DNA of 64,000 nt from Actinomycetes bacterium (GTDB taxonomy: Bacteria > Actinomycetota > Thermoleophilia > RBG-16-64-13): assembly GCA_024637035.1 (NCBI GenBank), contig JAGXFW010000020.1, positions 1 through 64,000 of the forward strand. The letters run 5' to 3'. The position numbers and the translations under genes were made by a program. The notes under the pieces were generated by a model, which did no database searches, had not been told where the DNA came from, and saw nothing but the letters and a program-made list of their open reading frames with translations. Below are positions 1-64,000 of this stretch, piece by piece; the stretch's first letter is position 1, and each line of letters opens with the position of its first letter.

Positions 1-1
1 G

Positions 2-907
2 ATGGTAGACGTGGCCCGGGAACTGCGGGGCGGAGCCGAGGCCCTGCGCCAGAAACCCTACTTCGTGGTGTACAACGAACCCATCTCCCCTCTGGAGCAC
101 CCCGAGGAGAGCATCGCCAAGCTCCTCCTCTGCGCGGAGACGGGCGTGCCCTCCATCTACTCGCCGGCCCCGCTGGCCGGCGCCACGGCGCCCATCACGG
201 TCGCCGGTCACACTGCCCAGGGCGTGGCCGAGAGCCTGTTCGGCTTGGTCATGCACCAGTTGTACCGTCCTGGCGCCCCGTTCCTGTTCGGCATCGGCTC
301 GGCCGTGCTCGACATGGTGACGGCGCAGTCGTCCTACAACGACCTCGGCTACCTCACCGGCTACATGTGTGCCGTGGAGATGGCGAAGTGGCTCGATATC
401 CCCAACTGGGGCAACGCGGGCACCAGCGATTCGCAGGTGGTCGATGCCCAGTCGGGCATGGAGGCCACCCAGATCACCTTCCTCGCGATGCAGGCGGGCT
501 CCAATCTGGCTCACGACGTGGGCTACCTCGACTTCGGTCTCACGGGTTCGCTCGAGGAGATCGTGATCGTGGACGAGTTCATCGCCATGAACCGCCGGCT
601 TCTGAAAGGCATAGAGGTGAATCGCGACACGCTCGCCGTGGACGCCATCGCCGAGACCGGCCCCGGCGGCCACTACATGACGAGCGACCACACCTACCGC
701 TACATGCGCGAGGTGCAGTGGCGGCCCACCATCCTCAACCGCAAGGGCCGCGAGAAGTGGGAAGCCGAGGGCTCGCTCGATCTGGCGGAGAAGGGAAGGC
801 GCAAGGCTGTCGAGCTTCTGGCGAATCACGAAGTCGCGGCTCTTCCCACCAGTGTGGCGGCGATGATGGACGAAGCAGTGGAAGCCTTCGTAGCAGTGGT
901 GGCGTAG
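2..907 (+). CDS. MttB-family corrinoid methyltransferase, 5' partial
   Basis: C-terminal ~300 residues of a trimethylamine methyltransferase (MttB/COG5598) family protein; the frame is open to the left edge, so the N-terminus is missing. Landmarks are NWGNAGTSDSQ followed by a Gly-rich stretch and GLTGSLEEIVI, the part of the TIM barrel that carries pyrrolysine in true MttB. No internal amber codon occurs in the visible part, so this is a non-Pyl member. Such enzymes move a methyl group from quaternary amines or similar donors to a cognate corrinoid protein. It ends in TAG 70 bases before the corrinoid protein gene. The substrate cannot be read from the sequence. Confidence 0.9.
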   Translation: MVDVARELRGGAEALRQKPYFVVYNEPISPLEHPEESIAKLLLCAETGVPSIYSPAPLAGATAPITVAGHTAQGVAESLFGLVMHQLYRPGAPFLFGIGSAVLDMVTAQSSYNDLGYLTGYMCAVEMAKWLDIPNWGNAGTSDSQVVDAQSGMEATQITFLAMQAGSNLAHDVGYLDFGLTGSLEEIVIVDEFIAMNRRLLKGIEVNRDTLAVDAIAETGPGGHYMTSDHTYRYMREVQWRPTILNRKGREKWEAEGSLDLAEKGRRKAVELLANHEVAALPTSVAAMMDEAVEAFVAVVA

Positions 908-977
908 CGACACTCCGATCGACGAACAGGCGGGAGTCCCCGCCTGAAGGTACCCCTCACTAGGAGGATCAGAGACG

Positions 978-1619
978 ATGGAAACGATCGACAGGCTCAA
1001 AGAGGCCATGGTCGAAGGCGACGAAGACGCCTGCGCGGTGCTCGCCGCCGAGTTGGTAGCTGAGGGCGCAGATCTGAAGGCATCCATAGCCGTGCTCGCC
1101 GCCGAGATGGAGGAGGTGGGCCGTCGCTTCGAGACGATGGACATCTTCCTGCCCGAAGTGCTGCTCGCCGCCGACGCCATGACCGCGGTGATGAAGGTGT
1201 TCACGCCGGAACTCGCGAAGGATGCGACGGTCGCGAAGAAGGGTGTGGTCGTCGTCGGCACCGCCCGCGGCGACATGCATCAGATCGGCAAAGACCTCGT
1301 TGCCCTCTTCCTGGGCATCGCCGGTTTCGAGGTGGTCGACCTCGGTACCGACGTGGATGCCCTGGACTTCATTCACGAGGCCGAGCGCGCAAACGCCGAT
1401 GTCATCGGCATCTCCTCGCTGATGACCACCACCATGCCCGGTGCCACGGAGGTTGTCGCGCTGCTGAAGGACAAGGGCATGCGCGACCGCTTCAAAGTGA
1501 TCGTGGGGGGAGCTCCCACGTCCCAGGAGTGGGCGGACAAGATAGGCGCGGATGGCTGGGCCGAGGAGTCCGGCGGCGCCATCGACGTCGTCAAAGAGCT
1601 GATCTCGGGGAGGGCCTAA
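978..1619 (+). CDS. Methyltransferase cognate corrinoid (B12-binding) protein
   Basis: 213-residue corrinoid shuttle protein of the MttC/MtbC/MtmC type. An N-terminal helical cap (B12-binding 2) is followed by a Rossmann cobalamin-binding domain with the base-off ligand motif GDMHQIGKD (D-x-H-x-x-G) near residue 98 and the GGAP loop near residue 177. The ATG at 978 follows AGGAGG with good spacing. It lies between two methyltransferase genes and three bases before the second, so it probably accepts methyl groups from one or both and passes them to a corrinoid:THF or CoM methyltransferase that is not in the window. Confidence 0.93.
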   Translation: METIDRLKEAMVEGDEDACAVLAAELVAEGADLKASIAVLAAEMEEVGRRFETMDIFLPEVLLAADAMTAVMKVFTPELAKDATVAKKGVVVVGTARGDMHQIGKDLVALFLGIAGFEVVDLGTDVDALDFIHEAERANADVIGISSLMTTTMPGATEVVALLKDKGMRDRFKVIVGGAPTSQEWADKIGADGWAEESGGAIDVVKELISGRA

Positions 1620-1622
1620 GTC

Positions 1623-2999
1623 ATGGCGTATCGTCAATGGGAGATCATGGAGCGTGCCGCGACCGGACCCTTCATGGAAGAGAAGGACTTCCTCAACAAG
1701 CGGATCACCGCGAAGATGCGCGAAGTGATCAAGAAGTACGGTGTGAAGTTCGACCCGGCCCATCCGGTGCCCGCGGACGACGCCATGGCCGACGCCGTGT
1801 GGCAGGCGGCCTGGGAGTTCTTCCGCGACGTGGGCGTGTACAACCAGGACACGCACCGCATCATGGAGTTCTCAGAGGAAGAGATGCGCGAGGCACTGTA
1901 CTGCGCACCCTCCAGCCACACTGTGGGCCTGGGCAAGGACTCGCGGGTGTTCGGTCATCGCACGGTGGAAGACCCGCGGCCGCCCTTCGTGATCTTCAGC
2001 CCTGACATCACCTACGACGAGGTCGACTTCTTCCAGGCCTGCGTCGCGTACCTGAAGGAACCCCTTCTGGACGCCATCTGCTCTCCGCTCCTCGAGGATT
2101 TCCAGGGTCGGGCCATCCAGTCGAAGACTCCGTTCGAGATCGGCGGCTCGATGGAGCACGCCATGCACCTTCGGAGCGCCGCCCGTCTCATGGGCGTGCC
2201 CGGGGTATGCATGATCGCCGTGGGCACGGCCGAGACCGACGTCGCCCAGGTGGCGGTGAGCCAGCCTGACTGGGGCATCCGTCCCAGCGACGGCCGCTTG
2301 GTGAGCTCGATCACCGAGATGATGACCAACAACGCCATGCTCAACAAGGCAGCTCACTACCAGATGTACGGCTCCTTCAGCGGCAACCTGACCGGCACCA
2401 TCTACGGAGCGTACGCCGGCGGCGCCGAGGGCACTGCCATCATGCAGACGGCGTACCACCTGATGGGGCTGCTCACCTACGGCTGCCAGTTCCAGCAGAA
2501 CTTCCTTTTCCACCTGAAGTACGGCTCGAACACGGGCCGGGAGATGCTCTGGGTGGTGAGCATGTACTCGCAGGCGGTGGCACGCAACACCCACCTGGTG
2601 CAGGACTCGAACGGCTTCACAAATGCCGGTCCGGGCACCGACATGCTGTTCTACGAAGCGGCGGCGCATGCCATGACGAGCACGGTGTCGGGGGCCAACC
2701 TGTGGGAGACGGCCCCGGCCCGCAACAAGCACCACAACCACGGCACGCCGCTCGAGGCTCGCTTCGCCGCTGAGGTCGGTCACGCCGTCGCCCGCCAGGG
2801 CATGAAGCGCGAGCGGGCCGACGAGATCGTCAATGCGCTGCTGGCCAAGTACGAGGAGAACATCCCCGATGCGCCCATCGGCCAGACTTTCCAGGAGCTC
2901 TACGATGTGGCGAAGGCCGTGCCCAAGCCCGAATACCTCGACCTGTACAAGAAGGTGAAGGAAGAGGTAGGCGCGATGGGCGTGGAGTTCATCTACTAG
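1623..2999 (+). CDS. MtmB-like monomethylamine methyltransferase homologue, non-pyrrolysine
   Basis: 458 residues, the length I recall for archaeal MtmB. Recalled landmarks of monomethylamine:corrinoid methyltransferase match along the whole protein: DTHRI near residue 79, a YAGGAEGTAI block, GSNTGRE, an AGPGTDM...SGAN block, and YEENIPDAPIGQTFQELYDV near the C-terminus. In archaeal MtmB an in-frame amber codon encodes pyrrolysine. Here the equivalent stretch (AETDVAQVAV, about residues 203-212) is read through with sense codons; Gln209 (CAG at 2247) or its neighbour aligns best. The start is ATG 1623, three bases after the corrinoid gene stop. Catalysis without Pyl implies another methyl donor or another mechanism, so monomethylamine activity should not be assumed. 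Confidence 0.85.
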   Translation: MAYRQWEIMERAATGPFMEEKDFLNKRITAKMREVIKKYGVKFDPAHPVPADDAMADAVWQAAWEFFRDVGVYNQDTHRIMEFSEEEMREALYCAPSSHTVGLGKDSRVFGHRTVEDPRPPFVIFSPDITYDEVDFFQACVAYLKEPLLDAICSPLLEDFQGRAIQSKTPFEIGGSMEHAMHLRSAARLMGVPGVCMIAVGTAETDVAQVAVSQPDWGIRPSDGRLVSSITEMMTNNAMLNKAAHYQMYGSFSGNLTGTIYGAYAGGAEGTAIMQTAYHLMGLLTYGCQFQQNFLFHLKYGSNTGREMLWVVSMYSQAVARNTHLVQDSNGFTNAGPGTDMLFYEAAAHAMTSTVSGANLWETAPARNKHHNHGTPLEARFAAEVGHAVARQGMKRERADEIVNALLAKYEENIPDAPIGQTFQELYDVAKAVPKPEYLDLYKKVKEEVGAMGVEFIY

Positions 3000-3015
3000 A
3001 CGAACACAGTCGCTG

Positions 3016-3041
3016 GGTGGGGCGCCCTCGGGCGCCCCACC
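3016..3041 (+). terminator. GC-rich hairpin after the methyltransferase operon
   Basis: Perfect 12-bp inverted repeat GGTGGGGCGCCC / GGGCGCCCCACC with a two-base centre, 17 bases after the MtmB-like stop. No T-run follows. Genes converge here, so it may stop transcription from both sides. Confidence 0.7.
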
Positions 3042-3102
3042 TTCGCCGCATGCTCGGCCTGGCAGGGTCGCAGGGACCGCGCCGGGAGGCCGAGTCGGCT
3101 AG

Positions 3103-3378
3103 TTATTCCTCGGCTGTGGTGGGGTCGATCATCCGTCGCACCTGCGCGACCGAGTCGACCGGGAAGCCACCTTGCCGCGCGTGCTCCCGCACCATATCCT
3201 CGTTCGGAGCCACGTAGACGCAGTAGATCTTGTCGTCGGTGACGAAGCTCTCGACCCATTGGATCTCGGGACCCAGGTTCTTCAGCACACCACACGACTG
3301 CTGCGCGACACCCTGCAGTTGCTCCTGAGTGAGTTCTCCGGCTCCCGGAATAGCGCGTTCGATGACGTACTTCGGCAT
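3103..3378 (-). CDS. DUF4242 (SCO4226-type nickel-binding) family protein
   Basis: 91-residue ferredoxin-like-fold protein beginning MPKYVIERAIPGAG and containing the family's QSCGVL and WVESFVTDDKIYCVY blocks; members include nickel-binding SCO4226. Start ATG 3378 is chosen because GGGGGAG lies just upstream; the open frame extends 21 codons further without a better site. It is a monocistronic minus-strand gene downstream of the exporter gene. Function in this organism is unknown. Confidence 0.75.
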   Translation of the reverse strand: MPKYVIERAIPGAGELTQEQLQGVAQQSCGVLKNLGPEIQWVESFVTDDKIYCVYVAPNEDMVREHARQGGFPVDSVAQVRRMIDPTTAEE

Positions 3379-3495
3379 GTTTCTGTCTCCCCCTCGTGGC
3401 GTGCGGTCGGCCCCCACGGTATCAGAGCCCGACAGCCTCATGCTCTGGCGGATACTGGACGGGCGCGCGCCTCGGCGAGGGCACTGCGAGATGGC

Positions 3496-5634
3496 TCAGT
3501 CCGGCTCGCGCGTCCCGTCGCGGCCGCTGAGCGCCGGGATGACCAAGAGCGCGGTGAGCGCGGCCGTGGTCATCGAGACCCACATGATCATCGAGACCTG
3601 TCCATGGTACTTGAGCGGACTGAGCCAGAGGCCCGTGAGCCCGATCGCGATACCGAGGGCGTTCGCGATTATGGGGCGGCCTGCTTTGTCGATCGCCCGC
3701 AGCACGTATCCCGGACCATCCGCCCGGGCCCGTTCGATCGCGGCCACGAAGTGTATGGAGTAGTCGATGCCTACGCCGAGAACGATGCTCGAGGCGATCG
3801 CGGTGAGCAGGTTGAGCTGGATGCCCGAGTCCGCCAGGAACCCGAGCAGCGTGAGGATGGTGAGGGCGAGGGGAACGATCGCCACCAAGGTGAGACGTAC
3901 CCGGCGGTAGGCGATGAGGAGCATCACCATGACCAAGGCGAAGGCGGCGATCAGCGACCGGCTCTGCGCGCGCAGCACGAGGCGCGCCATCTCATCCCAG
4001 AGTACGGTCATGCCGGTGAGCGCCCGTATCTCGGGCTGGGCTTCCGCGAAGTCCAGCCACCCTCGCAGATCAGCGGTCGTGAAGTCCGAGGGGAAGAGCA
4101 CGAAGCGGAGCCCGTCCCCAGAGACCATGTTGCCGAGGGGCGACACGGTGGACCCGCTCGTCAGCCCGGCGACGACACCCGGTATCTCGGCGGGCGGGAT
4201 GTCCGCGAGAAGGTCGGCGGCGGAGAAGACCTTCCTCACCCCGGGGAGGGCCTCCAGCTCACGAGACACCTCGAGGATGCCCGCCAACTGCCCGAGGCCC
4301 GCCGCCGGGTCGAGCACGAATTCGCCCATCAGCGGCGTTGCGCCTCCGAACACCTCCTCCATCTTGGCGAAGTCGGCGCGGATGGGGTCGCCGTTCTTGA
4401 AGAAGAAGAGCTGGTCGGTATCGACGGCGATGCGGGGGATGGAGAACGCAGCGAAGGCGAGGAGCCCCACCGTCAGAGCGGCGGCCACCCAGCGCCGGCG
4501 GGCGAGGGTCTTGACCGCACTCGTGAGGCGCCGGCCCAACAGCGCCTTGCTCGGCCTGCTGGTGATCTCGGTGTGGGAGAGGAGCGCCGGCAGGAAGAAG
4601 AACGAGATGATGCCGGCAAAGACGATGCCCACCGCGGCGAAGACGCCCATCTGCTGCATGGGACCGACGCCAGTGGCAAGCAGCGAGAGGAAGCCGGCCG
4701 CGGTCGACACGGTGGTGAGGATCATGGGCACGCCGATGTCGCGGAGCGTCGTGGTGACGCGCTCCGCCTTGTCGTCCGTGCGCCTCGCCTCCTCCTGGTA
4801 GTGGGTGACGAAATGAAGACCGTCGGCGGAGCCCATCACGATCACGAAGATGGGGACGATCACGCTGACGACGTCTATACGTATGCCGAGTGCCGACAGA
4901 AGGCCGAAGGTCCACACGGACCCCAAGGCTGCCGGGATGATCGCCATGATCGTGAGCTTGCGGTCGCCGATGGTGGCATAGAAGGTGAGGAGCAGGAGCC
5001 CCATCACCACGGGCGGGATCACGAGAAGGAACCAGGTGATCATGTCCAGAACGCGGGCGAAGATCACCGGGTTGCCGGACAAGGTGAGTTCGAAGCCGCC
5101 GGGCGGGTAGGCCTCGACGTAGCGGGTGAGGTCGCGAGCGAGCTGTGTGGCGTCTCCCTCGGGCACGACGAGGGTCAGGGTGCTGCGCCCATCTTCCGAG
5201 AGGAGCAACCCGGCTATGGGGCTCCCCAGGACCACCTGCTCGACCGCAGCCGGAGGCAGCGAGGCGAGCGTGTCCGCGGTCAAGACCGTTCCGGTGAGCG
5301 GATCGGTCTGGGGAACGATCGTCGCGACGCCCCCCACTCCGTCGAGGCCGGAGATGGCGTCACGAAGTCCGACCAACTCCACCAGGGCGTCCGCGTCGCG
5401 GAACGATCGGCCTTCCGGCAGAGTCACGAGCACGTTCACGGGGTCGCCGGTGTCGTACTTCTCCTGCAGGGCGACGAAGTCGCGTCCCACCTCGCTGCCT
5501 TGCGCCATGAACTGCGTGACGTCTGCATTGAAGGAGATCCAGAACAGGGCGATCACGGCCAACACGGTGGTCAGCGCGGTCAGCCCGAGAACCCTCTTGT
5601 GGTGCTCCACGATGAAGGCGGCGATGCGTTCCAC
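3496..5634 (-). CDS. MMPL/RND-superfamily exporter (HAE3-like)
   Basis: 712-residue inner-membrane protein with the duplicated RND layout: one N-terminal TM helix, an extracytoplasmic domain (about residues 35-200), a five-to-six TM bundle that includes a GSADGLHFVTHY motif, then a repeat (TM, second external domain, and a bundle containing LGVGIDYSIHF). The GxxxD-type motif occurs in both halves. This fits hydrophobe/amphiphile efflux-3 proteins that move lipids or hopanoids. The GTG start lies six bases after the stop of a lipoprotein gene, so the two are cotranscribed and possibly act together at the envelope. Confidence 0.9.
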   Translation of the reverse strand: MERIAAFIVEHHKRVLGLTALTTVLAVIALFWISFNADVTQFMAQGSEVGRDFVALQEKYDTGDPVNVLVTLPEGRSFRDADALVELVGLRDAISGLDGVGGVATIVPQTDPLTGTVLTADTLASLPPAAVEQVVLGSPIAGLLLSEDGRSTLTLVVPEGDATQLARDLTRYVEAYPPGGFELTLSGNPVIFARVLDMITWFLLVIPPVVMGLLLLTFYATIGDRKLTIMAIIPAALGSVWTFGLLSALGIRIDVVSVIVPIFVIVMGSADGLHFVTHYQEEARRTDDKAERVTTTLRDIGVPMILTTVSTAAGFLSLLATGVGPMQQMGVFAAVGIVFAGIISFFFLPALLSHTEITSRPSKALLGRRLTSAVKTLARRRWVAAALTVGLLAFAAFSIPRIAVDTDQLFFFKNGDPIRADFAKMEEVFGGATPLMGEFVLDPAAGLGQLAGILEVSRELEALPGVRKVFSAADLLADIPPAEIPGVVAGLTSGSTVSPLGNMVSGDGLRFVLFPSDFTTADLRGWLDFAEAQPEIRALTGMTVLWDEMARLVLRAQSRSLIAAFALVMVMLLIAYRRVRLTLVAIVPLALTILTLLGFLADSGIQLNLLTAIASSIVLGVGIDYSIHFVAAIERARADGPGYVLRAIDKAGRPIIANALGIAIGLTGLWLSPLKYHGQVSMIMWVSMTTAALTALLVIPALSGRDGTREPD

Positions 5635-5640
5635 GCTCGG

Positions 5641-6045
5641 CTATTCCCCCATGTTGACGTTCACCAGGGCGATGACGCCGGCAGGTTCCACCAGGATGTC
5701 GTAGGTGTCGTCCGCGAACTTGTTGTCGCCCTCGTAGATACCCTCGTTGCTTCGGGCGTCCCAGTACAGGTCGTAGCTCACGGGCTCCATGTTGACGAAG
5801 TACTCGGTCTCCGGCTTCGTCACCGCGTCACGCTCCACGCCTCCGATCGGCCACGCGTAGTTCGCCTTTTCGTTCAGGCTGTTGACCGAGACGTCCTCGA
5901 GTTCGAGGTACTCACCTACGGGCGCGGGGTTCTGGGCGCTCTCCACCTTGGCCTTCAGCTCCTCGCAGCCGACGAGGAAGAGGAGGGCCATCAGCATAGT
6001 CACCGCGACCAGAAGGATCCGAGTACTCTTCCTCATGCGGGTCAT
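5641..6045 (-). CDS. Predicted lipoprotein, function unknown
   Basis: 134 residues with a basic N-terminus, a hydrophobic core and lipobox LVGC (Cys about residue 27), so it should be lipidated and surface-anchored. The mature part is soluble and mixed alpha/beta with many aromatic and acidic residues; no known domain was recognised. Start ATG 6045 has GAGAGGTGG upstream. It is the first gene of a two-gene operon with the MMPL exporter and could be an accessory or outer-leaflet lipid acceptor (inference from position only). Confidence 0.75.
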   Translation of the reverse strand: MTRMRKSTRILLVAVTMLMALLFLVGCEELKAKVESAQNPAPVGEYLELEDVSVNSLNEKANYAWPIGGVERDAVTKPETEYFVNMEPVSYDLYWDARSNEGIYEGDNKFADDTYDILVEPAGVIALVNVNMGE

Positions 6046-6088
6046 CCACCTCTCGCCTTGAGTCGGGCTCCCATTTGCACCGTCACGT

Positions 6089-6676
6089 TCAGCGCGGTTT
6101 CGGTATCACCGGCTGCTGTATCTCTACCTCGATGGTGTCGGCACCGAGTTGGCCGGGCTCGGCCAGGTGCATCTCGCGCGGTGCTCCGGCCGGCAGGTAG
6201 GGGCGCTCGCGCACCCAGTCGGCAACGCGCTCGTATGCGAGCCTCGACCCTGCGGCCGATCCGCGGTAGTAGACGACCGCGGCCAGGATGCGCGGCACCT
6301 CGCGCACCTCGATGACATCGCCCGGCTCCAGGTGGGATGCCGCCGCCGCGCCTGTCGCTCCTTCTGTGGGGCCTCCGTCGTTGGAGTCGAGGAGGGCCGT
6401 GCGGGCCCGTGCGCCCTCAGGCTTCGAGGTGGGGAGACAGACCCCGTATCTGCGTATGGCGGCGGGATCGGCGGTCGGCCGGTCGAAGAACAGACACACG
6501 GTACTCCCGGTAGGGAGCACGTCCACGTCGGCCGACCAGCGCCTGAGCCGGGAGAACGACCCCGCGAGGGTATCGTACGGGCCGCGGTTCGCGAGCATCA
6601 CCGCCGTGAATTCGGCGATGTGTCGGAGCTGCACTTCGCCTACGATGCTCTCTTCGGTGCCTGCGGGAACGGACAT
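6089..6676 (-). CDS. GyrI-like / SOUL-type small-molecule-binding domain protein
   Basis: 195 residues resembling the bacterial-transcription-activator effector-binding (GyrI-like) fold: paired repeats with EVREVPRILAAVVYYRGS near residue 120, and an earlier EFTAVMLANRGPYDTL block. No DNA-binding helix-turn-helix is present, so it is a free-standing ligand-binding protein. The ATG overlaps the preceding CMD gene stop by one base (TGATG), indicating coupling. The ligand is unknown. Confidence 0.7.
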   Translation of the reverse strand: MSVPAGTEESIVGEVQLRHIAEFTAVMLANRGPYDTLAGSFSRLRRWSADVDVLPTGSTVCLFFDRPTADPAAIRRYGVCLPTSKPEGARARTALLDSNDGGPTEGATGAAAASHLEPGDVIEVREVPRILAAVVYYRGSAAGSRLAYERVADWVRERPYLPAGAPREMHLAEPGQLGADTIEVEIQQPVIPKPR

Positions 6677-6987
6677 CAGCTCTGCGACTCCAGGTAGGTC
6701 TGGTAGGCCTCCATGAAGGCGGGGAACCCGCAGGTGGGCACCAGCAGGAGGAGGGCGTGCTTGATCTCCGCCGGCTCGACTCTCGCCTCTTCGGCTGCGC
6801 GGAGATGGGTCTCGAGAGCACGGAGGTGGCCGCTCGCCGCGGAGATGACCACCTTAAGCAGGGCGCGTGTCTTCGCGTCGAGCGGTCCGCCCTGCAGGTG
6901 GATCTCACGCCCGAGTTCCTCGTGGGCGGCGTTCACCCCGGGGAACTCTTCCTTGAAGATGGTGAAGGTCTTGTGGACGTCTTCCAT
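6676..6987 (-). CDS. Carboxymuconolactone decarboxylase (AhpD-like) family protein
   Basis: 103-residue all-helical CMD-family protein with the core DAKTRALLKVVISAASG and a C-terminal helix ending LVPTCGFPAFMEAYQTYL. AhpD-type enzymes carry CxxC; only one Cys is visible in that position here, so thiol-peroxidase activity is doubtful. ATG 6987 is preferred over TTG 7002 because GAGGTG lies just upstream. It is translationally coupled to the GyrI-like gene. Confidence 0.8.
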   Translation of the reverse strand: MEDVHKTFTIFKEEFPGVNAAHEELGREIHLQGGPLDAKTRALLKVVISAASGHLRALETHLRAAEEARVEPAEIKHALLLLVPTCGFPAFMEAYQTYLESQS

Positions 6988-7060
6988 GGCGCACCTCGTC
7001 AACGTCGTCGGGCCCCGACCGACCGGGGCAGCCCCTGCTTCTTGTGTCTCGTGCCGTCGG

Positions 7061-7513
7061 CTAGCGCAAACCTTCGAGAACGCGCTTCAGCGTATGCGCG
7101 AAGTGTTCCCGGTCTTCATCTTCGAGAGGCGATGGGCCGCGGGTCCTGCCTCCGCGGCGCCTGTGCACCTGCTCGGCGTGCCGCACCGCCAGCTCCAGGT
7201 CGATGGTCTCGGGCATGTACTCGCGTCCGCGGAAGGCGAGCGCGCGGGCCCCGCGCCCGAGCACCATGGCGGCGAGGCCCAGGTCTCCGGTCACCACGAT
7301 ATCTTCGGGCTGGAGGCGGCTGATGATGGCGAAGTCGGCGACGTCCTGCCCGGCGCCCACCTCCACCACCTCGACGCCCGCACGCCCGGCGTGGCGCGCA
7401 AGGTTCTGCGTGGTGTTGCCCACCAGGACCACGGGGATCTTGTGGGTGCGGCCCGCAGCGAGTACTTCCTTCGTCACCGGGCAGGCATCCGCGTCTACGT
7501 ATAGAGTAGTCAT
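7061..7513 (-). CDS. YaiI/YqxD family protein (UPF0178, DUF188)
   Basis: 150 residues starting MTTLYVDADACPVTKEVL, the family signature of a NYN/PIN-like fold with acidic residues, followed by EDIVVTGDLGLAAMVLGRGA and FRGREYMPETID. These proteins are small predicted nucleases or phosphatases of unproven role. Length and motifs are typical. It stands alone between short gaps. Confidence 0.88.
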   Translation of the reverse strand: MTTLYVDADACPVTKEVLAAGRTHKIPVVLVGNTTQNLARHAGRAGVEVVEVGAGQDVADFAIISRLQPEDIVVTGDLGLAAMVLGRGARALAFRGREYMPETIDLELAVRHAEQVHRRRGGRTRGPSPLEDEDREHFAHTLKRVLEGLR

Positions 7514-7680
7514 AGGGTGTCCAGTGTAGCGCGCCGCGAGGGGGCGCGCCTCGGGCCTGCGGTCTTGTGACCGGGAGGCTGCATCGTTAGACTCCTGCCG
7601 TGTAGTGCTGTCGAATCCAATAGTGTCTTCGGCGAACCGAGCGTGTTTCTGCCGCCGAGACCCGTCGAAAGGAACGCCTG

Positions 7681-9786
7681 ATGGAGCCCACCAGACCCGA
7701 TGTGAAGTGCCTGGTTCCCGACGGTGTGGCGAAGACCACCTGCATGCAGTGCCCGTGGGGCTGCGGCATCGAGGTCACCATTGAGGGCGGCGCGGTCACG
7801 CGCATCACCGGCAACAAGGAGCACCCCTACAGCAAGGGCATCGTGTGCCCCAAGGGACTCGCCTCACCCGAGGTCATGTCCCACCCCGACCGCATCACCA
7901 CGCCCATGCGCCGCACCTCGGATGGGTGGCAGCCGATCGGGTGGGACGACGCCTACGGCATCCTCGTGGAGAACCTCACCAGGATCAAAGATGAGTACGG
8001 CCCGAAAGCGCTGGCGGTGGCCATCGGCATGCCGGTGCTCCTCGGCGGGAACTCTACCGTCAGCTTCCTCCGCCGCTTCTGCGACATCTACGGCACGCCG
8101 AACTGCTTCTCGGTGGAGAGTATCTGCTTCCGCTGCCAGATCATCGGCCGCATCCTGACTCTGGGCACGTACCAGGTGCCCGACATCGACAACAGCGCCT
8201 GTGTGCTGGTGTGGGGCAACAACCCCGACGCCTCGGCGCCGCCCACCGCCGGGCGGGTGCGGGAAGCGTTGCGGAAGGGCGCCACTCTGCTGGTGATCGA
8301 CCCCCGCGTGACTCCGATGGCCGAGAAGGCACACCTTCACCTGCAGGTGCGCCCCGGCACCGACACGGCCCTAGCCCTCGGCATGATGAACGTGATGATC
8401 GCCGAGGATCTCTACGACCACGAGTTCGTGGAGCGGTGGACTCTGGGCTTCGACGAATTGGCGAAAGTGGCTGCGGAGTACACACCGGAGGCGGCGGCTG
8501 CCATCACCGGCGTGCCCGCGGAGAAGATCGCCGAGGCGGCCCGCCTCTTCGCCGGCGCCCCGTCGGCCTGCATCGCCCAGGGCACGAACTCCCTCGACCA
8601 GCACACCATCGGGCTGCAGAACTCCCGATGCGTGGCGATCCTGCAGGCCATCACCGGCAACATCGACGTCAGCGGCGGCTTCGTGAGTACGTCGAAGGTG
8701 GCGTTGAGCCCCATCCGCATGCCCGAGAAGATGGAAGGGGAGCCTCTCGGCGCCGACCGCTTCCCGCTCTTCAACGAGGTGTGGGGCCGGAACTTCGGCG
8801 AGGGGCAGTCAATGCTGCTCGCCGACACCATCCTCACCGGCGACCCGTACCCTATTCGGGGCATGATCGTCTCGGCCTCGAACCCGGTGATCACCTGGCC
8901 GGGGGGCAGGAACCTCGAACGGGCGCTCGAGAGCCTCGACTTCCTCGCCGTCATGGACCTCTTCATGACCCCCACCGCCGAGAAGGCCCACCTCTTCCTG
9001 CCCGCCGCCACGTACCTGGAGCGGGTGGAGCTCTGCGACTACTACGGCACCCTGCACGCCGTCCCCTACGTGGGTACGCGCAGGAAGCTGTTCCAGGTGG
9101 GCGACGCGGTCTCCGACCTCGACTTCTGGATGGAGCTCGGCCGACGCATGGGCTATGGCGAATGGTTCCCCTGGGAGAGCGTCACGGAGGCGCTCGACTA
9201 CGCCCTCGAGCCCTCCGGTCTCTCCATGGGCCAACTGGACGCGTTCCCCGACGGCGGCATGGACTTCGGGAAGGTGAGGCTCGGCTACTACGAGAAGAAG
9301 GGCGGCTTCGCAACACCTTCGCGCAAGATCGAGCTCTATTCGGAGACGCTCGCGGCACTGGGGCACGATCCGGTGCCACGGCACAAGGAGTCACCAGACC
9401 AGATAGTCGTGACAGAGGCCGGCGTCGAGACCGAGTATCCGCTGATATTGACCACGGGAGCTCGAACCCTGCAGTACCTCCACTCGCAGCATCGCGACAT
9501 CGAGAAGCTGGCCAAGCGGGGCCGGGATCCTCTCGCCGAACTTCATCCTTCGACCGCGGCGGCGGCTGGCATCGGCGAGGGCGACTCCATCGAGATCGAG
9601 ACCGAGATCGGTCGAGTGACGATGAAGGCGCGTTTGATCGAGTCGATGTTGCCCGATGTGGTCAGCCTGCCTCACGGCTGGAACGACGCCAGCGTGAACG
9701 ACATCACCGGCGACTACATCGGCGACCCCATCACCGGCTACCCGATCCTGAAGTCGAAGCGTTGCCGCATCCGGGCGGGCGCGTAG
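7681..9786 (+). CDS. Molybdopterin (Mo/W-bisPGD) oxidoreductase, DMSO-reductase family
   Basis: 701-residue catalytic subunit. An N-terminal [4Fe-4S] motif (C-x2-C-x3-C near residues 21-28, fourth Cys in GIVCPKG) is followed by the Mo-bisPGD domains, with metal-ligand candidate Cys in SVESICFRC near residue 142, and a C-terminal dinucleotide-binding beta-barrel. Overall it resembles the acetylene-hydratase/thiosulfate-reductase/PadB-like branch, but the catalytic Asp that follows the second Fe-S Cys in acetylene hydratase is Pro here. No TAT signal, ferredoxin subunit or membrane subunit is adjacent, so it is probably a cytoplasmic, stand-alone enzyme. Substrate unknown. Confidence 0.88.
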   Translation: MEPTRPDVKCLVPDGVAKTTCMQCPWGCGIEVTIEGGAVTRITGNKEHPYSKGIVCPKGLASPEVMSHPDRITTPMRRTSDGWQPIGWDDAYGILVENLTRIKDEYGPKALAVAIGMPVLLGGNSTVSFLRRFCDIYGTPNCFSVESICFRCQIIGRILTLGTYQVPDIDNSACVLVWGNNPDASAPPTAGRVREALRKGATLLVIDPRVTPMAEKAHLHLQVRPGTDTALALGMMNVMIAEDLYDHEFVERWTLGFDELAKVAAEYTPEAAAAITGVPAEKIAEAARLFAGAPSACIAQGTNSLDQHTIGLQNSRCVAILQAITGNIDVSGGFVSTSKVALSPIRMPEKMEGEPLGADRFPLFNEVWGRNFGEGQSMLLADTILTGDPYPIRGMIVSASNPVITWPGGRNLERALESLDFLAVMDLFMTPTAEKAHLFLPAATYLERVELCDYYGTLHAVPYVGTRRKLFQVGDAVSDLDFWMELGRRMGYGEWFPWESVTEALDYALEPSGLSMGQLDAFPDGGMDFGKVRLGYYEKKGGFATPSRKIELYSETLAALGHDPVPRHKESPDQIVVTEAGVETEYPLILTTGARTLQYLHSQHRDIEKLAKRGRDPLAELHPSTAAAAGIGEGDSIEIETEIGRVTMKARLIESMLPDVVSLPHGWNDASVNDITGDYIGDPITGYPILKSKRCRIRAGA

Positions 9787-9800
9787 CCTTTGACATGGGC

Positions 9801-9824
9801 GGGGGCGGCCGTCGAGCCGCCCCC
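9801..9824 (+). terminator. Hairpin downstream of the molybdoenzyme
   Basis: Inverted repeat GGGGGCGGC / GCCGCCCCC with a six-base loop, 12 bases after the stop codon. It lacks a strong T-run and sits just ahead of the TTTAC box at 9834. Confidence 0.6.
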
Positions 9825-9833
9825 TGCAGCATC

Positions 9834-9849
9834 TTTACGGCAACTTGAC
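9834..9849 (+). promoter_or_regulatory. TTTAC-N6-TTGAC direct-repeat box (CpxR/OmpR-like)
   Basis: TTTACGGCAACTTGAC: two half-sites 11 bp apart, upstream of the 9916-12101 operon. The same arrangement recurs at 12181, 26910, 36711 and 39056. An 11-bp direct repeat is typical of OmpR-family response-regulator sites (CpxR: GTAAA repeats). This copy is one of the weaker ones. Confidence 0.4.
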
Positions 9850-9915
9850 CCGCGTCAGGCATGCTTCTTCAACGGATGTCCACCTTGGTACACCTTTTGG
9901 CAAGGAGACAACACA

Positions 9916-10518
9916 GTGAGAAGAAGCAGAGCTGGGATCATCATGGCGGCGGGCTTCGTTGCGCTGGTCGCGGTCGCTTGGTTCTACCTCCAAGCCCAAC
10001 AGCAGGCCTCGTCCGGCGCCGCGGCGCAGACCGTTGCCTCCGGCGGGAGTGCCCCCGCGGATCAGGGTGGGTCCGCCGCCGCATCGCCCACCGCGACCCC
10101 ACCCACTCAGCAGCCGGACGCTCCCACCTACGTGGCCGAGGATGAGGGCGCGGGTGGCGTGAATGTCAGGGCCGCTGCTCTTACGCCGGGAGCGGTGGAG
10201 CAGGATCCCTCACGTGCTGAGTTGGCTGACACGCTCGATCCCGCGACTGAGGTCGGGTTCCTGATCGTGTTCGAGACCCATGCCGGAGATCTCTCCAAGT
10301 TGGATCTCGTGGCCCTTTCGAGTCTCGACTCGCCGGACGGCGAACACCGTGCGATCCGCTGGGTGGGAGAAGACGACTCGAGCCATCATCGCTCGGGCAT
10401 GCTGGTCTTCGAACGTGGGGGGCTGGAGTTGGCAGCCATTGGTGATCTCACGCTCAGCATACGCGATGTGGCCGGGGTGCCGAGCCGGACGCTCACCTGG
10501 CGCCTCCCCCTCCAGTAG
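9916..10518 (+). CDS. Membrane-anchored extracytoplasmic protein, unknown
   Basis: 200 residues. A basic N-terminus and one TM helix (about 8-25) are followed by a 60-residue Ala/Ser/Pro/Gln-rich linker and a C-terminal beta-rich domain rich in Asp and Glu (DGEHRAIRWVGEDDSSHHRSG). GTG 9916 is chosen because AAGGAG sits eight bases upstream; the longer open frame has no such site. It is followed 10 bases later by the CcdA-like gene, so it is probably an envelope factor of the same thiol-redox or metal operon. No family recognised. Confidence 0.7.
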   Translation: MRRSRAGIIMAAGFVALVAVAWFYLQAQQQASSGAAAQTVASGGSAPADQGGSAAASPTATPPTQQPDAPTYVAEDEGAGGVNVRAAALTPGAVEQDPSRAELADTLDPATEVGFLIVFETHAGDLSKLDLVALSSLDSPDGEHRAIRWVGEDDSSHHRSGMLVFERGGLELAAIGDLTLSIRDVAGVPSRTLTWRLPLQ

Positions 10519-10528
10519 GCTCGGAGTC

Positions 10529-11266
10529 GTGGAAGCACCCATACTATTGGCCCTAGCGGCGGGAGTCGTCTCCTTCCTTTCGCCTTGCATCGTGCCCATG
10601 GTCTCGGTCTACCTGACTCTGATCACGGGCATGACCATGGAGGAACTCACCGCCAAGCCGGGGCTCGTGGTCCGGCGCACTATCGTTGTGAACACGCTCC
10701 TGTTCACTCTCGGGTTCACCATAGTATTCACCCTCGCTGGAGGAGCCGCTGGCGCGCTCGGTTCGGCCTTGCAGCAGGCGACGCGCGGGCTCGAGATCGG
10801 TGGCGGGCTCTTGATCATCGTGCTGGGCTTATCGATGGCGGGTGTGTTCCGCCTGGGTCTACTGGACAAGATGCGACTCCCGCTGAAGCGACCTCTCACC
10901 AAACCGAAGGGTCCCCTAGGGTCCTTGGTAGTGGGACTGCTCTTCGCCGTCACATGCTCACACTGCATAGCTCCCACTCTCTTGTCGATGATGGCGGTCG
11001 CCGGAACCACCGGCTCGACTACGGCGGGCATGGTGACCATGCTGGCCTTCTCCATCGGACTTACCGTGCCGTACGTGGCCGTGGCGGTGGCCATCACCCC
11101 CGCCCTGCGCGTACTCTCGCGGTACAAGCGCACCACGAGGTTCGTCGCCGCGGGCACCGGCGTGTTGCTGGCGGGCTTCGGGGTTCTCATGGTGGCCGGC
11201 CAGTTCACCCGTCTTGTCGAGATCAGTTCTCGGCTATTGCCATTCCGCGTTCCGCTCGGCATGTGA
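10529..11266 (+). CDS. ccdA: CcdA/DsbD-like cytochrome c biogenesis (thiol-redox) membrane protein
   Basis: 245 residues, six predicted TM helices in two three-helix repeats. The paired redox Cys occur in TM1 (SFLSPCIVP) and in the matching helix of the second repeat (TCSHCIAPTLLS), as in CcdA proteins that carry electrons from cytoplasmic thioredoxin across the membrane to apocytochrome c or other periplasmic thiols. GTG 10529 with CGGAG just upstream was chosen. Neighbours are an anchored protein and an Lgt-like protein; CcmF and CcmH lie about 21 kb away. Confidence 0.85.
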   Translation: MEAPILLALAAGVVSFLSPCIVPMVSVYLTLITGMTMEELTAKPGLVVRRTIVVNTLLFTLGFTIVFTLAGGAAGALGSALQQATRGLEIGGGLLIIVLGLSMAGVFRLGLLDKMRLPLKRPLTKPKGPLGSLVVGLLFAVTCSHCIAPTLLSMMAVAGTTGSTTAGMVTMLAFSIGLTVPYVAVAVAITPALRVLSRYKRTTRFVAAGTGVLLAGFGVLMVAGQFTRLVEISSRLLPFRVPLGM

Positions 11267-11297
11267 TCGAATAATTTCGAGATGAGGAGGCAGCAGG

Positions 11298-12101
11298 ATG
11301 CCCTATCGCACGTTTGAAACGATCGTGCTCGGCCCGCTCCACCTGCGAACCTGGGGTCTGCTCGTGGGTCTCGGCATCGCTGCGGGCGCCGTCTTGACGG
11401 TTCGTCTTGCGCGTGACCGCGGGATTTCCGCGGACAGACTCTGGACCCTCACGATCGTGGTCGCACTGGCCGGAGTTCTCGGCAGCAAGGTGCTCTGGGC
11501 GCTACAGCCGGGTCTCATCGGCGAGACCATCGCCTATCCCTTGCGCCTTATCGCGGTCTGGGAGGGCGGGCTCACCTTCATCGGAGGATTGCTCGCCGCG
11601 GTGACCGCTGGGGTGATCTACGCGCGTCGCGCCGGGCTCCCCGTGCGCGCCACGGCCGATGTGGTGGCCCCCGGCCTTGCGCTCGGTATCGCGGTGGGCC
11701 GCGTGGGGTGTTTCCTGACAGGTCTCCACCCGGGGCGGCCGACCTCACTGCCTTGGGGCATCGACTACCTGGGCGCAGTGCGTCACCCTATCCCGCTGTA
11801 CGAATCCGCACTCGGTCTTCTGCTGCTTGCCGCTGGGCTCATCCTGCTGAGGCGGCGCACGGTGCCCGGTGTCGCAGCGCTGGCCGTGGGCTTGGGGTAC
11901 CTGGTCGGCCGCTCCCTGCTCGACCTTCTTCGCGCGGGGAGCATCGAGACGATCGCTGGGACTGATCCCCGCTTCCTCGGTGAACTCACGCTGACCCAGG
12001 GCGTGGCGCTTGTCGCAGTCCCCGCGTTGGCGATCCTCCTTGTGTGGGCGCTGCGAGGGCGCTCCCATCCCGGCCCGCTTCGGTCTCGACTCAGTCGCTG
12101 A
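11298..12101 (+). CDS. Lgt-like (prolipoprotein diacylglyceryl transferase family) membrane protein, divergent
   Basis: 267 residues, about seven TM helices, with the family order GGLTFIGGL, GRVGCFLTGLHPGRPTS, PWGI and HPIPLYES. In Escherichia coli Lgt the first block carries an essential His (SFHGG) and the second reads GRxGNFxNxE. Here the His is Ile, the Asn is Cys, and the Glu is not seen. The fold is clear but normal lipoprotein transferase activity is doubtful; it may be a paralogue tied to the CcdA neighbour. The ATG follows GAGGAGGCAGCAGG. Confidence 0.75.
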   Translation: MPYRTFETIVLGPLHLRTWGLLVGLGIAAGAVLTVRLARDRGISADRLWTLTIVVALAGVLGSKVLWALQPGLIGETIAYPLRLIAVWEGGLTFIGGLLAAVTAGVIYARRAGLPVRATADVVAPGLALGIAVGRVGCFLTGLHPGRPTSLPWGIDYLGAVRHPIPLYESALGLLLLAAGLILLRRRTVPGVAALAVGLGYLVGRSLLDLLRAGSIETIAGTDPRFLGELTLTQGVALVAVPALAILLVWALRGRSHPGPLRSRLSR

Positions 12102-12180
12102 CGCTCGCTGTGGCCAGCGCTCCCGGCACCTTGGGCGTTTCGGCGCTGGCGACGCTGATGCCGCCCGCGTTTGACGACTC

Positions 12181-12197
12181 CTTACGTCTTCTTTACA
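12181..12197 (+). promoter_or_regulatory. TTAC direct-repeat box (11-bp period)
   Basis: CTTACGTCTTCTTTACA: TTAC at 12182 and 12193. It is nearly the same as the box at 36711 (TTTACGTTTTCTTTACA). It lies about 40 bases before the CsoR-like site and 125 bases before the 22-codon ORF. Probable response-regulator site. Confidence 0.5.
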
Positions 12198-12233
12198 GCT
12201 CGGGCTTGCAACCCCAGGAGAAGACGTGGTTTC

Positions 12234-12250
12234 ATACCAATAGGGGGTAT
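12234..12250 (+). promoter_or_regulatory. CsoR/CstR-like operator
   Basis: ATACCAATAGGGGGTAT, 16 of 17 bases identical to the site at 28570 and related to the palindrome at 26928. The ATACCCC...GGGGTAT form is typical of CsoR-family repressors that sense Cu(I) or persulfides. It lies 72 bases before the 22-codon ORF. No csoR gene is in the window. Confidence 0.55.
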
Positions 12251-12260
12251 GGGCATAGGA

Positions 12261-12288
12261 GTTAGGCTCGATCCGTTAGGCTCGATCC
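12261..12288 (+). repeat. 14-bp perfect tandem repeat
   Basis: GTTAGGCTCGATCC occurs twice head to tail in the leader of the 22-codon ORF. Probably a slippage duplication; no coding effect. Confidence 0.85.
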
Positions 12289-12321
12289 CTGAAGCCAGAC
12301 GACTCAACGAAGGAGGTGATC

Positions 12322-12390
12322 GTGAAGCGGTTCACCATTCCACGGGTTGCCCATTGCAGCGAGGGCTGCTTAGCATGGTCCTGGGCATGA
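12322..12390 (+). CDS. Small ORF, 22-residue Cys-containing peptide
   Basis: GTG start preceded by AAGGAGGTGATC (12310-12321), a 12-base match to the 16S anti-Shine-Dalgarno tail with five bases between the AGGAGG core and GTG. The peptide is basic at the N-terminus, contains H-C-S-E-G-C (CxxxC) and ends in a Trp-rich tail. It is followed within 30 bases by a strong hairpin and preceded by a CsoR-like site and a TTAC box. Together this looks like an independent, regulated mini-gene, perhaps a metal- or sulfur-binding peptide or a leader peptide. No homologue is recalled. The rest of 12102-12494 holds only these control elements. Confidence 0.55.
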   Translation: MKRFTIPRVAHCSEGCLAWSWA

Positions 12391-12416
12391 CCTGAAACCG
12401 CCCCCTTCACTCTCCC

Positions 12417-12449
12417 GTACAAGGGGTGCCTCGACAGCACCCCTTGTAC
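12417..12449 (+). terminator. Strong bidirectional hairpin terminator
   Basis: Perfect 13-bp stem GTACAAGGGGTGC / GCACCCCTTGTAC with a seven-base loop, between the 22-codon ORF and the convergent NfeD-like gene. Confidence 0.85.
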
Positions 12450-12494
12450 TATTCGGCCCCACGCTCGGCCGCGATGGGTGGGTCCCGATCAACG

Positions 12495-12842
12495 CTACAG
12501 GAGTGGCCCCACTATCAGCCGGTTGCCCACGATCTCTGTGATGACCACGTCTTCGCCCGGCTGCGGCGAGCCGACGGTGAAGCCGACGGCCTGGGCAGTC
12601 CACAGTTCACCGCGCAGATGCAGCAACAGTCCCCCTGGACCAACGCGCTTCACCGTGCCGTGGGCGCCCAGCAAAGCCTCTCTGCCCGTTACCACGGTGC
12701 GACGCATCGCCCGGATGATGGCTCCGTAGAGCAGAGCGGTCGCTGCGGCGATGACGAGATACGCCACGAGGGCCTCCGGAAGCGGAAGCACGAAGAAGAC
12801 CGCCAGGCCGACGATCGGCATGAGGAGTACGAGATGGCACAT
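12495..12842 (-). CDS. NfeD-like membrane protein with C-terminal OB fold
   Basis: 115 residues: two TM helices (about 3-22 and 25-45), then a beta-rich domain with GREALLGAHGTVKRVGPGG and a terminal VITEIVGNRLIVGP, as in short NfeD proteins, which normally work with stomatin-like proteins in membrane quality control. No stomatin gene is adjacent. ATG 12842 is four bases after the Rieske stop; a GTG at 12884 would overlap the Rieske gene. Probably cotranscribed with the Rieske gene. Confidence 0.75.
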   Translation of the reverse strand: MCHLVLLMPIVGLAVFFVLPLPEALVAYLVIAAATALLYGAIIRAMRRTVVTGREALLGAHGTVKRVGPGGLLLHLRGELWTAQAVGFTVGSPQPGEDVVITEIVGNRLIVGPLL

Positions 12843-12846
12843 GAGG

Positions 12847-13317
12847 CTAGGCCGGGTTCCACCCTTCGACCCAGATGTCTTCACCTTCCAGGATGACCTT
12901 CAACGTAGGGAGAGGGCTTGGGGGAGGACCCGCGAGCACCTCGCCGGTGGGGGAGAAGACGCCTGCATGACATGGGCAGAAGAAGCGCGTGTTGTCGGGT
13001 TCCCAGGTGATGATGCAGCCGAGATGCGTACACACCCGCGAGAGACCGACGTAGGTGCCATCTTCGAGTTGCAGCAAGGAACAAGGGGTTTCCTGGTACT
13101 CGAAGTCGAGCGATTCGGCCAGGGGCTTCACCTGACTCGTCGATCCAACGCGCACACGTGCGGCGACTTCGGCCTTGGCCCTGGGGAACGCGTAGCGGAC
13201 GATCGGCGCCAGTAGGCCGGCCGCAGAGAAGACACCGGCAAGACTGAGCGCCATGATCAGAAAGTCACGGCGAGTTACTGCGCTGGTTTGCTTGACGCCC
13301 GGATCCAAAGGATCCAC
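12847..13317 (-). CDS. Rieske [2Fe-2S] protein with N-terminal anchor
   Basis: 156 residues with a TAT-like twin-arginine (TRRDFLIMALSLAGVF) and one TM anchor, then a Rieske domain carrying both cluster boxes: CTHLGC near residue 94 and CPCHAG near 112, followed by the GPPPSPLP loop. This form is typical of quinol:cytochrome oxidoreductases or arsenite/thiosulfate-type enzymes, but no cytochrome b gene is next to it. GTG 13317 (GTGGATCC) is preferred; an ATG at 13380 also exists. Electron partners may be the cytochromes at 27601 or 49350. Confidence 0.85.
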   Translation of the reverse strand: MDPLDPGVKQTSAVTRRDFLIMALSLAGVFSAAGLLAPIVRYAFPRAKAEVAARVRVGSTSQVKPLAESLDFEYQETPCSLLQLEDGTYVGLSRVCTHLGCIITWEPDNTRFFCPCHAGVFSPTGEVLAGPPPSPLPTLKVILEGEDIWVEGWNPA

Positions 13318-13586
13318 CTCTCGGCTGCTTCTAAGAGACCTGTCTCCCTTCAGGATAGGCCAGGGGGGTATGCGGTGCAAGCATGAGCGCGGCCTGGGGG
13401 CACATCGTTACGTCATCTTCACAAGGCGAGCGCCGAACCACGTCGGGGATCCCGCGGCACGACTTGGCCTTTACGTGCATTTGACATGAGTGGCGGATAC
13501 TGAATGCGATGGGCGCCTCGATCTATGGCGAAAGCGGCTGTGCGCTCCAGGAATCCGGCCACCGACGAATCAGCATCGGAGAAGTC

Positions 13587-14366
13587 ATGACCGTACCATC
13601 GTCTTCCCCTCGGCGTAGTCGTAGCCCGAGGAAGTGGCGTCGTCGATTTGCCAACTTGCTCATGCTCGTCGGCGTGGGGGTATTGCTCTACTTGCCGGGA
13701 ACGTGGGGTTTCACGTGGTGGCAACAGGGGTCCCTCGCCGGTGAGTTGACTGGGGCATATCCAGCGTTGGCCGGATCGACCCCGGAGGAGTACTTCGTCG
13801 AGGAAGACATGACACTCATGCGGGCCGAACAAGGTGAGCTCGTGAAAGCGGGCGTGGAAGCCGAACGGCTCAGCCGTAGGGAGGCTCTGCGACAAGCCTC
13901 CCTGGATTTCTCAGCGTCACTGCAAGGGAAGACAGGAGAGCCTTTCGGCCGGCTGCTGATCCCCAAGATCGGTCTTGATGTGGTGATGATCGAGGGGATA
14001 GGCACGGGGGACCTTCGAAAGGGACCCGGTCACTGGCCGGAAACACCCGCACCCGGCGCGGGGGGCAACTTCATCGTTTCCGGGCATCGAACCACGTACG
14101 GCGCACCCTTCTTCAAGCTGAACGAATTGAAGCCCGGAGACGAGATCCAAGTCGTGCTGCCCTACGCGGCGGTTGTCTACAAAGTCTCGCGGACGATCAT
14201 CGTGCTCCCCACGGAGGTCGATGTGGTGGCGCAACGTGGGGTCGACGAGATCTCACTCACCACCTGCGAGCCGATCTACAGCGCAGCTCGACGCCTCATT
14301 GTTCAGGCCGAACTCAGCGCGTTCAAGCTCGTCGGATCAGGCGGTGACTCCGTGACAGGCTCCTAG
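13587..14366 (+). CDS. Sortase (class D/E-like) transpeptidase
   Basis: 259 residues: cytoplasmic basic stretch, a TM helix (about 20-38), then a sortase domain with catalytic His in SGHRTTYGAPF, Cys in SLTTCEP and Arg in ARRLIV, in the right order and spacing. Sortases of this class anchor proteins in the cell walls of Gram-positive bacteria, mainly Actinobacteria, which is one of the better lineage hints here. ATG 13587 has GGAG five bases upstream; the longer ATG at 13509 does not. No LPXTG-like substrate gene was seen nearby. Confidence 0.85.
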   Translation: MTVPSSSPRRSRSPRKWRRRFANLLMLVGVGVLLYLPGTWGFTWWQQGSLAGELTGAYPALAGSTPEEYFVEEDMTLMRAEQGELVKAGVEAERLSRREALRQASLDFSASLQGKTGEPFGRLLIPKIGLDVVMIEGIGTGDLRKGPGHWPETPAPGAGGNFIVSGHRTTYGAPFFKLNELKPGDEIQVVLPYAAVVYKVSRTIIVLPTEVDVVAQRGVDEISLTTCEPIYSAARRLIVQAELSAFKLVGSGGDSVTGS

Positions 14367-14456
14367 CCGCGGGCCGGCGTGCAGGAGTTCTTGCAGCGGA
14401 GCGGTGGGTGTAAGGTCGGCTGGTCTCCGCCGAGATGGCCACACTGCTCAGTGCTC

Positions 14457-14485
14457 TTGTTTGGACTACGATCGGCGAGTGTTAG
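14457..14485 (+). promoter_or_regulatory. Possible sigma70-type promoter of the YHS-nuo operon
   Basis: TTGTTT, 17 bases, TGTTAG, about 80 bases before the YHS mini-gene. The match is moderate. The rest of the 14367-14563 gap shows no gene. Confidence 0.35.
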
Positions 14486-14563
14486 GGTTCATGCTCGCGG
14501 GTAGACACAACTGCAGCTTCGGTTGGCGCCCACGCAAGATCATCCGATGGACTGGAGGCTGAA

Positions 14564-14713
14564 ATGGAAGTCAAGGACCCGGTGTGCGCGATGAAGATCG
14601 ACACGGACTCCGCCGTTGCCACGTCCGAGCATGAGGGTAAGACCTACTACTTCTGCAGCGCCGACTGCAAGGAGGAGTTCGACGAGGACCCCGGCTCGTA
14701 CGTCGAAGACTGA
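14564..14713 (+). CDS. YHS-domain mini-protein (49 aa)
   Basis: A complete 49-residue YHS domain: DPVCAMKID at the start, YYFCSADCKEEFDEDP in the middle. The Cys set (C-x-M, F-C-x3-C) binds metal such as copper in related domains of P-type ATPases and TRASH proteins. GGAGG precedes ATG 14564. The stop is three bases before the NuoA-like start, so it is the first gene of the complex-I-like operon, an unusual association. Confidence 0.85.
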   Translation: MEVKDPVCAMKIDTDSAVATSEHEGKTYYFCSADCKEEFDEDPGSYVED

Positions 14714-14716
14714 GTC

Positions 14717-15070
14717 GTGGAAGGTGGTGCGGCGGCGCTGACGATCTTGGTCGTCGCGCTGGGAGCATTCCTCATTCTCAAAGGCGTCGGCGATGTTCTG
14801 AACCCGCCGCGGTCGACGGCTCCCTCTCGTGTCCCCTTCTCGGGGGGGCTCTCACCCGACACGCACGCCTGGAATCGATACCACGTGCGGTACTACCCCA
14901 TGGCGCTCCTCTTCCTCGCGTTCGACATGGAGATGGTCTTCATGTACCCCTGGGCCGTGGTTTTCGTCGAGGAGGGTCTCATAGCGCTCATCGAGATGCT
15001 CATGTTCATCACGATCCTCCTCTTCGGGATACTCTATACCTGGCGCGAGGGAGCCTTTCGGTGGTCGTAA
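14717..15070 (+). CDS. nuoA: NuoA-like subunit
   Basis: 117 residues, three TM helices, with the NuoA core FLAFDMEMVFMYPWAVVF in the second helix and the conserved acidic FDxE. The loop that normally reads ECG and carries the quinone-site Cys reads FSGGLSP here, so the Cys is gone. GTG start; the 3' end overlaps the next gene by 10 bases. In complex I this subunit helps couple quinone chemistry to proton transfer; the lost Cys agrees with the lost redox ligands in the next gene. Confidence 0.9.
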   Translation: MEGGAAALTILVVALGAFLILKGVGDVLNPPRSTAPSRVPFSGGLSPDTHAWNRYHVRYYPMALLFLAFDMEMVFMYPWAVVFVEEGLIALIEMLMFITILLFGILYTWREGAFRWS

Positions 15071-16461
15071 GATCGATCCTGGCTCGTCTCGCGAAGAAAG
15101 CGCCCGTCCCCGTCTTTCTGATATCCGGGATCGGTGGCGACGAGATCACGGATCGCCTTCGTCTTGATGACCGTCTGCATGTCACTGACTCTCCTCGGCC
15201 CGCGATGATCTTGATGATCGCCGGGCGACTGACCAGCGATCTGAAATATGCCGCGCTGCAAGTGCACGACCAGATGGCCGAACCGCGCGCGGTGGTGCGA
15301 TGGTCGCCAGCGGAACGGGACCCGGCGGCGGAGGTCTTCCCCCACTTCGTGGCGGTCGATGCCGTGGCCGCCGCGGCCGCCGCCACCCTGGCGGCTGCGG
15401 CGGTGAATACCCGTGACGACCTGCTTGCCGGGAGCTTCCCCTCGAGTCCGCCGCTCCTACCGGACGTGGAGCCGAACCCGTGGCGCGGGGTCGGGCCGTG
15501 GGGTCAGGGCGGCACCGGGATGACCGGGGGTGTCCCCTACGGACGGCCGCTGCCCGAGCGCGCCAAGGACCGCGACGGTCTCCAACTCGACCAGTTGCTC
15601 ATGCGCGTTGGCCCCTTCCTGCCCGCTCTTCCCGAGGGCCTCATCCTCGAGGTGCGGCTCCAGGGCGACGTGATCCAGGACGTGACAGTCGGCGCGAATC
15701 CGTTCGTCGAGGAGGCGGTCCCCGATTCGGAGGAGGAAGAACTTCCCGCGTTCCCGGGACCAGCCGACCTTGCCCCCTTTCTTGCGTCGCTGCGTGTTCC
15801 GGTAGCGGTCGCCGAACTCGAGCTGGCCCGTGCCCGCCATCACCTTCGCTGGTTGGGGCACGCCCTGCGTGTGCACGGACTGGCCGCCCTTGGCCGGCGC
15901 GTTCTCGCGCTTTCGGCCCGAGTCCACTCCCAAGGCGCTGGTTCGAGCAACGCACTCGGCTCCGCCGAAGTGGTTGAACTCCGCCGGTCTCTCGAGCGGA
16001 ACTTCACGCTTGCCTGGGCCACCCGCGGAATCGGTCGGTTGAGCGGGGATCAGCTTGCCGCACTCGACGGCGGTCCCGTGGCGCGCGCAGCCGGTATCGA
16101 GCGCGATGAAAGATGTGCCGATCCCGCCTATCTGGCTTTGGGATTCAAGCCGGTCGTGTACGCCGGGGGTGACGCACTGGCGCGCTGGCGCCTGCGGTTA
16201 CACGAGGCCGAGCAATCGCTGCGGCTGGCAGAGACCGCCGGAAACAGCATGACCACGGTCACTGGGACGGCGGAGGGACCCACCGGGCCGCTCGGCCGTG
16301 GTCCCGGGCCCAGTTCCAGGCTCTTGCCGCTGTTACCGGAACTGCTCACCGGGCTTGAATGGGGAGATGCTGTTACCACGCTCCTCAGCCTCGATCTCGA
16401 CCTCCGGGAAGCGGCGTTGACCCCGCCGGGGTCGGGCGTGGCGCCGGCGTGGGCATGGTAG
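15061..16461 (+). CDS. Degenerate NuoB/NuoD-like fusion protein of the complex-I-like operon
   Basis: 466 residues in the position of nuoB-C-D. Residues 43-100 keep the NuoB core (DSPRPAMILMIAG, VHDQMAEPRAVVRW), but the N2-cluster cysteines are absent; the whole protein has one Cys, near residue 355. From about 140 the protein is NuoD/hydrogenase-large-subunit-like: GQGGTGMTGGVPYGRP, a LILEVRLQGDVI strand pair, and AELELARARHHLRWLGHALR at 251-270. No NuoC domain or Fe-S motif is evident. It looks like a structural remnant that seals the peripheral face of the membrane arm rather than an electron-transfer unit. GTG start; TAG overlaps the nuoH region. Confidence 0.75.
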   Translation: MVVRSILARLAKKAPVPVFLISGIGGDEITDRLRLDDRLHVTDSPRPAMILMIAGRLTSDLKYAALQVHDQMAEPRAVVRWSPAERDPAAEVFPHFVAVDAVAAAAAATLAAAAVNTRDDLLAGSFPSSPPLLPDVEPNPWRGVGPWGQGGTGMTGGVPYGRPLPERAKDRDGLQLDQLLMRVGPFLPALPEGLILEVRLQGDVIQDVTVGANPFVEEAVPDSEEEELPAFPGPADLAPFLASLRVPVAVAELELARARHHLRWLGHALRVHGLAALGRRVLALSARVHSQGAGSSNALGSAEVVELRRSLERNFTLAWATRGIGRLSGDQLAALDGGPVARAAGIERDERCADPAYLALGFKPVVYAGGDALARWRLRLHEAEQSLRLAETAGNSMTTVTGTAEGPTGPLGRGPGPSSRLLPLLPELLTGLEWGDAVTTLLSLDLDLREAALTPPGSGVAPAWAW

Positions 16462-17402
16462 GGGAGGCGCTGTCCACCGCGGGGTTGGCGCTCGCGGTCG
16501 TCGCAGTGATGATCGGGGGAACCTACGTCGCCGCGGTGCTCGATGTCCTCTTCACGCGTCTCACGATGCGCGTCGCGGTTCGTCCCCTGGCGGCGGCCGC
16601 GTTGCCCCTCCGCCGCGCGGCTCAACTGGCGCTGCAGCGGCGCACTCTCACCGAGCGTCCCGACGCCGGCACCTGGGCGCTCGCTCCCGCAGTGCTGGCG
16701 GCCCTGGCCGCGGTGAGTCTGGCCGTCGTGCCGCTGACGGGCACGCTTATTCCTGTCGAGGCCGACACCGGCATCGTGGTCTTCGCCGCTGCCATGGCGC
16801 TGGTGGTCGTCGCCGTCTACTTGCAGGGATGGTCACCCAATTCCCCCCTGTCACTGGTCGCCGCATACAGGTTCGTGGCGGAGGGCCTCTCGTACGAGAT
16901 CCCCTTTGCCGTGGTACTCATCGGCACCGCCCTCCCGGCGCGGTCCCTTGCGCTCGTACCTATCGTCACGTCTCAGGAGCATCTCTGGAATGTCATCCGT
17001 CAGCCGTTGGGTCTGCCCGTGTACCTGATCACGGTGCTCGCCTTGAGTTTTTGGGGGCCCTTGGCTTTGCCTGAGGGACAAGATGTGGCCGGCGGTACGT
17101 CATTGGAGCTGTCCGGGGTGCCCCGGCTGCTCTGGCGCGTGGCTCAGCTCAACGTGCTCGTGGCCGTTTCGGCTATGGGCGCGGCCGTGTTCCTGGGCGG
17201 CTGGCTCGGCCCCTGGTTGCCCGGCGGCGTGTGGATGGCTCTGAAGACGCTCTTCCTGCTGGCGCTGCTCGTGGCCAGCCGGCAGTTCTTCGCCCGCGTG
17301 CGCACCGAGTCGTTCGTGGTCGTGGCATGGACCGTTCTCACTCCGCTGGCGCTGGTGGATGTGTTCTTGGCCGGGATCCAGGCGATGGTGGCCGCGCGGT
17401 GA
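16455..17402 (+). CDS. nuoH: NuoH-like membrane subunit, divergent
   Basis: 315 residues, about eight TM helices. NuoH landmarks are present in weakened form: GLSYEIPF, the LPEGQDVAGGTSLELSG loop (canonical ETNRAPFDLPEAE...), and RVRTESFVVVAWTVLTPLAL near the C-terminus (canonical RVRxDQLMxxxWKxLLPL). The charged start of the quinone-chamber loop (E-T-N-R) is replaced by SFWGPLA. ATG 16455 overlaps the previous stop. This fits a complex whose quinone/electron interface has decayed. Confidence 0.85.
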   Translation: MVGEALSTAGLALAVVAVMIGGTYVAAVLDVLFTRLTMRVAVRPLAAAALPLRRAAQLALQRRTLTERPDAGTWALAPAVLAALAAVSLAVVPLTGTLIPVEADTGIVVFAAAMALVVVAVYLQGWSPNSPLSLVAAYRFVAEGLSYEIPFAVVLIGTALPARSLALVPIVTSQEHLWNVIRQPLGLPVYLITVLALSFWGPLALPEGQDVAGGTSLELSGVPRLLWRVAQLNVLVAVSAMGAAVFLGGWLGPWLPGGVWMALKTLFLLALLVASRQFFARVRTESFVVVAWTVLTPLALVDVFLAGIQAMVAAR

Positions 17403-18088
17403 TCGCCGATGCGGTCTTCTGGATCCTCGCGGTGCTGGCGGTCTTCTCGGCTTGGCGTGTGTTCCGCACCGATTCGATGGTGCGTGCGGCGTACTGGCTG
17501 CTGGTCTCGTTCGTGGGCGTGGGCCTCATCATGGTGATGCTCAAGGCCGAATTCCTCGGAGTGATCCTGATCCTCATGATGGGCGGTGAGATGACGATCA
17601 TGGCCGTCTTCATGGTCATGTTCATGATGAACCCCGCCGGTCTGAACCCGATGATCATGGTGCACCAGAACCGGGCCGCGATGGCCGCCGGCTTCGGGTC
17701 GTTCGCACTCCTCTCGGCTGTCGGCCTGTTCGCGCGGTTTCCCGCCTCGGTGGTGGCGCCTACGGCGCGGGCCACGGCCGAGTTGGGCACCGAGTTGCTG
17801 GGTGACTCGATGCTGGTGTTCCAGACGGCCGGCGTGACATTGCTGGCCGCGATGATCGGCGCCGTGGCCCTGGTCAGCGTCCGCGGTCGCTTCGGCCCCG
17901 CCGACGAGGGGTCGGATGCCCCGGAGCAGCAACCGGCCGCCGACGCAGACGTCGACTCGTCCGCCCCGCCCTCGAGCACCGGGCCCTCGAGCTCCGCGGC
18001 GTCCAGTCCGACCCCTCCGGCGCCCAGTACGACCCCCGAAGTCACCGAGGGCGCCATGCCGGCGGACCACTCCCACGAGGGGGCGTGA
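17399..18088 (+). CDS. nuoJ: NuoJ-like subunit with Ser/Pro-rich tail
   Basis: 229 residues. Five TM helices, including the conserved GEMTIMAVFMVMFMM region of TM3, end near residue 165. A 60-residue hydrophilic tail rich in Ala, Ser, Pro, Asp and Glu follows and is absent from standard NuoJ. The GTG start overlaps the NuoH stop (GTGA). Its conserved mid-membrane helix normally couples the quinone site to the antiporter-like subunits. Confidence 0.88.
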   Translation: MIADAVFWILAVLAVFSAWRVFRTDSMVRAAYWLLVSFVGVGLIMVMLKAEFLGVILILMMGGEMTIMAVFMVMFMMNPAGLNPMIMVHQNRAAMAAGFGSFALLSAVGLFARFPASVVAPTARATAELGTELLGDSMLVFQTAGVTLLAAMIGAVALVSVRGRFGPADEGSDAPEQQPAADADVDSSAPPSSTGPSSSAASSPTPPAPSTTPEVTEGAMPADHSHEGA

Positions 18089-18393
18089 TGAGCCAGCAGG
18101 CGATCTTCGTAGTAGCCGCCGCCATCTTCGGCATCGGCGTGTACGGCGCGCTCAGCCAGCAGTCGTTCGTCATGATCATGATGGGCCTGGAGCTCATGCT
18201 CAACGGCGCCATGCTCGCGGCGGCCATGGTGTGGGCGATGGTCGCCGGCGGCACCCCCAAAGGTCAGCTGTTGGTGGTGGTGCTCATGACCGTCATGGCG
18301 GTGGAAGCGGCGCTCGGCTTCGCGCTCGTCACGGGCATCTACAGGGTTAGGAAGGCCGATATCACCGAGAAGTTGAAAAGGCTCAAAGGGTAG
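18088..18393 (+). CDS. nuoK: NuoK-like subunit
   Basis: 101 residues, three TM helices, with the buried Glu of TM2 in MGLELMLNGAML and the second acidic residue in TM3 (VEAALGFALV). Both acidic residues needed for proton transfer in NuoK are kept. The ATG overlaps the NuoJ stop by one base (TGATG). The retained proton-path residues contrast with the lost redox ligands. Confidence 0.92.
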   Translation: MSQQAIFVVAAAIFGIGVYGALSQQSFVMIMMGLELMLNGAMLAAAMVWAMVAGGTPKGQLLVVVLMTVMAVEAALGFALVTGIYRVRKADITEKLKRLKG

Positions 18394-18399
18394 CCCGGC

Positions 18400-20451
18400 G
18401 TGATCTGGCTGCCCATATTCCTGCCCGTGATCGCCGCTCTTGCCGTCGGTTTCGCGGCGCCGCGCCGCAGGCTCGGCGCGGCGGCCGCGCTTGCCATGGC
18501 CGCCACGGCCGCGCTGGGGCTCTGGGCGGCGCTTTCGGGCGCATCCGCCGACCTCGCATGGGGAGGCCTGCTCCAGCTGCGATTCGAGCTCACCGGGGCG
18601 GCAGCCATCCTCATCGTGCTCGTGCCGGTGGTCGCCGCGCCGGTCATCGCCTTCGCCACCTGGGAGTACGCCGACGATCCCGATCTGCGCCGCTTGGTAG
18701 GGCTCTTGCTCGCCTTCGTCGGCTCGATGGAACTCCTGGTCGCTGCGGGCGATCTCGTGTCACTGGTGATCGGCTGGGAACTGGTGGCCGCCTTTTCGTG
18801 GGCTCTCATCGCCCATCACTGGCGGGCGCCGAAGCCGCCCCAGGCGGCCCTCGAGGCGTACCTCACGGTGCGTTTTGGCGGAGTTGGGCTCTTCATCGCC
18901 GCGGGCGCCGTGTTCGCCTCGACGGGCTCGCTCAACTACGCGGCGCTCGCCGGCACGAGCCGCCCCTGGCTCGACGTGGCCGCAGCCGGTCTGCTGCTGG
19001 CCGCGGCCTCGAAATCGGCGCAGGTGCCCTTCTCTCAGTGGCTCTTCTCCGCCATGGAGGGCCCCGCTCCGGTGTCGGCGCTGCTGCACTCCGCGACCAT
19101 GGTGGCGGCCGGCGCCTACGCGCTCATCCGCCTCGCCCCGTTCTTCGCGCCGCTCGGCTGGTTCGGCCCCACGGTCATCGCCATCGGCATGATCAGCGCA
19201 CTCGCAGGCGGTGTGGTCGCCTCCGTGCAGACCGACTTTAAGCGGGTCTTGGCCGGATCCACCACCGCGCAGTACGGCCTGATGTTCGTGGCGATCGGGG
19301 TGGCCTCTACCACGGCGGCCACCGCTCACCTGATCACGCACGCCTTCTTCAAGTCCCTCCTGTTCCTCGGCGCCGGCGTGGCGCTTGCCACGGCGGGAAC
19401 GGGCAACCTGGCCCATCTGCGCCTCGGCTCCGGCAAGCGCGTCGTGGCCGTCTTCTTCGGCGTCGGTGTGCTCGCGCTGGCCGCCGTCCCCCCGTTGGGC
19501 GGCGCCTTCTCGAAGGAGGCGATCCTCGCGGCTGCGGTGGACTACTCGCCCTGGGTCGGCGCGGGAGTCTTCCTGGCCGGCTTCGTGAGCGCTTTCTACG
19601 CGGCGCGCCTGTTCACTCTGGCGTTCAGCGTGGTGGGGGGCGACCCTGGGGGCATGGGTTCAGCGGTGGGGGAGGGTCAAGGCCTGGTGGGATCAGGAGG
19701 TTCCCGATCGACGGCGCGCGGCCTGTTGAGCGGCGAAGTGTGGAGCATGGGCCTGCTTGCCGGCATCTCGGTGCTGATGGGTCTGCTTCGGGTGCCTGCG
19801 GTCTGGCGCCGGCTGGAGCAGCTCTCGGTGGCACGAGAGGCGGCCGAGCCGTTCTGGCAGCTCGCCGTGTCGCTCCTTGCCATCATGGTGGCGTTCACTG
19901 CCGTGCGTGTCCTGCATCGGCGCGGCCGTCTGCTTTCGCTGGGGCTGGCGCCCTATACTCAGGCGAGGGTCGCCGATTGGTTCGGGGCGCCGTTCTTGGC
20001 ACGCCGCGGCATCGCCGAGCCGACGTTCGCCTTCGCCATCCTCCTCCGCCGGTTCGACGACCGCGTGATCGACATGGGAGTCTGGGGCATCGCCGAGCCG
20101 ACGTTCGCCTTCGCCATCCTCCTCCGCCGGTTCGACGACCGCGTGATCGACATGGGAGTCTGGGGCATCGCCCGCGCGGCCCTCCGCTCGGCCGGCCGCC
20201 TCCGTTCGCTCGACGAGCGCATCGTCGACGGTGCGGTGCGCGGCGTCGCGTGGGCTACCATGCGCGGCGCCGCCGGCTCACGTACCGCGGATGATCTCGG
20301 CATCGACGGGGCCGTGGAGTGGATCGCCCGAGCGAGCTGGTGGTCAGGGAGGCAGGTGCGCAGGCTTCAGACCGGCCTCACCCACCAGTACTACGTCGTC
20401 GTCGTCGTCGGCCTCGTCCTCGTCCTCGCCGTCACCGCCGTCGCCACCTAG
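18400..20451 (+). CDS. nuoL: NuoL-like antiporter subunit with internal tandem duplication
   Basis: 683 residues, about 15 TM helices. Antiporter motifs are intact: TM5 Glu in GWELVAAFSWAL, TM7 Lys in AASKSAQVPFSQW, the HSATMVAAG block and TM8/TM12 Lys (DFKRVLAGST, FSKEAIL). The C-terminal region contains two identical 26-residue units starting GIAEPTFAFAILLRRF, from a perfect 78-bp duplication, where the long lateral helix HL would normally run. GTG start seven bases after NuoK. Confidence 0.92.
   Translation: MIWLPIFLPVIAALAVGFAAPRRRLGAAAALAMAATAALGLWAALSGASADLAWGGLLQLRFELTGAAAILIVLVPVVAAPVIAFATWEYADDPDLRRLVGLLLAFVGSMELLVAAGDLVSLVIGWELVAAFSWALIAHHWRAPKPPQAALEAYLTVRFGGVGLFIAAGAVFASTGSLNYAALAGTSRPWLDVAAAGLLLAAASKSAQVPFSQWLFSAMEGPAPVSALLHSATMVAAGAYALIRLAPFFAPLGWFGPTVIAIGMISALAGGVVASVQTDFKRVLAGSTTAQYGLMFVAIGVASTTAATAHLITHAFFKSLLFLGAGVALATAGTGNLAHLRLGSGKRVVAVFFGVGVLALAAVPPLGGAFSKEAILAAAVDYSPWVGAGVFLAGFVSAFYAARLFTLAFSVVGGDPGGMGSAVGEGQGLVGSGGSRSTARGLLSGEVWSMGLLAGISVLMGLLRVPAVWRRLEQLSVAREAAEPFWQLAVSLLAIMVAFTAVRVLHRRGRLLSLGLAPYTQARVADWFGAPFLARRGIAEPTFAFAILLRRFDDRVIDMGVWGIAEPTFAFAILLRRFDDRVIDMGVWGIARAALRSAGRLRSLDERIVDGAVRGVAWATMRGAAGSRTADDLGIDGAVEWIARASWWSGRQVRRLQTGLTHQYYVVVVVGLVLVLAVTAVAT
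20008..20163 (+). repeat. 78-bp perfect tandem duplication inside nuoL
   Basis: Two identical copies at 20008-20085 and 20086-20163, plus nine bases of a third. In frame, adding 26 residues. Identity at every base means it is recent, gene-converted, or an assembly artefact. Confidence 0.95.
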
Positions 20452-20491
20452 TCATGCCGAACCTGAAAACCACCGCCGAGGAGCGAAGAAC

Positions 20492-21973
20492 ATGCTGACC
20501 GCGATCATCCTGATACCGTTGCTCGGCGCGCTCGTCGTCGGGCTTTTGCCCACGACCCGCGCGCCGCTCGCCCGGCCGATCGCTCTGGTGGTGTCGTTCG
20601 TGCCGCTGGTGCTCACGGTGCTCGTGTGGCTGCGCTTCGAGGGCGGCCTGCTGCCGGAGCAGATCGAGTCGCTCCGATGGATACCCGCCTTGGGGGTGGA
20701 GTACAAGGTGGGCGTCGACGGTATCTCGCTGCCCCTCGTGGCCCTCACCGCGCTCCTCTTTCCCGTATCGATGGCCTACCCGCTCGACCTGCTCGGTCGC
20801 GAGCGCATGTACTACGCCATCTTCCTCTTTCTGGAGGCCGCATCGTTCGGGGTGTTCCTGGCCCTCGACCTGTTCCTGTTCTTCATCTTCTGGGATCTGA
20901 CTCTAGTTGGTATGTACTTCGTCATCGCGATCTGGGGTCACGGCGATGCCTTGCGTTCGGCCCTCAAGTTCTTCATATATACGCTGACGGGCTCGTTGGC
21001 GATGCTGCTGGGGATCCTCGGCCTCTACCTCGCGACCTCACCGCGGTCGTTCGATATGGTCGCTCTCATTCAGAATCCGGCCCTGCCGGGCGGTGGCCTG
21101 CGCGCAAGCCTGGTGTTCCTTGGCTTCGCCGTCGCGTTTCTGATCAAGGCGCCGCTCGTGCCGTTCCACACCTGGCTCCCACCGGCCCACGTGGACGCTC
21201 CCGGCCCGGGCTCGGCGGTGCTCGCGGGCATCCTGCTGAAGATGGGCACCTACGGCTTCATCCGCATCAGCCTGCTCATGCTGCCCGATGCGTTTCGCAA
21301 GTACGCGCTCGCGCTTGCCATCGTCAGCGTCGTGAGCATCGTCTACGGCGCTCTGGTCAGCCTTGCCCAGACCAACCTGAAGCGACTGATCGCATACACG
21401 AGCATCACGCACATGGGCCTGGTCGTGCTGGGGATTGCGGCGGCCGGGGGAGTGCTCGGGGGTGACGTGGAAGCGCGCCGCGTCGCGCTCGACGGGGCCG
21501 TGGTCGGCATGGTGAGCCACGGCTTGATCACGGCGGCCCTGTTCCTGATCAGTGGCTCGGTGTACGCCCGAGCGCACACGTACGAGATGCCGGAGTTCGG
21601 GGGTCTTCTGTCGCGGGCGCCGCGCCTGGCGCTGTTGACGATCGTGGCGGCGTTCGGGGGCCTCGGTCTCCCGGGCCTGGCTCAATTCGTCGCCGACATC
21701 TCGGTCTTCGTGGGAGCCTTCGCCGTCTATCCCGTGCTGGTGATCGTCAGTGTCGCTGCGCTCGTTGTGCTGGCGGCGCTTTTCCTCCGGATGCTGCGCA
21801 TGATGTTCCTCGGTCCGTTGGCGGATCGGTGGCGGGAGTTCACCGACCTTGACCGGGTGGAGAGTGCCGTGCTGGTGTCGTTGCTCGCGCCGGCGGTCGT
21901 CATCGGCGTGATCCCCGCCTGGCTCATCAACGTCATCGACGCGACGGCGGGTGCCGTGGTGGGGCGCCTGTGA
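20492..21973 (+). CDS. nuoM: NuoM-like antiporter subunit
   Basis: 493 residues, about 14 TM helices. Keeps LKFFIYTLTGSLAML, the TM7-type Lys in FLIKAPLVPFHTWLPPAHVDAP, TNLKRLIAYTSITHMG and a VSHGLITAALFLISG helix. The TM5 Glu of the usual FWE motif is Asp (FFIFWDLTLVGMYF). ATG 20492 with GAGGAG upstream is the start; the open frame runs further back through the end of nuoL. It is the central proton-pumping module of the complex. Confidence 0.92.
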   Translation: MLTAIILIPLLGALVVGLLPTTRAPLARPIALVVSFVPLVLTVLVWLRFEGGLLPEQIESLRWIPALGVEYKVGVDGISLPLVALTALLFPVSMAYPLDLLGRERMYYAIFLFLEAASFGVFLALDLFLFFIFWDLTLVGMYFVIAIWGHGDALRSALKFFIYTLTGSLAMLLGILGLYLATSPRSFDMVALIQNPALPGGGLRASLVFLGFAVAFLIKAPLVPFHTWLPPAHVDAPGPGSAVLAGILLKMGTYGFIRISLLMLPDAFRKYALALAIVSVVSIVYGALVSLAQTNLKRLIAYTSITHMGLVVLGIAAAGGVLGGDVEARRVALDGAVVGMVSHGLITAALFLISGSVYARAHTYEMPEFGGLLSRAPRLALLTIVAAFGGLGLPGLAQFVADISVFVGAFAVYPVLVIVSVAALVVLAALFLRMLRMMFLGPLADRWREFTDLDRVESAVLVSLLAPAVVIGVIPAWLINVIDATAGAVVGRL

Positions 21974-23397
21974 GCCCCGGCGGCATGTCGCTCGTTTCGA
22001 TCCTGCCCGAACTCATCCTGCTCGGCGGTGCGGTGGCATTGCTTCCCCTGGTCCTCTTCTTTCCCTGGAGGCTGCAGAATCTGGCGGCGCACTACTCGCT
22101 GTTCGTCCTCGCTCTTTCCGGAGCCGCTTCCGTGGCCATGCTCGGCGACCCCCAGGGCTCTACCTTCTTCGGCACCTATTCGGTGGACGACAGCGCCGTC
22201 TGGGGCAAGCTCATCATCCTGGCCGTCACCATGCTCACCGTCGCGCTCTCGTATCAGTGGTTCGATCGGGACAAGCGCCGCGGCGAGTACTACGTGCTGT
22301 TGCTGATGGCGGCGCTCGGTGGGATCATCCTCGCGGGCATGACCGACCTCATGGAGTTGGTGCTCGGCGTGCTCCTCACGTCGGCCACCGGCTACGTGCT
22401 GACCGCGTACCACCGCGCATCCGCCAGGTCCGGTGAGGCAGCCATCAAGTACTACCTACTGGGAGCGCTCACGAACGGTTTCATGGTCTACGGCGTGGTC
22501 CTGCTCTTCGCGTTGGCGGGGACGACCGTACTGGGGACCATGCGGGCCGATCTCAGCACCGCCGATCCCTTCGCGCTCATCGTCGCCGTCGCCCTGATCG
22601 CGATGGGGCTGGCGTTCAAGCTGGGGGCGGTGCCGGCCCACGCCTGGATGCCCGACGTCGCGGATGGGGCCCCGGCCCCGGTCGCCGCCTTTCTGACGGC
22701 CGCGCCCAAGATCGGCGCCCTGATCGCTCTCTCGCGGTTGGTGGCCGTGTTCCCTGAGAGTCAGGTCGGCTGGCGCCCGCTGGTCGCCGTGCTCGCCGCG
22801 GCGACGATGACTGTGGGCAACCTGGCGGCCTTGCGTCAAGAAGACGTCCGGCGTTTGCTGGGGTGGTCCTCCGTCTCGCAGTCGGGGTATGCACTGATGG
22901 CCGTCGTCGCGCTGGGGCGCAGCGACCTCGCGGTTCCCTCGCTGCTCTTCTTCCTGCTCGCCTATGCGCTGGGCAACATGGCGGCCTTCGGGGTGGTTAC
23001 CGAGTTGCGTGGGCTCGCCGACCGCAGTCGATATGCGGGCTTGTCACGCACCCGCCCCTGGCTCGCCTTCGTTCTTCTGATCGCCTTCCTCTCGTTCATC
23101 GGTATCCCGCCGTTGGCCGGTTTCGCGGGTAAGTTGGCCCTCTTCGGGGCGGTCATCCAGTCCGGCTACACGTGGCTCGCCGTCGTTGCCATCATCAACA
23201 CGGCACTGTCGATCGCCTACTACGCGCGCGTGATCGCGCCCGTGTACTTCTCGGCACCGGAGCCCGGCCTCGCCGCGACTCTGGGAATCTGGGCCCGGGT
23301 TGGAGCCGTCGTGCCCGGTTTCCTGCTCATCCTGTTCGGTATCGTCGCCGAGCCCTTGTTCCACTCCTTCTTCTCGGCGCAGCTGCTCCCGTGGTGA
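21970..23397 (+). CDS. nuoN: NuoN-like antiporter subunit
   Basis: 475 residues, about 14 TM helices, with the TM7 Lys in FKLGAVPAHAWMPDVADGAP, TM8 Lys in AAPKIGALI, SSVSQSGYALMAV and TM12 Lys in GFAGKLALFG. The TM5 Glu of normal NuoN is not seen: the helix reads ELVLGVLLTSATGY, with Val at the expected place. GTG start overlaps the NuoM stop. Last gene of the operon; no nuoE, F, G or I follows. Confidence 0.92.
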   Translation: MSPGGMSLVSILPELILLGGAVALLPLVLFFPWRLQNLAAHYSLFVLALSGAASVAMLGDPQGSTFFGTYSVDDSAVWGKLIILAVTMLTVALSYQWFDRDKRRGEYYVLLLMAALGGIILAGMTDLMELVLGVLLTSATGYVLTAYHRASARSGEAAIKYYLLGALTNGFMVYGVVLLFALAGTTVLGTMRADLSTADPFALIVAVALIAMGLAFKLGAVPAHAWMPDVADGAPAPVAAFLTAAPKIGALIALSRLVAVFPESQVGWRPLVAVLAAATMTVGNLAALRQEDVRRLLGWSSVSQSGYALMAVVALGRSDLAVPSLLFFLLAYALGNMAAFGVVTELRGLADRSRYAGLSRTRPWLAFVLLIAFLSFIGIPPLAGFAGKLALFGAVIQSGYTWLAVVAIINTALSIAYYARVIAPVYFSAPEPGLAATLGIWARVGAVVPGFLLILFGIVAEPLFHSFFSAQLLPW

Positions 23398-23451
23398 GGG
23401 CGGGCAGCTTCGCTCAATCAACGGCCGTGTTCCCCGCCCGCCCGGGGGGAA

Positions 23452-24168
23452 CTACGTGGTCTCAGTGCGCAGAGCAGCCAGCCGCGCTTCCACCTCGGCG
23501 TTCTCGATCTCGTTCTCCAAGCCTTCGAACTGCGCATCCAGAGATGATGCGGCGAGTTCGGTCTGCCCCGCCACCTTGGCCTCCTCCCGGCGGATCTTAT
23601 CCTCGAAGCGCGAGATCTCGCTGGTGGGATCGGTGAGGTCGATGCTCTTGATGCTGTCGTAGACCCGCGCTTGGGCCTCAACCATCTTCGCCCGCGACAC
23701 AAGCTCCGTACGCTTGCTCTTCAACTCGTCCAGCTTCACGTGCATCTGGTCGAGGCCGGTCTTGAGCTTCGTTACCACCTCGGTCTGCTGGGCGATCTGG
23801 GGCCCAAGTTCCCGGGCGCTGTTCTCGTAGTCGATCTGCTTCTTCAAGGCGATCCGCGCGAGGTTGTCGAACTTATCGGCCTCGGCGGCGCTTCCCGTGG
23901 CCCGCAGCTCCTGACCTTTCCTGGCCGCCGCCGCCGCCTTGGTTCCCCACTCGGATGCGGCCTTGCCGCCCTCGTGCGCGTCCGCTTCCATCATGCGCAG
24001 GTTGCCGATCGTCTGGGCGACGGCCTCCTGCGCTTCCGCGATGGCGTTGGTGTAGTCGCGGATCATCTGGTCCATCATCTTCTCGGGGTCTTCCGCTGCG
24101 TCGATGAGAGAGTTGAGGTTGGCCTTTGCCAGTTGCGCGATCCGGCCGAGTATCGATTGCTGGGCCAT
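23452..24168 (-). CDS. pspA: PspA/IM30 (ESCRT-III-like) membrane-stress protein
   Basis: 238 residues, almost entirely coiled coil. The N-terminal amphipathic helix is followed by the family start LIDAAEDPEKMMDQMIRDY and the ALKKQIDYENSARELGPQI block. Binds and remodels stressed membranes and helps hold the proton motive force. ATG 24168 has AAGGAG upstream. It follows a TPM-domain gene in one operon and converges on the nuo operon. Confidence 0.93.
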   Translation of the reverse strand: MAQQSILGRIAQLAKANLNSLIDAAEDPEKMMDQMIRDYTNAIAEAQEAVAQTIGNLRMMEADAHEGGKAASEWGTKAAAAARKGQELRATGSAAEADKFDNLARIALKKQIDYENSARELGPQIAQQTEVVTKLKTGLDQMHVKLDELKSKRTELVSRAKMVEAQARVYDSIKSIDLTDPTSEISRFEDKIRREEAKVAGQTELAASSLDAQFEGLENEIENAEVEARLAALRTETT

Positions 24169-24187
24169 GGTGTAACGCTCCTTCTGG

Positions 24188-24219
24188 TGTGGTGGGATTA
24201 CCTTGTGGTGGGATTACCT
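24188..24219. repeat. 16-bp perfect tandem repeat
   Basis: TGTGGTGGGATTACCT twice in a row between the TPM gene stop and the pspA ribosome-binding site. Another of several short tandem duplications in this window. Confidence 0.9.
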
Positions 24220-24222
24220 GTG

Positions 24223-26265
24223 TCAGAATCTGCCGCCGCCGCCTCGGCGTCCGCGGGTGCCTCGGCCGCCGAAGCTTGCGGGGCCGAAGTGTCCCCCGCC
24301 GAAGGAGCCCCGCCGGCCCCTGCCCCCTCCGCCCATCATGCCCCCCGCCCCCCTGAGGACCTCGATGAGGACACCGCCGAGCAGCGCACCGGCGAAACCT
24401 CCCAGGTCGCCGCCCGCGGCGCTGGGCACGGGGCCGGCCGACGGCACCTGGTAGCCGCTGACGTCGCCCTGGGCCGATCGCAGCGCCTGCTGAGCGAGCG
24501 TGTCGGCGGCCTCCGCGTCCCGGAGCGCCGTCGCAAAGTCGCTGCTCTGGCCGGCCAGGGCCTTCTGGTAGAGGCGCGTGGCTTCGGCCAGTTCGGCCCG
24601 CGCGCGGCCGCCGATCGCACCTCGGCGCGTGGCGATGAAGTCCTCGGCTGCCGCGATATCGGCGCGGCCGGCGGCGAGGGCCTGCTCCAGCGAGGCCCGC
24701 GCGCGCTTCCGCTTCTGCTCGGCGTCGCGGGCGTTCACTAGGGCACGCTCGAGGGCTAGGTCGGCCTCTTCGAGGCGGCGGAGCGCGCTGAGTGGGTCCC
24801 GTCCTCCCTCGGAGGAGGCGGCCTCCCGGGCCAGGGCGACGGCGGCCGCGGCCTCCGTCGTGGGGGCGGCCAAGGTGAGGTCGGTGGCACTGAGCGCGCG
24901 GGCTTCCGTCAGGTCGCGCTCGGTCTCCTCGAGCGCTGCGCGGATCTTGTCGCCAGCCTGGGCAAGGTCACTGCCGAGGCGGTCGAGGGCGTCCAGGAGC
25001 TGGGCGGCCTGTCCGGTGGCGCCTTCAGCCGCGACCAGGTCGGCCACCGCCATACCGGCATTGCCGGCCGCCACGTCGGCCTGCGCGGCGGCGACGTGAC
25101 TCCGGGAGAACTCCAGGCGCTCCTCGGCCTGCTTGGGGTTGTCGGTCACACCCGCGACTGCGGTGGGGGCGTAGGTCCCCTGGAGGTCGGTGAGTATGGC
25201 TTGACTCTGCGGCAGGCGCCGGGCCAGGGCTTCGATCTTCTGCTCGAGTGCCGCGAGGAGCTGGGGTGCGTTGCGCTCCAGGTCGCGGAACTGGTCGAAC
25301 TTGGCCGACTCGGCGTCGAGGCGGTCGCTGGCCATATCGGCCAATCGGATCATCTCGAGCAGCGTCTCCTGCCTAGTCGCCTCGTCCTCGGGCCTGGCGT
25401 CGGTCAGCTGCTGCTGTAGCTGGAAGGCCTTGGCCAAGTCGGCCTTGGAGGCCTCGACCGCCGCGGCGAAGGGCGCCGCCAACTCGGCGCCGAACTGCGC
25501 CTCCCCGAAGCCCACTTCCTGCTCGCTGGTCTTGACGGCGTCGTCCGTCTCCACCAGGAGCCGGGCTGCCTTCTGCGAGAGTTCCTTGGTCGGGAGGGCT
25601 GAATGCGCGGTCTCTGCTATCGGTGCGCCCCCCGACATGGGCCCGGCGGGAGCTTGCGCGGCGCGGCCGCGGCGAGAGCGCCGCCACAGGAGGCCGGCGA
25701 CCGCCGCGGCTCCGAGGCCTACGAGCAGGACCCACGGCCAGACCGACCCGCCCTTCGGCGACGCGGGCTCGACGGGGGAGGTGGCGGACGGCGTAGCCTG
25801 ACCGCCACGAAGGGTCTGGGAGACAGCGGTAGTGGCGCCTACGACGGCCCCGGCCCAGTCGTCCTCCGCGAGGGCCGGTTCTACGGTGTTGGTGGCCACC
25901 TCGGCGAGTTGACTTGCGGAGAGGGGGAAATCCTGGTCCACAGAGTAGGCGTACGCGCGATCTTCGGTGGCCACCGCGAGGAGCATGTCGTTCAGGCCAA
26001 GATCGCTCAGCCTCGCCGTCTCATCAGTCCACTCCTTGGCGTTGGTGCCCTCGAAGGAGTCGACGTAGACGATCCAGAGCTGCACGTTGTCCTCGCGCCG
26101 CAGCGTGTCGAGGGCGGCCCTGACCTCCGCCTCGCGCCCTCCGAAGGCGTCCACCTGGTCGGTGATCTGGTCGTTGAGCCGGAAGGGTTGGGCGGCCAAA
26201 GCCGGCCCGGCGAGTGCCAGTGCCAGCAGCACTGAGGCGGCCAGGACAAGGAGCCGCGAGCGCAT
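24223..26265 (-). CDS. TPM-domain (TLP18.3/Psb32/MOLO-1) secreted/membrane protein with long coiled coil
   Basis: About 680 residues: signal peptide (MRSRLLVLAASVLLALALAG), TPM domain at about 30-165, a Pro/Ser linker, one TM helix (about 180-200), a 400-residue Ala/Glu-rich coiled coil, and a Gly/Arg-rich tail with GGMMGGGGRGRRGSFGG. This is the usual build of large bacterial TPM proteins that sit beside pspA and act in envelope maintenance. ATG 26265 gives a normal signal peptide; the open frame reaches GTG 26367, adding 34 polar residues. Confidence 0.85.
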   Translation of the reverse strand: MRSRLLVLAASVLLALALAGPALAAQPFRLNDQITDQVDAFGGREAEVRAALDTLRREDNVQLWIVYVDSFEGTNAKEWTDETARLSDLGLNDMLLAVATEDRAYAYSVDQDFPLSASQLAEVATNTVEPALAEDDWAGAVVGATTAVSQTLRGGQATPSATSPVEPASPKGGSVWPWVLLVGLGAAAVAGLLWRRSRRGRAAQAPAGPMSGGAPIAETAHSALPTKELSQKAARLLVETDDAVKTSEQEVGFGEAQFGAELAAPFAAAVEASKADLAKAFQLQQQLTDARPEDEATRQETLLEMIRLADMASDRLDAESAKFDQFRDLERNAPQLLAALEQKIEALARRLPQSQAILTDLQGTYAPTAVAGVTDNPKQAEERLEFSRSHVAAAQADVAAGNAGMAVADLVAAEGATGQAAQLLDALDRLGSDLAQAGDKIRAALEETERDLTEARALSATDLTLAAPTTEAAAAVALAREAASSEGGRDPLSALRRLEEADLALERALVNARDAEQKRKRARASLEQALAAGRADIAAAEDFIATRRGAIGGRARAELAEATRLYQKALAGQSSDFATALRDAEAADTLAQQALRSAQGDVSGYQVPSAGPVPSAAGGDLGGFAGALLGGVLIEVLRGAGGMMGGGGRGRRGSFGGGHFGPASFGGRGTRGRRGGGGRF

Positions 26266-26515
26266 GCCGGTCGGCCTCTTGCGTTCCGCCGGTGACAAGG
26301 GGGATGAGGTGAGTGATTCGGGGGATTCGGTGTGTATTCCTCTTGCGGGAACGTGCTCCATGCTCACTCACCCTACCTCGATGGCGATCATCTTGGTCTA
26401 CCCGGACGCGTTGCTCGGGACACATGCAAAGCCGGCCGGGCCGGCGGGGCCGCCCCACCAGTGGTATGGAGCGGCCCCGCGGGCCCACGCTGATCTCTAC
26501 CTCAAGTTCCCCGGA

Positions 26516-26800
26516 TCAGGCCTCCGGCAGGAATCCGCGGGGGGCGGCGCACACAGGCGGCGCGCTCGGCGATCCCACGCTCAGGCCCGAGGCGAAGACC
26601 TGCGCCTGACAGTTGCTGACGTCCGCCGCGCGCCGTCCCTGAACTTCCCTGCCCAAAGCGTCGGACAAGAAGCCGCGGGGCGCCGCGAAGTCGACGAGCG
26701 CCGGGGTGGATTCTTCCGAGGTCAGAACTCGCAGATGTATACGGACGTGTTGCCGCGTAGTCTCGTCGATCCCTTCGATGTGTATTGCGCTCTGTGCCAT
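26516..26800 (-). CDS. Hypothetical 94-aa protein with repeated AAPRGFL motif
   Basis: Begins MAQSAIHIEGIDETTRQHV and carries AAPRGFLSDA near residue 43 and AAPRGFLPEA at its end, so the protein looks internally duplicated. GC-rich third positions favour coding. The start is uncertain: a GGAAGG lies about 12 bases upstream of ATG 26800, and the frame is open to 26872. It lies about 130 bases downstream, on the minus strand, of the palindrome at 26928. No family recognised. Confidence 0.4.
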   Translation of the reverse strand: MAQSAIHIEGIDETTRQHVRIHLRVLTSEESTPALVDFAAPRGFLSDALGREVQGRRAADVSNCQAQVFASGLSVGSPSAPPVCAAPRGFLPEA

Positions 26801-26910
26801 AGTCGAGCACCAGCCTTCCTCTGTCGGTTCGCCGCAGACGACCCTCTTGTCTCCACGGTCATTGCTCGACACAGCCTATGGACGCTACGTGAAGGTCTAC
26901 ACAAGTTCCT

Positions 26911-26925
26911 GTAAAGCTCGTGTAA
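26911..26925 (-). promoter_or_regulatory. TTAC direct-repeat box (11-bp period)
   Basis: On the minus strand TTAC occurs at 26925-26922 and 26914-26911 (GTTACACGAGCTTTAC). It abuts the palindrome at 26928. The 26801-27091 stretch holds only these elements. Confidence 0.45.
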
Positions 26926-26927
26926 CG

Positions 26928-26943
26928 ATACCCCCAGGGGGTA
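26928..26943 (-). promoter_or_regulatory. CsoR/CstR-like palindromic operator
   Basis: TACCCCCAGGGGGTA (26929-26943) is a perfect 15-bp palindrome around a central A, preceded by A as in the other two sites. Directly next to a TTAC box, upstream of the 26516-26800 gene. Confidence 0.6.
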
Positions 26944-27091
26944 AGAGCCGGTCACGACATCCTGCTCGAAAACCTCAAGTTCCTTCGCGTGATGTGCTTC
27001 CCGAGCACAAGGCGGAGAAAGTGAGCAGCCTGCAGGAGGGCGGTCGGAGGGTCGCCATTGTCGGTGACGGCGTGAGCGACGCGCTCGCGAT

Positions 27092-27571
27092 TCACCCGCC
27101 GCCGCGGGACCGACCCGGCCGACGTGTGAGCCAGGCTCCCGAACCCAGCATCGCCCCGCAGAACGCGGCCACACGCCACCAGGAGGCCCTTTGGTAGCGA
27201 CGGCCTTCGTATGCCATCACCCAGGCCTCCGCCAGGCCTTCCCACAAGGCGTGGTGAGCCATCCAATCGGCGGCAACCCGGGCCGAAACGCGGCGGCCGA
27301 GCCGGCCTCTTCCCAACAGCACCATCATGACGCCGAGCGCGACAACCGCGGGAGATGTCTCGAAGTGCCCACGCTCGTGCAGAGCGATCACACGCAGTCG
27401 TTCAGCGTCGGCGAGACGGTGACGGAGGAAGTGGTTGACCAGACCATAGTGCGGCATAGGAACCCCGACCACCCACACGCAGTGTCTGTCATCGGCACCC
27501 ACCTGTGCACGTCCGCGAAGTCCGAACCACGTCCTGAAGTCTAGCCGCATCCGAGAAGCACGCAACTTCAC
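27092..27571 (-). CDS. Predicted membrane protein with HExxH motif
   Basis: About 159 residues (GTG 27571 or ATG 27550). An N-terminal basic part is followed by ERLRVIALHERGHFE, where H65-E66-R-G-H69 is a zincin-type HExxH, then a hydrophobic helix (VVALGVMMVLLGRG), a WEGLAEAWVMAYEG stretch that could give a third ligand, and a C-terminal hydrophobic segment. It may be a small membrane metallopeptidase, but the C-terminus is Arg/Gly-rich and the family is not recognised. It lies 29 bases after the cytochrome c gene stop, same strand. Confidence 0.5.
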   Translation of the reverse strand: MKLRASRMRLDFRTWFGLRGRAQVGADDRHCVWVVGVPMPHYGLVNHFLRHRLADAERLRVIALHERGHFETSPAVVALGVMMVLLGRGRLGRRVSARVAADWMAHHALWEGLAEAWVMAYEGRRYQRASWWRVAAFCGAMLGSGAWLTRRPGRSRGGG

Positions 27572-27600
27572 GTAGGCTGACCCCCGACGGGACCCGGCTC

Positions 27601-28098
27601 TCAGAGCCCTTTGAGGTACTCGATCAACGCGTCGACCTGAGCATCGTTCACGCCCCAGCGGGGCATGGGCGACTTCAACTCGTCGCCGCCGGGATCGACA
27701 CCATCGCGGATCGCTCGGGCGAAGCTGTCCCGATCGAAGGGCGGGTGTGGGGCCTCCCCATCCGCGTGTTCCATGTCTGCGGACGTGAGTGTGCTCCAAC
27801 GGATATCAGGCGCTTCGAAGCTCCCCATCATCATCATGCTCGCACGTCCGCCTCTACCGTCTCTGCCGTGGCAGTCCGCACAGCCGAGTCCGGACCCGCC
27901 CATCATCCCGATCGAGCCCCGGCGGGAAACCGCCCGGCCGCCGTCCGTGCCGTAGAGGAAGATCTCCCCGCCCACTGATTCGGCGGCGGGCCGGAAGACA
28001 AGCGACCCGGTGCCGGCGCTGTTCACGACGAACACCGCCGCCAACCCGATCAGGCCCACGGCAATGGCGACCACACCGACGTAGAATGAGTTCTTCAT
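27601..28098 (-). CDS. Membrane-anchored c-type cytochrome, Met-rich
   Basis: 165 residues: an N-terminal signal anchor (about 5-28), one heme c site C73-A-D-C76-H77, a likely axial Met in KSPMPRWG near residue 144, and a C-terminal LIEYLKGL helix. Unusual Met clusters flank the heme site (MMGG at 65, MMMM at 88-91), reminiscent of copper-binding segments. Seven bases separate it from the SHOCT gene upstream. Probable extracytoplasmic electron carrier matured by the CcmF/CcmH proteins encoded nearby. Confidence 0.88.
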   Translation of the reverse strand: MKNSFYVGVVAIAVGLIGLAAVFVVNSAGTGSLVFRPAAESVGGEIFLYGTDGGRAVSRRGSIGMMGGSGLGCADCHGRDGRGGRASMMMMGSFEAPDIRWSTLTSADMEHADGEAPHPPFDRDSFARAIRDGVDPGGDELKSPMPRWGVNDAQVDALIEYLKGL

Positions 28099-28104
28099 AT
28101 CCGC

Positions 28105-28380
28105 CTACCCGGTCAGGTCGGTCTTGCGGCTCATGAACTCCTCGCGGTCGATCTCACCCCGCGCGTACCGCTCTTCGAGCACGGCAAGGGCCGAAGAGCG
28201 CGCCGACCCTTGCGGCGGGTACTCCGCCCCTGGAGGTGGGCCAGGGACCCGATCTCCGCCCGAGCCTCCCCTCCCACGCGCCACGAGCAGGATGCCTACC
28301 ACGATCAGAGCCAAGAAGACCAGGGTCAGCACGACACCTGCCCATCCGTACCCCATCCCTCCGAAACCGTTCATCATCAC
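28105..28380 (-). CDS. SHOCT-domain small membrane protein
   Basis: 91 residues: Met/Gly-rich start (MMMNGFGGMGYG), one TM helix (about 14-34), Gly/Pro linker, then the short C-terminal SHOCT domain ALAVLEERYARGEIDREEFMSRK. SHOCT domains often tether or oligomerise membrane proteins. GTG 28380 or the ATGs just inside are possible starts, all with GGGGAG upstream. First gene of the cytochrome c operon. Confidence 0.85.
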   Translation of the reverse strand: MMMNGFGGMGYGWAGVVLTLVFLALIVVGILLVARGRGGSGGDRVPGPPPGAEYPPQGSARSSALAVLEERYARGEIDREEFMSRKTDLTG

Positions 28381-28541
28381 TCATCACTCCCCAAACTTGA
28401 GAATGCCCGCATCCAACGGGGCCATTCGTACGATACCCAACAGACGAGTATCGACACGTCGCCCTCGGCGGCCATGCAGCCGGGAGGCGTGGCGCCCGGA
28501 GAAAGCGGCCAGCGCGTGCTACGGGACGCGCAACATTCCAC

Positions 28542-28571
28542 TTGCATCGGAGCGCCTCGCTGTCGTAGCAT
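28542..28571 (+). promoter_or_regulatory. Sigma70-type promoter overlapped by a CsoR-like site
   Basis: TTGCAT, 18 bases, TAGCAT, reading toward the ABC ATPase gene. The last two bases of the -10 hexamer lie inside the ATACCC...GGGGGTAT site, a good arrangement for repression. Confidence 0.5.
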
Positions 28572-28586
28572 ACCCATAGGGGGTAT
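28570..28586 (+). promoter_or_regulatory. CsoR/CstR-like operator
   Basis: ATACCCATAGGGGGTAT, 16 of 17 bases shared with the 12234 site. It sits between the divergent SHOCT/cytochrome and ABC-exporter operons and may control both. Confidence 0.6.
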
Positions 28587-28640
28587 TAGTATACGAATCC
28601 CGCGTGCGCTCACCGATCTCTAGTGTGGGGAACAGTTCTT

Positions 28641-29354
28641 ATGGAAGGGCCGTTGACAGAAGCACAACTCGGGACTGCCGGGCTGGCGAACGACGCCCGC
28701 GTCCCGGGGATCCCGCTCCTCTCCGCCCGCGGCGTCACCAAGGCTTACCACCGAGGACGCTGGCCGCGACGGAGTCAGAATCGGGTGCTCAAAGGTGTGA
28801 ATCTGGAGCTGCACCGGGGCGAGATCGTCGGCCTGGTGGGCGAGAACGGCTCGGGGAAAAGCACCCTGATGAAGATCCTTGTCGGGGCTCTCGACCGTGA
28901 TGGAGGCTCCGTCGACCGGACCGGTCGAGTGGGCTTCTGCCCACAAGATCCCGTCCTGTACGAACGACTCACCTGTGAGGAGCACTTCGAGTTGTTCGCC
29001 AGTGCCTATGGCATGCAGCCGAGCGCACTGGAGCAATCGCGGACGATGATCTACGAGGCACTCGGCTTCGATTCGTGGGCCGACACGCGTGTGGAGGAAC
29101 TCTCCGGAGGCACGCGGGCCAAGCTCAATCTGGGATTGGCCCTGCTCCCGGACCCGGACATCCTACTTCTCGACGAACCATACGCCGGCTTCGACTGGGA
29201 CACGTATCAGCGTTTCTGGGAACTCACCAGCGAGCGACGGGCCGCGGGCCGCGGGCTCCTCATCATCAGCCACTTCATCGCGGATGAGGAGCGCTTCGAC
29301 AGAGTGCTGCACCTCGTCGACGGCATCATCGACGCCGGGGCGGCCAAGCAATGA
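28641..29354 (+). CDS. ABC transporter ATP-binding protein
   Basis: 237 residues with Walker A GENGSGKST, Q-loop GFCPQDP, signature ELSGGTRAKLNLGLAL, Walker B DILLLDEP and H-switch ISHF. The short Q-loop-to-signature spacing and CcmA/NosF-like look fit an ABC-2 exporter. ATG 28641 is preferred over GTG 28623. The stop overlaps the permease start (ATGA). Confidence 0.9.
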   Translation: MEGPLTEAQLGTAGLANDARVPGIPLLSARGVTKAYHRGRWPRRSQNRVLKGVNLELHRGEIVGLVGENGSGKSTLMKILVGALDRDGGSVDRTGRVGFCPQDPVLYERLTCEEHFELFASAYGMQPSALEQSRTMIYEALGFDSWADTRVEELSGGTRAKLNLGLALLPDPDILLLDEPYAGFDWDTYQRFWELTSERRAAGRGLLIISHFIADEERFDRVLHLVDGIIDAGAAKQ

Positions 29355-30844
29355 CCGGGTTGCTCACCGTCGACTACCTGCGCGAGTACGCACGGCGCCC
29401 GATCAATCTCGTACTGCTGGTCGTGGTCCCGATCATCTTCGTGATCATGGCGGGTGGAGCTCTCGCTGAGTTCGCTCGTCTTCTCGGGGGACAGGCGGGG
29501 ACGGACCAGCTTCAGACCTTGACGGCTGGTTGGGCCGCCGCCTTCATCGCCGGAGTGGCGGGCTTCTTCCACGTCACGGGCTCGCGGGAGAGCGATCGGC
29601 GGGTGGCGCTCGCCGGGGCTGGCGCCGTCCGGGTAGTGGCGGCACGACTCGGGTCCGGTCTGCTCCTAGCGCTGCTCGCGAGTGCTGCCGGTCTCGCGGC
29701 GCTCGCGATCCGTTCAGACGTGACCGACCTGCCGCGCGCCCTTGGCGCCACCTTGATGTTCGCCGCGGTCTATCTCGCTTTGGGTTCGGCCGTGGGCGCC
29801 CTGGTACGTAGCGAGGTCAATGGTTCTCTTCTCGTCGTCTTCATCTGGCTCTTCGACCTCTTCCTGGGCCCGGGTATGGGCTCAGGCGGGAATACGACGA
29901 TCACCCGCGTCTTCCCCACGCATTTCCCGACGCTGGTGATGCTGAACACGCCCTCTGGTTATGCCGGACCCCTCGGCGACCTGGGGATGGGGCTGGCGTG
30001 GGTCGCGGGCTCCGTCCTTGTGGCGACGGTCCTCTTGGTGAGGGGGACGAGGCCTGCCGTGGAAAGAGTGGCACGAACACCGGGCGGATGGCGCCGGACG
30101 GGGACGGCGCTGCGCTTCGGCTTCACCGAGTATCGACGGAACACAGCCCTGTGGGTACTGCTCGTCTTCCTTCCGGTCGCCTTCATCACATTGAGCTTCT
30201 ACGTGACGCCGTCCACCCCATCTCCCGTGGAAGTGACGAGCGGCGGCCGTGCACAGCTGGTGATGCTGCCCATGGCCGAGATTCACGGGGCCATCATGGT
30301 GCCCATCACCGCGGCCTTCCTGACGGGCCTGGCCGGGCTCTTCGTGGTGGTTGGTTCCGCCGAGGCGGACCGACGCCTCGTTCTGGCGGGCTTCCGAACG
30401 CGCGAAGTGCTGACCGCACGCGTGGCGATCATCGCCGCCGCCGGCCTGCTCACCACCGGGGTGTCTCTGGCGGTGACAGCCTACGACTTCACCCCCGCGG
30501 CCTGGCTGCCGTTCGCCGCCGCCAACCTCCTGGTTGCCCTCACCTATGGCATGATCGGGGTGTTGGTGGGGCCCCTGGTGGGCCGGCTTGGGGGGCTCTA
30601 CGTTATGTTCCTCGTCCCGTTCTTGGACGTGGGTCTGGCGCAGAACGTCATGTTCTCAGCCGCGCCGCCCGCGTGGGCGCGCTTCGCGCCCGGGTACGGG
30701 GCCGTGCGCGTCCTGGTGGACGGTGCCTTCACCACCGACTTCGACGAGACCCGTGGCCTGCTGCTGGCTCTCGCCTGGCTCGTGGCCATCACCGGGGCGG
30801 CGCTCTTGGTCTTCCATCGCTTGGCCCGTCCCAGAGTGGTGTGA
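29351..30844 (+). CDS. ABC-2 type permease, tandem (two half-permeases fused)
   Basis: 497 residues, about 12 TM helices arranged as two similar six-helix halves, each with the ABC-2 pattern of a first helix, an external segment and a re-entrant core. The second half begins near residue 250 (FGFTEYRRNTALWVLLV). With the ATPase it would make a complete exporter from two ATPase copies and one permease. Substrate unknown; the operator upstream suggests metal or sulfur stress. Confidence 0.85.
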   Translation: MTGLLTVDYLREYARRPINLVLLVVVPIIFVIMAGGALAEFARLLGGQAGTDQLQTLTAGWAAAFIAGVAGFFHVTGSRESDRRVALAGAGAVRVVAARLGSGLLLALLASAAGLAALAIRSDVTDLPRALGATLMFAAVYLALGSAVGALVRSEVNGSLLVVFIWLFDLFLGPGMGSGGNTTITRVFPTHFPTLVMLNTPSGYAGPLGDLGMGLAWVAGSVLVATVLLVRGTRPAVERVARTPGGWRRTGTALRFGFTEYRRNTALWVLLVFLPVAFITLSFYVTPSTPSPVEVTSGGRAQLVMLPMAEIHGAIMVPITAAFLTGLAGLFVVVGSAEADRRLVLAGFRTREVLTARVAIIAAAGLLTTGVSLAVTAYDFTPAAWLPFAAANLLVALTYGMIGVLVGPLVGRLGGLYVMFLVPFLDVGLAQNVMFSAAPPAWARFAPGYGAVRVLVDGAFTTDFDETRGLLLALAWLVAITGAALLVFHRLARPRVV

Positions 30845-30941
30845 TCCAGCGGCCCTATCGCGTGCGAGCGAACGGCTCGGGTGCCGGAGCGTGCTTGAAG
30901 GCCATATTCGAAAGACGCATTGGCGTGCGCGGCCGCCGCTC

Positions 30942-31643
30942 CTAGTTCTTCGGCGGCACCGTGCCCATGTTCTCATCGACCACGTTCTCATCCTTGTAGG
31001 CTCTCGGTATCCACGCTTCCAAGTCGGCCACTGGAACGAAGACGGTGTCTCCCCTGATCTCGGCGGTCAACTCCTCTGGTGGGTAGTCGAAGCAGCCACC
31101 TCCGACACCGAGCAAGGTGCTCAGCTCCCAGCGCGTGAAACAGACGTCACACACGAGGATGTTGCCCTCGAAATGGAACAGGGTGGACCGGCAGGGCTCG
31201 CAGAAGGAGGTGGCGACGACGAGCTTCCCACTGGGCGCGATATAGGCCAGTATCGGGAGAATGTTCCCGCCGGCGGCCATCTGATAGCCCTCCGGCATGG
31301 GATTCGTGCGGTTGTAGACGGCTCCGACGATATAGTCCTGCTTCAGATCGGCGAGCGGGATGCTCATCCCCTCGTCTGTCTGGGTGGCTGTGTCCAACGT
31401 CACCATATCCACCTGGTATGCCGGATAGCGCACGTCGGCCATCACGATCACGCCGCCAACCTGCCGGGCCACTTGCCAGCGCTGGTAGCCGATGAAGCCG
31501 CCGAACGCAAGCACCGCCACCGCGATCCCGATGACCACGAGCTTCCCGACGGGGAAGCGGCCCGCTTCCTCGAAGCGCTGACGTTTGAGTTCGAGGTTGT
31601 CCAGCGCTCGTTCCTGTTCTGACGAATCGGCCCCCCTCGTCAT
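30942..31643 (-). CDS. DUF2318-like membrane protein with Cys-pair metal site
   Basis: 233 residues: cytoplasmic N-terminus, one TM helix (about 34-53), and an extracytoplasmic domain with ATSFCEPCRSTLFHF, ILVCDVCFTRW and GGGCFDYPP. Two CxxC pairs and a trailing GGC match DUF2318 proteins, which accompany iron/copper uptake and polyferredoxin systems. ATG 31643 overlaps the previous stop (ATGA). Last gene of the minus-strand operon that starts at 36528. Confidence 0.75.
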   Translation of the reverse strand: MTRGADSSEQERALDNLELKRQRFEEAGRFPVGKLVVIGIAVAVLAFGGFIGYQRWQVARQVGGVIVMADVRYPAYQVDMVTLDTATQTDEGMSIPLADLKQDYIVGAVYNRTNPMPEGYQMAAGGNILPILAYIAPSGKLVVATSFCEPCRSTLFHFEGNILVCDVCFTRWELSTLLGVGGGCFDYPPEELTAEIRGDTVFVPVADLEAWIPRAYKDENVVDENMGTVPPKN

Positions 31644-32128
31644 GCGACCACCTCCGCTCCGCACGAGGCACAGAATCGGTGATTGGGTGACACGACGGCG
31701 CCGCAATCACCGCACGGTACTTCAGGGTCGCCCCTGTCAGCCATCCGTACGATCGTGGCATCGTGCGCCCATTCACGTATCAGAGCATGGGAACCGGTCT
31801 CGGACTCGACAGCTCGTGCGGCTCGGTCGGGCGCACCGGTGAGATCGTCCTCCTGGTACTCCTCGATGGCATCGATCAACTCGAGGGCGTCCGTCCGGTA
31901 GCGGGTGTCCAGCTCGTGAAAATCCTCCTCGGACAACTTGCCCGTGCGAAAGTCGAACTCGAGCTCCTTGATGGCCGAGAAGGTCGATTCCTTCCTGCGG
32001 TGTAGCTCGTCCAGATCCTCCGACAGATCGAGATCCTCGTCCTCCTCGCGCGGCGGCGTGAGTAACGGGTAGGCGACGAAGGCGACTGCGAGTAGGGCGA
32101 GTATCACTTTTATGAACATTTCGGGCAC
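31640..32128 (-). CDS. Anchored protein with C-terminal zinc ribbon
   Basis: 162 residues: one TM helix at the N-terminus, an acidic coiled coil (EEDEDLDLSEDLDELHRRKE), and a C-terminal zinc ribbon CGDCGAVVSPNHRFCASCG. Its place in a ccm-type operon and its TM-plus-coil design recall CcmI-like accessory proteins, but homology to CcmI is not evident. Confidence 0.75.
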   Translation of the reverse strand: MPEMFIKVILALLAVAFVAYPLLTPPREEDEDLDLSEDLDELHRRKESTFSAIKELEFDFRTGKLSEEDFHELDTRYRTDALELIDAIEEYQEDDLTGAPDRAARAVESETGSHALIREWAHDATIVRMADRGDPEVPCGDCGAVVSPNHRFCASCGAEVVA

Positions 32129-32187
32129 AGTGACTCCTTATCACGACGAGATGCCCGCGCATAGGGCGGCGGGCCGGAACGGGTGGC

Positions 32188-32703
32188 TCAGTCGAACTTG
32201 CGCAGCTCGTCTTCCAGTCTTCGCAATCGAGAACTGTCGATCGCGAGTGCCGGAACCCCGTCACCGATGGCATCAGGGTCGTCTTCAGACGGTCTGGCCC
32301 ACAAACGGGCCAAGAAGTAGATCGCTACTCCTCCGACCACCATGACGACGAATGGGGTCACCCAGGCGGCGACGTTGAAGCCGCGCTTCGTGGGGGCCGA
32401 CAAGGCCTGTTCCCCGTACTGCGACACGTAGTACTGCACCAGTTCTTCGGGCGTCTTTCCGTTCGCCAGTTGCTCGGCGATGAAGAGCTTCGCGGGTACG
32501 CCCCAGCCACACTCCTGGTGTGGACAGTTGGTCAGTACCGCCCCGCAACCGCATTGACAAATGATCGCATCGGATACCGACGAGGTTGGAGGCACGGCAG
32601 CCGCGGGGGCAGCTGACAGCATGAGGGCCACCGCCGCGAGTCCTAGTAGCAGCGCCACCCGATCCAGCCGGGAGCTCCTGTGTCGACGTGCATCAGATCT
32701 CAT
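32188..32703 (-). CDS. ccmH: CcmH/CycL-type cytochrome c maturation protein
   Basis: 171 residues: signal peptide ending in AAPAAAVPP, a periplasmic domain with CQCGCGAVLTNCPHQ, the helical ELVQYYVSQYGEQAL motif typical of CcmH, and a C-terminal TM helix. The usual LRCxxC heme-handling pair is replaced by C49-x-C51-x-C53, an atypical active site. The start overlaps the ccmF 3' end by 11 bases. It should hold or reduce apocytochrome c for ligation by CcmF. Confidence 0.85.
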   Translation of the reverse strand: MRSDARRHRSSRLDRVALLLGLAAVALMLSAAPAAAVPPTSSVSDAIICQCGCGAVLTNCPHQECGWGVPAKLFIAEQLANGKTPEELVQYYVSQYGEQALSAPTKRGFNVAAWVTPFVVMVVGGVAIYFLARLWARPSEDDPDAIGDGVPALAIDSSRLRRLEDELRKFD

Positions 32704-34696
32704 CGAGCCTCGCCTGCCTCTCGTACCGAGCGGCCAGCCGAAGAGCGTCTCGTCGGTCCGGCAAGATGGCCACGATGCCGCCGATCACCATCACGATGCC
32801 GCCGATCCACAGCCAGCTCACGAGTGGATTGATGTTGACTTCCATGTTCACTTGGCCCGTCTCGGGCGAGTAGTCCAAGAGCATCAGGTACACGTCTCTG
32901 CCAAGCGTGGATTGCCGATCGATACGGGTCCACGGCTGGTCCTTCTTGAAGTAGTACTCACGCACGGGGTACGCGAAGCCGAGGTCGCGACCCTCCTCCT
33001 TCACACCGAAGGTGGCGCGGCCGACCCGCTTCTCACTGGTTTCGTAGGTCTCCATCGACACGTAGGTGATCTCATACGAGCCCACCGTCATCGATTGCCC
33101 TTCCGTGAGAGTCTGCGTCTCCTCCTGCTTGAAACCGTAGGAACCGGTCACACCGATGAGCAGCAATACCACTCCCACGTGGACGATGTAGCCGCCGTAG
33201 CGGCGCTTGTTCCTCCAGGTGAGGGAGCCTGCTGCCCTCATGATGTTCTCGCCGGCCATGTCTCTCCGTACCAGGGCGCCGCGGCCGAATTCCACGGTCA
33301 CCGAGGCTATGACGAAGGCGGCGAGGCTGAAGCTGATGACCGCGTAGACGTGATCCCCGATCCCGAACGCGACGAGCGCGATCGCGGTGACCACTCCCAC
33401 CGCCGCCGGGTACATGAAGTTCTTGCGCAGATTCGCGAACGTGGCCCGCCGCCAGGCGATGAGGGGGCACACCCCGGTGACGAACATGAGCACCAGACCG
33501 ATGGGCGCCATAACCTGGTCGAAGAACGGTGGGCCGACGGTCACCTTGTTGCCCGTGACCGCTTCGCTGATGATAGGGAACAGCACGCCCCAGAGTATGG
33601 TGAACGCCATGCCCACGAGAATCAGGTTGTTCAGCAGGAAGCTCGATTCTCGAGAGACGAAGCTGTCGAGCTCGTTTCGAGACTTGAGGAGCTCAAGTCT
33701 GCTGAAGAGCAAGTTGAACGAGAGGATCAGGATCAGGCCGAGGAATCCTACGAAGAAGGGGCCCAGGCTACTCTGTCCGAAGCTGTGGACGGAGCTGATG
33801 ATCCCGGAGCGCGTCAAGAACGTGCCGAAGATGGTCAACGCGAAGGTGAAGATGATCAGGACGATGTTCCACACCTTGAGCATGTCCTTCTTCTCTTGGA
33901 TCATGACGGAATGCAGGAACGCCGTGCCTGTCAACCACGGCAGGAATGAGGCGTTCTCCACCGGATCCCACGCCCAATAGCCGCCCCATCCCAGTGTCAC
34001 GTATGCCCACCACGCCCCCACGATGTTCCCTATGGTGAGGAAGATCCAGGCGACGATGGTCCAACGCCTCGTGGACCGGATCCATTGGTCGCCTAGTCGT
34101 TTCGTGATAAGGGCCCCCATGGCGAACGCGAAGGGTATGGTGAAACCCACGTAGCCGAGGTAGGTCGTGACGGGATGAAAGACCATCCCCGGGTTCTCGA
34201 GCATGGGATTCAACCCCGCGCCGTTGGCAGGTGCCGCGCCGGGGATCACAGCGAACGGGTTGGACCCGTGCGAGATCGTGAGGATCAAGGAGAAGAAGAG
34301 ACCAACGGTCATCAGTATGGAGATGACATAGGGGAGGATCTCACGGTTCTTGCGCCGGTTCTGGTACACCACGACCGCCGCGTAGATCCCGAGGAGAGCC
34401 ACCCACAAAAGCATCGAGCCCGCGTTGCCGGCCCAGAAGGCGGAAACGGTGTAGAACCACGAGAGTTCCAGAGACGTGTAGCTGGCGACGTACTCGTTCC
34501 CGAAGTCACGGGTCAACAGTGCGTAGAGGAGCGCCACACTCGCTATGACCGTCGCCGCGGCGAACGCGTAGCACGCGTTCTCCGCGCTCCTCGCCCACTC
34601 CTTCCGTCCTGTCCTGGCGGCTACGACGGGAGCCACCACCCCGTAGGCGGAGATCAGGACCGCGAGCAGGAGAGCAGTGTAGCCGACTTGATTCAT
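32693..34696 (-). CDS. ccmF: CcmF heme lyase subunit (System I cytochrome c maturation)
   Basis: 667 residues, about 15 TM helices. The tryptophan-rich WWD-like heme-handling motif WGGYWAWDPVENASFLPW is present near residue 240, followed by FLHSVM, and a large extracytoplasmic C-terminal domain with a last TM. Joins heme to CxxCH apocytochromes. CcmA, B, C and E are not in the window. It serves the cytochromes at 27601 and elsewhere, and lies in the same operon as ccmH. Confidence 0.94.
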   Translation of the reverse strand: MNQVGYTALLLAVLISAYGVVAPVVAARTGRKEWARSAENACYAFAAATVIASVALLYALLTRDFGNEYVASYTSLELSWFYTVSAFWAGNAGSMLLWVALLGIYAAVVVYQNRRKNREILPYVISILMTVGLFFSLILTISHGSNPFAVIPGAAPANGAGLNPMLENPGMVFHPVTTYLGYVGFTIPFAFAMGALITKRLGDQWIRSTRRWTIVAWIFLTIGNIVGAWWAYVTLGWGGYWAWDPVENASFLPWLTGTAFLHSVMIQEKKDMLKVWNIVLIIFTFALTIFGTFLTRSGIISSVHSFGQSSLGPFFVGFLGLILILSFNLLFSRLELLKSRNELDSFVSRESSFLLNNLILVGMAFTILWGVLFPIISEAVTGNKVTVGPPFFDQVMAPIGLVLMFVTGVCPLIAWRRATFANLRKNFMYPAAVGVVTAIALVAFGIGDHVYAVISFSLAAFVIASVTVEFGRGALVRRDMAGENIMRAAGSLTWRNKRRYGGYIVHVGVVLLLIGVTGSYGFKQEETQTLTEGQSMTVGSYEITYVSMETYETSEKRVGRATFGVKEEGRDLGFAYPVREYYFKKDQPWTRIDRQSTLGRDVYLMLLDYSPETGQVNMEVNINPLVSWLWIGGIVMVIGGIVAILPDRRDALRLAARYERQARLDEI

Positions 34697-34775
34697 CTGT
34701 ATCCATCCTCCGTACTTGTCTTCGGACGTATTCGTTGCCGGGGGGGAGAGCGACGCTTTGTGACGGCCCGCTCTC

Positions 34776-35441
34776 TCAGCCTGCAGTCGCCGCCGAGCGG
34801 GCGTTCACGAGCAGTTCCGCAACGACTGCCTCGGCAACCGCTGGATCGACCGCGATCCAGTACAGGTCGCTGCCGACGAGGAAGTAGTAGTGTTTCTGTC
34901 CCATTCCGTCGAGCGCATACCCTTCCACGTCGTCCCAGCCCATCGGGCGTAGGCCCTCGAACGGTGAGTTGCCCTCAGAGATCCGATCGGTCATCCGCTC
35001 GAACAGGGTACGGGCGTCTTCCGCGCGGGCTGCGCGACTGATCCAGAGAGTCGCGTCGGCCATGCCGGCCCCACTCACCGAACCGTATGTGGCCATCCAC
35101 GCGGCCTCGAGGCCGGCACCGAGGCTCTTGCCGTGCAGCTGTTCCACCTGAGCTCGGGCCTCGTCCCCCGTTGCCAGGTCTGCGAGGGGCAGGCCGCCCA
35201 GGGTGGGCGGCACCATCTCATCGTTCGAAATAGTCCTCGCGGAAGCTCCGCCCGCGGCACCCGCAGCGGCGGTGGAGCCCAGGCCCCCGGAGGACGCGCC
35301 CGGCGCGTTCTCCGACATGGCCATGCCTTCCATGGGGACACCATCCGCGTGCGGATTCAGCACATTCCCGTAGAAGGACCACGCTCCCGCGAGGATCAGC
35401 ACGAGCGCGAACATCCCGCTCATGACATGCCGAGGCCTCAC
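34776..35441 (-). CDS. Membrane-anchored extracytoplasmic protein, unknown
   Basis: About 221 residues. One TM helix near the start (MFALVLILAGAWSFYGN), then a Met/Gly/Ala-rich segment (MEGMAMSENAPG), then a folded domain with ATLWISRAARAEDARTLF and KHYYFLVGSDLYWIAVDP. GTG 35441 is a best guess because the open frame runs back into the preceding gene; ATG 35423 is possible. Lies between a zinc-ribbon protein gene and ccmF, so it probably takes part in cytochrome or metal handling. Confidence 0.65.
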   Translation of the reverse strand: MRPRHVMSGMFALVLILAGAWSFYGNVLNPHADGVPMEGMAMSENAPGASSGGLGSTAAAGAAGGASARTISNDEMVPPTLGGLPLADLATGDEARAQVEQLHGKSLGAGLEAAWMATYGSVSGAGMADATLWISRAARAEDARTLFERMTDRISEGNSPFEGLRPMGWDDVEGYALDGMGQKHYYFLVGSDLYWIAVDPAVAEAVVAELLVNARSAATAG

Positions 35442-35469
35442 GACCACATCCCGGTCCGCAACGTCATGC

Positions 35470-36528
35470 TCAGCCTTGGTCCTCTCCGCACTCAGGGCAG
35501 AAGCTGTCGGCACGGCGGATTCCCGTGCCACACGAGGTGCAGAATTTCGTATCAGAGACGTTTCCGCCGGAGCTCTTGCCGGGTTTGCCGCCGCCGCGCG
35601 CCCGTTCGGGCCCCGGGGCCGCCGCCCTGGTGGGTTTCGGTCGGGCACTCTGGGGGCGAGCCGAGCTTCTGGCGGCACCGCCACGCCGACCGGAGGAGGC
35701 CGGAGCGGGCCGCATCACCTTGTAGCCACCGATCACCAGCGTGCCGAAGGCAAGCGTGGCCAGCACCGCGAACAGCGCGGTGTTATTGCTGCCGGCGCCG
35801 GCCGCCGCTGGGCTGCCGGACGGCGCTGCACCATCGTCCTTGGGTTTGACGGACGGGTTGGCGTCGGGCTTCGAATACGAGACCTTCACCGAGAGAGGTT
35901 CGTCCATGGGGAGATCCGCGTAATCCTGCAAGTGATAGGAAAGCCCTTCGGAATCCTTGCTAGTTTTAGGGAGAGGCGGGTCGACTGTGAAGCCGGACGA
36001 GCGCAGGGGCTCCTGCACTTCGATCGTCGTGTTGGCTACGGAAAAACCCGGGCGATACTGGAAGTCGAACGCGCGCTCAGGCGTGCCTGCCGGGAAAGCG
36101 TCGTAGTAGTACTCGAGGAAGATCGTCTTCTGAGCCTCGACCTCGTAGGTCAGAGCCTGGTAGTCGCCCATGTCGACCAGTTGGTATGGCTTGCACGAGT
36201 GGCCGCCGCCGGAGTCGACTTCGCACGCCATGCCGATCTCGGCGCCTTTGGGTACGTTGAAGGTCACGTCCGCAGGTAGTTGCACGTTCGGGTCGAGCTC
36301 GGCTTGGTTGATGACGAGCACTCGGGGGTCGTCGTATTCGGGCCACACCGAGACCTTCATCTGCGTCGCTGAGAGCTCGGCGGCCCAGGCTTGGGTGGTG
36401 AAGGTTGTCAGCATCAGCATCGAGGCCGCGAGAGCCGCGATGCCATAGAGGAGCAGTCGTGTAAGATCCGGGCCGACCTCCGCCACGGCCGCCCCCCGGT
36501 GACGATTTCTCAGTACTTGCGTGTGCAT
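35470..36528 (-). CDS. Extracytoplasmic protein with TM helix and C-terminal zinc ribbon
   Basis: 352 residues: signal segment (LLLYGIAALAASMLML...AWA), a beta-rich extracytoplasmic domain of about 190 residues, one TM helix (about 253-270), then an Arg/Ala/Pro-rich cytoplasmic tail ending in the zinc ribbon CTSCGTGIRRADSFCPECG. First gene of the 36528-30942 operon, with the TACTAC palindrome and TTAC box about 140-200 bases upstream. A possible sensor or scaffold; no family name recalled. Confidence 0.8.
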   Translation of the reverse strand: MHTQVLRNRHRGAAVAEVGPDLTRLLLYGIAALAASMLMLTTFTTQAWAAELSATQMKVSVWPEYDDPRVLVINQAELDPNVQLPADVTFNVPKGAEIGMACEVDSGGGHSCKPYQLVDMGDYQALTYEVEAQKTIFLEYYYDAFPAGTPERAFDFQYRPGFSVANTTIEVQEPLRSSGFTVDPPLPKTSKDSEGLSYHLQDYADLPMDEPLSVKVSYSKPDANPSVKPKDDGAAPSGSPAAAGAGSNNTALFAVLATLAFGTLVIGGYKVMRPAPASSGRRGGAARSSARPQSARPKPTRAAAPGPERARGGGKPGKSSGGNVSDTKFCTSCGTGIRRADSFCPECGEDQG

Positions 36529-36668
36529 GCAACTCCCCTTCTGGTATGGGAACTCGGCACCCGGCCCGCAGGGTCTACGCGTACAGACAAGACCGCCTCG
36601 ACGCCTCGTACCGGCGCCACGGACGCCGCGACCTCGCTTGTGAAGATCCGGGCATGACTTGATGTGAA

Positions 36669-36689
36669 CCTACTACTCCGTGTAGTAGG
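36669..36689. promoter_or_regulatory. CCTACTAC-N5-GTAGTAGG palindrome
   Basis: Perfect 8-bp arms around TCCGT in the divergent region between the ccm-type operon and the polyferredoxin gene. The core TACTAC-nnCGT-GTAGTA recurs at 39096. Somewhat like BlaI/CopY-family operators. Confidence 0.65.
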
Positions 36690-36710
36690 ACGCAACGCAT
36701 AGCGCTGCTC

Positions 36711-36727
36711 TTTACGTTTTCTTTACA
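36711..36727 (+). promoter_or_regulatory. TTTAC direct-repeat box (11-bp period)
   Basis: TTTACGTTTTCTTTACA, nearly the same as the 12181 box. TTAC half-sites at 36712 and 36723. The 36529-36886 gap holds this box and the palindrome and no gene that I can see. Confidence 0.6.
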
Positions 36728-36886
36728 CCCGACGGCGGTCGGGCGCCATCGGGGCAGGCATGATGGTGAATCAAGCGGCGGTCTGGGTGAGTGGGACCGC
36801 GAGGAAGGTCGTGCTCGACGCAGGCTGACCGCGTTCTCGTGGAGCCAGGGAGTAGACGTGACGTTCCTAGACCCGGTTAGGGCGAC

Positions 36887-38983
36887 ATGACAGACGGCGG
36901 GTTCCTTCGGCTTCGCCGGTTCATCATCTATGCCCTCGTCGCCGTCGTAGCGCTCGTTCTTCACGGACCGGGTGTCCAGTCGGCCGCTGCCGGAGACGAA
37001 GGCGTCTCGTCGTCCGGGAACGTCACCGTCCTGCCTCGACTCCCTCTTGAACAGGAAGAGATCGGGCTTGTCGTGGATGGCATCGCCTACCCAGTCGTGG
37101 CGATCCAGGGCCACCTCGAGTTCACCCGCCGGCAGGCGCTGGCCGCCGGGGAAGCGAGGCGTTTCTACGAGTGGGGTGAGATCGTCCATCTGTACGACAC
37201 GGCGGTCGAGCGGATCCTGGCCGCGCGGGCGGCTTGGGATGCAGGATTCCGGGTGACCCCCCAGGATCGTGTTGATTTCAACGCCCACACGGTTGATAGC
37301 GCCCCGGGATACCTCAAGGAACTCTACGGCGGATCGCGACCTGTCTTCGAGTGGGACGCCGATCTCCAGATCCTCATGAAGAAGTGGATGGCATTCGTCA
37401 CGCACGGGGAACGGGATGTGGGTTGGACTCGGGCCGGCGACCTGATGAACGCCGACCGCGCGGAGTTCGAAGCGTGGGACACGTGGTATCTGCCGGTGCG
37501 CCGGAATGCTGTTCTGGTCACCTACCCCGAGCGCCTCGAGCGAGCGGGGGAGGCTGCACCTCGCTTCGGTGTGATCCTCATGGTGTTCGCCGGCGTTGCC
37601 ACACTGGGGTTGTGGCTGCGCTCCCTCTCGCGTGGTTCCGGCGGGGGTGATCTGCTCGTGCGCTGGCCCTGGATCGACGGCTTTGTCCGGCGGCGCATCT
37701 ACCCTGAAGGCGTCCAGGCCGGTGTGTTGGCCGTCTTCCTTCTGATGATGGGGGCGCTCGCGCTCGGACCGCCGGTGTCACATAGGAACCTCGGCTCGGT
37801 GTACCTCTGGATCCTGTGGTGGCCCCTCGTGCCCTTCTTGCTCTTCTTCAGCGCCCGTTCGTGGTGTGCCGTGTGCCCGATCGCGACTCTCGGCGACCTC
37901 GTGCAGCGGATACCGGGCTTCGGGAAGAGCCGGACGCCCCGCTGGCTGGCGGTCGGCGGCATTTGGGCGATCGAAGGCACGTTCTTGGCCGTCACTTGGT
38001 TCGATCGTTCGGTCGGCCTGGTGGATTCGGTGCGCGTCACGTTCACGGCTCTGCTCATCTTGACCGGGGTCGCGCTGACCGTATCCGCGGTGTATCGCCG
38101 CCGCACGTTCTGTCGTCACCTGTGCTTCTTCGGGGCTCTGGCGGGCAACTACAGCATGGCTTCGGTGGTGGAACTCCGTCCCGATGGTCCGACCTGCAGA
38201 GGGTGCGCGCGCGAGGCCTGCCTCCGAACGGAAGCCGCGTCGCTACCGGATGCCTGTCCCATGCTGGAACGTCCTCGGGCACTCGCCGAGAACAGAGAGT
38301 GCAACCTCTGTCTCAAGTGTCTGCGCACATGCGAGCGCCGCTCGCTTGCGCTTCGGGTGCGTCATCCATTGCGAGAATTGGCCGCAGTTCGGAAGCCCAA
38401 GATGGCGGTGGCCGGACTCGCGGCGGTATTGGTGGGGGTCGTGGCCGTGCAGAATCTCGGCATGCTGGAGGTGTCCGGCGCTCTCGAGAGCTGGATAGGT
38501 GATGCCACCGGCCTCGGCCGGCAGGCCCAGACCTCGGTGATATACCTGACGGCCATCCTACTTCCGCTCGCGCTGCTCCTGCTTGCCGCGCGGGGCGACA
38601 TGACGCGGGCGGCCTTGTTCGGGTACGCGCTCATCCCGCTTGATCTCGGGGCGCACGCCGCACACAACCTCCTCCACATGCTCGGTGAGGGAAGATCGGT
38701 GTGGTGGGTGACGGCACGCCTTCTCGGGCTGATCTCCCCCTTGGACATCCCCGGAGGACACCCGGGTGGAAGCATGGGGGCGGCTTTGCTCGACGCTCCG
38801 ACGATCAAGGTTCTGCAGGTATCTCTGTTGCTGCTCGCCGCCTGGGGAAGCTTCTCCGTGGCGCGGCGCATGCGGCCAAGGCTCGGCGATCTCGCTTCGG
38901 CGCTTCCGCTCTACGGTCTATTGCTGGTGCTCCTCGGGTTGAATCTCTGGCTGTTCTCCGTGCCTATGGCCTTGCGGCACTAG
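36887..38983 (+). CDS. NosR/NapH-like membrane polyferredoxin
   Basis: 698 residues: signal/TM segment, a 200-residue extracytoplasmic domain, then several TM helices with cytoplasmic Cys motifs SWCAVCPIATLGDL and TFCRHLCFFGALAG, followed by two CxxC-type Fe-S clusters (CRGCAREACLRTE... and CNLCLKCLRTCERRS), and about six more TM helices. This matches NapH/NosR/CcoG-type proteins that carry electrons across the membrane to periplasmic enzymes or to copper/iron handling proteins. No nosZ is present, so the acceptor is unknown. Flanked on both sides by the same TACTAC palindrome. Confidence 0.85.
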   Translation: MTDGGFLRLRRFIIYALVAVVALVLHGPGVQSAAAGDEGVSSSGNVTVLPRLPLEQEEIGLVVDGIAYPVVAIQGHLEFTRRQALAAGEARRFYEWGEIVHLYDTAVERILAARAAWDAGFRVTPQDRVDFNAHTVDSAPGYLKELYGGSRPVFEWDADLQILMKKWMAFVTHGERDVGWTRAGDLMNADRAEFEAWDTWYLPVRRNAVLVTYPERLERAGEAAPRFGVILMVFAGVATLGLWLRSLSRGSGGGDLLVRWPWIDGFVRRRIYPEGVQAGVLAVFLLMMGALALGPPVSHRNLGSVYLWILWWPLVPFLLFFSARSWCAVCPIATLGDLVQRIPGFGKSRTPRWLAVGGIWAIEGTFLAVTWFDRSVGLVDSVRVTFTALLILTGVALTVSAVYRRRTFCRHLCFFGALAGNYSMASVVELRPDGPTCRGCAREACLRTEAASLPDACPMLERPRALAENRECNLCLKCLRTCERRSLALRVRHPLRELAAVRKPKMAVAGLAAVLVGVVAVQNLGMLEVSGALESWIGDATGLGRQAQTSVIYLTAILLPLALLLLAARGDMTRAALFGYALIPLDLGAHAAHNLLHMLGEGRSVWWVTARLLGLISPLDIPGGHPGGSMGAALLDAPTIKVLQVSLLLLAAWGSFSVARRMRPRLGDLASALPLYGLLLVLLGLNLWLFSVPMALRH

Positions 38984-39055
38984 CCGCGACATCGTCGTGC
39001 GCCTCCCGGGTTCATATACCCGCGAGGAAGCGAACCGCGGTCGGCCTGCACCAGC

Positions 39056-39071
39056 GTCAAGCCTCTGTAAA
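39056..39071 (-). promoter_or_regulatory. TTTAC-N6-TTGAC box
   Basis: On the minus strand TTTACAGAGGCTTGAC, the same half-sites and 11-bp period as at 9834. 25 bases before the second TACTAC palindrome. Confidence 0.4.
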
Positions 39072-39095
39072 GACGCCGCTTGTCCTATTCCGCAG

Positions 39096-39112
39096 TACTA
39101 CGGCGTGTAGTA
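39096..39112. promoter_or_regulatory. TACTAC-N5-GTAGTA palindrome
   Basis: TACTACGGCGTGTAGTA, second copy of the palindrome at 36669, 59 bases before the YHS/TRASH gene. The 38984-39170 gap holds this site and the TTTAC box only. Confidence 0.65.
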
Positions 39113-39170
39113 GGGTGGGTTCTTACGAGTGTGGCGCTTGATCTTGGAGGACCGTTCCTAAGGAGATGGC

Positions 39171-39710
39171 ATGCGGAGAGAAGACAGCAACATCAGATGC
39201 TTGGACCGTAAGTCGCCCAGCTCGAACTGTGAGAGCTACTTCAGACAGCTCGTCGTGGTTGCCACGCACGGAGACGACTACGCACGCAGGCTCTTCGTCC
39301 GGACGAACAGCCAGGTGCTCGGCGGATACGCGGGATACCTGATCCACCTGTCTGCGGAACACCTCCGGGTCGCTTTCTTGGACGCGTTGACCGCTCAGCA
39401 GGGCTCGTGGCCCGACACACTGATGGGCTTCCGCCTTGCCGTTCCCGTGCGTCTGCCGTATCGACGTTCCGATGCCTGGGCCTTCTGGGAAGGGCTCGCT
39501 GACTATCGGCCCACAGGTCTCGCAGTAGACCCGGTGTGCGGCACGTTCGTCGATCCGGCCACCGCTCCGTACTTGCTGCGGGACGGCACCCGAACAGTGT
39601 ATTTCTGCTGTCCTCGTTGCTCGGCGCGCTACGTACCAGCCGACCCGGATGCCACCGAGGTTCGCAGACTCCAGTTCAAACAGAGCACGGAGTTGCCGAC
39701 GGGTGCGTGA
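39171..39710 (+). CDS. Protein with C-terminal YHS/TRASH-like metal-binding domain
   Basis: 179 residues. The N-terminal 115 residues are an unrecognised globular domain; the C-terminal part holds a YHS/TRASH motif, VDPVCGTFVDPATAP then VYFCCPRCSARY, similar to the 49-residue YHS protein at 14564. AAGGAG precedes ATG 39171. Shares the upstream palindrome with the polyferredoxin gene, so it probably belongs to the same metal-responsive regulon. Confidence 0.75.
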   Translation: MRREDSNIRCLDRKSPSSNCESYFRQLVVVATHGDDYARRLFVRTNSQVLGGYAGYLIHLSAEHLRVAFLDALTAQQGSWPDTLMGFRLAVPVRLPYRRSDAWAFWEGLADYRPTGLAVDPVCGTFVDPATAPYLLRDGTRTVYFCCPRCSARYVPADPDATEVRRLQFKQSTELPTGA

Positions 39711-39819
39711 AGTCTTCAGGTTCCGTTAGCCACACGTCGCGACAGTCGCGCTCAGCGGCCTCCGCCCTGCTCTCCGCGGGATATCATGGGTCCGCGAACC
39801 GCGGAGAGGGGTGGTGGTG

Positions 39820-40320
39820 ATGGAGCGGAAGGTGAGCGCCGCGCAAAACGTGAGCCGCATGTGCCTGGTGTGCGGGGTGGAGAACCCGTCGGGGTTGGGG
39901 GCGCGGTTCTTCGAACTCGAGGGCGGGGAACTCGCCGGTGTCTTCCGGCCTCGGTTGGAGCACCAAGGCTACCCCGGACGACTCCATGGCGGCATCGCCT
40001 CGACCATCCTCGACGAGACCATCGGTCGGGCCATCAATATCGTCGAACCCGGCACCTGGGGAGTCACAGTGGAACTCACCGTGCGCTACCGGGCCCCGGT
40101 GCCGCTCGACTCTGAGGTGAGGGCGGTGGGCCGCATCACCGAGGGCTCACGGAAGTTGTTCCGAGGGACCGGCGAGATCGTGCTCGACGACGGCACTGTG
40201 GCGGTGGAAGCGTCGGGACGCTACCTCAAGATGCCCATCGAGCGCATCGCCGGGGACGATTTCGACGGCTCGCAGTGGCTCGAAGACACGCGGCCCCTGC
40301 CCGACGTGCTCGACGTCTGA
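39820..40320 (+). CDS. PaaI/hotdog-fold thioesterase family protein
   Basis: 166 residues. An N-terminal CLVCGVENPSGLGARF segment precedes a hotdog domain with GRLHGGIASTILDETIGRAI, the catalytic-helix signature, and the following strands (ELTVRYRAPVPL). Hydrolyses acyl-CoA thioesters; substrate unknown. ATG 39820 with GAGGGGTGG upstream is chosen. Confidence 0.88.
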   Translation: MERKVSAAQNVSRMCLVCGVENPSGLGARFFELEGGELAGVFRPRLEHQGYPGRLHGGIASTILDETIGRAINIVEPGTWGVTVELTVRYRAPVPLDSEVRAVGRITEGSRKLFRGTGEIVLDDGTVAVEASGRYLKMPIERIAGDDFDGSQWLEDTRPLPDVLDV

Positions 40321-40389
40321 CCCTCGGGCAGGGCGGCGCCCCGTTCAGCGGAAGGCCGGGGTGCGTGGACATCCATTGCTTGAGGAGGT

Positions 40390-40854
40390 CTAGCCCAGCG
40401 AGTCGATGAGCGCCAGCATCTCGCTTGTGGGCGGGATGTCGGTCATATCGTGCCCGTAGTGCACGAAGCGCACCACCCCGGTCTTGTCCACCAGCACCTG
40501 GGCCGGCATGCGGCCGAACCTGAACAGCTTCACCTTCTGTCCGTAGAGCTTGAGTACCGTGTGCTCGGGGTCAGGCAGGCCGACGAACGGAAGGTCGTTC
40601 TTGGTGAAGTAGTCGGCGAAGGCATTCGGGCTCTCGGGCCCTACGACCACCACCTCGGTGTCACGGCTCACGAACTCAGCGAAGTCCTGGCGCAACTGCG
40701 CCATGTGCGCGCGGCAGTACGGTCAGACGAAACCCCGGTTGAACACGAGCAGGATGTGTCGTTTCCCGGCGAAGTGCGAGAGGGAGACCGGGACGCCCTT
40801 GTAGTCGGGGAGTGTGAAGTCCGGCGCGGGGGTGCTCAGTTCGACTTTCGGCAT
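40390..40854 (-). CDS. Selenocysteine-containing peroxiredoxin (AhpC/TSA-like, U-P-Y-C), UGA recoded
   Basis: 154 residues read from ATG 40854 through an in-frame TGA at 40725-40723. Before it lie MPKVELSTPAPDFTLPDY and LLVFNRGFV; after it come PYCRAHMAQLRQDF and the rest of a thioredoxin-fold peroxiredoxin. The TGA is at the peroxidatic Cys of the usual GFxCPYC motif, giving U44-P-Y-C47. A hairpin 20 bases after the TGA could be the SECIS. GAGGAG precedes the ATG. Ordinary gene calling would start at ATG 40704 and lose the active site. Probably reduces peroxides with a thiol partner in the cytoplasm. Confidence 0.87.
40689..40702 (-). promoter_or_regulatory. Putative bacterial SECIS hairpin
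   Basis: GGCGC-AGTT-GCGCC on the minus strand: five-bp stem with a loop containing G-U, starting 20 bases and looping 25 bases after the UGA. This lies in the range used by bacterial SECIS elements for SelB binding. Not verified by folding. Confidence 0.55.
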
Positions 40855-40920
40855 TCGGGCTCCTCGTTCGGTATTCGGGCTGCTCGTTCGGTTGTTGGGC
40901 TCCTCGCTCGGTTGTTGGGT
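40853..40920. repeat. 20-bp tandem repeat, 3.4 copies, over the selenoprotein start
   Basis: Units at 40853, 40873 and 40893 (ATTCGGGCTCCTCGTTCGGT and close variants) plus eight bases of a fourth. On the minus strand each unit carries a GAGGAG/GAGCAG ribosome-binding-like core, and the ATG of the selenoprotein lies in the last unit. Confidence 0.85.
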
Positions 40921-43236
40921 CTATCCCATGATCCGCTTGAACAGGTTCTGCGCCGCCCCCTGGTACTTCTTCACCACCAATACCGAAGTGGGCGAGTAGC
41001 GGGCCACCTTCTCAGGTATCTCTCCGAACAGGACCTTTCTGAACAACGGCTCGATGGCGGCGCCTATGACCACGAGGTCGTAATCGCGCCCCGCCTTGGC
41101 GATCCCCCCGGCGATGCTCGTCGATTCGTAGAGGAGGGAGTCTTGCGCGACTCCCTCGTCGAGTCGGTCCAGAGTCTCCTCCACGCGCTTCAGGCCGGCT
41201 TGCCGTTCGCTCTCCGTGGCGTCAGGGCCTACCACATGCAGACCCGTCACCGGGAAGTCGAGTTCTTTCGCGATCGCGCTCACCATCTTGGCGGCGAGCT
41301 TCGCGTTCGGTCCGCCGGCCGAGGGCAGGAGACAGTTGCGCGGGATCTTGGCCCCGTCGGGCTTGAGCAGCATGACGTCGCAGGGCGCCAGTCTCACGAC
41401 ACGATCGGCGATCTCGCCGAGCATGCGGTCGCGGGTGTTCGTGTAGCCCTTCCAGCCCAGCACCACCAACCCCGCCCGATGTCGTTCCAGCGCCGCCAAG
41501 AGCCCGTCGGAGGCCGAGTGGGCCACGACGAAATCCGTCTGCAGTTCCACTCCCGCGCGCGCGGCCCAGGCCCGTGCCTTCGCCAGCAGGGGCTCGCGGT
41601 GATGGGCGAACCGGAGACCGTCGTGGATGGGCATCTGACGGGGCACCTCGACCACTGTCACGGCGACCAGACGCACGTCTCGCTGCCGAGCCACGGGATG
41701 CGCGAACGAGAGGAGGAGTTCGACCGTATCGGGGTTGTGGAGGGCCACCACGACGGCCGGTCTGCGCTCGGCCACCGCACTGGGCCGTCCGAGGAGCACC
41801 TGCGGCTCGAACGGCGCCGCTTTCTTCTGGAACACCGCATAGTAGAGGAGCAGCCCCACCGCGATCCATCCCGCCGTGACGAACCAGGCGAGAGGCGCGA
41901 ACTTGAACTGGTAGACAGCGAGGAACATGTTCAGCGCCAGCGCCAATATCGGAACGTACGGGTAGAACGGCATGCGGTAGAGCCGGCGGATCTCGGGGTA
42001 CTTGCGGCGCAACGCGATCACCGAGAGGTTGACCATAGAGAACGTGAGCAGGAACATGAGGCTTGCCGCGGAGCCCACGATCTCGAGGGGCAGGAGCAGG
42101 GCGATAGCCAGGAGGATGATCCCCGTGGCGAAGATGGCCACGCGAGGGGTGCGCCGCACGGGGTCGATCACTCCCATGCGCGCGGGTAACAACCTGTCGC
42201 GACCCATCGAGAAGGCCACGCGCGAGGCCGCCATCACGGTGGCGTTCAACGCCGACATGGTAGACAGTAGACCGCCGAACACGATGAGTGCGACCCCGAA
42301 CGCGGGCATGAAAGACTCAGCCGCCTTCACCATGGCGGTCTCCCCGTATCGTCCCAGGAACTGCCACGCGGGCTCGCCGCTCTCGGGCCTGATCGCGCCG
42401 AGGGCCACCACGAGGATCAGCAGGTACACGGTCACCGTGACGCCCAACGAGATGAAGGTTGCCCGCGGGATGTTCTTCTCCGGGTCCTTGATCTCCTCCG
42501 CCACCGTGGCGATCAGGTCGTAGCCCTCGAAGGCGATGAAGGTGAGCCCCATGGCGATGAAGACGCCGCCGAGCCCCTTGGGCAGGAAGGGCGTGAACCC
42601 TTCAGCCACTGCTTGGGGCTCCCCGAGCAGTCGCGAGAGTCCGAAGGCGATGAACACCGCGAGCACGGCCAGCTTGGTCATGGTGAGCAGGTTCTCGGCC
42701 TTCCCCGTGACCCCGGCGCCTCGCGCGTTCAGCCAGATGAAGGCCGCGGCGATGGCGACCGTCACCACGAGGACCGCGGCGCGATGGCTGGATAGCGCGA
42801 ACAGCGCTTCCGCCAGACCGGGGGTGTACTTCCCGAAGACCTCCCAGAAGTAGCTGGCGAAGCCGAGGGCGTACAGGCTGCACGCGACGGTGTAGGCGAA
42901 CCAAAGCATCCAGCCCGCGACGAAGCCCGCCGCTCCCGGGAACGCTTCGCGGACGAAGGAGTAGCCTCCGCCTGCTCTAGGCATCGCCGAGGCCAGTTCG
43001 GCGTAGGCGAACGCGGTGAGGAGCGTGACCACCCCGTTCAGAGCGAAGGCCATGATCGCCGCCGGCCCCGCTTCGCCCGCGGCGATGCCGGTGAGCACGA
43101 AGATGCCGGCGCCGATCATGGCGCCAACGCCGATCATGGTCGCCTCGAACAGGCCCAGGTCGCGCGCGAAGGTCACCTCCGCGCCGCTGATGCCCTGACC
43201 CGAACGCTTCTCGCCGTTCTGGCTTCTGCCTGTCAT
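40921..43236 (-). CDS. APC-family amino acid transporter with C-terminal USP domains
   Basis: About 771 residues. Residues 1-460 form a 12-TM amino acid/polyamine/organocation permease with the GVGAMIGAGIFVLTG start motif. The C-terminal 300 residues hold two universal-stress-protein-like domains (VVVALHNPDTVELLLSF...; ...DLVVIGAAIEPLFRKVLFGEIPEKV). USP-tailed APC transporters are known and their tail probably regulates uptake. ATG 43236 and GTG 43251 are both possible starts. The minus-strand downstream end adjoins the repeat before the selenoprotein. Confidence 0.88.
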   Translation of the reverse strand: MTGRSQNGEKRSGQGISGAEVTFARDLGLFEATMIGVGAMIGAGIFVLTGIAAGEAGPAAIMAFALNGVVTLLTAFAYAELASAMPRAGGGYSFVREAFPGAAGFVAGWMLWFAYTVACSLYALGFASYFWEVFGKYTPGLAEALFALSSHRAAVLVVTVAIAAAFIWLNARGAGVTGKAENLLTMTKLAVLAVFIAFGLSRLLGEPQAVAEGFTPFLPKGLGGVFIAMGLTFIAFEGYDLIATVAEEIKDPEKNIPRATFISLGVTVTVYLLILVVALGAIRPESGEPAWQFLGRYGETAMVKAAESFMPAFGVALIVFGGLLSTMSALNATVMAASRVAFSMGRDRLLPARMGVIDPVRRTPRVAIFATGIILLAIALLLPLEIVGSAASLMFLLTFSMVNLSVIALRRKYPEIRRLYRMPFYPYVPILALALNMFLAVYQFKFAPLAWFVTAGWIAVGLLLYYAVFQKKAAPFEPQVLLGRPSAVAERRPAVVVALHNPDTVELLLSFAHPVARQRDVRLVAVTVVEVPRQMPIHDGLRFAHHREPLLAKARAWAARAGVELQTDFVVAHSASDGLLAALERHRAGLVVLGWKGYTNTRDRMLGEIADRVVRLAPCDVMLLKPDGAKIPRNCLLPSAGGPNAKLAAKMVSAIAKELDFPVTGLHVVGPDATESERQAGLKRVEETLDRLDEGVAQDSLLYESTSIAGGIAKAGRDYDLVVIGAAIEPLFRKVLFGEIPEKVARYSPTSVLVVKKYQGAAQNLFKRIMG

Positions 43237-43275
43237 CCTGTGGTGAACCACCCTCGCGTCTGATCGGCAGAATCC

Positions 43276-43301
43276 GACCGGCCGGAGCAGCCCGGCCGGT
43301 C
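43276..43301. other. Intergenic 10-bp inverted repeat
   Basis: GACCGGCCGG / CCGGCCGGTC with a six-base loop, about 40 bases upstream of the transporter start. No T-run. Could be a leader hairpin or a protein site. The rest of 43237-43565 shows nothing I can name. Confidence 0.5.
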
Positions 43302-43565
43302 CCCGCTGATTCTAGGGAGGGGAGCCCGTTGATTCAAGGGCGCCCGGTGGCTGATGCACCCGGCGGATCGGCGGCCGAACCGAATACCGAGTCGGAGGCT
43401 ACCGACTGAGGTCGCGCCGTGCAGGGTATAACCAGGATCATAGTCAGAGGGCACTCTTGGCGTCCCACGTGGGTGCGCCGAAGTGTAGGCATGAGGCGCA
43501 CGCAGATGCGCGCGAGGGTCTCGGGTCGGCAGAGCCGGGCAGGGCCGGATATCGGAGTTGATCTC

Positions 43566-43922
43566 ATGGAAATTAAGCTAGTCACACGTGAGGAAGCGGA
43601 ACGGGCGTTCACGCGGGAATTGGCCGGTGACTCTGTCTGCTATGAAGGCGGGAAGAACGCCGTCATCACTGCGGTGAAGTTGCCCGAAGTGCCGAGCCAA
43701 GGTGGCGTCGCCGAGAAAGGGTTCCTCCCTCTCACCTACGTGTTCGCGCAGGGTGAGACAGTCCACACCTTCGAATCGGATGAGGGACCCGAGGTGGATG
43801 AAGCCAAAGCCTTCCTCCGCGCGACCTTGCCCGACTTCCGCGTCGACCAACGACTGAAGCTCTGGTTCGAAGACACCTGGGTCGCCGAGCAGTGCGGGTG
43901 CGGTTGCGGGTGCGACGAATAG
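43566..43922 (+). CDS. Small protein with C-terminal alternating Cys tail
   Basis: 118 residues; ATG 43566 with GGAG upstream. The main part is an acidic alpha/beta domain (ITAVKLPEVPSQGG, TFESDEGPEVDEAKAFL) and the last residues read EQCGCGCGCDE: four Cys alternating with Gly, a probable metal or cluster site. No family recognised; not clearly operonic with either neighbour. Confidence 0.6.
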   Translation: MEIKLVTREEAERAFTRELAGDSVCYEGGKNAVITAVKLPEVPSQGGVAEKGFLPLTYVFAQGETVHTFESDEGPEVDEAKAFLRATLPDFRVDQRLKLWFEDTWVAEQCGCGCGCDE

Positions 43923-44024
43923 GAGGAGCGCCAGCCGGCCGCGGGCCGCGTTGCCCTTGCCAACAGTTGAGCGAGTCGACGCGGGGAGCGTGCGTGTTCG
44001 TGGGCTCGCTCGGCGGCGGTGGTA

Positions 44025-44489
44025 TCAGAACAGGCTGAGCCCTCGAGCTACGGCCTCAGAGAGACCCCAGACAAGACCGAAGGCGATGGTCACGCCGATG
44101 GACACCCCCACGAACGCCCTGCGCCACCCCATGCCCAGCAGCCACGAGGCCGCCGTGCCGGAATAGGCACCGGTGCCGGGCAGCGGGATCGCTACGAAGA
44201 ACGCCAGCCCCAGCACCCCGTACTTCTCCACCAGCGGGTGTGCCTTGGAGCGGGCCGTCTCCAGCTTGCGGTGGAGCCAGCTGTCCTCAGGGATGTGCTG
44301 GTATACCCACGACAGGATGAAGTACGTGGGGAAGAAGACCAGGATGTTCGCGATCAGGATGAGGGGCAGGTAGGCGCGGTCCGCCTGCTGGATGGCCCAG
44401 GGGATGGCCCCCCGTAGCTCTATCCACGGAACCATCGAGACCACCACGTACTTCACGTACGGCGGTAGTCCCGCGAGCATATCGAGCAT
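44025..44489 (-). CDS. Putative small multidrug export (COG2426) membrane protein
   Basis: 154 residues with four to five TM helices and the family features MVPWIELRGAIPWAI near the start and IPLPGTGAYSGTAASWLLGM near residue 105. Function of the family is unproven. Complete length, ATG start. Confidence 0.82.
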   Translation of the reverse strand: MLDMLAGLPPYVKYVVVSMVPWIELRGAIPWAIQQADRAYLPLILIANILVFFPTYFILSWVYQHIPEDSWLHRKLETARSKAHPLVEKYGVLGLAFFVAIPLPGTGAYSGTAASWLLGMGWRRAFVGVSIGVTIAFGLVWGLSEAVARGLSLF

Positions 44490-44575
44490 CGTCGTAGTCT
44501 CCCGGTGGCTGTGGTCAGGTGGGGTCGTGAACCGGCGAAGCTGTGTGGCCTTGCCGGTGCGGGTCGGCGCACATA

Positions 44576-45541
44576 CTACTGCACTTCGGCGTGATCGGCC
44601 TCATTCCGCCGGTGCGGGTCGTGATGCGAGCTCACGGGGCCCCCATCGGCGCCGGCGGAAGGGCCCGGGTCGGGCGCTGGCAGGAAGGGCTGGTACATCA
44701 GGAGGGCATGGTTCTCGGCGACCAGGGCGTCTGTGACCAGGTTCTCCAGCGCGTCGAACTCACGGCGGCAGAGCACGTTGTGCCGCAGGTAGACCCCGGG
44801 GCCTCGCTGGGTGAAGCGGTGCTCCCCCTCGTACACCTCGTAGCGTCCGGGGAACGGCTCGGCGCATGTCCAACGGCCTTCCAGATGGGTGGACGTGACG
44901 CACAATCCCAGGCGCCAAGGGAAGAGGGTGAGGTTCTCGATCTGTAGGTCGAGAGCGGGCCAGGCGCAGGTGGCACCGCTGCCGAAGGGCTGCGTGCGGT
45001 CGGCGTCGGGAAACACGTCGTAGCTGTGCCGCCATCGCTCGGTCACGGCGAGAGGCGTGTGCAGTGTCATCCAGTACAGGAGGTTCGTGAGTTGGCAGAG
45101 ACCCCCGCCTGCCCCGGCGACGACCCGCCCGTGGTCGAGTACCATGCCGTCGAGGAATCCGCGCCGATATGTGGGCTTGCGCACCTGCCGCCAGAAGGAC
45201 AGCCGTTGGCCCGGCTCTATCACCAGACCGTCGAGTCTGGCCACCGCCAGCCGCAGGTTCACCACCTTGTTCTGCTGAAGTCTCAGGTCGAGCCCGGCGA
45301 GGGTGCGGATGAGAGGGGTAGTGTGCTGCGCGACCGTGTGCGGACAGCGCTCGGAGGAGCCGGCGCGTACGCGGAAGTCGACACCCGGGGTGCGCCACTG
45401 GAGCTCGCGCCGCGCTCGGCGGACGGAAGGGCCGAGGAGGAAGCGGGCGAGGGCAGACGGAGACCGCCGGCGGGCGAAGCGAGCGACGGCGACGCCAGCC
45501 TTGCCCCGGCCCCTCTGCTGTGCGCCTGCTCCGATCCTCAT
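44576..45541 (-). CDS. VanW-family protein
   Basis: 321 residues with the VanW core LVIEPGQRLSFWRQV, GGGLCQLTNLLYW and LTERWRHSYDVFPD. VanW-like proteins occur in some vancomycin-resistance clusters but are widespread with unknown function. ATG 45541 overlaps the stop of the FAD-reductase gene (ATGA), so the two are coupled. Confidence 0.82.
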   Translation of the reverse strand: MRIGAGAQQRGRGKAGVAVARFARRRSPSALARFLLGPSVRRARRELQWRTPGVDFRVRAGSSERCPHTVAQHTTPLIRTLAGLDLRLQQNKVVNLRLAVARLDGLVIEPGQRLSFWRQVRKPTYRRGFLDGMVLDHGRVVAGAGGGLCQLTNLLYWMTLHTPLAVTERWRHSYDVFPDADRTQPFGSGATCAWPALDLQIENLTLFPWRLGLCVTSTHLEGRWTCAEPFPGRYEVYEGEHRFTQRGPGVYLRHNVLCRREFDALENLVTDALVAENHALLMYQPFLPAPDPGPSAGADGGPVSSHHDPHRRNEADHAEVQ

Positions 45542-46881
45542 GTGCGAATAGTAGCTCCCACGGGGCGCGAAGCGGTCGCGGCGACCGCATCGCGCAGTTC
45601 GGCCGGTGGTTCTGGGAATGAGCCGTCCCCGAAGAAGAGCTGCCGGGCCGCGAACCTGAGGGGCAGCATGCGTAGCCCGAGGCACATCACTTCGATGAGC
45701 CTGGGGTCGTCGAGCCGGTCGTAGAGGCGCCGCATCGCCAGCCTGGAGACGAAGCGCGGGCGGAAGTTCCTGCCGTGGTAGGCGCAGAGCGACGAGGCTC
45801 GCCCGGGAGTGAGGTGGTCGACGATGAGCTGGGCGGCCAAGGCGGTGAGCCGCAGGCAGGGGTCGAGGCCGCCGGCAGTGAGGGGAGAAGGTGCCCCGGC
45901 CGCGTCGCCCACGAGGAGTCCCCGGGGTGACGAAAGTCGTGTGAGTATGCCGCCCACCGGGATCGCCCCGGCCCGGCGTTCCGAGGGATGAGCCCGATCC
46001 AGCTCGTTCCGCGAAGAGATCAGTCCTTCCCGTGCCAGCAGCTCTCCCGCCAGCTCCCGCACCCCGCGGAGGGCGCGGTCGGGTTCGAACCGGGACGGGT
46101 GGCCTCCCGTGCCCACGTGTAGTTCGTGGCCGTCGTGCGCCGCCCAGGCGATGTAGCCGGGAGCCAACTGCGGGTCGAGCATGACGTGCAACCGGGGCGG
46201 ACCTTGCACGTCGACTCCCCGGAACACCTCCTCCACGCCCACGATCCAGTCACGGTTGCGATCGAGATCGAGGTGGCGTGCGGCCGTCGAGAACGTGCCG
46301 TCGGCTCCCACGACGAATCGGGTACGAACGACGCGGTGAGCACCCTCGGGGTCCGTCAACTTCACGAGGGTCGAACTACGGAGGAACTCCAGTCCCTCGA
46401 GCCGGTGCCGCGGCGCCCATTCCGCCCCTGCCGTGCGCGCGCGACCCAGCTCGTGTTCGTACAGGGGGGCCATGCGGCCGATCCTGAACTCATCGCGCGG
46501 GCTGATGAGTCTCAGTGGCCTGCGCGCGGGAGAGTACAGGGTGACGTGACGAACGGCGGGCCCCAGACACTCGGGTGGCAAGTGGAAACTCCCGAGCGTT
46601 CGTCTCACGAAGATGCCGGTGGTGTGAACTCCCTGTCCGAGATCCATCTTGCGGTCCAACAGCAGCACGGCGAGCCCCGATTCGGCGAGGAGGCGGGCCA
46701 TGCGCAGGCCCGACAACCCCGCGCCTATGACTACCACGTCCTGCCTTTCCGTCAACGCGTCCTCGTTCCGATGGTGTGTCCCGCGACGTCCCTCGGTTGC
46801 GCCGACCTCGTGCCCCGCCCCGTCGACAGCGTTGCGCGCCACGCTCTCTCGAAGTTCTTTGTAATGCAAAGCGTAGTCCAT
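45538..46881 (-). CDS. FAD-dependent oxidoreductase, geranylgeranyl-reductase-like
   Basis: 447 residues: FAD-binding GAGLSGLRMARLLAESGL near residue 55, a VGADGTFSTAARHL block, and the second FAD contact GLLVGDAAGAPSPLTAGGL near 330. This is the pattern of the GGR/UbiH-like flavoprotein group that reduces or hydroxylates isoprenoid lipids. ATG 46881 with GGGAG upstream is the start. Coupled to the VanW-like gene. Confidence 0.82.
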   Translation of the reverse strand: MDYALHYKELRESVARNAVDGAGHEVGATEGRRGTHHRNEDALTERQDVVVIGAGLSGLRMARLLAESGLAVLLLDRKMDLGQGVHTTGIFVRRTLGSFHLPPECLGPAVRHVTLYSPARRPLRLISPRDEFRIGRMAPLYEHELGRARTAGAEWAPRHRLEGLEFLRSSTLVKLTDPEGAHRVVRTRFVVGADGTFSTAARHLDLDRNRDWIVGVEEVFRGVDVQGPPRLHVMLDPQLAPGYIAWAAHDGHELHVGTGGHPSRFEPDRALRGVRELAGELLAREGLISSRNELDRAHPSERRAGAIPVGGILTRLSSPRGLLVGDAAGAPSPLTAGGLDPCLRLTALAAQLIVDHLTPGRASSLCAYHGRNFRPRFVSRLAMRRLYDRLDDPRLIEVMCLGLRMLPLRFAARQLFFGDGSFPEPPAELRDAVAATASRPVGATIRT

Positions 46882-46994
46882 GACTTCTCCCTTTGCGTGT
46901 GTCTGGTGTGAGTGTGGCGGGCTGCCGGAGGCCCGCCGCGGCGGAGATCCAACGGATTCGGTATCTTGGTGCATCGGCCTTCCGGGCCGGTCTG

Positions 46995-47414
46995 CTAGTC
47001 CCTACGCACCGCGCTGATGATCGCTTCCATGTGAGCGAGGTATCTATCGAGTGCGTCGCGCCCCGACACCGTGAGGCGGTACTCCGTTTTCGGCGTGCGT
47101 CCCTCGAAGGACTTGTGACAGGTGACGTAGCCGCCTTCCTCCAACTTGCGGGCGTGTACGCTCAGGTTGCCGTCGGTGGCGTCGAGGAGCCGGCGGAGTT
47201 CCGTGAACGTGAGGGAGTCATTGACCGCGAGTGCGCTCACGATACCCAGCCGTATCCGTTCGTGGATGAGACGGTCGAGTTCTTGAGGGCCGCCGGCCGC
47301 GAGGCCGCCGAGCACTCGCTTCAAAGACCCCCGAAGCACGGGCGTGTTCGCATGAGCGTCGGCAGGTGTCGGGCCGGGCGCGTCCGCTTTCGTCCCTGCT
47401 CGCTGCCTAGCCAC
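46995..47414 (-). CDS. Winged-helix transcriptional regulator (DUF/ArsR-PadR-like)
   Basis: 139 residues with a winged helix: LIHERIRLGIVSALAVNDSLTFTELRRLL, then ATDGNLSVHARKLEEGGYV and the wing FEGRTPKTEYRLT. Such regulators are often encoded next to the membrane protein they control. GTG 47414 overlaps the end of the upstream membrane protein gene. Confidence 0.85.
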   Translation of the reverse strand: MARQRAGTKADAPGPTPADAHANTPVLRGSLKRVLGGLAAGGPQELDRLIHERIRLGIVSALAVNDSLTFTELRRLLDATDGNLSVHARKLEEGGYVTCHKSFEGRTPKTEYRLTVSGRDALDRYLAHMEAIISAVRRD

Positions 47415-48042
47415 CGTATCGTCTCGCGATGATGAGTCCGAAGACTACGTGGAGCCCACCGAAACCGATGGCCAGCAGAGGGTTCTGCCAACCTTCGGGA
47501 GCGAAGGCGGCCACGGCGCCGAGAGCCATGAAGCACCCGCCCATGACCGGCACCGGCCGTACCGAGAAGACCCCGGCGGAGACCACGCTCGCCCCGTAGA
47601 GCAGTAGCCATATGGGTGGCAGCAGTCCGTAGAGGTCGGCCTGTACCAGTGCCGCGGATATGATGGATCCGGCTACGAGCGGAGGAGAGAGAGCGAGCAC
47701 GAACTTGCGTCCGGGAGCGGCGTTCAGGGACGATCCCGCTCTGCGTGATTTGCGGAGCATCGCCGCGGTTCCGATAGCGGTCGCGACGAAGGCGGCGCTC
47801 GCCCATACCGCAAGCCACGCGCCCGGGCCGGCCTGAACGGAGGCCACGACTGCGGCAACGAGGCCGACGACACCCATCCCGACGCCGCCCCAGCCTGGCA
47901 CCGCGGTGAATGAGCCCGCCCGCGACATCGTGTGTCTGATGAAGCGAAGGTTGTCCATGGCGTGATCGTGAAGGGCCGTGGGTTCGGGCAACGAGTGCCG
48001 GGCCCCATCCGTCTGGGAGAGCGGTGTCGGAGGGATGCTCAT
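47407..48042 (-). CDS. Six-TM membrane protein, unknown, coupled to a regulator
   Basis: 211 residues with about six TM helices; an N-terminal LHDHAMDNLRFIRHTMSRAG segment precedes the first helix. This design with an adjacent ArsR-like regulator is common, but the function is not known. ATG 48042 lies at the predicted transcription start. Confidence 0.75.
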   Translation of the reverse strand: MSIPPTPLSQTDGARHSLPEPTALHDHAMDNLRFIRHTMSRAGSFTAVPGWGGVGMGVVGLVAAVVASVQAGPGAWLAVWASAAFVATAIGTAAMLRKSRRAGSSLNAAPGRKFVLALSPPLVAGSIISAALVQADLYGLLPPIWLLLYGASVVSAGVFSVRPVPVMGGCFMALGAVAAFAPEGWQNPLLAIGFGGLHVVFGLIIARRYGG

Positions 48043-48048
48043 GCCCGC

Positions 48049-48078
48049 ACCATAGTCGGTGCCTGCTACTCCTGTCAA
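48049..48078 (-). promoter_or_regulatory. Sigma70-type promoter, near-leaderless
   Basis: TTGACA (minus strand, 48078-48073), 18 bases, TATGGT (48054-48049). The predicted start point is at or next to the ATG at 48042. Confidence 0.6.
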
Positions 48079-48209
48079 GTACTTTGTCTTAAAGAGTCGC
48101 GGCGGTCGGTTTGGCTAGCGGGATGGGGCCCACCCCGGGTTGTAACCGGGTGGCATCGTCGTTCCCGGGTATCATGCTCGCGAGTGGGCAGCGAGGCCCG
48201 GGGAGAAAG

Positions 48210-49106
48210 ATGGCGTACAAGGTCGTCGACATATACAAGGACCTTCCGCGCACGAACTGCGGAGACTGTGGCAAGGGCGCCTGTTTCGCCTTCGCCACGG
48301 CGGTCTATCTTGAGGCCTTTCCGCTGGAACGGTGTCCGCATCTGGGAGAGGTTTCTCGCAGGGAGATGGAAGCCAGGCTTGATGGAAGCCGGGAGGCGGG
48401 GGCCGGCAGACGTCCGAGCTCGAGTGAGCAGGCCCTCCGCAGTCTGCTGGCGGCGTTGTCGGACGCCGACTTGGCTGAGTCAGCCGCCGCGAGCGGCGCC
48501 GAACACGTGCCCGGGAGCGCTCCCGGGGTCGAGGAGGCTGTGATCGTACGCTTCCTTGGCGCGATGTACCGTGTCACCAGGCTCGACGTGACTGCAGAGA
48601 CGGGCGACCCGCCATCGGTGTGGGTCAAGGTCCTTCTCTTGATCTATCTCACCCGGGCAACGGAGAGTGCCCGCGCGAGCGGCAGGGGAGCGGGCGCGCC
48701 CGAGCGGGCGCCCACCGCCGGGGCAGAGGGGGCCACGGCCGCCGCGTGGCTGGGCTACCGAGACCTGCCGAACACTTTGAGCAAGGCGCAGACGTTCGAA
48801 GCGTGCGTAGCCCGGATCGCCGAGCGCTTCGCCGATGCGGCTCCGGCGCTCGAGACGGCTGCCACCGCCATCGGCGGTCGCAGGGTCGATGCGGGGCCCG
48901 CGGATATCGGATACCGGATCGACGTCCTTCCGCGGGTGCCTATGCTCTTGCTCGTTTGGCACCCGGAAGAAGGTTTCCCCGCACACGGGTCGCTGCTCCT
49001 CGATCGGTCCGCTCTCGACTATCTCGATCAGGAGGCGTTGGTCTTCGCGGCCGAGGCGTTGGTGGGCCGATTGCTCGGAGAGGATCTGAGCGAACTCGTC
49101 GGTTGA
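48210..49106 (+). CDS. Fe-S (PF04060-type) and DUF3786-like protein
   Basis: 298 residues. N-terminal TNCGDCGKGACFAFATAV then RCPHL makes a four-Cys Fe-S site like that of the acetyl-CoA synthase/corrinoid-protein activators. The C-terminal DUF3786-like domain has WLGYRDLPNTLSKAQTFE and VPMLLLVWHPEEGFPA. ATG 48210 with GGGGAGAAAG upstream. DUF3786 proteins occur in anaerobes with corrinoid metabolism, in line with the methyltransferase operon. Confidence 0.8.
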   Translation: MAYKVVDIYKDLPRTNCGDCGKGACFAFATAVYLEAFPLERCPHLGEVSRREMEARLDGSREAGAGRRPSSSEQALRSLLAALSDADLAESAAASGAEHVPGSAPGVEEAVIVRFLGAMYRVTRLDVTAETGDPPSVWVKVLLLIYLTRATESARASGRGAGAPERAPTAGAEGATAAAWLGYRDLPNTLSKAQTFEACVARIAERFADAAPALETAATAIGGRRVDAGPADIGYRIDVLPRVPMLLLVWHPEEGFPAHGSLLLDRSALDYLDQEALVFAAEALVGRLLGEDLSELVG

Positions 49107-49349
49107 TCCCGGCCGCCGATCAGCGCCGGATGGTTGGCGGAAGTCCAGCCGTGTTCGGTGCCGGCTCGCTGCCCGAGCCTCGTTTGGGGCATCCGATCTT
49201 TGTCTGGCGCTGCCTTGGTTTCGCACGTCAGGTCCGACGGTATTTCTATCAATACCGGCGATGATGCCAACGAACGAGACCCGGTTTCTCCGGGGCCTCG
49301 ATCATAGCCGCCGGCACTACCTGGAATCTCCGAAAAGGGGTGCGTCAGA

Positions 49350-49778
49350 ATGTGGAAGAAGGTCGTTGTGTGGATCGTGGTGGCCGGTGCCGCTATAGGA
49401 CTTCTCATCCAACTGGTTCCCGCCGGTAGAGAGCATTCGAACCCGCCTGTCGCGAACGAACCGGTGTGGTTCGATGGCGCGACGCTCGAGCTTGCGAGGG
49501 GCGCATGCTTCGATTGCCATAGCAATCAGACCATCTGGCCTTGGTATTCGTTCGTCGCGCCGACTTCTTGGTTGTTGGCCCGTGATGTCTCCGAAGGAAG
49601 AGAGGAGTTGAACTTCTCCGATTGGCAGAGCGACGACCAAGCTCTCGCCGCGGCGGAGGCGCTCGAGGATGGCTCCATGCCGCCCTTGCAGTACGGGTTG
49701 ATGCACTCGGCGGCCCGCCTGTCTTCCGACGACACGGCCAAGCTGATCACTGGATTCCGCAACATGGCCGGCCAGTAG
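49350..49778 (+). CDS. Heme-binding-domain (PF14376-type) c-type cytochrome
   Basis: 142 residues: signal anchor, then ELARGACFDCHSNQTIWPWYSFVAP, a heme c CxxCH with the conserved Asn/Trp of the haem-binding family, and a C-terminal PPLQYGLMHSAARLS segment that supplies the second ligand. Extracytoplasmic. AAAAGGGG lies about 10 bases before the ATG. Confidence 0.85.
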   Translation: MWKKVVVWIVVAGAAIGLLIQLVPAGREHSNPPVANEPVWFDGATLELARGACFDCHSNQTIWPWYSFVAPTSWLLARDVSEGREELNFSDWQSDDQALAAAEALEDGSMPPLQYGLMHSAARLSSDDTAKLITGFRNMAGQ

Positions 49779-49923
49779 ACCGAGCCAGGGGGCAGCGCTG
49801 TCCGGGCAGCGCCGCGTGCGCGGCGTCCCCTCGATTCCGGCGCGAGCAGCCTTCCCGCCCGCCGCCGGCGTTCCTGGGGGCTGGCTACATCATCAACGAT
49901 CACCCGCCTGAAGGAGGCGTGTC

Positions 49924-50364
49924 GTGAAGACTCAGAACAAAGACATCGAAGAGGGGGAAGAGGACCGAGAGCACTGGCGTACCGGCGGGGGGCCACATCC
50001 TCGGTCGCCGGCGCTCCTTGCGGCGCTCATGGCGGTGTTGATCGCGACGGTTCTCGTCGTCGCGGGTTGTGCACAATCGGACGCGACACCTCCGGCGACG
50101 GACTCGGGGGGTGATGGCACCGTTCGGGTAGCCATGGTCGACATGGGGTTCGACCCAGAGACGGTCACCGTGCGAGTTGGCCAGTCGGTCACCTGGGTCA
50201 ACGAAGACTCGGTGAGCCACAACGCGGTGGCCGATGACGGGTCGTGGAAGACCGAGATCTTCGCCGATGGCGGCTCGGTCACCCTCACGTTCGACACCCC
50301 GGGGACCTATGCCTACAGGTGCACACCCCATCCTGCGATGAAGGGTACGGTGATCGTCGAGTGA
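49924..50364 (+). CDS. Lipoprotein cupredoxin (plastocyanin-like)
   Basis: 146 residues. A long N-terminal region, then lipobox VVAGC (Cys49), then a cupredoxin fold with the type-1 copper ligands His (DSVSHNAVA), Cys, His and Met (RCTPHPAMKG). GTG 49924 with AAGGAGG upstream. Extracytoplasmic electron carrier; may pair with the Rieske protein or the cytochromes. Confidence 0.9.
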   Translation: MKTQNKDIEEGEEDREHWRTGGGPHPRSPALLAALMAVLIATVLVVAGCAQSDATPPATDSGGDGTVRVAMVDMGFDPETVTVRVGQSVTWVNEDSVSHNAVADDGSWKTEIFADGGSVTLTFDTPGTYAYRCTPHPAMKGTVIVE

Positions 50365-50373
50365 CAGTTGCGT

Positions 50374-50409
50374 GCGCTCGGAGGCCCGCCGCGGCGGGCC
50401 TCCGAGCGC
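50374..50409 (+). terminator. Strong bidirectional hairpin
   Basis: 17-bp perfect inverted repeat (GCGCTCGGAGGCCCGCC / GGCGGGCCTCCGAGCGC) around a two-base centre, between the convergent cupredoxin and dehalogenase genes. Confidence 0.85.
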
Positions 50410-50471
50410 GCCGGCGCGCTCGATCGTCCCCGGCGCACGGGCCCTCGCGTGCGCGTTCGCCGCGGGCGCGC

Positions 50472-51692
50472 CTAGCGCGGGAGCACTCGGCCGTCCACTT
50501 CCTCCATATCGAACCACCACTTCCGGGAGGGGTCTGGCCCGCCGTAGCCGAGGACGTCATCCATCCAGATCAATCCGCGGCGCGCGACGCCCGAGCGGGA
50601 AGCCAGGTTGGTGGCCAACGAGTGATACCAGGTGTCGGCTTTGTTCCAGGGACACACCTTGATGCAGCGTCCGCAACTCGAGCCGCGGGCATTGGTGGTG
50701 CGGAAGCGCGTGCACGACTCGGTATCGTTCCTCCACATCTCGTAGCCGTTGTATATGCTCTTGCCACCATCGGTGATCGAATTCGAAGGGCACTCCCGTG
50801 CGCACTTCTTGCAGGCGGCGCAGAACTGCTGCAGACCGAAGTCGATGGGCTTGTCGGGCTGCAAGGGTAGGTCGGTGGTCACGACCGCCGCCTTGAAGCG
50901 GGGGCCCATGAGGGGATGCAGCACGATCCCCCCGATACGGCACACCTCGCCCAGCCCGGCCATGAGCAGTATCGGTGGCACGGCCACCTTGTAATCCATG
51001 GAATGGTGGGCGCGGGCCGAGTAGCCGAGTCGGCGGATGTAGTCGGCCAGCATGCAGGCGATGAAGCCCGAGCCCGTGTATGCGCGGAAGCTCTGGGAGT
51101 TGCTGAACCAGTCGCGCCCCGTGCTCGCGGCGAATGACTCGTAGCCCTGGTCGACGAGGATGGCGATGGCATGCGTGTGCCTCAAGTCCACCGGGTCGCC
51201 GTGCTTGTCGATCGAGTAGGGCGCGTAGGCCGGGAGTTCGCAGACGCCCACGTCGTCCGCCCGCATGTAGAGGGCGGCCTGCTTCATGTGTCGGGCCATG
51301 ACCTGAGGGTCGTCGGGAAGGGGCGCACGCTCGGCGGCGACCGGGCCATCCACCACAGCCACCAGGTGCTTCTGCATCGCGAGCATCGCCCCCGAGAACG
51401 GGTACTTCTCCACGAACCGCGTGCGTTCGCGCTGGGGCCCCGGGCCGTAGTCACCGCGGAGAGCCCTGTTGAAGCCGTGCTCTCGCTCGTCGAACCGGGC
51501 CACCTCACCCGTGATCCTGGTGGTTGGTCGGTCGACCCGACGGAGCCGGTGCGAGGCGTAGCGCTGGTTCAGGCGGTCTCGGCGCAGGCCGTCGGGGATG
51601 GAGATGCGGCCGATGCTCATGGTGCCCATCATGACCCCCGTTGCCCGCTGCCGGCTCGTGACGTGAACACGGACCACGGTATCAGCCGTCAT
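50472..51692 (-). CDS. Reductive dehalogenase (RdhA) family protein, no TAT signal
   Basis: 406 residues. The cobalamin domain carries VAVPPILLMAGLGEVCRIG and GPRFKAAVVTTDLPL, as in RdhA; the C-terminal ferredoxin part has CAACKKCARECPSNSI and SSCGRCIKVCPWNKADTW. No twin-arginine signal and no small RdhB anchor gene next to it, as in the cytoplasmic, non-respiratory group. ATG 51692 with GGAAGG upstream; later Met starts are possible. A halogenated substrate is possible but not shown; some relatives act on other compounds. Confidence 0.83.
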   Translation of the reverse strand: MTADTVVRVHVTSRQRATGVMMGTMSIGRISIPDGLRRDRLNQRYASHRLRRVDRPTTRITGEVARFDEREHGFNRALRGDYGPGPQRERTRFVEKYPFSGAMLAMQKHLVAVVDGPVAAERAPLPDDPQVMARHMKQAALYMRADDVGVCELPAYAPYSIDKHGDPVDLRHTHAIAILVDQGYESFAASTGRDWFSNSQSFRAYTGSGFIACMLADYIRRLGYSARAHHSMDYKVAVPPILLMAGLGEVCRIGGIVLHPLMGPRFKAAVVTTDLPLQPDKPIDFGLQQFCAACKKCARECPSNSITDGGKSIYNGYEMWRNDTESCTRFRTTNARGSSCGRCIKVCPWNKADTWYHSLATNLASRSGVARRGLIWMDDVLGYGGPDPSRKWWFDMEEVDGRVLPR

Positions 51693-51778
51693 GGTGCCTT
51701 CCAAGGCACACGGCCTTCTCCGGGCCGGGGCGCGGTGCCTTCTGGCGGAGGTGGGCGCGGCCCGGAAGCTCCACTCGC

Positions 51779-51807
51779 TTGACCGACCCGGTCGCGCGCT
51801 GTTATGT
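51779..51807 (+). promoter_or_regulatory. Sigma70-type promoter of the 51973 dehydrogenase gene
   Basis: TTGACC, 17 bases, TTATGT, about 160 bases before ATG 51973. The leader that follows contains a terminator-like hairpin. Confidence 0.6.
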
Positions 51808-51873
51808 TGCTCAGACCGGGTGGCCGGCTATTCCTCCCTTCTTGGGGTGGGTTGGCGATTCGTGGAAGGAAGT

Positions 51874-51924
51874 GAGGGCGCTTCCCGCCACGCGAGTGCG
51901 TGGATGGGGTCGCCCTCTTTTTTT
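51874..51924 (+). promoter_or_regulatory. Leader hairpin with T-run (attenuator-like)
   Basis: GAGGGCG pairs with CGCCCTC, followed by seven T. Inside lies CTTCCCG and an apical stem CCACGC-GAGT-GCGTGG. A terminator inside the leader, 48 bases before the start codon, suggests premature termination control. Same architecture as 55212-55261. Confidence 0.6.
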
Positions 51925-51972
51925 GCGCTGGCGGAGGTTGACAAGACAATCGGCACAGACAAGGGGGATTGC

Positions 51973-53082
51973 ATGAAGATCAGAGCAGCGGTACTCAGGG
52001 AAGTGAACAAGGGCTACAGCTTCGAGGAGTTGGAGCTGGCACCGCCCCAGGCCGGAGAAGTCCTGGTGAAGTACGCGTATACGGGCTTCTGCCACAGCGA
52101 TCTGAGCGTGGCCAAGGGTCGCATCGATATCGCTCTGCCCCTGGTGGCGGGTCACGAGGCCGCGGGCGTCGTGGAGGCTGTGGGCCCCGGTGTCACCCGA
52201 GTGAAGGTGGGCGACCACGTGGCCAGCACCTGGATGATCCCCTGCGGGGACTGTCCCGAGTGCCGCGGCGGGCTTGGGAACGTCTGCACGGGCAACTTCC
52301 CCCACTTCTTGGCGGGCACCATGCTCGACGGAACCACCCGTCTCAGCGACGCCAAAGGTAACCCGGTGCTTCACGGTAACTTCGTGTCCGGGTTCTCGGA
52401 CTACACCGTGGTACCGGAGACCGGTGTGGTCGCCATCCGCAAGGACATGCCTCTGGACTGGGCAGCCCTCATGAGTTGCTGTATCCCCACCGGGTGGGGT
52501 TCGGTGTCGAAGCTCGCCAATGTACAGCCGGGCCACAAGGTGGGCGTCTGGGGCATGGGCGGCGTCGGCCTCAACATCCTGAGGGCCGCCAAGATGCGCC
52601 AGGCGAACCCCCTCATCGCGGTGGACCTCGAGGAATCGCGGCGAGAACTGGCCATGGAGCTGGGGGCCACCCACTTCATCTGTAGCTCCACAGACGACCC
52701 GGTCCCGATGATCCAGGACATCACCGGTGGCGGCTTGGACATCGCGTTCGAGGCCATCGGAGACAAAGGGGCGATCGTGCAGGCGTGGTGGGCCCTCGCC
52801 ATGGCGGGGCGCCTCATGGTCATCGGGGTCATGCCGCAGGATCAAGTTGTCGACATGCCGCTGACCTTCATGCCGCTCCAGCAGAAGTCCATCATCGGCG
52901 GGTTGTACGGGTCGATCTCCACCCACGACGACATCCCCAAACTGTGCGACCTCGCGGTGACGGGGGATATGAAGCTCGACAAGATCATCGAGGGCAAGTT
53001 CAAGTTGGAGCAGCTCAACGATATCGCCGAGAAGATGGAAAAGCGTCAGCTCGGCGGACGTTGGGTCTGCGAATGGGACTGA
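51973..53082 (+). CDS. Zinc-dependent alcohol dehydrogenase (MDR)
   Basis: 369 residues. Catalytic zinc ligands in YTGFCHSDLSV and PLVAGHEAAG, structural zinc Cys in PCGDCPECRGGLGNVC, and the NAD-binding GMGGVGLNIL near residue 197. Looks like the class III/long-chain group of the medium-chain superfamily. ATG 51973 with GGGGGAT upstream; the longer open frame to 51691 crosses the promoter and leader, so it is rejected. Likely first enzyme of the catabolic cluster. Confidence 0.92.
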   Translation: MKIRAAVLREVNKGYSFEELELAPPQAGEVLVKYAYTGFCHSDLSVAKGRIDIALPLVAGHEAAGVVEAVGPGVTRVKVGDHVASTWMIPCGDCPECRGGLGNVCTGNFPHFLAGTMLDGTTRLSDAKGNPVLHGNFVSGFSDYTVVPETGVVAIRKDMPLDWAALMSCCIPTGWGSVSKLANVQPGHKVGVWGMGGVGLNILRAAKMRQANPLIAVDLEESRRELAMELGATHFICSSTDDPVPMIQDITGGGLDIAFEAIGDKGAIVQAWWALAMAGRLMVIGVMPQDQVVDMPLTFMPLQQKSIIGGLYGSISTHDDIPKLCDLAVTGDMKLDKIIEGKFKLEQLNDIAEKMEKRQLGGRWVCEWD

Positions 53083-53116
53083 TCTGACCAGACCGATCTG
53101 ACGGGAGAAAGAGGGC

Positions 53117-53146
53117 GGCGGCGCAGGGCGGGTACCCTGCGTCGCC
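53117..53146 (+). terminator. Hairpin between dehydrogenase genes
   Basis: GGCGGCGCAGGG / CCCTGCGTCGCC, 12 bp with one G-U pair and a six-base loop, 34 bases after the ADH stop. Confidence 0.6.
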
Positions 53147-53159
53147 GTTCACACTACAT

Positions 53160-54149
53160 ATGAATCCACGCATCTGCGTCATCGGGGGCGGCGGTACGGT
53201 AGGGTCGGCCGCCGCCTTCCGCCTCGCTGCGCTCGGCGTCGCGGAAGAAGTGGCGCTGCTCGACGCGCGCGCGAACATGGCCCAGAGTCACGCTATGGAC
53301 CTCGAACAGGCGGCGAGCGTCATGTCGGGCACCGGGGTCCGGGCGGGCTCGTGGGAAGATCTGGCGGGCGCCGAGATCGTGATCTTCGCCGCCGGTCTCC
53401 CCGAGCGCAACGTCACTTCGCGCGACGAGTACTTGGCGGGGAACCTGTCCATCGTGCGTGAGGCGGCGGGCCACGTGGCAACGCTGTGCCCAGCCGCAGT
53501 GGTGATCGTGGCCACCAACCCGGTGGATGTCTTCACCGCCGCGTTCGCCAAGCTCACGGGGATGGACGACCGGCGCTTCCTGGGGTACTCCTTGAACGAC
53601 ACACTGCGACTCCGATGGGCGGTCGCTCGGGTTCTCGGCGTGTCCGCACGCGACGTGGAGGCACTCGTGCTCGGGGAGCATGGAGAGATGCAGGTGCCGT
53701 TGTACGACCGCATCTCTGTTCGGGGGCGGCCGGTCTTCTTGACGGCGGAGCAAGAACGAGATGCGGACGCGTCCATCAGGACCTGGTTCGCCACGTACCA
53801 AGGGCTGAACAGCGGCAGGACCTCCGGATGGACCTCGGCAGTAGGCCTCGCCACGGTGGTCGGGGCGATCGCGAAGGGAGGTTCGGAGATTCTCCCGGCC
53901 TCGGCGGTCTTGCACGGGGAATACGGGGTCACGGGTGTGAGCTTGGGCGTGCCTGTGCGGTTGGGGCCGCGGGGGGTAGAAGAGGTGGTCGAGCTTCCGT
54001 TGACTCCCGCTCAATCGAGCGCGTTCCAGGCCGCCGCCGGCAAGGTCGGAGGCCTTCTGGCCGGGGTGATGGGCGCGATAGGCGGGCAGGGACGGGAGTC
54101 AGCGTCCCTCGACGGTTCATCGGACGGCGGCGGGAAGGGCGGGGTGTAG
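53160..54149 (+). CDS. Lactate/malate dehydrogenase-like NAD-dependent enzyme
   Basis: 329 residues: Rossmann GGGGTVGSAAAF, the catalytic-loop AAGLPERNVTSRDE, the domain-linking ATNPVDVF, and catalytic His in LGEHGEMQVPLYD. In LDH the loop residue after AGA-N is Gln and in MDH Arg; here the fifth position is Glu, so the substrate may be neither. The C-terminus has a Gly/Ser-rich tail. ATG 53160 lacks a clear ribosome-binding site because the hairpin lies just upstream. Confidence 0.85.
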   Translation: MNPRICVIGGGGTVGSAAAFRLAALGVAEEVALLDARANMAQSHAMDLEQAASVMSGTGVRAGSWEDLAGAEIVIFAAGLPERNVTSRDEYLAGNLSIVREAAGHVATLCPAAVVIVATNPVDVFTAAFAKLTGMDDRRFLGYSLNDTLRLRWAVARVLGVSARDVEALVLGEHGEMQVPLYDRISVRGRPVFLTAEQERDADASIRTWFATYQGLNSGRTSGWTSAVGLATVVGAIAKGGSEILPASAVLHGEYGVTGVSLGVPVRLGPRGVEEVVELPLTPAQSSAFQAAAGKVGGLLAGVMGAIGGQGRESASLDGSSDGGGKGGV

Positions 54150-54153
54150 GCCA

Positions 54154-55101
54154 GTGCGTATCGTGGTCTTGGGAGCGGGCGCCATGGGGTGCCTCTTCGG
54201 CGGTATGCTTCATCGGGCTGGGCATGACGTCACGTTGATCGACGTGTCAGCTGTGCAGATCGCCGCCATCAACCAGGTGGGTCTTCTCCTGGATCGAAAC
54301 GGCGAAGTGCACACCGTGCGGGTGCCGGCCGCACTCGCGGCCGATGTCGGCCTGTCACCGGAACTGGTCGTCCTCTTCACCAAGACCCTGCACTCTGAGG
54401 CCGCCCTCGAGTCGATCCGCTGCCTGATCTCCGAGGATACCGTCCTCCTCTCGCTTCAGAACGGCCTTGGCAACGAGGAGGTCATGGCACGCTTCGTGCC
54501 GCGCGCCCGCATCGTCCAAGGAGTCACGACCTTCCCAGCCGACCTCGTGGCGCCGGGTCACGTCCATTCCGTCGGTTTCGGACATTCTCAGATCATGAGC
54601 CTCGACGGCCTCGTCACCCCCCGCCTCGAGAGCATCCGCCTGGCCTTGGACGACGCCGGTCTCGAGTGCGAGATCTCACCGCACGTCGCCACTGTCATCT
54701 GGGAGAAGGTCGCCTTCAACTGCGCGTTGAACGCGTTGACGGCGGTCACGAGACTGCGCATCGGATTCATCGCCGATTCGCTGGAGGCCACGAACCTAGC
54801 CCGTAGCGTCGCCGCGGAGGTGGTCGAGGTGGCCAACCGGAAGGGCATCGGCGCCCGCAAGAACGTGGTTCTCGCCACCATATCGGCGGCGCTTGCCGAG
54901 CACCGCGATCATCAGCCCTCCATGCTCCAGGACATGCTCGCACGCCGACTCACCGAGGTGGGCTCACTGAACGGGGCCGTGGTGAGTGAGGCAGAGACCC
55001 TCGGCTTCCGCGTACCGTTCACCGAGGCTCTGTACCTCTTGGTGCGCACTCTGGAGTCGTCGTTTTCCGGGGATTCCGCGGCGCACCAGGACCGATCGTG
55101 A
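54154..55101 (+). CDS. Ketopantoate reductase (ApbA/PanE) family
   Basis: 315 residues with GAGAMGCLFGGMLHRAGH for NADPH binding, SLQNGLGNEE (the Asn of the family) and IWEKVAFNCALNALTAVT, which holds the catalytic Lys and Asn. GTG 54154, four bases after the LDH-like gene. It may be pantothenate synthesis or, given its position, reduction of another 2-keto acid of the pathway. Confidence 0.88.
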   Translation: MRIVVLGAGAMGCLFGGMLHRAGHDVTLIDVSAVQIAAINQVGLLLDRNGEVHTVRVPAALAADVGLSPELVVLFTKTLHSEAALESIRCLISEDTVLLSLQNGLGNEEVMARFVPRARIVQGVTTFPADLVAPGHVHSVGFGHSQIMSLDGLVTPRLESIRLALDDAGLECEISPHVATVIWEKVAFNCALNALTAVTRLRIGFIADSLEATNLARSVAAEVVEVANRKGIGARKNVVLATISAALAEHRDHQPSMLQDMLARRLTEVGSLNGAVVSEAETLGFRVPFTEALYLLVRTLESSFSGDSAAHQDRS

Positions 55102-55113
55102 GGGTGCGTACTC

Positions 55114-55142
55114 TTGACTTCCACGGTACCTCCTGCTAGTTT
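55114..55142 (+). promoter_or_regulatory. Sigma70-type promoter of the VOC-transketolase operon
   Basis: TTGACT, 17 bases, TAGTTT, just after the KPR-like stop. About 175 bases of leader precede ATG 55319. Confidence 0.55.
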
Positions 55143-55211
55143 GCGGCCAGACGTCGTGTACGCACAGACGTCAGACTTCGATGGTCGGGGATTGGACCGT
55201 CGGTGGGGGGT

Positions 55212-55261
55212 AATGGTGCTTCCCGATGCGAATCATCGCATTGTGGGAGGGCCATTTTTTT
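55212..55261 (+). promoter_or_regulatory. Leader hairpin with T-run (attenuator-like)
   Basis: AATGG pairs with CCATT, then the run of seven T. Inside are TTCCC / GGGA and apical stem ATGCGA-ATCA-TCGCAT. Shares the CTTCCCG core and three-level layout with 51874-51924. Lies 57 bases before ATG 55319. Confidence 0.55.
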
Positions 55262-55318
55262 ATTCTCGCGGGGGGATCGTTCGTTGGGATCCAGGTTCAC
55301 CCGGCGGAAGGAGGAGCG

Positions 55319-55792
55319 ATGACGCACGGAGTGGATACTTCGGTGTACGGGGTACAGCCACATCATGTGGGACTCGTGGTGCGGGATATCGAGGCGGCCA
55401 TCGCCCAGTTCGAAGCCTTGGGTTTCGGCCCGTTCAAGTTCAGCGATGACGCCCGCGCCTTCACCATCGATTTCTCGGGAGAACTGCACGGGGAGCCGGC
55501 CGAGTGGAGCGTGACCATCAGCAACGCGAAGATGGGGGACGTGGAGCTGGAATTGCTGCAGCCGAGCGGAGGTCCTTCGGCTCTTCAGGAGAGCCTCGAC
55601 GCTGACGGCGAGGGTCTCCACCACATCGGGTTCATCACCGAGGACATCCGGCGCGACATCGCCGAGCAGACAGCGCGGGGGGCCAAGGTCTGGACCCAGT
55701 CGCTGCGCACGGACGCTCCGAGCTTCGTCTACTTCGAGCCGAGCACCGTGGGCGGTCTGGCCATCGAGCTACGGACTGCAGGGGCCGACTGA
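55319..55792 (+). CDS. VOC-superfamily (glyoxalase/epimerase-like) protein
   Basis: 157 residues, two beta-alpha-beta-beta-beta repeats. Metal-ligand candidates are His in QPHHVGLVV, Glu in VELELLQP, His in GLHHIGFIT and Glu in GGLAIELRT, as in methylmalonyl-CoA epimerase-like members. GGAGGAGCG precedes ATG 55319, and the stop overlaps the next ATG (TGATG). Role in the cluster not clear. Confidence 0.87.
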   Translation: MTHGVDTSVYGVQPHHVGLVVRDIEAAIAQFEALGFGPFKFSDDARAFTIDFSGELHGEPAEWSVTISNAKMGDVELELLQPSGGPSALQESLDADGEGLHHIGFITEDIRRDIAEQTARGAKVWTQSLRTDAPSFVYFEPSTVGGLAIELRTAGAD

Positions 55793-56820
55793 TGAAGGCC
55801 GCCGTGCAGTATGGCCCGAAGGACATCAGGATCGAGGACGTGGCCGAGCCTGAGTGCGGCTCCGGCGAGATCAAGGTCAAGATCGATTACTGCGGGGTGT
55901 GCGGCACCGACCTCGAGATCTATGAGGGCGTCTTCGGCCTCATGTTCACCGAAGGCTGGCCCAAGGGCCCGAAGATCGAGGGACACGAGGCTTCAGGCAC
56001 CATCGTGGAGTTGGGCTCCGAGACCAGCCAGGGCTACGAAGTGGGCCAGAGGGTAGCCATGAACTTCCGCTCCTCGTGCGGCGCCTGCTACTACTGCCGC
56101 GACGGGCGGGAGCACTTCTGTGACCACGTGACCATGTCGGGCGGCTCCTTCGCCGAGTACGCGCTCTACGACGAGAGCGCCGTCCACGTGCTTCCGGACG
56201 ATGTGAGCACCCGAAAGGGAGCCCTCCTCGAGCCTCTCACTGTCGCCATGCATGTCACCGACCAGGCCGCCATCAGGCCGGGGGCGACCGTCGCCGTGTC
56301 CGGCGCGGGTACGATCGGGCTCATGGCGCTGATGTTGGCGTTGCGGTCCGGGGCATCCACGGTGTTGGTCTCGGAGCCGGTGGAATCTAAGCGCCGGCTG
56401 GCAGAGCAATTGGGCGCCACCATCACAGTCGATCCCTTGAGCGAAGACGTGGCCGTCGTAGGCCGGGCCGCGACCGGGGGCAGGGGCTTCGACTCAGTCA
56501 TCGAGATCAGCGGGAACCTGCGAGCCGCCCAGACGGCGCTGACGCTTGCCGACAAGTGCGGCACGATCGTGCTGGCGGGCGTGTATCCCCATGAGGAGAC
56601 CATCCCGCTCAGCCCCTTCGATCTCTACGCCTCCGAGCTCACCATCCGCTCGGCGATGGTGTCGCCGTACTTGTTCCCCCGCACCGTGAACCTGCTCGCC
56701 CGCCTCGACGTGGAGCCGTTGATCTCGGCCACCTACCCGCTCGAGCACATCGTGGACGCGTTCGAGAATCACAAGAACGGGAACGCCATCAAGACACTGA
56801 TCCAGCCTGGGACCGCCTGA
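55792..56820 (+). CDS. Zinc-dependent polyol/alcohol dehydrogenase (MDR)
   Basis: 342 residues with zinc ligands CGVCGTDLE, GHEASG, the structural CGACYYCRDGREHFC, LLEPLTVAMH for the active site, and GAGTIGLMALMLAL for NAD. The nearest relatives by eye are sorbitol, threonine and butanediol dehydrogenases. Coupled to the VOC gene and followed by a zinc ribbon and a transketolase, so the substrate is probably a polyol or hydroxy-ketone. Confidence 0.9.
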   Translation: MKAAVQYGPKDIRIEDVAEPECGSGEIKVKIDYCGVCGTDLEIYEGVFGLMFTEGWPKGPKIEGHEASGTIVELGSETSQGYEVGQRVAMNFRSSCGACYYCRDGREHFCDHVTMSGGSFAEYALYDESAVHVLPDDVSTRKGALLEPLTVAMHVTDQAAIRPGATVAVSGAGTIGLMALMLALRSGASTVLVSEPVESKRRLAEQLGATITVDPLSEDVAVVGRAATGGRGFDSVIEISGNLRAAQTALTLADKCGTIVLAGVYPHEETIPLSPFDLYASELTIRSAMVSPYLFPRTVNLLARLDVEPLISATYPLEHIVDAFENHKNGNAIKTLIQPGTA

Positions 56821-56859
56821 GGTGGCGGCCGGCCGGCGATATCGGGGAAGGGGGTAGAG

Positions 56860-57063
56860 GTGACTGAGACCATCAACTGCGGGCACTGTCAGATGCTCCT
56901 CTATTTTGGCGAGGAATTGAAGCGGCGCCTCTACATGCGGGCGATCCCGTCCGAAGAGACGGTGCTCGGCTTCTACGGCCACGCGTGCCCGCGGTGTGGG
57001 GGCGCTCTCTCCATGGAGACGGTGAACGTGGCCACCGAGGGGAGGGCTACGCATGGCTCATAA
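56860..57063 (+). CDS. Small double CxxC zinc-ribbon-like protein
   Basis: 67 residues: CGHCQMLL near the start and CPRCGGALSM near residue 43. GTG 56860; the 3' end overlaps the transketolase start by 11 bases. Small zinc ribbons encoded inside transketolase-type operons are not common; it may be an accessory to the enzyme. Confidence 0.75.
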   Translation: MTETINCGHCQMLLYFGEELKRRLYMRAIPSEETVLGFYGHACPRCGGALSMETVNVATEGRATHGS

Positions 57064-57955
57064 TGACGCCCTCGTGGCCGAGCTGGAAGCGAAGTCGAAC
57101 AAGCTGCGGAACCACTGCTTCACCCAGTTCTGCACGTTCGAACAAGGTCATGCCGGGGGCACCATGTCGATCGTGGACGTGGTCACGGCCCTGTACCTGC
57201 ACCACATCAAGTTCGACGCGAAGGACCCCGACTGGCCCGAGCGCGACCGCGTGGTCATGTCGAAGGCGCACTGCTGTGAGGCCATCTACGCCGCGCTCGT
57301 GGAGCTCGGGGTCTACCCCGAGGAGACGCTGGGCACGTACTACTGCTACGGCTCGCCCTTCCAGGGCCACGCCGACCGCTGGTCTACCGCCGGCATCGAC
57401 TACTCCGGAGGTTCGCTCGGACAAGGGCTCTCTTTCGCGGCCGGCATGGCATACGCGGAGAAGCTCAAGATGATCCTCAAGCCGCCAGGCGCCGAGGAGA
57501 CCTTCCTGCCGCGCTATATCAAGCGGTTCGATCCCCTCTACCGGTCCTATTGCATCCTCGGCGACGGTGAACTGCACGAAGGCCAGGTGTGGGAGGCCGC
57601 GATGTTCGCCAACAAGTTCAAGTTGGACAACCTCATCGCCATCGTCGACTACAACAAGTGGAGCCTCGACGGCCCCACGAACGACGTGATGCCCATCGAG
57701 CCGCTGATGGACAAGTGGAAGGCCTTCGGCTGGTGGGTCACCGAGATCGACGGGCACGACATGGGGCAGATCCTCGATGCGCTCGACCTCAGCAATCGCA
57801 TGTACGGCGACAATAGGCCGAAGTGCATCATCGCCCACACGGTCAAGGGCTACGGGGTGTCCCACTGGGAGACCCGCCGCATGCACCTGGGCCGCGGCGA
57901 AGAGATGATGAAGGGCGTGCGGGAAGGACGGGAGAAGTATGGCGACGTACGGTAA
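57053..57955 (+). CDS. Transketolase N-terminal (TPP-binding) subunit
   Basis: 300 residues: family start KSNKLRNHCFTQFCTFEQGH, GGSLGQGLSFAAGMAYA, and the TPP motif GDGELHEGQVWEAA...DYN. The split two-subunit form is usual in anaerobes and archaea. Overlaps the next gene by 17 bases, a strong sign of a single complex. Transfers a two-carbon ketol unit between sugar phosphates or related compounds; the true substrate here is unknown. Confidence 0.92.
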   Translation: MAHNDALVAELEAKSNKLRNHCFTQFCTFEQGHAGGTMSIVDVVTALYLHHIKFDAKDPDWPERDRVVMSKAHCCEAIYAALVELGVYPEETLGTYYCYGSPFQGHADRWSTAGIDYSGGSLGQGLSFAAGMAYAEKLKMILKPPGAEETFLPRYIKRFDPLYRSYCILGDGELHEGQVWEAAMFANKFKLDNLIAIVDYNKWSLDGPTNDVMPIEPLMDKWKAFGWWVTEIDGHDMGQILDALDLSNRMYGDNRPKCIIAHTVKGYGVSHWETRRMHLGRGEEMMKGVREGREKYGDVR

Positions 57956-58931
57956 GCATATCCAGATCGGCGAGCCTGTCCTCCCAGCCAAGGGCATCGA
58001 GAAGGCACTCAAGGCCGGAGCGCTCAAGGACCCCCGCATACTCGCTGTGCTCGAGGACATGGGTTTCCCCGGCATCGACTGGTGGACCGAGAACATGCCC
58101 GAGCGCATGGTGGAGGTAGGCATCGCCGAGCAGAACGGGGCGGTGGTGGCGGGAGCTTTGGCGGCCGAAGGATTCGTGCCCGTGATCTACAGCTTCCTGT
58201 TCGCCAACGTCGGTCGCGCTCTCAACCAGGTGCGTCAGAGCATCCTGGTCGACCGCTTCAACGTGAAGTTCATCGGGCGAGAAGGGGCGTGGGGCGAGGT
58301 GGGCATCTCGCACAACACCATCGAAGGAGTCGGCTTCAGCCGGGTGCTCCCCAACTTGGTGATCCTGAACCCGTCTGATGTAGTAGAGGCCGAGAAGGCC
58401 ACCGAAGCCATGCTCCAATACCACGGGCCGGTGCTGTTACGCCAGGAATCAAGTCCCACGCCGGTACGGGTGTTCACCGACGACTACCCGTTCAACATCG
58501 GCAAGGCCTACTGGGTCAAGGAAGGCTCAGACGCCACCATCATCGCCACCGGCTACATGCTGACCGAAGCGATCGCGGCCATCGACCTGCTGGAGGCGGA
58601 GGGACTGGACGTGGGTATCCTGAACATGTGCACGCTGAAGCCCCTGGACGTGGGCGCCATCATCGAGGCGTCCGAGCGGTCGGGTGCGATCGTCACCGCC
58701 GAGAACGCCAGCATCATCGGCGGCTTGGGAGAGGGTGTGGCGGCGGTACTTGCCGAGAACCTTCCCGCGCCCATGGTGCGGGTGGGCATCGAAGACGAGT
58801 TCAGTCAGTCGGGGTTGATCACTCCCGAGAGGGACGATCTCAAGATACACTTCGGTTTGCGGGCGGAGGATCTCGTGGTGTCGGTGAAGGAGTGCATCGC
58901 CAAGAAGGAACGACTGCGGTGCCGCGACTAG
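57939..58931 (+). CDS. Transketolase C-terminal subunit
   Basis: 330 residues: the pyrimidine domain with ERMVEVGIAEQNGAVVAGAL (catalytic Glu), FIGREGAWGEVGISHNT, and a C-terminal domain with ATGYMLTEAI and TAENASIIGGLGEGVA. Partner of the upstream subunit. Last enzyme gene before the importer. Confidence 0.92.
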   Translation: MATYGKHIQIGEPVLPAKGIEKALKAGALKDPRILAVLEDMGFPGIDWWTENMPERMVEVGIAEQNGAVVAGALAAEGFVPVIYSFLFANVGRALNQVRQSILVDRFNVKFIGREGAWGEVGISHNTIEGVGFSRVLPNLVILNPSDVVEAEKATEAMLQYHGPVLLRQESSPTPVRVFTDDYPFNIGKAYWVKEGSDATIIATGYMLTEAIAAIDLLEAEGLDVGILNMCTLKPLDVGAIIEASERSGAIVTAENASIIGGLGEGVAAVLAENLPAPMVRVGIEDEFSQSGLITPERDDLKIHFGLRAEDLVVSVKECIAKKERLRCRD

Positions 58932-59061
58932 CCGGTGAGGGAGTCACGCACCTATCTTACGAAGATGTCGGGTGCTATCAGGGGGTAGCTATGAGATGAA
59001 TGGAACACGGTTTTTCACGCGTAGTTCCGCGTATTCCGCAACATTCTCCAAGGGGGGTTTC

Positions 59062-60387
59062 GTGAAACACAAAAGAATTCTTCTCATCGGGGCGGCACTC
59101 ATGGTGCTCGCTCTCGTCGGCGTTTCGCTGGCGGCATGCGGTGACACTACGACCACGACCGCGGCGCCGGCAACCACCGACACGACCGCGGGAACGACCG
59201 ACACCACCGCCGCGGGCGTCGAGATGGGCGACGACATCGTCATCGGCGCCATCAACTCGTTGACCGGCTCGAACGTCCTGACCGGTCAAGAAGAGAAATG
59301 GGCACAGGAGAAGGCCGCTTCGGACATCAACGCCTTGGGCGGCATCAAGCTCGCCGACGGCAAGATGCACAACGTCGTGCTGAAGTACTACGACGACAAG
59401 AGCCAGCCCACCGAGGGCGCCTCGGCCATGGAGAAGATGATCAAGACCGATGGCATCAAGATCGCCCTGAGCTCGAACATCACTCCGGTCAACCAGGCGG
59501 CGGCGCAGGTGGCCGAGAAGTATGAAGCCTACTACCACATCACGTCGAGCTGGACGGACGAGGCCAGCCCCGACGGATCCTTCCCGGGATTCATCGGCGG
59601 TATGGACCTGAAGTGGGCCACCGACATGTTCGAGTCTGCGGGCGATGCCGGCCTGGTGGCCATCGGTGCTGTCAATGCGATGGATGAGGCCGACCGCCCG
59701 ACGAAGTTCGCCGTCATGACGGAGAACACGCCGGACGGCGTCGGTTTCGGCGACGGCACCAAGGCGGGTCTCGAGGCGCAGGGTTGGGAAGTGGCGTCGT
59801 ACGAGAAGTTCGTCGAGGGCAACAAGGACTTCTCCTCGATCATCCTGAAGTTCAAGGAAGCGGGCGTCGACGGGGTGGTCACCCTGATCGCTCCCACTGA
59901 CGGCATCACCTTCGTCAAGCAGATGAAAGAGCAGAACTGGGCGCCGAAGTACCTGTTCGGGTACAAGGGGTTCTGGCCCGTCGACTTCTACGCGGGTCTC
60001 GGGGATGACGCCGACTACATCGGCTACGACGGCTTCTGGTCGGAGACCTTGCCGTATCCGTACGCCAAGGAACTGGGGCAGGCCTTCCAGGATGAGCACA
60101 ACGGCAATACGTCCAACAGCGTCGGCCTCTACTACGCCGCCGCTCAGATCCTCTTCACGGCCATCGAGAGAGCAGGATCCACCGATCCTGGCGCGGTGAG
60201 GGACGAGGTCTTCAACGGAACCTTCCCGGGCACCACGATGGGCGACATCACGTACAACGACCAAGGCATCGCCGACATCCCGTTCCTCGCGTTCCAGTGG
60301 GCCGCAGGTGGGGAACGCGTTGTGCTCTACCCGACGGAAGTCGCCACCGGCAAGACGGTGACGTTCGTTCCCTGGGAAGAGAGGTAG
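59062..60387 (+). CDS. Branched-chain-amino-acid-type ABC substrate-binding lipoprotein
   Basis: 441 residues. Signal with lipobox SLAAC, a Thr/Ala-rich linker (DTTTTTAAPATTDTT), then a periplasmic-binding fold of the LivJ/K type (IVIGAINSLTGSNVLTGQ, WATDMFESAGDAGLV). GTG 59062 has GGGGGG five bases upstream; the earlier open frame is rejected. With the following genes it forms a high-affinity importer, perhaps for the substrate of the catabolic cluster. Confidence 0.92.
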   Translation: MKHKRILLIGAALMVLALVGVSLAACGDTTTTTAAPATTDTTAGTTDTTAAGVEMGDDIVIGAINSLTGSNVLTGQEEKWAQEKAASDINALGGIKLADGKMHNVVLKYYDDKSQPTEGASAMEKMIKTDGIKIALSSNITPVNQAAAQVAEKYEAYYHITSSWTDEASPDGSFPGFIGGMDLKWATDMFESAGDAGLVAIGAVNAMDEADRPTKFAVMTENTPDGVGFGDGTKAGLEAQGWEVASYEKFVEGNKDFSSIILKFKEAGVDGVVTLIAPTDGITFVKQMKEQNWAPKYLFGYKGFWPVDFYAGLGDDADYIGYDGFWSETLPYPYAKELGQAFQDEHNGNTSNSVGLYYAAAQILFTAIERAGSTDPGAVRDEVFNGTFPGTTMGDITYNDQGIADIPFLAFQWAAGGERVVLYPTEVATGKTVTFVPWEER

Positions 60388-60469
60388 GCAACAGCCTGCT
60401 GTCGTCGGCCCAGAACGGAAGGTCGTGAGACACGGCTGACCGAGTGGACGCAACGACAGGCGAAGCACA

Positions 60470-60500
60470 CCCACCCTCCTCGGTGATCGGGGAGGGTGGG
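60470..60500 (+). terminator. Hairpin after the binding-protein gene
   Basis: CCCACCCTCC / GGAGGGTGGG with an 11-base loop. It could give partial termination, so the binding protein is made in excess over the permease. The 60388-60659 gap holds nothing else that I recognise. Confidence 0.7.
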
Positions 60501-60659
60501 GGGTCTCGCACCACCGGAGTTTCAGTGTAGAAGTAGGCTGTATGGGCGGCCCGAAGTCGGGTTTCCACATGTTCACAGACGTCGGACCGCGGGGTGCGGA
60601 ATCATGATGCATGGTGCAGTTCAGGGGTGGGATCACAGGCTGGGCGGTAGTCCATCATA

Positions 60660-61397
60660 ATGGCTGCCGGCGCGCCTCTTCTTACTCTGAGCGGGGTCTC
60701 GAAGCACTTCGGAGGGCTGCAGGTCATCAATGACCTAGACTTCGTCGTGCACGAGAGCGAGACCGTAGGGCTCATCGGTCCAAACGGTGCGGGCAAGAGC
60801 ACGGTCTTCAACCTCATCACCTCCATCTATCAACCCGATCGCGGCAGCATCACGTTCAAGGGCACCGAGATCACCGGCTTGGCCCCACACAAGATCTGCC
60901 ACATGGGGTTATCCCGCACGTACCAACTCGTGAGGGCCTTCCTGAAGATGTCGGTGATGGAGAACGTCATGATGGCGGCCGTCTATGGTGTCAAGCACCA
61001 CGAGCAGGGTCCTAAGCAACGCGCCGCTGAAGCCCTTGAACTGGTCGAAATGTCGCATAAGCGTGACGTCAACGCGGCGCACTTGACCCTGTCCGACCGA
61101 CGTCTCCTCGAGATAGCGATGGGCCTGTCGTCGATGCCGAGTTTGATCTTGCTCGACGAGCCGATGGCGGGCCTTACCGAAGTCGAGATCCAGCACCTGC
61201 TCGAGGTGATCGGGACGACGCGGGATGAGCGGAACTTCTCCATCCTCTGGATAGAGCACAAGGTAGATGCGGTTCTGGACTTCTGCGACCGCGTGGGCGT
61301 GATCGACTATGGGGTCAAGATCGCTGACGGCTGTCCCGACGACGTGGCCTGTGACGCGAAGGTCATAGAGGCGTACCTAGGAGAACCAGTTGCTTGA
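60660..61397 (+). CDS. livG: LivG-type ABC ATPase
   Basis: 245 residues: Walker A GPNGAGKST, the LivG-specific loop HKICHMGLSRTYQLVRAFL, Walker B SLILLDEPMAGL. The signature reads LTLSDRRLLEIAMGL, lacking the Gly-Gln of the usual LSxGQ, so this subunit may be a weakened ATPase. ATG 60660 with a poor ribosome-binding site. Overlaps livF. Confidence 0.92.
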   Translation: MAAGAPLLTLSGVSKHFGGLQVINDLDFVVHESETVGLIGPNGAGKSTVFNLITSIYQPDRGSITFKGTEITGLAPHKICHMGLSRTYQLVRAFLKMSVMENVMMAAVYGVKHHEQGPKQRAAEALELVEMSHKRDVNAAHLTLSDRRLLEIAMGLSSMPSLILLDEPMAGLTEVEIQHLLEVIGTTRDERNFSILWIEHKVDAVLDFCDRVGVIDYGVKIADGCPDDVACDAKVIEAYLGEPVA

Positions 61398-62109
61398 GGT
61401 CAAAGAACTGAGTGTCGCCTACGGCGATGTACGGGCCCTATGGGACGTCTCCCTGGAGGTCGAGGAAGGGTCCATCGTGGCCCTGGTCGGAGCCAACGGC
61501 GCCGGGAAGACCACATTGCTGAAAGCGATCTCGGGCCTTCTTCGCCCGACCAGCGGCCGGATCGTCTTCGAGGGTGAAGACCTGGCCCAACTGAACACGA
61601 AGCACCGCGTCGACAGGGGCATCGTCATGGTGCCGGAAGGGCGGAGGCTCTTCCAGACTCTGACCGTCCTCGAGAATCTGAGGCTGGGAGCGTATCTGCC
61701 GAAAGCTCGGGCCGTCTACGATGACTCCCTCGAGAGGGTCTTCACGTTGTTCCCGGTGCTGAAGGATCGCATGAATGGAAAGGCCGGTCTGATGAGCGGC
61801 GGCGAGCAGCAGATGTTGGCGATCGGGCGGGCCGTCATGGCCCGACCACGGCTTGTCATGATCGACGAAGCGTCCCTGGGCCTCAGCCCCATTTTGACGA
61901 GGACGATCTTCGATCTGATAGTCGCGCTCAACCAGCAGGACACCACCGTCCTACTCGTCGAGCAGAACATCCACATGGCCCTGAAGATCTGCAACAAGGC
62001 GTACGTGATGAAGACCGGACACATGGTGTTGAGCGGCACAGGCGAAGAGTTGCTGGCCAACGAGGACGTGCGCAAGGCGTATGTGGGCGAGAGGGGGAGC
62101 AGGCTGTAA
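61390..62109 (+). CDS. livF: LivF-type ABC ATPase
   Basis: 239 residues with Walker A GANGAGKTT, signature LMSGGEQQMLAIGRA, Walker B RLVMIDEASLGLSP. All motifs intact, unlike in LivG. TTG start at 61390, overlapping livG; its stop overlaps the livH ATG (TAATG). Confidence 0.92.
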   Translation: MLEVKELSVAYGDVRALWDVSLEVEEGSIVALVGANGAGKTTLLKAISGLLRPTSGRIVFEGEDLAQLNTKHRVDRGIVMVPEGRRLFQTLTVLENLRLGAYLPKARAVYDDSLERVFTLFPVLKDRMNGKAGLMSGGEQQMLAIGRAVMARPRLVMIDEASLGLSPILTRTIFDLIVALNQQDTTVLLVEQNIHMALKICNKAYVMKTGHMVLSGTGEELLANEDVRKAYVGERGSRL

Positions 62110-62990
62110 TGGGCTCTCTTGTTCAGATCCTGGTCAACGGCATCCTCTTGGGGTCCATGTATGGGATAGCCGCCATCGGTCTCAGTCTCATCTTCGGCAC
62201 GATGCGCATCATCTTCCTCGCTCAGGGGACCATGATCGTCTTCTTCGCCTATTTGACCTATTGGTCGTTCGAGAAGGCCGGGATCGATCCCTACTTGTCT
62301 TTGTTCACGGTGATTCCCCTAGCTTTCGTCGTGGGGCTGGGTCTGTTCTATCTCCTGTTCCGGAAGGCTGCCGCGCTCGAAGACAAGAACGTCTCGCTGT
62401 TGCTGGCCGTGGGTCTGATGTACTTGATCGACAACCTGATCCTGAAGATCTGGGGCGCCACTCCGCGTGGGGTCAACCTCTCGTATTCAGGGGCCGTGCT
62501 CGTGATCGGCGACATCAGAGTGCCGTGGCTACGGTTCGCGCTTCTGGGGCTTGCGCTTGCGTCTGCTCTCGTCGTGTACTTGTTCCTCAAGAGGACGCGG
62601 GTGGGGACGGCGGTGAGGGCGGCCTCTGAGGACATGGAGGCGACCACGCTCCAAGGCATCAACTCCGTGTGGGTGTGCGCGATCAGCTTCGCGATCGGGA
62701 TCGCCTTGGCGGGGGTGGCCGGCGTCGGCATGGCGACGGTCTACTCATTCGATTATCAGTTCGGATTCATCTTCGCCATCAAAGCCCTGGTCGCGCTCGC
62801 TCTCGGTGGCATCGGCAACGTGTTCGGCGCGCTGGCAGGGGGGCTTCTTCTTGGGATCATCGAGAATCTCGCCGCCTACTACATAGGCATCGCCTGGATC
62901 GAAGTGGCCTCCTACGGGGTCTTCATGTTGGTATTGATCTTCCTGCCCCAGGGCTTGTTCGGCAGGCGAGGGCTGGTGAAGAAGGTATGA
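62109..62990 (+). CDS. livH: LivH-type ABC permease
   Basis: 293 residues, about eight TM helices, with the LivH pattern NGILLGSMYGIAAIGLSLIFG at the N-terminus and GGIGNVFGALAGGLLLGIIENL near residue 235. Paired with LivM. Confidence 0.92.
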   Translation: MGSLVQILVNGILLGSMYGIAAIGLSLIFGTMRIIFLAQGTMIVFFAYLTYWSFEKAGIDPYLSLFTVIPLAFVVGLGLFYLLFRKAAALEDKNVSLLLAVGLMYLIDNLILKIWGATPRGVNLSYSGAVLVIGDIRVPWLRFALLGLALASALVVYLFLKRTRVGTAVRAASEDMEATTLQGINSVWVCAISFAIGIALAGVAGVGMATVYSFDYQFGFIFAIKALVALALGGIGNVFGALAGGLLLGIIENLAAYYIGIAWIEVASYGVFMLVLIFLPQGLFGRRGLVKKV

Positions 62991-62994
62991 AGCG

Positions 62995-64000
62995 ATGAGC
63001 GACCAGAGAATCGATGACACCGATGTCAAGCTGCTGCCGGACGACGGCGGGCGGCGCAGGCGGAAGCTGATCTGGGCGGGCCTCGCGGCCTTGGCCGTTC
63101 TGTTCTTCGCTACCCTGCCGTTCTACTACGACGTGCACAACGGGCAGTTCGGAGTCTTCTTCTTCAATGTTTTCGTGTATGTCATCGTCGCCCAGGGGTG
63201 GAATCTGGTGGGCGGGTACACCGGGCAGATCAGTCTGGGCCAGAACGCCTTCTTCGGCGTCGGAGCCTACACTATGGCTCTGTTGTGGTTCAACGACGTC
63301 ACGAAGACCGGGTACTACTTCGACCCTGTTTTGATGATCCTCGCCGGAGTGGTGCCGTTCATCCTTGCCGTCCTGGTCGGCGTACCGCTCCTGTCTCGGC
63401 TTCGGGGAGACTATTTCGCCTTCGGCACCCTGGGGATGGGGATGATCGTGACCGTGCTCTTCATAAATGGAGGGATGTTCACCGGCGGCGCGGAGGGCAG
63501 GATGCTGGTGCCGAAGATGCCCGAAGGCGCAGTGTTCGATCTGCGCACGCACTACTGGGTAGCTTTCCTGGTAGCGGTTCTGGCGACGCTGGTGGTCTAC
63601 TTCATGACTACTTCGCGCATCGGGCTCGCTCTTAGGGCCATCCGTGAAGACGAGGTCTCGGCGGCGTCGCACGGTGTGAACGTACTCAAATACAAAGTCT
63701 TCGCCTTCGCCGTGGGAGCGTTCATGGCGGGGGTTGCCGGCAGCATCTACGGCTACTATCTCCTTCAGGTGACGCCTTCCAACGTGCTCACTTCGAACTG
63801 GCTGTTCTTGCCGATCCTCATGGTCGTACTCGGGGGGACAGGGACGATCATGGGCCCGTGGCTGGGTGCCTTCTTGATCTACCTCATCTCCTGGTATGGG
63901 GACTCCTACTTCGCGGGCTACCACCCGATCATCTCGGGAGTCGTGATCATAGCGGTGATGTTGTTCCTGCCATCGGGCCTGATGGGGTTGGGGAAGAAGA
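62995..64000 (+). CDS. livM: LivM-type ABC permease, 3' partial
   Basis: At least 335 residues from ATG 62995, cut by the right edge. N-terminal polar region (about 30 residues), then TM helices with the LivM core WNLVGGYTGQISLGQNAFF, RLRGDYFAFGTLGMG and LGGTGTIMGPWLGAF. About seven to eight helices are visible. Confidence 0.9.
   Translation, partial: MSDQRIDDTDVKLLPDDGGRRRRKLIWAGLAALAVLFFATLPFYYDVHNGQFGVFFFNVFVYVIVAQGWNLVGGYTGQISLGQNAFFGVGAYTMALLWFNDVTKTGYYFDPVLMILAGVVPFILAVLVGVPLLSRLRGDYFAFGTLGMGMIVTVLFINGGMFTGGAEGRMLVPKMPEGAVFDLRTHYWVAFLVAVLATLVVYFMTTSRIGLALRAIREDEVSAASHGVNVLKYKVFAFAVGAFMAGVAGSIYGYYLLQVTPSNVLTSNWLFLPILMVVLGGTGTIMGPWLGAFLIYLISWYGDSYFAGYHPIISGVVIIAVMLFLPSGLMGLGKK

Follow-up and report, generated by a model that had tools for sequence, protein, structure and literature searches.

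A putative Prx-like UxxC selenoprotein gene with a conserved in-frame TGA and bSECIS hairpin in an Actinomycetota genome

The interrupted gene and its surroundings

The window, meaning the whole stretch of 64,000 nucleotides that was analysed, belongs to a genome assembled into 34 contigs for a total of 3.57 Mb. On its minus strand we found a gene whose ATG lies at 40854-40852, whose TAG lies at 40392-40390 and whose codon 44 is an in-frame TGA (40725-40723). The features of the locus are the following:

40390-40854, minus strand: CDS of the predicted Prx-like UxxC selenoprotein, 154 residues followed by TAG, with TGA44 read as Sec
40723-40725, minus strand: in-frame TGA, putative Sec44, first position of UxxC; TGA in 67/67 distinct homologues
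40714-40716, minus strand: TGC for Cys47, the last residue of UxxC, which in alignments coincides with the peroxidatic Cys of BCP/AhpE-type peroxiredoxins
40860-40865, minus strand: Shine-Dalgarno-like GAGGAG, 5 nt 5' of the ATG, seen in the sequence
40688-40703, minus strand: putative bSECIS hairpin TGGCGC-AGTT-GCGCCA, loop at 40694-40697 with G in second position, 25 nt past the TGA
40847-40919, minus strand: intergenic 20-bp tandem repeat of about 3.3 copies, containing the GAGGAG

A single frame remains open on either side of the TGA, and its translation gives the motif FNRGFV-U-PYCRAH. When read through, the gene encodes a 154-residue AhpC/TSA protein whose matches to PF00578 (AhpC-TSA, 1.5e-22) and Redoxin (5.1e-18) both span the TGA. 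The original prediction, made from the letters alone, had reported this TGA with an open frame on both sides, and the sequence, its translation and the PF00578 match all agree. It had also reported a GAGGAG before the ATG and a GGCGC-AGTT-GCGCC hairpin 20 nt after the TGA, and both are present in the sequence, the former at 40865-40860. Finally, it anticipated that ordinary annotation would yield a truncated 104-aa protein deprived of its active site; the open reading frame 3' of the TGA is indeed 104 aa long when taken alone.

The tandem repeat takes up the space that separates the permease-Usp and selenoprotein genes. Its copies carry either GAGGAG or GAGCAG, which places the ribosome-binding site inside the repeat array. 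A 579-aa open frame (40450-42189, plus strand) runs antisense to the selenoprotein and permease genes; it looks like a GC-rich shadow frame, since stops interrupt the corresponding antisense frames of most homologues. We found no conservation of the gene neighbourhood that would hint at a partner or substrate: the permease-Usp and thioesterase genes beside it were seen at none of the other loci, and none of the neighbour clusters was widespread. We also scanned the window crudely for TGA in GC3-rich frames close to Cys, Ser or Thr, and saw no other convincing selenoprotein.

Predicted fold and active site of the read-through product

The AF2 model of the read-through protein (pLDDT 87.5) adopts a peroxiredoxin fold, its best PDB match being Bcp1 (3drn, TM 0.84) together with AhpE (TM 0.84); ResA was also matched. 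By sequence, the closest PDB entries were likewise BCP/AhpE peroxiredoxins, then ResA. Comparison of these sequences also gives the layout of the predicted active site. In the alignment with peroxiredoxins, the Thr/Ser of PxxxTxxC is matched by Sec44 and the peroxidatic Cys by Cys47, and Arg40 stands in for the Pro. The strict PxxxTxxC/U motif is thus absent, R40-G-F-V-U44-P-Y-C47 standing where peroxiredoxins have P-x-x-x-T-x-x-C. If one counts back from Asp123, the conserved Asp that follows the central strand, the invariant Pro117 is found at the position of the catalytic Arg. The same position holds Arg in L122 and Pro in the ResA-like L123, two other genes of the genome, and an invariant Arg115 is found two residues before Pro117. 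When ResA is aligned, UPYC lies over its CPHC.

The original prediction had described a peroxiredoxin with UGA at the peroxidatic site. As to the family, its reading stands for the fold and the PF00578 domain and fails for the PxxxTxxC motif, including Arg40 in place of the Pro; as to the site, it has to be corrected, Cys47 and not Sec44 taking the peroxidatic position. A true 1-Cys or 2-Cys peroxiredoxin using Sec as peroxidatic residue would agree with the best fold matches and with the domain. We consider it improbable in view of the residues just listed and of the separate true peroxiredoxin with a TPVU motif (L122) in the same genome. With Sec44 matching the Thr and Cys47 the peroxidatic Cys, the protein is better described as Prx-like UxxC than as a true peroxiredoxin. 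It combines a peroxiredoxin fold with an active-site motif in the style of thioredoxin/ResA, a type known in reviews as Prx-like thiol:disulfide oxidoreductase (UxxC).

Conservation of the TGA and of the hairpin after it

A search of close relatives and of GTDB contigs yielded 39 distinct sequences, the window copy included, in which the homologues are 49-70% identical to the window protein; TGA occupies codon 44 in all 39. An independent profile search of 199 genomes of one Chloroflexota class then gave 59 matches at E <= 5.5e-37, all with an internal TGA. The 28 new distinct sequences aligned from this search also have TGA at codon 44 (28/28), which brings the total to 67/67. These clade I homologues, defined by FNRGFxUP[FY]C, come from Actinomycetota, Chloroflexota and Desulfobulbaceae. 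A FastTree run grouped them together with a low support at the base (0.2), and we do not claim their monophyly from the tree.

No Cys form at codon 44 was seen among the 67 distinct FNRGFxUP[FY]C sequences. Cys was found at the Sec44 position in distant homologues, namely L096 (FGRGTW, TGT), L101, L102, L104 and L105 (FYRGDW, TGC) and L118 (FLRYFG, TGC). The alignment of Cys homologues over U44, suggested as a check with the original prediction, was therefore possible with distant ones only, every close homologue having TGA. Cys homologues exist for nearly all known selenoprotein families. We tentatively raise the possibility that FNRGFxUP[FY]C is a Sec-only branch, whose chemistry Cys could not replace and which would have been fixed together with its SECIS across three lineages. 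If so, a Prx-like enzyme with an obligate need for selenium would be informative.

Two further clades were also compared. The sister clade II, with FGRGTWUPxC, is represented in other genomes of the phylum by the FGRGTW-U-PxC members L094, L095, L097-L100, L103, L106, L108-L110, L113-L117 and L121, L106 having a Trp instead of the second Cys. Clade III mixes TGA and TGC homologues.

Under the standard code the TGA is a stop, and an ATG (40704) follows seven codons later. The gene could then be a pseudogene, or encode a truncated protein and a separate 104-aa product starting at this ATG. We judge this very unlikely: the TGA sits at the exact same codon in 67/67 homologues, no Shine-Dalgarno motif lies 5' of ATG 40704, and Met51 is not an obligate start, since L148 has a Leu and some members of clade II a Val in its place. 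Moreover, the median omega is 0.26 upstream and 0.18 downstream of the TGA, with dS near saturation, which indicates purifying selection on both sides of the TGA, the downstream part included. A sequencing or assembly error at 40723-40725, with TGC or TGT as the true codon, might be imagined for a single draft assembly; it is hardly conceivable when dozens of independent assemblies from several phyla carry the identical TGA and hairpin. In effect, neither a stop or pseudogene nor a sequencing error can account for the TGA.

The published bSECIS model calls for a stem of 4-16 bp, an apical loop of 3-9 nt with a G in its first two positions, a distance of 16-37 nt from the UGA and an MFE at or below -7.5 kcal/mol (PMC13188914). 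The clade I hairpin falls within these limits, with 6 bp, an AGUU loop (4 nt, G second), 25 nt and -10.0 kcal/mol. Its folding energy was considered as SECIS evidence and rejected: with z of +0.6 to +1.4, it is not unusual for the GC-rich local composition. As the energy is unremarkable for the composition, the case for a SECIS rests on evolutionary conservation.

We analysed synonymous sites in the 39 sequences, whose GC3 ranges from 0.38 to 0.93. At the codons forming the hairpin, A52 is GCG, Q53 is CAG and L54 is TTG in 39/39 sequences each, and R55 is only CGC or CGT, which keeps the pair as G-C or G-U. Synonymous entropy is 0 at A52, Q53 and L54 and 0.62 bits at R55; the 38 further conserved codons average 1.41 bits, and not one of them lies below 0.62 of its synonymous-entropy expectation. 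In the independent sample, ATGGCGCAGTTG was recovered exactly in 25 of the 28 sequences. Of the cells of the six-pair stem, 99.2% are paired: a single cell is unpaired, and the only substitutions, at two pairs, turn them into G-U. With so little variation, clade I offers no compensatory change in this stem. The hairpin noted in the original prediction is thus, from this comparison, a conserved bSECIS, the support coming from codon freeze and conservation and not from folding energy.

In clade II, the hairpin is GUAUAUG-GGU-CAUAUAC, unrelated to the clade I stem; it starts 14 nt after the UGA and exhibits both-sided (compensatory) changes at two pairs. A mismatch breaks it in L096, the Cys member of the clade. 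In clade III, the TGA members have in common a hairpin with a GGUC loop, which is altered in the TGC members. The gene set illustrates clearly how a working bSECIS can be told from a chance hairpin by its frozen synonymous sites and its compensatory changes.

Selenocysteine machinery, proposed function and known families

The original prediction implied that the organism makes selenocysteine. Consistently, selA, selB, selC (tRNA-Sec) and selD were all identified by sequence in the genome: the tRNA-Sec scored 72.6 bits (tRNA-SeC with anticodon TCA for ARAGORN), SelA 549 bits, SelB 345 bits with its neighbours in frame, and SelD 402 bits. Sequences above the selA cut-off were found in 31 of the 32 genomes reached via other homologues, the remaining one having selA fragments; among 61 genomes of close relatives, selA was found in 9 of the 11 that hold the gene, the other two being MAGs of 76% and 86% completeness. 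The 32-genome and 61-genome sets overlap, some genomes being in both under different handles. Reassignment of TGA to another amino acid such as Trp in this organism would account for read-through at codon 44, and is scarcely credible next to a tRNA-Sec with its TCA anticodon and selA, selB and selD, to host selD and ResA-like genes terminating in TGA, and to distant homologues having Cys, not Trp, at the Sec44 position. None of the observations that the original prediction had named as fatal to it (a genome devoid of sel genes, a read error, homologues with a real stop) was made.

Other TGA-interrupted genes were noticed in this genome. SelD has its own in-frame TGA, within HGSG-U-ACK (L018, start 1484, TGA at 1531; G000:C7), with a GCCCCAA-GGAC-UUGGGGC hairpin 3' of it, and looks like a selenoprotein itself. 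A PF00578 search of the genome returned three genes, L122, L123 and the window gene, each with one in-frame TGA. L122 (1411-1896, minus strand; G000:C32) is a peroxiredoxin of the AhpC type whose TGA occupies the true peroxidatic position (DWTPVUTREL). L123 (1441-2040, minus strand; G000:C31) is a ResA/TlpA-like gene of lipoprotein type; its TGA lies in WUPTC and precedes a GGGCG-GAGA-CGCCC hairpin. Every AhpC/TSA-family gene detected in this genome, three in total, is thus interrupted by a TGA in frame.

Taken together, the gene is very probably a selenoprotein gene, whose UGA44 would be decoded as Sec by means of the bSECIS and whose product would be a Prx-like UxxC thiol:disulfide oxidoreductase or reductase. 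Sequence comparison shows the Sec coding, the SECIS, the Sec machinery of the host, the predicted fold and the arrangement of the active site. The ribosome would read UGA44 with selenocysteine supplied by tRNA-Sec and SelB, the latter recognising the stem-loop with its A-G-U-U loop 25 nt past the UGA. The product would take a BCP/AhpE-like peroxiredoxin fold, with the Sec-Pro-Tyr-Cys motif where a helix begins. If CxxC proteins are a guide, Sec44 should attack and Cys47 should resolve. From the motif, we infer a nucleophilic Sec44 that becomes linked to Cys47 as a selenenylsulfide, to be reduced in turn by a cellular thiol system; redox direction, substrate and reductant all belong to this inferred part. 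The activity may be that of a Prx-like thiol:disulfide oxidoreductase or reductase, possibly also that of a peroxidase. The Sec-Cys pair is not universal: position 47 is Cys in 37 of the 39 homologues and Thr in L082 and L084, which would need an external thiol if Cys47 is the resolving residue.

Prx-like thiol:disulfide oxidoreductase selenoproteins with PF00578 and UxxC or UxxU, such as WP_010940744.1, have been described (PMC13188914, PMC9312934). The window protein resembles them in being a bacterial Sec protein with an AhpC/TSA domain and a UxxC motif, and on these features would belong to the published UxxC family; its FNRGFxUP[FY]C subfamily differs in showing no Cys form in 67 sequences. 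SelL is also Prx-like, but with UxxU it has two Sec where the window protein has one. The best NCBIfam match of the window protein, a model that also hit all 39 members scanned, was NF040769 (SelL-related redox protein), a Prx-like domain with a redox motif; the window protein scored 82.9 bits, below the curated cut-off of 120, over residues 9-105 only. None of the NCBIfam models reaches its cut-off on this protein, and since ordinary annotation would yield a truncated 104-aa product, many MAGs of Anaerolineae and related Actinomycetota probably carry the misannotation too.

Sec-containing peroxiredoxins (Prx, TxxU) share the fold superfamily and a Sec in the active-site loop. In the window protein, however, Sec lies three residues earlier, at the Thr position, and the TxxU Prx of this genome is the separate gene L122. 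ResA/TlpA proteins have their CxxC aligned with UxxC (CPHC against UPYC) and a Pro at the Pro117 position, whereas the window protein has no N-terminal extension or membrane anchor ahead of its domain and finds its best fold matches in BCP/AhpE. We found no report of the FNRGFxUP[FY]C subfamily, by motif or by lineage, in the literature searched, which covers a minority of subscription papers. Judged on sequence comparison, the family type is already in the literature, while the subfamily, its apparently Sec-only distribution and its frozen SECIS appear to be new.
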